The position numbers were made by a program, and so were the translations under genes. From Saccoglossus kowalevskii (taxonomy: Eukaryota > Hemichordata > Enteropneusta > Harrimaniidae), in contig NW_003133345.1 of assembly GCF_000003605.2 (NCBI RefSeq), positions 19,096 through 52,494 of the forward strand: a stretch of 33,399 bases of DNA, written 5' to 3'. The notes beneath the pieces are model-generated. The model made no database searches and had not been told where the DNA came from. It saw only the letters and a program-made list of their open reading frames with translations. Shown here piece by piece: positions 1-33,399 of the stretch (positions are counted from its first letter, which is position 1; every line of letters begins with the position of its first letter).

Positions 1-2079
1 AATACAGTAGTTCATTTTCAGTAACTTGTTGGATCTTGTATAATAACAACTTGTTGCAAACCACAGTCAGTGTGATTTGGCCGAGATTCATTCGCTATTG
101 GATGTGACTTTGGAGAAACCTTGGTCGGCAGGTGCTTGTGGTGGACTGGGCCTGGTTGACGCCAGGATACCGCATTAAATTGCCATTTGATGAAGAGATG
201 GACACATAGACCTATCATGTAATTCGAAAAATGAGTATGATGTTGGTTGTATGTGCTATATGACAACACTTAATCTTGCAATTTAAACATAACAATCTAG
301 AGAGACAACAGTAAATGTGGTATGACAGTATGTTCATAGATATCCAGAAAAATCTCGTCTTACGACACTAATTTTATTGTCTGAAATTCCTATCGACCGT
401 GTCCGGTAGTAATTTGTTTGGAATATTGTTAATGCCTATTTCATTTCACACAATCACAAGAGACATGACAAATATTGACAGTAATTTATGGGACCATGTT
501 CAGTAATTTGATGGCTGAAACCAATTTCAACTATCCATTTTTTTCCTTGAAATAAAATGAAAAAAATAAAAATTCCAAGAGCAACGGGGAATATATTAAT
601 AACTATTCTTACCTATCGCAAGCTTTTATTTATTCGAACCAGTAAAATTCATGAATTGTTCCAACATGTGTTGGCAACTTCAGTTGATAATTAGGGCCAA
701 ATATGGTTCTCTGACCAAGGTCGTGTTTCGATCAGCAGACTTTCAGCCAATCAATGATGTTGTAACAAAGCGCGTTTGACGCACAATCCAATCACTTGTG
801 TCAATTATATAGTTTTTGTGTTGTGACAAGCTTCAAAATTATTCACCCAGGAACGTTGGTATATTCTTTCAACGCGTAAGGTTTATACTCAGTTCAAAAA
901 AGAAAATCTATGCTTAGAGTGCACGGAGAATCATGCAAGTTTTATTGCAATTTTAGAAATTAAGCTAAATCAGACTAGTGAACATGTTCAGTGTATCATG
1001 ATTATCAAACAGTTGCGATTGACTGGCCACCTCATATTTAATGCTACAACTAAATTGAACACTTCCGATTTATTCTGAAGCCCAATGAATTATTTATGCA
1101 TGTTATATATGCCCTGTTATTTTTTTCCAAGGCATGTGAACCGTATTTACTAACAAATACTTGTTCGCAAGATTGTCTTTACAGTACGTAGTCCTTTCTC
1201 ACATAGATCGAGCCCAGCTATTAACCGTGAAATTATTTTGAAGTCAAATTTTACCAAACAGACGTGGCTTTGGTATCATTATTTTTAGAATGAAACCACC
1301 ACTATATACCACAAAACCCACCAATATATTCCTTGTTTCTCTGCTCTCTGTCCCAATGAGTCAGCGTTACTACTTACGTTTTCTTCTAACTGTCGTAACT
1401 TAATAAATCATTATTCAAAAGGAAAGCCATGGAACAGATCGAAACACATAAGCATATGCTGTGGAACTTAATTACACATACATGTTAAATCACGTTGACG
1501 CATTTTGTCATGAAACTGAAACTTCGTTCATGTCAACAGTAACACTTTCATTCTATTCTCTTGAAATAAAATAACATAGTACATTTAATTTGCTAACATC
1601 AGCACAAACATCTGAGTATCAACATCTATACAAATCACGTAACAAGAAATCACAACTTCAGTTGGTTTCGACAAAGGTATTACATTTCCTGAAATACAGA
1701 TGTTAGTTAATACTAGTTGTATCTTAAAACGTTACCATAAAAACCATTCCGAACACTTTAGTGATGTGTGCTTGGGCAAGTAGCTGGTGTTTTTAATGAG
1801 CGAGCGAGCGAAAATAAATACAACAAAAATACATAAAAAAAAGAGTTCGTTTTTCGATCGGAAATTGTTACGCGGTCGGAAATTAAGTGATAAGTAGTGG
1901 ATTAAAAAGCCATAAAAGCGGAAGGTTGGGTGAAATGAGTACTTTAACATAACATTGTTTGTGAACATGTTACTAGTATGCACTCAGTGAGTCATAAGTT
2001 ACTCAATTGAAGCACGTTATGTTAATTAAAAAATCTGAATTTCCAATATCATATTGTTGTTATTAGGTAATAGGGTTGG
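1..2079. other. AT-rich stretch, no supported gene
   Basis: I see no convincing gene. Open frames here are short (83 codons or fewer), have no splice signals that join them, and have no recognisable domain. A short GAGC-type simple repeat lies near 1798-1812. Confidence 0.6.
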
Positions 2080-2557
2080 AACTGGTTTTAGTACTGGTCT
2101 CGAAGTGGGCGCGACAACAACTAGCCTTGGCATGTAAGTCAATTTATCGTAAAATACTTCATTTCTCATATTCGTTGTTTTATTCGCTATTTTTATTACA
2201 ATTTCATTGTTTTACATGTATATTTATTGTGAAGTAAATAGTTGATATTTCCAGTTATTCCAGCTATATATATATAGTTAAACTTTGTGACGAATTTCAG
2301 CCAATGAATGTTGAGCGCTGGCATTTTGAATATCTTCTCCTAAATCCCGGTGATATTACGCCTATCGGCACTGTATCTATTTTGCTGTTCCTGTTAATGT
2401 CTTCGACATAAAGGTGTTCTAAGTTACATACAATACGACACATCTTGATATACACGGATTGTCATTATTCATCGCCTTTCAACCTTAATCACTAAATCCT
2501 TTTTTATTAAAATTCTGTTTCTACATTTGTGCCGAGAACAGGATATTTGCTGGTAAC
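2080..2557 (+). mobile_element. possible LTR and leader of the BEL/Pao element
   Basis: This stretch directly precedes the gag start. Just before the ATG, at about 2527-2545, a GTGCCGAGAACAGGA-like string resembles the primer-binding-site neighbourhood of BEL/Pao elements. Upstream there is a TATA-rich run near 2266-2278. I could not find a matching second LTR in the window, so neither the LTR borders nor a target-site duplication can be fixed. The call rests mainly on position. Confidence 0.25.
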
Positions 2558-3520
2558 ATGACAAATGAAATCGACTTAACGCAGCTCAAGAAGAAGAGAA
2601 CCAATGCCAGATCTCAACTCAACCGAGTGCTTAACAAGTTAGAAGCACTCATCACTCAATATGATACCCAGTCCGACAAAGCTGATGCCTACGAAGAAAT
2701 CAAGTCACTCCGACCAGTCGCTGTCAGGCGCCTAGAAGTGCTAATTGCTGTTGACGCGGAAATGATCAGTCAACTCACTGAAGACGACCATGAATTCCAA
2801 GATACCGATGACTATGAGATCGCTGCCTCAGCACGAGTCAACAAGGCGGTCAGTTTCATCGAGAAACACAGCGCAGCCAATAAACGACGCATCGCCAGAG
2901 AACATACCTTAACGCCATATCTACAAGCAAGTGGTGATATACAGTCTCTAACGACGAAATTAAAATCCATGCAACTATCTAAACTAGAAATTCCTATGTT
3001 CTACGGTGATGCACTCCAATGGTCACAATTCGACGACAAATTTGTCTCTACTGTCGACAATAATGAACATTTATCTAAAGTACAAAAAACTCGCATATCT
3101 ACGAAGTTTCCTAAGCGGAGAAGCCAAACATCTACTCCGAATGCCTTGCAACAACCGAAGCCAACTACACACTCGCCTATCAACTACTGAAAGAAATGTA
3201 TGGCCAACCCCAGAGAATAATCAACGCGCATAAAAAATCACTGTATGAACTGCCAACCCCAAGAAAACAACCCGGCCAGTCTACGCCAATTCCATGATAA
3301 ACTTGAAACAAACATTCGCTGCTTGAAAGTTCTTGGTGAAGATGAAGACAGCTATTGTAAGCTTCTCATTCCTATAATTTTTGGGAAATTACCAATCCAT
3401 TTTCAACGCAAACTCGCAAGAATACGTGGTGACTCTGCCTTGACTGTACCCGATCTTCGCAAAGCCATTGAAAATGAGATACACATATTTCCTGTCGGCA
3501 ATGAACATTCTATTGATTGA
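2558..3520 (+). mobile_element. BEL/Pao retrotransposon gag, decayed and truncated
   Basis: This is the remains of a BEL/Pao-type Gag (the family with the DUF1759 and Pao-peptidase layout). The N-terminal part begins at ATG 2558 and is rich in Lys, Arg, Glu and Gln, like the coiled Gag N-terminus. It is followed by the conserved block with the motifs KLEIPMFYGD and LRSFLSGEA, and by a DUF1759-like part with the motif FHDKLETNIRCL. The homologous text runs through three successive frames: the 2558 frame to about 3090, the next to about 3140, the next to about 3240, then back to the first until the stop near 3520. Each step is +1. No protease, reverse transcriptase, RNase H or integrase follows, so only the gag end is left. 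In the family Gag packages the element RNA; this copy cannot make an intact protein. Confidence 0.8.
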
Positions 3521-5276
3521 TACATTTGATTGATTGAAATCAGTCACGTGGTGCCATCGATTGCATGTTGGCTGTTATAACTGTAACAACAAACTGGCAA
3601 CATTTTAAAAACAATCAGCGACGAAAAGGTGGAGGAAAATGAGACAATCCATTTTACACAAAGAACTGGTAACTGTGATAACATTTGTGCCGAACAAACC
3701 AGGAATGTGACTAGCTGTGGGTCCATGGCTCTTCTTGTGTTTATTTTTGTTTTTAGTCCCGGTAATGGTATTTTAGTCATTTCCGATACACGTGGTGTCA
3801 TTACGTTTGTTATTTCAGATATTTGATTTGTTATGGACACAGAAGAGCTACGGTTTCTCCCATAGACTTGCGTAACACAAACGTGCGACGCCAAATGGCA
3901 AATGTGCAAAATTTATCAGCAAAATTTGTTAGTTGTGCTGACATCTCACAGAAATCGGAAATGGATGAAGAAATAATTAAAGGTATTTTATAAATTGTGA
4001 TCATTGTATATATAATTCTAATGCAAAATGTTTTTGTTACTTGTGTCAGATGTTTATTTAAAAAAAATATTATTGAACAAATATTGTTTTTATACTGCTT
4101 TACATGTGTACAATGTGACATACACAATGTGGTGTTTATGTCACCAGAATCCATGCACTAGTTCATGTTGGATTCAGATGTCATAAGTAAAAAAAAAAAT
4201 TTGAAACATTGGTATTGATTCTAAAAGAAACAATGTTGTGGCATACTCATTGCAAAAATAAAATTTAATGAAATGTTTATTTTACTTTTCACTATAGTAG
4301 TCTAGCCTTATGTAACAAAATTCAAGCCCATATGCATTTTTGGGTACAATCTTAGTAATTTTCAGGAAATATCCATTTTACATCAGGGAATCCAAAAAAA
4401 TATACCTCTATACGGGCGGCCATATTGGAATTCAAAATAGCTGCCGTTTTTTTCAAATATTGTGCCATATCTCGGGATCTAAACACTGTAGAAACATAAT
4501 TCAAACAGCATTATCATTTTAAGACCAAGTATGATCATGATAACACCCACAATTTATGGGTATATTTTATTTTATTTGTTTTTTGTATTAAATTTGAATA
4601 TATACACAGCGTACAATGCAGTAATGTTGAATGTACCAAATAATAATAGATACCCTAGATATGCAATACATTATATGAATGCTATTCACTTTAATCTAAT
4701 TTAATTCACTTTAATAGTATATTGCAGTACTGAGTATTAGAACAAGCACTCAGTAAAGTAGCCTGAATGAAGAAATTGCACCATCTATGTTGAGAGTAAG
4801 TGTAGTTACCTTTGAACATGCTAACTTGTAGAATCCTCAGAGGAGATCTCATTGTGTATCAGTTTTCGTACATTTTATCCCATATACAAATATTACATTC
4901 TGTTTTATGGTGAAGGTAGGTGGTTCAAGTACAATATTATTATATATTTAGTGTTAAATTGATTCGATTTCGCACTGATATTAAATAATTGCGATGCATA
5001 CTAACATATGTGTGCTCATTCAGAGAAGCACTGAATATTCAAAAAATCATATTCTACCTTATCACACGACAAGATTTAGCCATTGAATTTCCGCTCACAT
5101 AATTAGTAGCTATACAGCTGTAGAATTTTTATTTTACAACAGAAATAACAGATGTTGGAATTACGATTGCATCGATCAATAAAATAAAATACATAAAACA
5201 CACAACATCCAGACAACATCCACATACATGCAAACAATTATATACGTGATACACTACATTGTATTTCAGAAATATA
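3521..5276. other. AT-rich stretch, one weak exon candidate
   Basis: No recognised gene. At 3895-3982 (+) a short frame starts with ATG in the context CCAAATGG, reads MANVQNLSAKFVSC and on, and ends in phase 1 at a donor-like G|GTATTT. At 5260-5269 there is a good acceptor (GTATTTCAG) just before the broken gene at 5277, but the phases of the two do not match, so I do not join them. The rest is AT-rich and without domains. Confidence 0.4.
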
Positions 5277-6903
5277 ATGGAGTCAGAAAGGGAAGTTCCG
5301 ACCAAGTGCAAGCCAACAGATTTCAGTCTATGTATAAAATGTCAAAATTGCAACAACAAAAAATGAAAAAAACACTAAGAATATAAGGGATGTATCAACA
5401 TACAAAAGATTTCTGCACTGCGTGACTAAGAGAGCTGAGCTAGGAAATCCTGAATATATTAGTCTGGCACAGCGATTGAAAGAATTTACAGAAGAAGGTC
5501 TCAGTGACGGGGGGGGGGCACAGTGGCATCGCAGCTGTTATAGTGAAACGACTAGTAAAAGCAAAATAGAACGAGATGAAAAACGGTTTAAATTTAATGC
5601 TGACAAGACAAGAAAGAGAAAGTGGAGACCTTCCGCTACATCAAGTTCAACTGATAACAGATGTTTGCAATCCACAGCTGAACGATTTAACCACCAGAAA
5701 TGTTTTTTTCTGTCAAGGAAGAGATTCAAGCAAAGTGAATGAAGTTGTACATGCCTGTCAGAGTGAAGGCAGTGGTAAATCAATACAACAAATTGTAGAG
5801 AAGAGTCACAATAAAATATGGAAAGTGCAGTTAGCTGATATCATTGCAGAGACATAGTTTACCATACCAGCTGTAAAACTACACATTAGCCCAGAAAGAC
5901 GCAGTGCTTCTGTCAAGAATATGGAAGACAAATTACGATTCATAGCTGCTGAAATGGAATTTTATGATGAGCTTCAAGAGCAAATTGAATCGGGAGAGTA
6001 CATTACTACAGTTGAGGTTGAGGTTGAAACACTGTATGAAGACATGATGTGTGATCACAGGGTAGTTAGCACATCAATTACACGCAGAGCTTTAATGGTA
6101 AAAGTTTTTGAGAATGTAACAAATGTTGTGATATCTCCAAACAGAGGTAATTTACCTGGTATTTTACATTCCAAGACAAGTGGTCGTGAGGCAGCGAATA
6201 TAGCCAGAGAAGAACACGATGTATTTGCTGATTTTACTGCGATAATCAAGTGTGGAAAAATCATCAGAACGTTGATTACCAATGCAAAGAAAGAGTGTCC
6301 TTGGGTCTTTACAGGGTCTCTTGTTGGCACCAGTGAATGTGGTGTGCCAGTAGAACTGATGATATTGATAAGGTGGATATTACAGGGTTCTAAAGCTGCT
6401 ACAACTAATAAATGAGAGGAATGTAAGACAAAGAAACAAATGACAAACGACTGGAAAGCCCATTTGCTGTAGGTCTATCACTTTGGATGTATCTTAATCT
6501 TCGTAGCCAAAAACTTATAACTCTACTCAGTAATGCATGTGCTGGTATAACATACAACAGAGTAACACATGTCTCCAGTCAAATAGCCAATGATATACTA
6601 CAGAACATCCAATCACATGGGGTGTCTGTTCCAGTTGGTATTGTGAAAGGAAGGACAATACGTACATCGGGTGATAACATTGACAAAAAAGTTGATACTC
6701 CTGATGGCAAGAATAGTTTCCATGCAATGACATCGTGTATATATCAGTCAATCTCTGATGGTGAGACATTGGTGGAACCACTTGACCTCTTCAAGGTACC
6801 TTCTGGTGCTCTGGTTGGTGTACCAAATACATGCATCGATCTGGTAAAGTGCAACATAAATGGCAATCCAAAACCACGTTCTAGTCTTTCTTATAGTTCC
6901 TAA
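5277..6903 (+). pseudogene. broken copy of a multicopy invertebrate gene family, function unknown
   Basis: The text matches, from memory, a large family of uncharacterised proteins in cnidarian, hemichordate and amphioxus genomes. It starts at ATG 5277 with a Cys-rich stretch (CIKCQNC at 5331-5351). This is followed by a block with the motif WHRSCYSETTSK (about 5524-5559), a second Cys segment (VFFCQGR, about 5703-5723), a helical middle part and a downstream block ending in DTPDGKN-type residues (about 6694-6714). It is broken at least four times: a frame change in an A-rich run near 5360-5370, another near 5690, an in-frame TAG at 5855-5857, and a TGA at 6413-6415 with a frame change before 6487. 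The family protein continues well past the last segment, so the 3' part is missing. A run of ten G lies at 5509-5518 and keeps the frame. The family is often multicopy, which suggests mobility, but I see no transposase motif. Confidence 0.65.
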
Positions 6904-7140
6904 ACAGACGTTTTTTTGTCGTCTTTCAGTTAGGTTGTGTTTGCATCTATTTCGTCACTCCTTTGACTAGGACCTACAATGTGAAACGGATTTCACGTCT
7001 GACTCTTCTTAATATTAATTTCCAATAAGTACAATGTATATATTGGGCGATTAGTAGCGCCCTGGGCTGGGTGCCCGAGTTGAGCCAATTGCACACAAAG
7101 TCCATCATTTCCGTGTATTAATTTAAACAACCCCAATATG

Positions 7141-7380
7141 TCACTTTTGACGAATGTCAATATGAATTATCACAAAGTCACCAATCTTGATTACTGTGTG
7201 TTTCGTCCCGTCACCGAATGACGAAGCGCGGTGAGGTACTCGGTCGACCGTGCCGTTTGTCCTTGCATGAAAGATATGGTCTGGGGTCAGCGCCACCTTG
7301 AAACTTGAGGAGGTTAACCGTATGTCGCTGTGCACAGATACAACTTCAGCAGTGATTCGCCAAACGCAATAAGCGATCGT
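7141..7380 (-). CDS. possible last exon of an unidentified gene
   Basis: Read on the minus strand, a frame of 79 codons opens just after CTTTAG (acceptor-like, next base 7380) and ends at TGA 7143-7141. It is richer in G and C than its surroundings and uses GC-rich third positions, which the neighbouring random frames do not. The product has no domain I recognise; readable parts are TPDHIFHARTNG and IGDFVIIHIDIRQK. No matching upstream exon was identified. It could be a fragment of an old element or chance. Confidence 0.25.
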   Translation of the reverse strand, partial: TIAYCVWRITAEVVSVHSDIRLTSSSFKVALTPDHIFHARTNGTVDRVPHRASSFGDGTKHTVIKIGDFVIIHIDIRQK

Positions 7381-7429
7381 CTAAAGTTTCCTTGAGTATA
7401 TTTGCTGTGTGTCAAATAAACTGTTCTCA

Positions 7430-7810
7430 CTAAACACGGAACACGATTAAGAATATGTGTCCGTTTCGACTCAATCGTCTCGAAGCGAAAGGCCGGCGGA
7501 AAATCATCTGAAAGCGTGTATAGCTCGGGTGACAGCGCATGTTATCAGACAAATATATTGCTTTTGTATATAAATGTCCCGTAAAATCGACAGAAATTAA
7601 AAATATCAGACGATATTCTGACAATAGTGCTTGATAATCGTGAATAATTTTGGGAAGCCAGCAAGCAGTGGCTTTAGTAGGTATTGTGTTTTCATAATTA
7701 ATAACATGATGTATAAACTTATGGAGGTGTAAAGCAGGAAATTTTGTGATATAATCTGACGGTATGTTGTGTATGAGGCAACCACAACGCAGAATGTCTT
7801 CGTTATCCAA
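7430..7810 (-). other. unassigned 126-codon open frame
   Basis: A minus-strand frame of 126 codons, long for DNA of this composition. I recognise no domain, the composition is poor in typical coding features, and no splice partner was found. It is probably chance or part of the same unknown unit as 7141-7380. Confidence 0.15.
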
Positions 7811-8751
7811 TTATCCAGTTCATATTACGATGACATAGTTGGAGTGAATGTAGGACGTCCCTATAATTAGAACGTTGTAAGTCAATGACCCATTTCTTCT
7901 CGGTCATAATCGTATTGATTCATGCAAGAGGCAATTGAACGCTGGTATAGATACGTGGAATAACGACATGCACAATTGTCCGAGTTACGAACACCGAGTT
8001 ACAAAAATAACTACGCTCATATTTCTGGAAGCCACGCCCATTTTTGCGAAACCACGCCCAAATTTTAACTCGATGTCAAATTACCAGTTACCAGACGGGT
8101 AATATACATTTTGGCTTTTGTTGAACTTCCACATTTAGTAACTCGTACTTTAATTGACAGTTGGACGCACTTCAACTCACGCCTCAAAAGTAAACTTGAC
8201 AAAATTAAAAGTGTGTCGAACCACTTCATTTATTACAAAAAAAGTGTTTAACACAGTCTTCACATGCATCCTCTAAATAACTCACAGTGATTAATGCTAG
8301 AGGGTAAAAACAGTTCTTTGTTGCTGCTATTGGCTTGCAGTGATCACGTGAACAACTCCAGCCACTGCCACGTGACCCATGTGAGCTGACTTGCAAGTAA
8401 AACTAGTTAGAATTACTAAATAAATTCTTTAAATTTTAGTGATCGTCAACTTTTACCCAACATTGATTGAATATAATTTTGGGGTTTAAAATGTTTCAAA
8501 TAAATGTACAACTTTGGCCAGGAAATGCTGCTCTCGCATGAACCTGGGCATATTTCAATGATGCAAAAAACAGCATAAACAGTAAATTACAAAGTAGGTA
8601 AAAAATAAACTGTCGTATACATTGCTTTTGTTATAAATCATTCAATTATAAATCACAATGAAAACTACATATAAGTGAATTCCCATTTTATCACCGCAAT
8701 GTCTTTAGCAAATGCGGAGTAAAAAATAATAAATTAAAAACATATAGAACT
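7811..8751. other. stretch without a recognised gene
   Basis: No coding signal was recognised. A TTTATT (AATAAA on the minus strand) at 8229-8234 is the nearest clear polyadenylation-type hexamer downstream of the minus-strand gene that ends at 8899, though about 670 bases away. Confidence 0.4.
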
Positions 8752-8919
8752 GATAAAAATAATTGTCATCAGCTTGGGTGGTTCACTCAGTATTTCTCAT
8801 AGCAGCTGATAAAAATAATTGTCATCAGCTTGGGTGGTTCACTCAGTATTTCTCATAGCAGCTGATAAAAATAATTGTCATCAGCTTGGGTGGTTCACTC
8901 AGTATTCCTCATAGCAGCT
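8752..8919. repeat. 56-bp tandem repeat, three copies
   Basis: Three directly adjacent copies at 8752-8807, 8808-8863 and 8864-8919. They are identical except for one base in the third (position 8907, C in place of T). The third copy overlaps the end of the coding region of the minus-strand gene: its first bases on that strand are the last six codons and stop (AGC TGC TAT GAG GAA TAC TGA). The other two copies therefore carry spare versions of that tail, reading SCYEKY and stop, in the presumed 3' untranslated region. Confidence 0.95.
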
Positions 8920-10464
8920 GCGATATATCGAGCGTGGTGGTTCGTTGTACAGTTTAAATTTACCATTTTTAATAATCTGAAAAAAATAATAATAAACATT
9001 ATGAACTGAATGATTTTATCCTATCAACATCTTCATTGAACGTACTGTTTCTATGACCCATACGCGCTGTGAGCATCGTGATTTGTGAAAATAAAGGACG
9101 ACTCACTGCCCGCTAATGCGTATTACCAGGGCAAAGATGGGGTTATACGCAATAACGAGCGAGACGCATTCGAGCTCAAGTACTTTTCTAAACAGCTTCG
9201 TCCGAGGCCCTGTGGATGCGATCACGTGGTCATTTAACGGTTACTATAACATACCACAGAACCGAGCGCTGATGTTTCCTACGCTTATCTAGGATCTAAT
9301 GTTTGACCCTATTGACAACTTGGACTTAAATTTCAAAGTACAAAAACCGTATTGCATCCTTTCTCCGTACAGATTTCGTATAATTTCCTTGACAATTTGT
9401 AATTAGAAAACAAAAATGTCCGCTATTGTAATATCTTACCAACACACGTCCGAAATATATATGGGAAAAATTGTGTCATGAAAAACAATAAAAGTCAAAA
9501 TTAAATGACGCCAAGATGTCTACTCACCCATCCACATGCAAATACAATACCAGCAAGTCCTGCTATCATTAATCCATTCCCATTGGCATACACCTCTGTT
9601 TTACCAGCACCAGCAGTTATATTTCTCACCACTAGAGGTCGCTGTTGAACCAGAAGTCGTTGACCTGAGTAACCAAAATGAAATCGTGACCCAATTGTTA
9701 AAGCGAGGGAGTCACCAAAAACGCATGCGACAGACGGCCCTGGCGTGTCGTTGTTTACAATCAAGTGCCCACCCATGAGCCTTTGCATTATTAGAATGCG
9801 TTGTTATCATCGCTTGGGACTCAATCCCGTGCGTGCGCAGGTGACAACCCCTCCGCTTTAAACCACTGCCTTGAGCCGGATACATAGAGTTTCTAAATTT
9901 CCACTAAAAGCACAATGAAGGAACGATACAATTATGTGAATATGTTTTGCCTATTCTTGAACATTTTATTCCATGTTGAGGAAATTGAGGATCGGTAACG
10001 AAATATTATATTAATTTTGTATTATGTTTATAAGTAGATTTCAATATAATGGGCAAAGTCAAGGTAAACTCTCGTTACAGCGTTAATGGCCTCTGTCTTG
10101 CTCTTAGTTGTTTCTAAGTTGTAAAGAAAATATCACCGCGACAACAGAGAATACAGTTTTTATTAGAAAGCACGCCGGCGGCCTTTACTTGTGTCCTATA
10201 TATAGTGACAATGTTCGCGCAATACTAAATCACTGATGTAGAAACATTTACTGAGACTAATCAAACTCGTAGAATAATATTCTCGGTATTCCGCCATTTC
10301 CGTCGCGTCTGATAAATGTCGTTATTCACCCGGGATCCCTAGCTGAGAACTACGAGAAAAATCAATTTCAATTAATCCGCCTAGAACCCAATTTGAAACC
10401 AAATGTGATATTAAATTAAGTACTTACCATGTCTCGCTCCACTTCTAGAAATAACAGAATACAT
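8899..10464 (-). CDS. three-exon gene, 83-residue single-pass protein with mitochondrial-type N-terminus
   Basis: Exons on the minus strand are 10464-10428 (37 nt), 9664-9528 (137 nt) and 8976-8899 (78 nt); together 252 nt, 83 codons and stop. Signals: ATG 10464; donor CATG|GTAAGT; acceptor GTTACTCAG|GT; donor ATGG|GTGAGT; acceptor TATTTTTTTCAG|AT. All phases fit (1 then 0). The N-terminus (MYSVISRSGARHGQRLLVQQ) has Arg and Ser and no acidic residue, like a mitochondrial presequence. Residues about 44-58 (NGLMIAGLAGIVFACGW region) form one membrane segment. The tail is basic and then rich in Tyr (YNEPPRSIYRSC). The size and layout resemble small inner-membrane subunits or assembly factors of respiratory complexes, but I do not recognise the family. 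Intron 1 carries a TTAA-flanked element 34 bases upstream of its acceptor. The exons were found only by joining splice sites, so transcript evidence would be decisive. Confidence 0.65.
9702..9857. mobile_element. TTAA-flanked inverted-repeat element (MITE), copy 1
   Basis: A 156-bp non-coding element between TTAA 9698-9701 and TTAA 9858-9861. The ends are inverted repeats: the left begins AGCGAGGGAGTCACC, and the right, reverse-complemented, begins AGCGGAGGGGTTGTCACC. The inside shares ACCCATGAGCCTTTGC and CGCTTGGGACTCAAT with the copy at 27841-27988. TTAA target duplication is typical of the Kolobok and piggyBac superfamilies; the AG...CT termini fit Kolobok better. It lies in intron 1 of the minus-strand gene. 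It contains no transposase. Confidence 0.85.
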
Positions 10465-10596
10465 ATTTTGTGTGACAAATCCGAAGGAACTGAAAAAATC
10501 AATCAACGTAATTCGCTTTGCCAAGTGTACACGATTGTATCTACGTGCTGAATGACTGTACTTAGGTAATAATGCCAAGTAAAACGTATGTAAGGT

Positions 10597-10621
10597 CACG
10601 TGGTAAATATGGATGACGTCA
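10597..10621. promoter_or_regulatory. E-box and CRE motifs upstream of the minus-strand gene
   Basis: A CACGTG E-box in the context GTCACGTGGT (10597-10602) and a full TGACGTCA cyclic-AMP/ATF palindrome (10614-10621) lie 133-157 bases upstream of the ATG at 10464 on the minus strand. Both are classic proximal promoter motifs. The position fits a promoter for the small-protein gene, but there is no direct evidence of a start site. Confidence 0.4.
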
Positions 10622-10811
10622 CGAAAAACACTCACGTAGTACCTTCACTAGTATGCTAACCGCACATGTTGTATGTTTCCACTGGAATAGCGTCAGAGAA
10701 AAACGTGAATGTTATACTAGCTTTGCGCTTTGCGATAGAGAGAAATTGTTATCTCCATGGTCAGCCGAACAGGGTCGCGAACGGAGAGGATGATTTTGGG
10801 TTTCTATAGGT

Positions 10812-10830
10812 TGACCCTTGACCCGGAAAT
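10812..10830. promoter_or_regulatory. DR1 nuclear-receptor half-site pair next to an ETS core
   Basis: TGACCC-T-TGACCC (10812-10824) is an exact direct repeat with one-base spacing, the site class bound by HNF4, RXR partners and COUP-TF. It overlaps CCGGAA (10823-10828), the ETS core. It lies about 350 bases upstream of the small-protein gene start. Confidence 0.35.
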
Positions 10831-13800
10831 ATCACCTTGCATTACACTCTCCTCGAGTATGTCCCAGTTCAGTTATTGGTTATTTTCATATGTAATGAGG
10901 CGTTAACATGACGTTTTCAAACACAGGTAATGTTCTCGTTGGACTTGAATCTCTAAAAAATTATTGTGATTTATGATAGCTTGGGGTTCGTTAAATTCAC
11001 GTCAAACTAATGAACTGAACTCATGTATGAAATATCGGCCACGATAGACAATAAGAACGAATGATTTCACTAGTATATCGGTGATGGCGCTGCAGCATAA
11101 CAGCAAAGGTCGATTGTTTTGCAGAACGCTTACTACACCTATGACATAATTTCTACGGCTATTGTATGGGTGTCATGTCAATTTAATTTTCATTTCAACT
11201 CAACTACCAAAGCGCTGTTTCAATGAGCATAATTTTGAATAAAAAAAATCGAGAAATTTGAAAAATAACGGTTCAAATATATCTTTACTGGTACTTTGTA
11301 GCGTTTTGCTGATGTCATCCAGATGGAACAGTATGCAATATACTGGGACAAAGGACACAAATAAGTCAAAACAAGGAGAGACTACCGTCACATTATTGTT
11401 TGTAATGCTGTATAAATATGCTTACCCATCTTAATATTTGACATCAGCTGCTAGAACGCGATCTTCATTACACCATCGCCGAATAAAAGCTTGCCCATTA
11501 TTAACAACTGTTTTGATTGGCTGTTGTTGAGCCGGTGTAACGTCACGATTAAAGCTCGTCACCATCATGGTATTTCTTTTTGGAGGTACAAGTTACACAA
11601 GTTTATTCACATACAAACTAGTTTTGAAAATGCCGCTAAGTAACCCTACCGGGAAAAACCTGCAACAAGCACACAAAATACATTGAAACATTTACAAAAC
11701 CATTTTTGTCCTGAAAGAACGGTTAACTTCCTTGCACAATAATTCAAATTTATCAAAGGCCAGTTTTAGTTTTTTCCTGAATTGGTGAATTTTGCACAAA
11801 TATTTTCTTCATTCATCAAAGACCCATTTTATATTTATGTTCCGAAATAGTAAAACGGCCTCTCAAAAATTGTTCAAGTTTTCACCTCGCCTGACCACGT
11901 ACGAACGTAATTCAGCGTACTTATAATGACTTTCCTAATCTGGCACCATTTTGGTTTGGCTGCCGCTATAGTAGCATTTACAACACATATGGCGACTCGC
12001 TGGATACTATCTTGAGGTATATTGGGTAACGAGCCCCCAAGAGATCTGGCCCACGTCGGAAACCTAACCACAACGATAGGAATATAGCCGGCCTAATCGC
12101 TGACTGTTTTCCTATTTCGTTACGTGATCAGAACACTCATGTATTGTGGGTCAAACGGGAGATGTCATACTAAGACTAAATGACAATGTCAATAGAAGGT
12201 TCAATTAATTCCTTTTCAATTTATTTTATCAAATCGTATACATTTTCGGATGGCAACGTTATAAAAACAATTAAACAATACTGTACTGCCCTAGTTACCC
12301 AGGGCAATGTAAGTACACTGAAAATATTGTTTTGATTTCGATAATTCAATTGTTAGGTTTTGACTTTCTGAAATTCGTCTTACAAATTTGATTGAAATAA
12401 AGCTTCGTCAAATAATCTAATAAAAACAAAGTTGAATTCACAAATATAGCGGTATAATAGCTTACGTCTTTCCTAGCGTGTAGCGTTCACAGTAATTACT
12501 CTCTTACCCTCCGCGCACTGAAGTGACAGCGACTAAGTACTGAAATACTCTTTTTTATTGCAACTTTGATTGTAAAAAGATGAATAGTAACAATATGTCT
12601 AACTGAATATATATTATATAAAGTTGTATCACGTAGATGAACACAGAAACATTATCAAACGAATAAATTCTTAATGAACTTTATATGTAACGACACCACT
12701 TTATCACGAAAGGCAAGATTATTATAATTTTGACACGCAAAAAAGATGGCGTCCACGATGCTTGAAAAAATAATTTTAAAGAGAACCAACATTGAAATAC
12801 TTTATGTTCGCTTGGAATTTACTTTCGCTATTTTCGCTGAGGGATGATTCAATGAAAATAAAATGCGGTGAATCTACCTTTTTCCTATATTTTACATTCA
12901 ACTCATCAGAAACCAGTGAAAATAAACTCCATACAAAACACTCAAGTATTTTACAGTACGGAAACTTGGCGTCTATAATAATATTGACCGGTTGTCGGGT
13001 AAACCGACGATCATATTTCTCATTCAATAAACCCGTATGTGAATAGCATTTATAAGTGCAAAGAATGACGTACATCCATATTGCCATGCGTGCATACATA
13101 ATAGAAACTCTGAATGTTAATCAAACATTGTGGATGGTAAATAAGATTGAGTGTTTCTTTTACAGCGATGAAATGTACTTTTGCCCACATACACCGTGAT
13201 ACTTTTAATGCCAAAATCTGACGAGACAGGTATGATGTTACCATGGTTTCCGACTAATGCAGTATCCATTCGATTTATATATTTGAAATTCGTGTTCAAT
13301 TGTAGATTGCGTGTATTGGCGCACGCGCATTATATTCAATAACAGACGATACATTGCGTATGCCTTAAGCCCACACCGTACCATGTACTGGTATTTGGAG
13401 CAATAGTACTCGAAACGACAAAAGAATATAAATATTTCTAAAAAGATGTCATAGTAACTTGGCAGGAATTTAATTAACCGACATAAACAAATAGTGAATT
13501 TAAACAGTTCGAGTTTACTTTGAGCTGTAGTATTATTATTTTAATACACTGCACGCCGAAGGCAGTATATTATCACAAACGACTTAAATTTCTAACACAA
13601 TGTCTTAGCATTAAATGATTTGTGTTTCATTAATCTGCAGTATATTTACATAATGGGGGATTGATAAAGTGTTCGTGGAACTAGGCTGCATTAGAATCAA
13701 TACCTCATATTATATGATAACTACCACACTTTATTATTAATGACGTACAAGTCGAGTATACTGTTACATATTACGCCGTTAAACGTGCTGACACGGCCAA

Positions 13801-14058
13801 CCTATTTATCAACTGAACTAACATTTATTTCCTAAATGCAAACAACTCAATGGTATACATTATTTTAATTAGATTTGACAGTAGTTTTGTGATATTTTTC
13901 AAATGAGTTCGAAATCTACATACATAAAACTGAAGTGGCCCATCGGCGTACTGTACATTGCGATATCGCATTTCAGTGCTAGATATACAGCTGTTCGTGA
14001 CGACGGCGTTTCCACCCACCGTATATAGTCAATACAACGGGCGACAGTTTGAGTGTAC
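10831..14058. other. stretch without a recognised gene
   Basis: No coding exon is supported. Two overlapping open frames on opposite strands (12776-13099 and 12792-13046) look like chance. AAAGATGGCGTCC at 12739-12751 resembles a YY1 site or a start context, but the frame from that ATG closes after 33 codons without a donor. Confidence 0.5.
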
Positions 14059-16038
14059 ATGGAATACGTTCCTATGGGAAGACGCTTATTTGAACTGCAG
14101 AAACTAGATTATAAATGTGGACACAGTGGCGTGTCGGGCACGAGATCACCGAGGCGTAACTGCAATGTAAATATAATGAATAACTCACTTAATTCTCAGC
14201 TCATCTCACCAATTCACCCTCGGCCAGCAGACACCATGAAGACGGTCGGTTTTACCAACGCTACGCCTTTCCTCAACATCACCGAAAAAGTAATCGACGT
14301 GGAAGCTACGCAAGAATTACTGCGTCTGGTGGGTACATCGGTTATCGGGTGCTTGCTCACTTTCGTTATACTGGTCGGAAATTTAATCGTGCTCGTGGTT
14401 TTCCGGACAGACCGTCAACTTCGCCGCAAAAACTACTACTTTATATATAACTTGGCTATAGCTGATTTCATTGTCGGTTTGAACTCGGTACCTGGATATA
14501 CCGCTTATCTTGCCATTGGTTATTGGCCGTTCGGGCGCATAGCATGTGATATTTGGCTGATCATAGACTACGTGGCGTGCGCTGTATCCTTATTTACTAT
14601 TATTGTCATTACCGTTGACAGGTATATGTCTTTGTCTAATCCTATTGCACACGTGACTAATATGCCAAAATCTCGCGTTCTTACCTGGATCGTCACCACA
14701 TGGGCCATAGCTATTGTATTATACGGATTACCTATATTCTTATGGCCCCGAATTCACGGGTTCTATGAATACGCACCAGAAACCTGCGTCATAGATTATC
14801 TCAGTCACACCTGGTTCACGTGGATCCAGACTGTTTTAGGATTCTGGCTACCAATGTCAGTGCTCGTAGTTCTATATATCCGCATATACATGTTTGCTAG
14901 TCACGTGACTTTGAGAAAAAGAAAATACCACGCGAAGTTTGTTGGTCACGCGAAGAAAAAAAGTTCGGAGTTGAAAGTGACAAGTATTTCTGATAAAGTC
15001 CACCAGTCCTATTTGTCATCACCCAGTGGATTGAAAGTGAATTTTTCTGAGACAGAACTGGAAATGTTTTTTGAGTCAAAAGGAGCGGTGAAGAAGCAGC
15101 ACGACGAAGGTACAATATATGCCGAGGATAAAACGGATGATCTAAACTATCGTTGTATGTTGGGCACAGAGACAACACCATCATTTATGTATATTAATCA
15201 AGCTTTTCGCGACGACACATCGATACATCACTCAACAGCTGACCAGATATTGTCTTCAGGTACACTGATGAGCTCTCTAAAACACCGCGCGTCAACTCTA
15301 GGCTAACAAAGTCGATAACGTTGAACAAAGTGAACAAATAAAAACCCATGGACGGGGACAAGGTAGCGACAATGCTCTTGGATGATCAAACAACAGGAGA
15401 AGAGATCCTGGCCCGTATCAGTTATTTTTCAAGAGAAAACGACGAACATCGTCCTATCAAACGCACAAAACTACACATACGTGGAAGTGTGACTTATTAT
15501 AACAGCCGATGCAATAACAACAATTCTAGATACAAAAGTTCAGTTGAAAAACGCTCCATTGAAATGAAAACTATGAACGGCATCTTAGGTGATAACCAGA
15601 AAATCGGGACAACTTGACAAGGAATTACCCAAATACAGAGGTCGTAGGAAAAATATTTCCATAAGAACAAATTCACTCAAAGCAAGAGTCAAGACTTCGG
15701 AACGCAATGAAACGAATATAAAATGTACACAAGTGTACAAGTCCAACAAGAAATCACCGACTAGCTCCTCGGACAATAAAGCGTTGAGTACAGTATCAAG
15801 CTTAGTATTAGCTCTAACACTCTGTTGTATGCCTTACCATATAGCCGCCATGGCGTCTAGTATATGCCCAACATGTGTCAGTCAAGATATTTTTAACGCC
15901 TTCTATTGGATTTACTACACAAATAGTGCATTGGATCCGTTATGCTATGCGTATTCATTAAAGCGTTTTCGGCTTGCATTGCAGCGCGTATTCATTCGAT
16001 GCAAACCGACACAGCCGGCCATATATGGGAGCAACTGA
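14059..16038 (+). CDS. aminergic rhodopsin-class GPCR (muscarinic / histamine H3-like), loop 3 broken in frame
   Basis: A seven-helix membrane receptor, probably for a small amine. Helix 1 (GNLIVLVVF), helix 2 (LAIAD), Cys3.25 and Asp3.32 (GAC 14566-14568, in WLIIDY), DRY (14617-14625), ECL2 Cys, Pro5.50 and helices 6-7 (15790-15960) are all visible. WL-DY in helix 3 and YW--Y in helix 7 point to the muscarinic/H3 group. The extracellular N-terminus has NAT and NIT glycosylation sequons. ATG 14059 is the first start; 14176 and 14236 are alternatives. Oddities: the helix 6 motif is CCMPYH, so Trp6.48 is Cys and the muscarinic Asn6.52 is His; helix 7 has DPLCY instead of NPxxY. The long third loop (14891-15785) changes frame after TAA 15304-15306; the text continues in the frames 15302-15382 and 15342-15617 and then from 15589 to TGA 16036-16038. 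Explanations are assembly indels, an intron (donor-like CAG|GTACAC at 15260) or a pseudogene. Confidence 0.8.
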
Positions 16039-16423
16039 CGTATGACCCATTCGACCAATCAAGATTTTGGAAACCTTGTACGTTACTGGTTGTGTGACCA
16101 TATATGGCAGTTATACGCACGTCACTACGCTTGGTATCCATATTAGAAACATGTTTGTCACATGACCGTGCGACATTTCGTCATGTTATTACAAAATGAC
16201 AAACTTGACAAGGAAATGTTGCGTTGCGAATGTTGCCTTTATTTGCCAGGCCAAATTTAACCTTTAATGGATAGGACGACAAGTCGATATAATATCTAAA
16301 TTGTAGACATTACCATGGATTTGTAATTATTAATTTAACGATTTCATTTTTATAAATATAATATAGGAATCGCTCTACGCACACACATTTTACGCATACT
16401 TAATTTACGGTAGTTTCTCTACT

Positions 16424-16429
16424 ATTAAA
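16424..16429 (+). terminator. ATTAAA polyadenylation-type hexamer
   Basis: The first plausible polyadenylation hexamer after the receptor stop, about 390 bases downstream. The N gap begins 43 bases later, so the real 3' end may be hidden. Confidence 0.25.
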
Positions 16430-16471
16430 GCAGATGACTATTTTTAATGACTTTCACAATATTCACAACAA

Positions 16472-16521
16472 NNNNNNNNNNNNNNNNNNNNNNNNNNNNN
16501 NNNNNNNNNNNNNNNNNNNNN
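16472..16521. other. assembly gap of 50 N
   Basis: Fifty unknown bases, a typical placeholder length. The true size of the missing DNA is unknown. Confidence 0.99.
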
Positions 16522-18130
16522 GTAGAAACTCAAACGATTTCACAACATTTATTCGGTTACCTATGGTGAACAGAAATAACACGTTATTATGAAATCAGTA
16601 AGGTGGTTGATTGTAGTTGTCTCGAAATATTATAACATTCTGATTAATACTATATGTATATTTTTATGAAATAATGTCTTAATATGGATTTCTATGGAAA
16701 TTGTTCCGCGCAAATGATATGTTTTGTCTTTTTGACAGACAGTTTTCTTCAAACAGATATTTCGTACTGTGGGCAAACACTCCGAAATGTTGATGGCTTA
16801 GTTTTTTTTAAATATTATGCGGGTGTGATACCTTGAAGCTGCTGTTTATGTATGTAAGCAATTATTCTCATATTACTGCAATATTTAGTTATACGAGTAT
16901 TACTATAACCATGGAGTTGACCCAGAGTCTCTGTCAAAGCATTTTATAGAAACAGGTACTTTTCGAGTCGTTCAATAAGTGATTTTCCGTTCAACTGCGA
17001 GATCTCGCGAGTTGCATGAAAGACGCGCGTCGAACGTGATTTTGAATTTCTTTATTTCGTAGCTCAGATCGACCGGCCGATCTTCGACAGAGAAATATTG
17101 CTTTCGAATACCATTACTTCATCGAAATTGACCATCATCAAATGTGTACATGACATTATTAAGCATGGAAATATCCCCCAAAATACTTTCGCGTTTGTCG
17201 ACGGAATCCCACGCGATGTTTGACGCCACTACGACGCTATGACCTTTGTTTGTCCTGTTTTTACGTTCGATTTCACGCACAACGCGTGATTCTCGCAGTG
17301 AACGGAAAATGGTCAATTACTTTGAATGCATTTTAACCTAAACTGTAATTATTCAAAATGTAATGGGGAAAGCACATTTATTAATTAAGAAATAACCACC
17401 CAGAGTCGATTATAACACGTGTTTTTGACAAATTTTACACACGAGATATTGAATGTGTATATGCAGTATGCTGGTCAAAATCGAGTTATATACTCGCCTC
17501 TTGGGGTGCACGTGGTTATTCATATTATATTATACAAACTTCATTTTAAATGCAACTCAGTGAGATACAAAAATATTATGAAAGTAACAACAACCATGTA
17601 CAAATGTAATACTGTACCCGAAACATTTTACTTACATCCGTGGTTAAATAAAAAAAATAGCCCAGGAACAAGTACAAACGCGAATGGCACTGCGGGTCCG
17701 ATTGGGTTTTGAGTACCAACAACATTTTCGGGTTCACAAACGAGATGCTGCAGACAACTTAATTGTTCTGACGTCGTTTGCGTAATTCTCAAAATTCTCG
17801 TGCTTCTCGTTTGAACCTACAATTCTGGAGAATGTTCGACATTACGTGCTGTATCCATAGGAAAAAAACACATTATTTTTGGCGGATTTAGTTGACAGAA
17901 GGATTTAACCTCACTGTTTGGGGCATAATTCGGAACACGGAAAACCGTGTATTTACCATCGGCGTGCATAATTAAAAACACGCCCTCAACCAAACAGAAT
18001 GACATATTCAGGCAATTGAAAAAATGCGGGTATATTATAATAAGTAATAATATTCGATATATGGAAACGTAATTACGTAATTAAAACATCCTTTGCTTAC
18101 ATTATATTTTACAATTTCAGCATGTATTAC
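16522..18130. other. stretch without a recognised gene
   Basis: AT-rich. The frames at 17119-17316 (-) and 17419-17712 (+) have no domain and no splice partner. Nothing else is supported. Confidence 0.5.
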
Positions 18131-18145
18131 ACACGTGCTATCCGT

Positions 18146-18160
18146 CGCGCCCTCTAGCGA
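18146..18160 (-). promoter_or_regulatory. CTCF-like motif, copy 1
   Basis: On the minus strand this reads TCGCTAGAGGGCGCG, identical to the copy at 19841-19855. It matches the vertebrate CTCF core (C-YAGRGGGCGC). A TGACGT lies beside it, as it does next to the other copies. Confidence 0.5.
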
Positions 18161-18313
18161 CAAGCGCCTTTGTGACGTGGACGTCCATTAATTAAAAAAA
18201 AAAACTGTTTACTGAGATTTGCTATATTCTAAGTTACGAACTACTGAATATTAACCGCATATGATTGTATTCTACGAATCTACCACCAGTTTACGTCTTT
18301 GTGACTGGCACTG

Positions 18314-18328
18314 TCGGTAGAGGGCGCG
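18314..18328 (+). promoter_or_regulatory. CTCF-like motif, copy 2
   Basis: TCGGTAGAGGGCGCG, one base different from copies 1 and 3, in the opposite orientation to copy 1 and 153 bases away from it. Confidence 0.45.
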
Positions 18329-18339
18329 GTTTATTTAGA

Positions 18340-19830
18340 AAGGTGTATATTAATATAGACACAGTAGGTCTATTCATTTCTAGCAAACACCTCGAGGACA
18401 ATCGAGATGTACACTCAGTGATGTATGTAACATAAACAACCTTTTATCTCATTGACTTTTTTCGGATCCCATCCATACTTCGTAAGGAAATGGGAGCCTC
18501 ACATTATCTTATGTTAAAAACTGCATACAGCTGCTCGTTCAAAAACGCAAAGCACATGTAGTGGATTGTGGGTTTTGTTTACGTGCAGCAATGCACGTAA
18601 CCATGAGAAAAAGATACCACCACACTTCAAGTATGTGGCATATGAAGAAGGAAGTAAAGAAAAGTTGAAGTTTGTTCCGACGAGATACATGTGTCTAATT
18701 CAAGTTGTTTACGACTCAACTAAAGTAATTGACTACATTGTTTCAATGCACATCTTGATTTGATCTTGAAGACAATGTCTGAATTCACAAACTTGTGACA
18801 GTGTGAATGGAGAGACTGAATTTACGACATGATAAACGTATGTCCATTGTATGCAACAGTACTATGTCTTACTACTAGCTGCGGGGAACACGTCACGGTT
18901 GTCATTGATGATTTCAACTCAAAGAACATTAACCGGGAGACCATACCAGCGAAGCAGTATGCACAACTGTAAACATAAATTACTAACAGAAAATGATTTA
19001 ATTTTTTATGAGATGATGAATTTTAGTGCATTGTCATTAAACACAGAAAATGAAGAAAAAATGTTGTGTATTTGAATTATATTGAAATACCCCATTTCTG
19101 TAAGTTGCGCTCTCTGGCTACAGAGACGTTTCAGTGACGTAATCAATGAAACCAAGTTGACCTGTGGCCTCACGTCAATAACAAATCACGTTCTCTGGCG
19201 ATTTCCTGAATGACGAACGCCTACATAACACAACAGAGTCATCGTTTTGAGCAGCGAGGCTTTATGTGATATTGACGTCACACAAGCAATTCGTCACAGG
19301 TCATTTCTTATTAAAGGTTAATTGAGAACTGCTTCCTTGCATCCAATTATTACCTTATAGAGTAACATTATATATTGATATGTTTTTAACTGTGTTAAAA
19401 CACTACTACACCAGCTACTACACCAGCTTACTAATTTTATATTATAAATACCCGGAGCAAACTGCGTATAACGTTACGAGAAAGTAGCTCCATTATATTG
19501 GTCATATGTGAAATAACGGTACCAAACGCGTTTTTTTCTCTATGGGGAGCGAGCCAACACGCAACAACACTCTAATTTAACGATTCATCTAACTCAAACT
19601 AATATATTATTATTCGAAGCGCATATACAATACTGTGTACCACGACGCTTGAAAAAGATGGGATTAAACCTGGTCGCGCTCACTAGATATAAAACGCTTC
19701 TGTGGCGTCAAAATGACGTGGGTGAAGGCAATGTCATCTGGAATATATCCAAATCTCCCCAAACATAATCTTCAATGATCAATAGCTGCAATTCAAAACG
19801 ATAGCGAACGGCTTATGTGTTACGTCACAG
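18340..19830. other. non-coding stretch with diverged copies of the motif module
   Basis: No gene is recognised. Two diverged minus-strand copies of the CTCF-like module lie at 19107-19141 (GCGCTCTCTGGCTACAGAGA, then a CRE-like half) and 19674-19710 (GCGCTCACTAGATA, then AAACGCTTCTGTGGCGTCA). Confidence 0.4.
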
Positions 19831-19840
19831 AAGCGGTTTC

Positions 19841-19855
19841 TCGCTAGAGGGCGCG
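19841..19855 (+). promoter_or_regulatory. CTCF-like motif, copy 3
   Basis: TCGCTAGAGGGCGCG, preceded by TACGTCACAGAAGCGG at 19821-19836. The order CRE-half, AGAAGCG, then CTAGAGGGCGC is shared by the other copies in this stretch, so the repeated unit is about 40 bases and not just the core. Confidence 0.5.
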
Positions 19856-20190
19856 ATTTAAAGAAAAATAGTATCGCGTGAGACTCATACAAAAAAAGCC
19901 GGTAGGCTGATTGTCGATCCGCTCCGCTGTTGCCAGAGTAGGGCATGAACGTGAAGCTAAAACTGGGCCCCTTATACGAAGTTCGGTAAAAGCATTCAGT
20001 CTTTTGAAGCCACTTTAATACTAGCGTGTCTTTTGCTTTTATCGTTATATTCACGCAAGTTAACCCTTTAACCTAGATTTCGATAAGATGACAACCTTGC
20101 GCAAAAGTCAAAGTCGCCATTTTTGTATATATGAGACCCATATATCGCGCATGCGTGGGGCGTGACGATTACCGCCTTTTAAACACTGCT

Positions 20191-20382
20191 ACAATTACAA
20201 GACTCTTAGAGGTGATACATTTGGCGCGAAAGTATTCAAAAATCAGCTTTTTTGGCTGTTGTCATGGCAACAGTGGACCAGGATTTTTTTTCCAGATATT
20301 ACCACCGAACTAGCGTGAACGTATGACTTGTTGACCAAGTATGAACGAAATCGACCCAGCCAATCACAGAAGAATTAAAAAG
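20191..20382 (+). repeat. dispersed repeat, copy A
   Basis: Shares with 20511-20692 the string GACCAGGATTTTTTTT, the ACCAAGTATGAAC segment and the AATCACAGAAGA end. It contains the RFX-like palindrome GTTGTCATGGCAAC at 20258-20271. Confidence 0.75.
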
Positions 20383-20510
20383 CCGTTCCCGATGAAACGT
20401 TGAGGTCAAATTTCTCGACAATGAAAAAAGATATAAAAACAAAAACAAATTGTATTATTGTGCCCAGCCCAAGCTGAGTAGAATGAGCTATTCCTGAGGT
20501 TTTTAGTCCT

Positions 20511-20692
20511 GTAATTGTAGGAGGAGATGCATTTGAGAAGCTATAAAAAAACAACTTTTGGATGTTACCATGGAAACGGTTGACCAGGATTTTTTTTTTT
20601 AGATTTTACCACCCGACTAGATTAATGGTATGACCTGCCTACCAAGTATGAACAAAATTGGCTCAGCCCCAAAAAATCACAGAAGAGTTAAT
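20511..20692 (+). repeat. dispersed repeat, copy B
   Basis: Second, diverged copy of the unit at 20191-20382, in the same orientation and about 310 bases downstream. Its palindrome is GTTACCATGGAAAC at 20564-20577. Confidence 0.75.
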
Positions 20693-20711
20693 ACGTGAAG
20701 ACACTGAAAAT

Positions 20712-20728
20712 CACACACACACACACAC
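20712..20728. repeat. CA dinucleotide microsatellite
   Basis: An uninterrupted CA run of 17 bases. Confidence 0.95.
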
Positions 20729-22694
20729 GCTCCTTACGCCGGGATAGAATGCTTTTAGGGCCCCACAAAACATAAACGAAAGTAAAAACGTAAACCAAAT
20801 CAATATTTGCTGTTACGTAATACTGGCACTTGTTAGACATGTTTATGTACACGTTTGATTGAGGAGCGTTTGCTTCCTTAGTCTGAATGTCTGATAGAAA
20901 TGTAAACATTACCATTATGCAATTAACATGCTCGCTGTAAGTTCAGTTTAGATTCCCTTTGGCGACTGGAACTCACTTAGTATGCGACTGGGGGACCTTG
21001 TTTCGTACTATGTGAACACAACGTCTCCTTAAGCTTGTATTGTGTAGTGGAAACCATGCAATAACATGTAAGTCTGTAACGATTGAAGACATGTTTGCTC
21101 AACGCATGGAACTATGATGACCTGTGACCTACTACTACTTGTTGGTTCGTACTACTCTACAGTGCCGTGGTACTTGTATTTTTATCGAAATTATTACCAC
21201 CTAAATATTGAGATTTCAGTCAAACTTCCCATTTTGCCCATTCCGTTCTAACTTCAAGACGAGAGTAAATTGATATGTTAGTTAGATAGCAGGCACGATT
21301 TCAAGACACCTAAGTAGCACTCTCTTGTGACGTTAATGACCATCCCAAGATTTTATTGATATTAATTCCGACTACCAACTTAAATTTATATATCACGGTA
21401 TTAACAGTCTCAGTGTTCAGACAATTAAATATGCATGATTTATTCATTTTGGGACTACTTCGGGGATTTCCCTTGAAATGATTTCGTAGAACTGGTCACG
21501 TGTTATGCTGAACGTAATAATCGCAGTTGGAGTGCCGTTTACAGGTATTAACACAGTACAGGTATGTAAATTTAATGAGTTTAATTGAATTATTTACGCA
21601 ACTGATATCGTAACTATCTAGATTTATGTTTTTTCAACTACATATTTACATTCATGTATGTTTGATTTTTGTAAAATAAAAGTGTATCGCATGGTAAATC
21701 GATGTGTCATTTTATGAGGTGGAGTTAGTTTAATATAACAATATATTAGTATTAGTTATTTTGCAGTGCAGTGATCGTATTACAAAGCATTAGTTTCAAA
21801 GCAGTAACTTAACATCAACTTTCAAGGTATTGTCGATTGTCCGCTTTTTGTAACGATTTTATTCGCATTTGTGCAAAGTGCTAATTTATTCTGATCACGC
21901 ACGAACTTTGAAGACGCCATTTTATGCATTTATCGAGTCTACGTTGGTAGTCTAAGGCGAACAGGCTGAAACAGCTGTCAATAGAGCGAGCAAAGGTTTC
22001 CGCTTCAAAGAACCTTCGACTCAGACCTCAGACAACAAATAAAGTTGTCATTATTGGTCTGAGCTCAGACAAAATCCGGGGTCCACAAAATGTGAACAAG
22101 TAGATCCGGGTAATCGTGTGAGAACAATAGCACAATGATTGATAGCACTCTATTGTTCGAATTATTTTCTACCTCGGTACCCTGGTATTACATTTGTTGT
22201 TAATGGGCCGCGTTGCTATGGCAAGGCATGGAAGGTACTAACTTCCATGGGTAAGGTAACACGACTAAAAGCTACAGTGTGACTGTCTATTTGCTTAGCC
22301 TTGGTTACAAAAACGTTTGAAGGAATTCGACATTCGTCCTTTGACCCCTATCTCCTAACACTCTACACCCAGGGGCGATAACATTGTCTGATAACGGTTA
22401 TTATGCAATTGCCCATATTTGGACATAGTATTACCTCGTTGCTCCATATTAGTTAAACAATAACGTATAATAATGTAAATCTATGACGTCACAAAAAGCT
22501 CAAATTTTGATAGTGGTGAATTACACCACAAGATAGACTATTATTCTTGTGTTCCATCGGCCCATGAATCTGTATAACATTTTGCTGTTAAATCCGTTAA
22601 GGAAAAATTATGCCACATTTTCCATTGTTGCGATGATTTGTGTCGTGAAAATCAAAAACAAATTAATAATCAAAGAAAGCTTAACTTTGGTTAA
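20729..22694. other. stretch without a recognised gene
   Basis: No exon is supported on either strand. It may hold the promoter and 5' untranslated exons of the SPRY unit that starts at 23377, but I could not locate them. Confidence 0.45.
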
Positions 22695-23215
22695 TAAATA
22701 TGAAAATTAGGTAATTAATATGCGCTGACTTTCAGCCAAAAACTAATCAGGTCTGAATATGATTCTAGAATATGTACCAAGTGTCAGTTTAATAGTACAC
22801 GAGAAACAAAAGAAATTGCTTAAATTCAGTTAATTATAATGCAAATTAGGCAATTAATATGCAACGAATTTCAACCTAAAATTAATCAGGTCTGAGTATT
22901 ATTCTAGAGTATCGGTGTATCAAGTTTCATTGAAATCTGTTTAATAGTATATGAGAAGCAAGTGAAGATGCTTAAAATTGGGTAATTAATATGCAAATTG
23001 GGTAATTAATGGGCAAGATTTCAACCAGAAACTAATCCGGTCTTGGTATTATGCTAGAGTATCTATGTACCAAGTTTTGTTGAAATCTGTTTAATAGTAC
23101 ATGAAATACAAGTGAAAGTGCTTAAAATTGGGTAATTATTAATATGGAAATTGGGATAATTAATATCCACGGATTTCATCCAAAAATTAATCAGGTCTGA
23201 GTCCTAGGGTATCTA
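22695..23215. repeat. tandem repeat, units about 140-152 bp, nearly four copies
   Basis: The signature (AATTAGGTAATTAATATGC-like, then TTTCANCC-AAA-CTAATCAGGTCTG, then ATTCTAGAGTAT, then a TTTAATAGTA-ATGA segment) recurs at about 22708, 22846, 22996 and 23149. The last copy is truncated. The copies are diverged by point changes and small indels. The array ends about 160 bases before the SPRY start codon. Confidence 0.85.
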
Positions 23216-23376
23216 TGCTCTTATTTTACGATAAATCAATTCTCAAAAAATTCTATCAAGATGCAGTATCAGTGAAGACATGTGTGGCAGTATTTGACTA
23301 TAAGATGAAGTCATTGGTCACTAATCTTTGTTATATGTATCGTTTTATATAGCTGACTTGAAAAAGAAGAAGAATC

Positions 23377-24193
23377 ATGGGTAACCTGGAATCTGCGCTA
23401 GGAGAAGAGGGTGAACTGGGGGACGTACATCAAGCACTGGTTCATGCAATGAGAGATTTGCTAAAGGACCAGGAGGATTCGAGCAACGTGACGCCTGAAC
23501 AGAGAGAACACGGATGGGACCCAGACGATTGCTCAGACAACATGAACGTTTTAAGCGACGGTGTCACAGCTCGTAGAGGGGATCAAAGTAATCGCACTGA
23601 CGGTGTCAGGGGGAAGAAAGGATATCGCACTGGTACCCATGAATTTGAGATCCACTGTGCAGCCAAGGAAAGAGGCTCACATGCTATGATTGGTGTAGCT
23701 ACCCCCGAAGCGCCTCTGGGCTGCGTCGGTTACTCGAATTTGCTGGGTACTACTAACGATTCCTGGGGATGGAATTTGGTAGATTTGAATTTGGTTCATG
23801 GTGGTAAAGTAATTAAAAGTATCCTTCCAAACGTGGATATAAAGTACCTGATACGTTTTATGCCATACTGGACGCGAACAATGGCACATTAAGGTACGTA
23901 CCGATACTGGGGGTACATCGCCTGCCCCGAATCTGTTAACATTTAATTTTACTTGCAAGTGCACGTTATAGAGTAATCTATTCTAAAACAATTATCAACT
24001 CATTATTTGTATATAGGATTTGTCCTAAGATACCTACACATATACTTTTGTTTTAGCTTCAAGGCGAACAATGAAGACCTTGGAATTGCTTTCAGCAATC
24101 TTCCCCATCAAGATTTGTTCAGACCACTGTGTATTGCAGCTTGCGCTTCCAGAGACGAGTGTGACATACGTATGAAGTATATGGGCAGTGGTG
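23377..24193 (+). CDS. SPSB-like SPRY-domain unit, two to three exons
   Basis: SPRY domains of the SPSB type bind short peptide motifs on partner proteins. Exon 1 is 23377-23893 (donor AAG|GTACGT) and exon 2 is 24057-24193 (acceptor TTTTGTTTTAG, donor GGTG|GTAAGA). Family marks: GWDPDDCS, RGKKGY, GSHAMIGVATPEAPLG, NDSWGWNL, then VPDTFYAILD, LGIAFSNL and the end MKYMG. The start MGNLESAL fits an N-myristoylation signal. In exon 1 the family text changes frame at the AAAA run 23815-23818: upstream it reads in the ATG frame to GGKVIK, and downstream (YPSK, YKVPDTF) one base is missing. Read literally, the frame ends at TAA 23890-23892. A third exon may start after the strong acceptor at 24404 and stop at TGA 24446-24448, with AATAAA at 24591-24596. 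With one base restored this gives 232 residues and no SOCS box. Alternatively it is the N-terminus of the NHR gene downstream. Confidence 0.75.
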
Positions 24194-24671
24194 GTAAGAT
24201 ATTCAGAGATACTTAGATTTATTCTCATAGTATCAATGCTTGGCCGAACAAGTTTTTTATGCAGCCCAGACATTCTCTCCCTCTTACATGAAAGTAGAAT
24301 AGCAAGTTTCAATACAAAACAAAAATTCCATTAAACATCAATATTTACTTTTAATGAAAATGTAACCTCAAAAATCAGAGAAAGTAATACTCTTCGTCTT
24401 TCAGCGAATTTTGACAAAGTTTCAGAGTCTGGAGGCAATGATAATTGAACGTAACATAAATCCTAGTGTATGTACATTTACATCAGCATGGTTCGATAAA
24501 TCAAAGTATTATGTACAATCTAAAGCTCCATTAAGACTATTTATTTCGTTATTCATTCACTATGATTGATTCTGTTATTTTTTTCAAAAAAATAAAACGA
24601 GCTTAGCAAATGATAGTCACTTTTTAAACCATAATTCACACTTCGTGATTTGTTGCTTGGTTTGCTCAAAG
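24194..24671 (+). other. unresolved SPRY-to-NHR junction
   Basis: Exon 2 of the SPRY unit ends in phase 1, but the NHR exon starts in phase 0, so a direct join does not work. A 14-nt exon 24405-24418 would fix the phase but has a poor donor (GTTTCA). The same acceptor read through instead gives a stop at 24446-24448. Confidence 0.5.
24591..24596 (+). terminator. AATAAA polyadenylation signal
   Basis: It lies 143 bases after the possible stop at 24448. If used, the SPRY unit is a separate gene. Confidence 0.35.
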
Positions 24672-26419
24672 GAGTATTCATCTGTCAACATAACGATTGA
24701 TATCGACTCCCAGGGTGGGCGCATTTATACAATAGTAATTAAAACGTTTTCTCAATTCGAAGGGAAAATTGTACAAGTGACTGAAGCCGGAGAGGAAGTA
24801 GTTTCTGTTCCGCCACCTAGCGGTACAAGTTATTATACATTTCATCAAAGATGTGGCAATACTGTTGACGTCATGCATGGTGGCAGAGTTGCCAAGAGAC
24901 AGGAGTAAGTACTTGATGAAATGAATAATTAATTGAGGAATATATTAAATGTTTGAATATCTATAATCTATATTATATATGACACGTCATATATATTTAT
25001 TAAATCGATACAATATAACTCGGCCTCTCTTAAAGTTACACTTTCAGAATGAATAATTATATATATTCTTTTTATATATAATTATTATATATAAAATAAA
25101 ATTCATGCAACATATTTCGTGTTTTGAATATGCGGGAAATATGTCATAAACATTTAATAATTTGGATTCATAAATGATTCTCCATTTTCCCCGGATTTCG
25201 CCAATATGTAACATTTGTTACATGACTTTGATTTTGTTTTTGAATCTTCAATTATGATTATTTTCCAGTGCAAGAAACGAATTTCACAACGCAGTGGTAT
25301 TGACTAGACAGCCCCTGAAGACCGACGAACTTTTTGAAATTCGCCTAGACAGCAAAATAGGACGATGGAGCGGATCTATTGAAATTGGCTTTACCGACAA
25401 TTCACCCGAAAGGTTCGAGTTTCCCTCAACCATGACTGAATGCGACACAGGAGTGAATATAATGTGGAGTGGCACGAATCTGGTGAAAAACGGGAAGAAG
25501 ATACTCGAACTAGAGAAAGATTTGGACGATTGCACGGTATTTACTGCTAAAATATCAGCATTATATTTTTTTACACTTTTTTAAAATTTGTGAAACGAAT
25601 AGAGATAATATGGGTATAACATATCATTTTCTGAAGCACATTAATTTCCCTACACGATGTAAATATTAAAACATTATGACAAATATCTATCAGTGCATAC
25701 CGGGCATATTAGAATAACGAATGATGGTTATGATGGGAAGTATAATTATTATACATCTGTCACCGTAACGCCGTAAGTTACAGCCTGTCGTAATTTTGTG
25801 GTATTGCACTGATTATTTTCATCCTACCATATTAGGAAATGCTAATTCCAAATATGGAGCGATTACGCGCGTGAACGTCCTCTATTGATAAAAACAAACA
25901 GCAGCCCCCAGAGTTTGACCAGACTCCATATAAAGAAGTTCGCTAAATCTGTTCTAAATTTTTGGATTTCGGCATTCCCCTGATGTATCTTTGGGAGGAA
26001 AAGATGTATAATAAGGTCAACTGCGCGTCGGGCGATAATCCCGCTGTACTGTCTTCGTGCAGACTTTTCGGTATGCTCGTAATAACCTCATAATCATTCT
26101 ATTAGTATTTAGTACTATATTTACCGATCATGCTATAAACTTTTACATGATACTCAACAACTATTTACCTGTACCTAATATGTTTCCTTCTGACAATGGA
26201 TCACCTATATAGATTGTCGCCATATTATGATGGAAATATTATGCAATTGTTTGTTATAGGTTGGTGACACAATAGGCATTGTTAGAAGAGCTGACAAGTC
26301 TTTCCATTTGTACTTTAATGGCGAAGTGTTACAAAAAGCCGTGAAACTTAAAAACAGTCCTGCCGTTGTTTATGGAGTTGTTGATATCTATGGTCAAGCC
26401 GAAGGTGTTACTATATGTG
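24672..26419 (+). CDS. NHR (Neuralized homology repeat) domain, exons 1-3 of the NHR-ARM-ART frame
   Basis: Exons 24672-24904 (acceptor TTTGCTCAAAG, donor GGA|GTAAGT), 25269-25536 (acceptor TTTTCCAG, donor ACG|GTATTT) and 26260-26419 (acceptor TTGTTATAG, donor GTG|GTGAGG). About 50 beta-rich residues precede the domain. The NHR domain starts at FHQRCGN (about 24840) and carries the usual series: RVAKRQ, FHNAVVLTRQPL, ELFEIRLD, WSGSIEIGFT, IMWSGTNL, VGDTIGIV, LYFNGEV and YGVVDIYGQ. NHR domains of Neuralized, NEURL4 and LINCR recognise protein partners, mostly in ubiquitin-ligase settings. There is one NHR here, against six in NEURL4. No ATG lies in frame near the first exon, so the gene must start further upstream, possibly in the SPRY unit. 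Intron 25537-26259 carries a dispersed repeat. Confidence 0.85.
25754..26088 (+). repeat. dispersed repeat, copy 1 (in intron)
   Basis: Aligns along its length with 30823-31190: TGTCACCGTAA, GTAAGTTACAGC, TTTTCATCCTACCATATTAG, GATTACGCGCGT, GGGAGGAAAAGATGTATAAT and the end GTAATAACCT. It lacks the left arm of the hairpin found in the other copy. Confidence 0.9.
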
Positions 26420-26527
26420 GTGAGGATCTTTTTATATATGTCATTGTACATTACTGAAGTTATCATCGGACATCACCTTCGAATCTAAAGGTCACGGTCA
26501 TATTCTGTGTATTCAATTATTTTACAG

Positions 26528-27756
26528 GCAGTGACTCACTCACGCCAGTGCCAACTTCTCCCAGAGTTGCAAGACCAACTACAGCGAAAGCTGTGGCGTC
26601 CGGGAATGATCCGAACTCAATCATGTTCAGAATGAGGGAAACTGTCGATTTAATGAGAAAGGGATCAGACGAGGACATTCGGACAGTTATTGTAGCAATC
26701 CTACAGACCGTTTATCAACCTTATAATGATACCAACAATCAGCAACTACGTCGAAGATTTGGTGACCATCTAGCGAGTATTGGCATGGCGGCAGAACTGA
26801 AGAAGTTACTGGATCGCCTGAATGACATTGGTATAGAAACTGAATCGGCATGGTTGGGGATGAATATTGTACGCAGTGTCTGCTGGAACTACGCAGATGC
26901 CAGTCTGAAATTCTGCAAACATCTCGGAGATTGTGGCCTACTAGGAATGATGCTTGACAATTTGGATGAATATGGACCAAGAAAAACTGAAAATGAGGTA
27001 GTATGTTTTAAATATGCATTACAAAGATATGTTTAGAAATAACACATTTGAACAATTTCTGTTTAACAAGAGTTTGGTAACCGATTCGTTCAGTTACATT
27101 TTATTAGATTTATGGACATTATTAGCTTCCTTATTTATGAATGTTTCTGTTATTCTGTTATTAGAAAAGACGTTTTATGGTAATGTCGGCACTCAGTATA
27201 CTTCACAACTGTTCAAAAGCGACTGAAAATGAGCAGGTCTATCGCAAACTTCGTGCCATTGACAGAATCTCTCCATTTCTCAAATCTGAAGACATGGAAC
27301 TGGCAATGATCGCCTTGCTGACTATATCGTACGTCGTGCAAGAAGACAGAGCTACTCTCTTAGTAGCGGGGGATGAAATAATATCTCACACCGTCAGTCT
27401 TCTGGAAAACGCCTTGCAGGATCCAGATTTACACGGGCATTCCGATAGTAGTAGGTACTCTGCTTTGGAACTGGTCATGGGGCTGGAGAAGATTGCTGCC
27501 AACGACAGAAACAAAGTGACCATCGTCAATGCGGGTGCTGTGCCTATCTTGGTTGATTTAATGAAGCTAGACAGACCAGCTGAACAGGAAGCAGCAGCTA
27601 ACGCAATCTGGGTTTTTGCGAAACACATTAAATGTAAAGATGACATCAAAGCAATTGCAAATGTGGTTCCGACATTAGAATCATGTAAGAAAAGTAAACA
27701 CAGCGCCGTTAGTGAAGCCGCTGAAAGAGCACTGATGCAGTTGAAAGCTGGACAAG
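26528..27756 (+). CDS. Armadillo-repeat region, exons 4-5 of the NHR-ARM-ART frame
   Basis: Exons 26528-26997 (acceptor TTATTTTACAG, donor GAG|GTAGTA) and 27165-27756 (acceptor TTCTGTTATTAG, donor CAAG|GTAAAT). After a Pro/Thr/Ser-rich linker (SLTPVPTSPRVARPTTAK) come several helical repeats of about 40 residues. The clearest Armadillo signatures are ALSILHNCSK, LLTISYVVQ, LVMGLEKIAANDRNK with VNAGAVPILVDLM, and EQEAAANAIWVFAKH. Armadillo repeats form a superhelical protein-binding surface. The phases match the flanking NHR and C-terminal exons, so these lie in the same transcript. No frameshift is present over the whole region, in contrast to SPRY exon 1. Confidence 0.85.
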
Positions 27757-27840
27757 GTAAATGACAAGCTTCACAAGCACATGTTAAACAAAGTTGTTAC
27801 ATTTTTCGCAGTACCAGCATCTCAAGTTTGTGTAACTTAA

Positions 27841-27988
27841 AGCGGAGGAGTCGTCACCTACGCATGCGTCAGATACATGACTGTTTACAAACAAACGCCT
27901 ACCCATGAGCCTTTGCGTTTTTAGCATGTGTTGTTATCGACGCTTGGGACTCAATTCCGGCGCGTGCGCAGGTGACGACCCACCCGCT
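27841..27988. mobile_element. TTAA-flanked inverted-repeat element (MITE), copy 2
   Basis: A 148-bp non-coding element between TTAA 27837-27840 and TTAA 27989-27992. The left end is AGCGGAGGAGTCGTCACC; the right end, reverse-complemented, is AGCGGGTGGGTCGTCACC. It shares its inside with copy 1 at 9702-9857. It lies in the intron after the Armadillo exons, 85 bases past the donor. Confidence 0.9.
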
Positions 27989-28307
27989 TTAAGGTATAGA
28001 TGCAGGTTTGTTCACAAGCGCACCCCGAAACAAATGTTTGTTGCAGTTGTCATATATAGATAGTAATTTGCTTCACACTGTCGAGACCATTGCTTTACAC
28101 TGCTGGGATTGGAACTATATAACACGTGGGACATACATTACTAAGAGTAAAATTCAGTTGTGAAAAATAACGCAGGAGTCTCCATATAATTGTGTGTAGC
28201 CAACACTGTCTAATTTGTTTTAAAAAAGCTAAAACATAATGTTGTCACTCTGGGCGGCCACGATCCCGCATCTACATCAATGACCTATTTCTTGTGATTC
28301 ATCACAG

Positions 28308-30559
28308 TAATTCCTGGTGGTCGATTTTCCAGTCGATGTGAATACAGACAATTATGTGAACGGTTTAAAAAATCCCTGAATCTAAATGGTGAGTTTAAGT
28401 ATGACAAATGATTTGTTCACTCTAACATAACGTATGTAATGAACCACGCTTTGTTTATTCAGAACTAGACGAGACAGAAGCGATAGTAATTATTGAAAAT
28501 ATATGTTTTATTTGTAAACCTGTCATTTGAATAAATAATGCATATAAAATACTTAAAACTCAAAAGTGTGCGATATTACGTAGTAGTTTTCAAAGCCAAT
28601 TTTCACAATAATTTTTTATGGTAATTTTAAAAAAATAGAGCAGGCACTACGATCTAATTTTCAAAATACATCATTTATAAAATAGTTAACGGTAACAAAA
28701 TACTGTAGTTAATTTCAGTAATTAATTTTGCTCGGCTATCCAGCGAGCCATTAGTCACGGCGATCAATGGCGTTTAGAAAGTTTTAAAACAACCCCGTGA
28801 ACAAGTTCGTGACCGCAGATTAATCTTTTTGATTCAGCTGAATTTGTAAGCGTCCGTACCCCTACCTCAAATACGCGTGCTCTGCCGCTAACAACTACGC
28901 ATGCGTGACTCAATATATGATAAGGAGGCCAATCATGCACATGCTGTACGAAATATACAACGTTAATGAGGTTATGGCGCAGGCATAATTCATAAGTATT
29001 GATCATAAAACACCACAATCACAAATTTTCGGTCTCCACTTGCAGTCTGGCTGCTTCCTATCATACTGAATTATTCACTAAATTTAACACTACGTATTTG
29101 ACTAACACGAGTAAATATCTCAGTGAGTCTAACTAGTCCTCGAAATTTGTTAGCGCCACCAACGGTTAATATCCCTGGCTCTACTTGTCAAGCGTTGTTC
29201 ACTGAATCACCCTGTGTAACTCGTATCAGTCTGTTCACTCAAATACCGTATAGGACACTACCAATCTCTGTTCACTAAGAAACCTGTTCAGCACACCTTC
29301 ATATGCTGCTGGCACTGACTAACTTTATTTTTTTAAATATTTCACAGACCATTTCTTCAATGATAGGTTTGATATGTGCTACTGTAACTCGTGCCATTCC
29401 GCCAGAGGGGACAAATTGTCATACTCACGTGGGAATCCACCAAAGGTCTACTGTGTCCCTATAGGATGGTGTCGATTTTCCCTGAGGTTAGTTACAATAA
29501 AGATAAACGTGTTTCCATTACCCATAATACACCCAGATAAAGCACAAATAATGCCACCAATTGTATCTTAGAGATGTAAAGTATTTGAATTTCATCCCCA
29601 CGGAATGTCGTCCTTACGGAATATATCTGCACACTTATCAATGAAAATTATTGCACATTCGTTGCACATTAGAAATTTGACTTTGAATGTGTGAAATAAT
29701 TATTACAATATAATCAGTACCAATTACAAGAAGTGATTGTTATTCCTGTTTCCATTCAGTGTACCACCAACTGCAGATGCCCACGATGTGTTCAACCAAT
29801 GGCATGTGGCATTCCATGGGACAACTGTGGATGCAGTGAAACCAATACTCGATATTGGACAACTTCTTTTACCCGGTACTCCCGCTTATTCGACCGTTAC
29901 TTTTCACAAATGTCACAAATGAGTTTATTCATGTTATGTTACTGTTCTACACATGAGTATGCTATTTTCAGAATGGCGAATATAATTTGTTTCTGTGATA
30001 AAAAAAAAATACTCAATGTACATACCATGGTGAAATGTTTTCTATAACATGTTTGTTATTCAGGCGATATATTGCTTGGTGGAAAAAAGTTGAGCGAAGC
30101 TCAAGGCCATTTCAGCGATGACTGGAAACCTACAGGTTTCGATACAAAACAGGTGTTCCTTTCACCTAGTATCAGATATTCCGGCTGTGATGTTTACGCT
30201 AAAAAAGCGAGGTAAGTGCTTATTATCCCAAGTAATTTTTGGAAGTCTAAGCATAAGTGTACAAATACCACTGAACAACTTTCGCATAAGAATCCAGAAC
30301 AATTGAAAATGTGTATATCCATTATCAATTTTATGTGGTTTTTCATTTTATAAGCTTCAAAGACCCGAAAACCAAACGGAACTATAACGCACGTGTGGTA
30401 ATTCAAGTGAGTATCAAACCAGGATCGTATAAAATTGGAAGAGAAACAATTGGTGTAACTTCAAGGATCGACCAGCACTTTGATAACCAAGAGATTGAGT
30501 GGTCCACTAAACAACGTGGAAGCATTATTATGTACGGATTACTTGTTAAATTGGAATAG
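28308..30559 (+). CDS. NEURL4-type C-terminal module, candidate PARP-like ADP-ribosyltransferase; exons 6-10
   Basis: Exons 28308-28388, 29348-29486, 29760-29875, 30064-30211 and 30355-30559, all with GT-AG borders and matching phases; stop TAG 30557-30559. The ten exons from 24672 sum to 2412 nt, 803 residues. A Cys cluster (MCYCNSCHSARGD) and GWCRFSL precede WHVAFHGTT, then QVFLSPSIRYS, ARVVIQVSIKPGSY and NQEIEWST. FHGT with a following IL-x2-G, the SP-IRYS segment and a late Glu resemble the His-Tyr-Glu layout of PARP-type ADP-ribosyltransferases: candidates are His (CAT 29815-29817), Tyr (TAT 30177-30179) and Glu (GAG 30491-30493 or 30497-30499). From memory, the same module ends NEURL4, reported to support ADP-ribosylation of mitochondrial proteins; activity here is inference. 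The 81-nt first exon is too short to stand out as an open frame and was found from its splice sites. Confidence 0.8.
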
Positions 30560-30755
30560 GTAACATGTATGCAATTAAATGAATGTAAACCCCCTATTTT
30601 TGACAACAACTAATTTTTTTGATATTATTCTAGAAAATAACCAAACCTAAAATTTGAAACTTTTTCAACATTTTTTTTTTAAATTTTGACGCATTTAAAA
30701 ATTTAAATTCCTTAACCTCTCAACGTAACTGTTTGGTTGAATCAGTAATATTAAT

Positions 30756-30772
30756 AATAAAGTGATAATAAA
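30756..30772 (+). terminator. two AATAAA polyadenylation signals
   Basis: AATAAA at 30756-30761 and 30767-30772, about 200 bases after the stop of the NHR-ARM-ART frame. They are well placed as its 3' end. Confidence 0.6.
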
Positions 30773-30822
30773 AGTATGATTGTTAAATTGTGAAAATTAT
30801 TGAATAACAAACATTATTCAAA

Positions 30823-31190
30823 CATATGTCACCGTAATGCCATAAGTTACAGCGTGACGTAATTTTGCAGTATTTGACGGGGTATTTTCATCCTACCATA
30901 TTAGAAAATGCGAATTCCAAATATGGAACGATTACGCGCGTAAGCGTCTTCTAATAATAAAAACAAACATGGCAGCCCCCAGGGTTTGACTGGACCCCAT
31001 ACAAAGAATTTCGCTTAATCTGTTCAAAACTTTTCGGCATTCCCATGACGTATCCTTGGGAGGAAAAGATGTATAATAATAAGGTTATTACGAGGATACC
31101 GAAAAGTATGCACTCAGATAGTACACGCGTCTGTCCATAATCCCGCTGTAATGTCTTCGTGCATACTTTTCGGTATCTTTGTAATAACCT
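30823..31190 (+). repeat. dispersed repeat, copy 2, with complete hairpin end
   Basis: Second copy of the unit at 25754-26088, just past the gene end and in the same orientation. Its last 109 bases form the hairpin described separately. Confidence 0.9.
31082..31190. repeat. hairpin with 31-bp near-perfect inverted arms
   Basis: The left arm at 31082-31112 and the right arm at 31160-31190 are inverted copies sharing AGGTTATTAC and GATACCGAAAAGTATGCA, with only a few mismatches between those blocks; the loop is 47 bases. It forms the 3' end of the dispersed repeat and may be a nested small inverted-repeat element. Confidence 0.9.
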
Positions 31191-31920
31191 CCTAGTATGA
31201 TAATCGTAATGTCGTGGATACTTGTAAGTTCACGACGCGCAGAACTACCTGCTCGTGCATATCGAACACTTTCATCAAGCGACAGCAACATTAACAGTTT
31301 CAATTCAAACGTTCACCTGGCGTGATAGACATATATCTACATGATTACCATAGTAATAGCACGATTAGTTACAATCTAAGAAGAATGTAATTAATTTGGA
31401 AGATAGTATGTAAATACATTGTAATTGAAGTGATCGTGGTGAGACACACTATGAGTTGTAACACAACTATAATCAATTCAATTTGTACTTATATTCTAAC
31501 CCACAGTCTTTATAAGCAGCCGATTATTAAAACACACTTTATTATATGCAATGAGAACTACATTCAATATATACATATATGTCATGTATTGAAACACTAC
31601 TTTTTTTCCTCATTAATTAAAACACATACAGTATGGATACATTGTTTTACAGAATATCTCAAACGAATTACTTTTTGATGTCAAGCGTAGTTTCATGAAT
31701 TGCTCTACATTGCAAGGAGGAATAACAGAGTGTGTCATTTGTTTGTATATCCTGAATAGTTTTCCCGCTGGTGTTGTTTCTACAGCTATTGTTTCAAAAA
31801 TGCGATTAATTACTAACAAGTTATTTTTACGCGAATTAATAGACAACCTTGCTTTTCGATATATAGGTCTCATGCCACTAATCAACCAATGGCTGCTTGT
31901 AGCCAATTTAATTCAATCAG
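31191..31920. other. stretch without a recognised gene
   Basis: AT-rich, with short random frames only. Confidence 0.5.
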
Positions 31921-31946
31921 TCAATCAATCAATCAATCAATCAATT
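31921..31946. repeat. TCAA microsatellite
   Basis: About six TCAA units in a row. Confidence 0.95.
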
Positions 31947-32971
31947 TAAATGCCTTGCAAGAACCAATAAAATTGTTTAAATATTTTTTCTCAGGTGCTC
32001 CCTGTTTGAGGGCGTGATCACCTGGGTCAAAGGTGAGACCAACATGTGGTCTTTTGTTTACTACTTAGCAACTGTGTACCTGAGAGTTAATCCTGTGTGT
32101 ATTTAGATGTTCTAATCTTGGTGTTTTTCCAGTAATTTCTCCAGATGCAATCCAAATGCAGTAGGTGTGTCTTGTTTACCTGAGATTTGCAAGAGTTTGA
32201 GCTGGCCAACATGTTAGTTTTTTCAAGTGGCTGATTACTGGCATGTTGATTTCCCCTTTTTTGAGCCATGTTTTCAATTTTGTTCATTATTTTCATATAG
32301 CAATCTCGTCATATGTTAACATTGTCGTCTATGGAAATTCAATTAGTGGTATGAGCCCTATACCAGTCTTACTCTGTTAGTAGTATTCAGATATTTCACA
32401 TATTCTAGAATGCCATATTAGCAGATTTATTAAACCTATGTAAAGCTTAAACCAGATTCTAAAATACATTGTAAAGTTGCATATGTATGTCTACATGTGT
32501 TCGATACACTTGTTTTCATATGGGGAAAAAGAATAAGTTGCCTCCGAATCGCCGACGTATTTACTGATTATTTTCACATTAGTACGTCATTGATAGGACG
32601 CCACTTTGCTGAAATGAATTCATTCGATATATGTAGTTTTACAGTCGTGTGCTCATAACAACTGTTTTCAAGAAATAAAATCCGTCTTTTTTTTTCAAAT
32701 TTTCTCTTGTTTTATGTTCTTGGTTTATGTCAATCTGAATACAATTTTCAAACAAACTTTCCTTACCCGTTGTTCAAATCGTTTCGTCGTCGGTGAATGA
32801 TCGTAGTTTATACAAGAGTTGAACAGAATTAAAGGATACGACATCTATGGTATGGGTCACATACAACGTATACAACGCGTGTAAAACACTGTGCTGTTTG
32901 TTCACATGAAATTCCAAAGCACGCTGTAAGATTACCATCCGCCCTCTATCTTCCAGAGTAACAAATCTCAC
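31947..32971. other. stretch without a recognised gene
   Basis: No exon is supported. Open frames on both strands are short and without domains. Confidence 0.5.
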
Positions 32972-33124
32972 CATTCTACTGTCTATATCAGGGGAGTGAC
33001 ACGAGAGGGCGCCGTCCGATCTGGGTGGAACGTTTCGAAGTCTGTTGTCCGTAGGCCATCGTCGAAGCAACAACGTTAACGTCCTTATTACAAACAGATG
33101 AAATAATTTCAGCGATTTCGAACT
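32972..33124 (-). CDS. possible internal exon of an unidentified gene
   Basis: On the minus strand an acceptor-like TTATTCTGTAG is followed by 153 nt (51 codons, phase 0 to 0) ending at AATG|GTGAGA. The text begins with a hydrophobic and basic stretch (LFHLFVIRTLTLLLRRW) and continues PTDNRLRNVPPRSDGALS. It could be a signal-anchor exon. I recognise no family and found no partner exon, so it may be chance. Confidence 0.2.
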
Positions 33125-33399
33125 CTACAGAATAATCCTCAACAAAACATCACATACAAAATACAGGCTCTAAAATGATATCTATTGCAAAACAATTCAA
33201 CCGACAACCAGTTTGAAGCCACAATTCCTTGCTTGAGCCTGAGTTCTACGCGTGATTTTATTGCGTTCAAAAATTGTTCCATTTCAAACTGCGCATGCAC
33301 ACATACAGTGTTTTCTCGAAATGCATACTAATTAGGTAACTTGTCACTGATAAAAGTTACTGAAAACATTTTGAGCAATTTTGAGCAATAGTACTAGAA

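Follow-up and report, generated by a model that had tools for sequence, protein, structure and literature searches.

Does a single hemichordate gene at this locus join a Neuralized repeat (NHR), Armadillo repeats and an ADP-ribosyltransferase (ART)-like end module, as an earlier note on the window proposed (the window being the whole stretch of Saccoglossus kowalevskii DNA analyzed, 33,399 nucleotides)? Judged from sequence comparison, the joined frame is genuine and larger than the ten exons of that note. Our preferred reading, to which we give a probability of about 0.6, is a 12-exon gene at 23377-30559 predicted to encode a SPRY domain, one NEURL4-like NHR, Armadillo repeats, a CxCxxCH segment and an ART-like module. 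Its structure was set by spliced alignment with relatives in the same genome, and its features are as follows.

Exon 1, 23377 to 23893, forward strand: start codon (MGN...), N-terminus and beginning of SPRY, with a frame break near 23821; from spliced alignment.
Exon 2, 24057 to 24193, forward strand: end of SPRY; ends in phase 1; homologous exon in the relative on contig C1808.
Exon 3 (corrected start), 24763 to 24904, forward strand: linker and start of the NHR (at about 24840); acceptor and phase as in C1808.
Exon 4, 25269 to 25536, forward strand: NHR.
Exon 5, 26260 to 26419, forward strand: end of the NHR.
Exon 6, 26528 to 26997, forward strand: all-helical model of low confidence (pLDDT 55.6).
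Exon 7, 27165 to 27756, forward strand: Armadillo repeats, from PF00514, an AlphaFold model and Foldseek.
Exon 8, 28308 to 28388, forward strand: short linker exon with conserved CxYxxxC.
Exon 9, 29348 to 29486, forward strand: Cys-rich segment CYCNSCH...RGD...PIGWCRF.
Exon 10, 29760 to 29875, forward strand: putative ART motif I, FHGT; His codon 29815-29817.
Exon 11, 30064 to 30211, forward strand: putative ART motif II, QVFLSPSIRYSG; F codon 30156-30158, Y codon 30177-30179.
Exon 12, 30355 to 30559, forward strand: end of the putative ART, NQEIEW; the stop codon terminates the exon.
Candidate polyadenylation signal AATAAA, 30756 to 30761, forward strand: pattern match only, with further ones at 30767 and 30956.

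The ten exons first proposed do sum to 804 codons (2412 nt including the stop), with GT/AG borders and matching phases. Their first exon, 24672-24904, was nevertheless begun 91 nt too early, the homologous acceptor in C1808 corresponding to 24762|24763. A start at 24672 was rejected, as it has the wrong phase for the preceding exon and provides no start codon before the NHR; the 91 extra bases lack an in-frame ATG, and the earliest Met in the exon is already within the NHR. The two SPRY exons (23377-23893 and 24057-24193), which had been missed, join the downstream exons in phase.

Linkage of the NHR, the Armadillo repeats and the ART-like end module in one gene, the central claim of the earlier note, is supported by paralogs that share the intron phases. 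The C1808 relative is intact, with all 12 exons, an open frame and the same phase as the window at 11/11 introns. Among partly readable paralogs, agreement was found at 8/8 introns in C4067, at 9/9 in each of the C3272 copies at 478 and 492 kb (downstream of SPRY), and at 8/9 in C2921. A 3283-residue open frame in the C4067 relative was rejected, since the stretch reads N. The Cys-rich exon has matches at 17 places in the genome. Purifying selection acts on the NHR, the Armadillo region and the Cys-rich/ART part: in 19 domain comparisons, with SPRY left out, pS was 0.70-0.92 and pN 0.18-0.50. These measures were used instead of dN/dS because synonymous sites were saturated, which left dN/dS finite in just 5/19 comparisons.

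The SPRY domain, whose attachment had been offered as a guess, is clearest in the relatives. Against a PF00622 cut-off of 26.3 bits, the C1808 protein scored 45.9 bits (E=7e-12) and the C3272 copy at 478 kb 31 bits; the two window pieces, at 20.3 and 15.1 bits, both fall below it (E=6.1e-4 for the piece before the break). NHRs of this type occur at seven loci in the assembly, and in five of them (the window, C1808 and three C3272 copies) SPRY lies upstream, with the phases joined in C1808. It is very improbable that SPRY and the remaining domains belong to two adjacent genes wrongly fused. An alternative short exon at 24405-24448 would close the SPRY frame with a stop, and the junction in the 478 kb copy is modelled with tiny spurious exons. 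However, apart from the recurrence of SPRY upstream, the window, C1808 and the 490 kb copy of C3272 span the junction in identical phases, and the first exon of the earlier note had no start codon ahead of its NHR. An end of a SPRY gene at 24448 was rejected. The SPRY part is presumably similar to SPSB. The protein would share the SPRY domain (PF00622) with SPSB/TRIM-type proteins and differ from them in having it combined with NHR, Armadillo and ART. Pfam gave no match to RING, SOCS-box or NACHT in the window or C1808 proteins.

As assembled, the spliced alignment places one frame break in exon 1 of the window copy, near 23821. It is quite possible, at somewhat under even odds, that the family copy in the window was disabled not long ago and is a pseudogene, and that the intact copies elsewhere are functional, which is compatible with the family explanation preferred here. 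In addition to the break itself, genome searches gave no second contig of the window locus. Yet the remaining 11 window exons keep an open frame and intact splice sites, and the break, which adjoins a short A run, may stem from an error in the assembly or the reads.

The NHR was confirmed by Pfam (PF07177) in the window protein (E=2.6e-31) and in the C1808 protein (E=3.7e-33), with one copy in each. Its closest solved relative is that of human NEURL4/KIAA1787 (2e63; E=7.1e-28, versus 1.2e-4 for Neuralized). NEURL4 has six NHRs according to a published abstract, whereas this gene would combine one NHR with SPRY and Armadillo repeats; with one NHR and not six, it is therefore not classed as a NEURL4 orthologue. 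Searches of this assembly, parts of which read N, scored best candidates only and turned up no NEURL4 with six NHRs. Mitochondrial COX1 of this genome reads with TGA as Trp and, judged by conserved positions, probably with ATA as Ile and AAA as Lys, a pattern at odds with the echinoderm code.

Armadillo repeats, also predicted in the earlier note, are represented by one Arm repeat (PF00514) above the cut-off of 20.6 bits, in both the window protein (25 bits, E=1.9e-5) and the C1808 protein (29.3 bits, E=8.3e-7); C2921 (19.9 bits) and the 478 kb copy of C3272 (14.7 bits) fall below. Exon 7 is modelled by AlphaFold as a helical solenoid (pLDDT 71.7), and the 50 Foldseek matches listed comprise 44 named armadillo proteins and 6 engineered proteins. 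From its helical model, exon 6 is probably the start of the Armadillo region. The solenoid resembles those of ARMC5 and plant U-box type proteins and differs from them in forming the middle of an ART-ended protein; neither U-box nor BTB was matched by Pfam in the window or C1808 proteins. In the Cys-rich exon, C28, C30 and C33 (alignment numbering) are kept in 11/11 rows and H34 in 10/11, suggesting a possible zinc site.

The C-terminal module is likely an ART. When compared with a PARP profile by hhalign, HGT and the following helix scored 29.8, a score reached by 0/300 column shuffles, and the reversed alignment scored 16.4. Outside this segment PARP similarity stayed within the shuffle range (67/300 reach it), with 3/6 PARP rows spanning the domain end; around the late Glu the alignment is at chance level, and just 3/6 PARP rows extend that far. 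The Pfam PARP family (PF00644) matched 2/11 members with a best E of 0.19, which is not convincing, and unrelated families match equally or better by chance (YL1_C 0.016, DUF5846 0.028). PDB profile searches with the module returned one chance match (E=8) and nothing else. Searches with the ART alignment gave 29 pattern matches in bacterial genomes and 37 in viral contigs, with 0 relatives. The shuffle-level remainder and the PDB result are what a non-ART fold with a chance HGT motif would lead one to expect. Such a fold is nonetheless improbable given the HGT-helix score, its drop upon reversal and the fact that one paralog lost H, F and E together. The module taken as an ART resembles the PARP/ARTD catalytic domain in its HGT followed by a helix and in the order of the proposed His and Glu, and departs from it in probably having F in place of Y and in a remainder not alignable above chance.

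FHGT, IRYS and the late EIE are all present as first described, but the His-Tyr-Glu triad drawn from them, with the IRYS tyrosine (30177-30179) as second residue, is probably better read as H-F-E (FHGT, FLS, EIEW). In a low-confidence profile alignment, the F of FLS pairs with the Y of PARP YFA. The family alignment has the motif I His and the motif II F in 10/11 rows each, and the last Glu of EIEW in 9 of the 10 rows that reach it. The single exception for all three is one and the same row, the degenerate paralog C4171, which has lost H, F and the second EIEW Glu and retains the IRYS tyrosine. The first Glu of NQEIEW (codon 30491-30493) is present in 10/10 rows, the degenerate paralog included; the proposed catalytic Glu has its codon at 30497-30499.

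The proposed link to NEURL4 is supported for the NHR and only indirectly for the ART, through likeness in motifs and length to a published table. There, the human NEURL4 row reads H-L-E, HGS/LLS/ELE and (121), the latter read as ART length (PMC7955679). Compared by that table only, both proteins would share a short C-terminal ART with similar motifs in addition to the NEURL4-type NHR, with motif II having F here versus L in human NEURL4. Reviews describe NEURL4 as having a PARP-like fold and being responsible for mitochondrial ADP-ribosylation (PMC9149570, PMC10789625, PMC10450202), and as the most studied among diverged human ARTs (PMC10789625).

Most likely, the protein would function by binding a partner and presenting it to the ART, to be mono-ADP-ribosylated there. 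SPRY, NHR and Armadillo would bind the partner and keep it close to the C-terminal ART, which would bind NAD+ via the HGT His and the aromatic F of FLS. The EIEW Glu would then be used to transfer ADP-ribose, probably one unit, onto the partner or the protein itself. The ART fold is itself inferred, and so are NAD+ binding and catalysis as well as the partner. With the same gene structure, the module could be a non-catalytic pseudoenzyme that binds NAD+, ADP-ribose or protein. SPRY, NHR and Armadillo would then form the core of an adaptor, a role described for NEURL4 with HERC2. We consider this somewhat unlikely. The second triad position is probably F and not Y, and the family member without the proposed triad still has open modelled exons; against this, nearly all other copies retain His, F and Glu, and NEURL4, which has L where these have F, is reported as active in reviews (PMC9149570, PMC10789625).

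A broader version of the catalytic reading is rather doubtful: a NEURL4-derived lineage may have become a set of several genes for sensor-effector ADP-ribosyltransferases, in which SPRY, NHR and a fast-changing Armadillo solenoid would recognize different ligands, perhaps from pathogens or stress, and the conserved ART would give one output. SPRY and NHR would both be SPRY-like sensor folds, and SPRY-like domains, the Neuralized repeat among them, have been called prominent in eukaryotic immunity (PMC8195603). If true, the NEURL4 ART would here have been put to an innate-immunity-like use, away from mitochondria.

What is novel is the combination, the component parts being already known; no description of a SPRY-NHR-ARM-ART protein was found in the literature searched, mostly at listing level. 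The family appears to keep a NEURL4-like module while adding other binding parts, and one paralog has lost all three proposed catalytic residues. Such a family with its degenerate paralog would serve as a natural experiment on which residues are important and on whether the binding domains choose the targets.

A custom spliced-alignment script, run on the window and on relatives retrieved from the same genome (a 572 Mb assembly, in which the window is C2502:19096-52494), divides the gene into 12 exons, with start and stop codons placed by eye onto the alignment.

Exons of the window gene, from the spliced alignment
23377-23893, + strand, exon 1
24057-24193, + strand, exon 2
24763-24904, + strand, exon 3
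25269-25536, + strand, exon 4
26260-26419, + strand, exon 5
26528-26997, + strand, exon 6
27165-27756, + strand, exon 7
28308-28388, + strand, exon 8
29348-29486, + strand, exon 9
29760-29875, + strand, exon 10
30064-30211, + strand, exon 11
30355-30559, + strand, exon 12

The ten exons joined in the earlier note add up as claimed, with GT/AG borders, compatible phases and a total of 2412 nt (804 codons including the stop). Pfam matched both the proposed Neuralized repeat (NHR; E=2.6e-31) and the Armadillo repeats (E=1.9e-5) in that joined protein, the scanned copy of which carried two extra Arg. The start given to the first exon was wrong, since the homologous exon on contig C1808 starts at an acceptor equivalent to window 24763, and the window exon beginning there follows on in phase 1 from exon 2, where SPRY ends. 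This C1808 paralog (32121 down to 24133, minus strand) has 12 exons without a stop or frame break, and its 11 intron phases are those of the window gene. The query combined the C1808 SPRY with the window's own downstream protein, and two fits therefore hold by construction, that of the window to the downstream half and that of C1808 to the SPRY half; the independent tests are the window SPRY half, the C1808 downstream half, the splices between halves and the remaining loci. Intron phases agree 8/8 in C4067, 9/9 in each of two C3272 copies (downstream of SPRY) and 8/9 in C2921.

The window copy itself may be broken. Its frame is lost near 23821 in exon 1 and its exons total 2975 nt, which is not divisible by 3; the other 11 are open. 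This may be an assembly error or a real lesion. Two further loci have breaks in the script's models, a C3272 copy once (494476) and the C3979 fragment twice. Elsewhere in the window, a 50-N run (16472-16521) is most simply an assembly gap, and translation reveals + strand ORFs resembling an amine-type G protein-coupled receptor (14053-16038) and transposable-element parts (2489-3520, gag-like, and 5338-6903). Mitochondrial COX1 lies at C4830:13523-14863, and its conserved positions suggest TGA=Trp, ATA=Ile and AAA=Lys.

The SPRY domain, whose attachment had been offered as a possibility, belongs to the gene. The C1808 protein scores SPRY (7e-12), NHR (3.7e-33) and Arm (8.3e-7) together in Pfam, and SPRY lies upstream of NHR at five of the seven loci where NHR pieces of the family were found; in the remaining pair, C4067 and C2921, the upstream sequence retrieved is mostly N. 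The C3272 copy at 478 kb matched SPRY (2.9e-7) and NHR (3.1e-16), with Arm under the cut-off. Nine SPRY pieces were found genome-wide: two each in the window gene and C1808, one each in C1599 and C2824, and three on C3272 (477933, 490385 and 504528), each upstream of NHR pieces. The SPRY-NHR junction has the same phases in C1808 and in the 490-kb C3272 copy, whose model holds one additional small exon ahead of SPRY; the only other C3272 copy modelled across the junction, at 478 kb, has tiny spurious exons there, which makes its junction tentative. At C3272:477936-512500 three family loci follow one another, all of them with matches to SPRY, NHR and the Cys-rich part, in what looks like a local duplication.

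Among solved structures, the window NHR is much nearer to human NEURL4 NHR (E=7.1e-28) than to two Neuralized entries (1.2e-4). Searching the genome with it returned 17 pieces, 16 from this family and one on C3046 (379886-380338), a strong single-exon NHR (PF07177, E=9.4e-43) of another type that barely resembles it (E=0.24). A six-NHR NEURL4 was not seen among the best candidates scored in the assembly. Folded alone, the 197-residue exon 7 product is helical throughout (mean pLDDT 71.7), and 44 of the 50 Foldseek matches listed bear armadillo names, mostly designed (best E=9e-5); exon 6, likewise on its own, is all-helical in a low-confidence model (pLDDT 55.6).

The downstream half of the window gene matched 71 genome pieces, and the gene therefore belongs to a family. 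Including the window gene, the Cys-rich exon matched at 17 places and the last exon of the ADP-ribosyltransferase-like (ART) module at 11. Nineteen comparisons with the window gene, covering NHR, Armadillo and Cys-rich/ART, gave pS of 0.70-0.92 and pN of 0.18-0.50, with dS finite in five. NHR identity to the window gene is 39-72% in five paralogs, and Armadillo is less conserved than Cys-rich/ART in all six paralogs having both (26-56% vs 50-69%). This comparison leaves out the loci that match the Armadillo part only, on C2917 (two regions), C4441 and C1913; their same-type Armadillo exons (C2917:905261-916296, C4441:1252527-1256363, C1913:475239-478814) have no adjoining Cys-rich/ART match in the search with the downstream half. 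In that search ART pieces at C1001, C4171 (two), C3979 and C3981 have no adjoining Armadillo match, and C993 has Armadillo and ART pieces with no NHR match. No relative of the ART module was found in bacterial and viral sequence collections.

The eight-copy ART part scored 29.8 against a PARP set in hhalign (probability 44.5), above 300 column shuffles (at most 21.8) and the reversed alignment (16.4); 11 copies gave 30.2 (probability 34.8). Without the HGT-helix the score fell to 12.3, equalled by 67 of 300 shuffles, a test weakened by only three of six PARP rows reaching the domain end. The PARP likeness rests on the HGT-helix. Pfam PARP matched two of 11 members (best E=0.19, with chance matches of unrelated families down to E=0.016). 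The C-terminal 230 residues of the window protein had no Pfam match up to E=10, and two PDB profile searches returned one chance match (E=8) and none. The putative ART assignment is drawn from motif I, likeness to the motifs listed for NEURL4 and a joint loss in one copy, rather than from a full-domain match.

The ART alignment holds 11 copies (C993 without its end, C3981 without its beginning); it excludes C3979 and the third C3272 copy, too little of which was modelled, as well as places that match the Cys-rich exon only, two on C1286 and one each on C1110 and C1212. Columns C28, C30, C33 and Y141 are invariant. The HGT His and the F of FLS/FVS are each kept in 10/11, and in ExEW the first Glu in 10/10 and the second in 9/10. 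The exception is a C4171 copy at 618-622 kb, with RGV for HGT, CVT for FLS and ELVW for EIEW, which retains the SIRY tyrosine and the first Glu. Its modelled exons (C4171:618790-621775) are open, and with all three proposed residues (His, F, second Glu) gone at once it would be a natural pseudo-ART. This joint loss, in one copy, suggests an active site of H, F and second Glu. The H-Y-E triad of the earlier note does not agree with it, since the degenerate copy keeps the IRYS tyrosine, which on the same one-copy basis may be structural. In a low-confidence profile alignment with six PARP sequences, the family F faces the Y of YFA. The row for NEURL4 in a published table gives H-L-E with motifs HGS, LLS and ELE (PMC7955679), which fits HGT/FLS/EIE; we read its bracketed 121 as the ART length.

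Reviews attribute mitochondrial ADP-ribosylation to NEURL4 (PMC9149570, PMC10789625), and an AlphaFold survey describes its ART as PARP-like, arguably outside the PARP family (PMC10450202). SPRY-like folds, NHR included, are presented as prominent in eukaryotic immunity (PMC8195603). In the simplest model, SPRY-NHR-ARM would capture a putative partner and the end module would then, we infer, mono- rather than poly-ADP-ribosylate. The MGN N-terminus of the window gene may be myristoylated, judging from the motif. The SPRY-NHR-ARM-ART combination was not found described in the literature searched. The combination is real and conserved in a gene family, its parts are known ones, and its predicted ART is likely an active enzyme.
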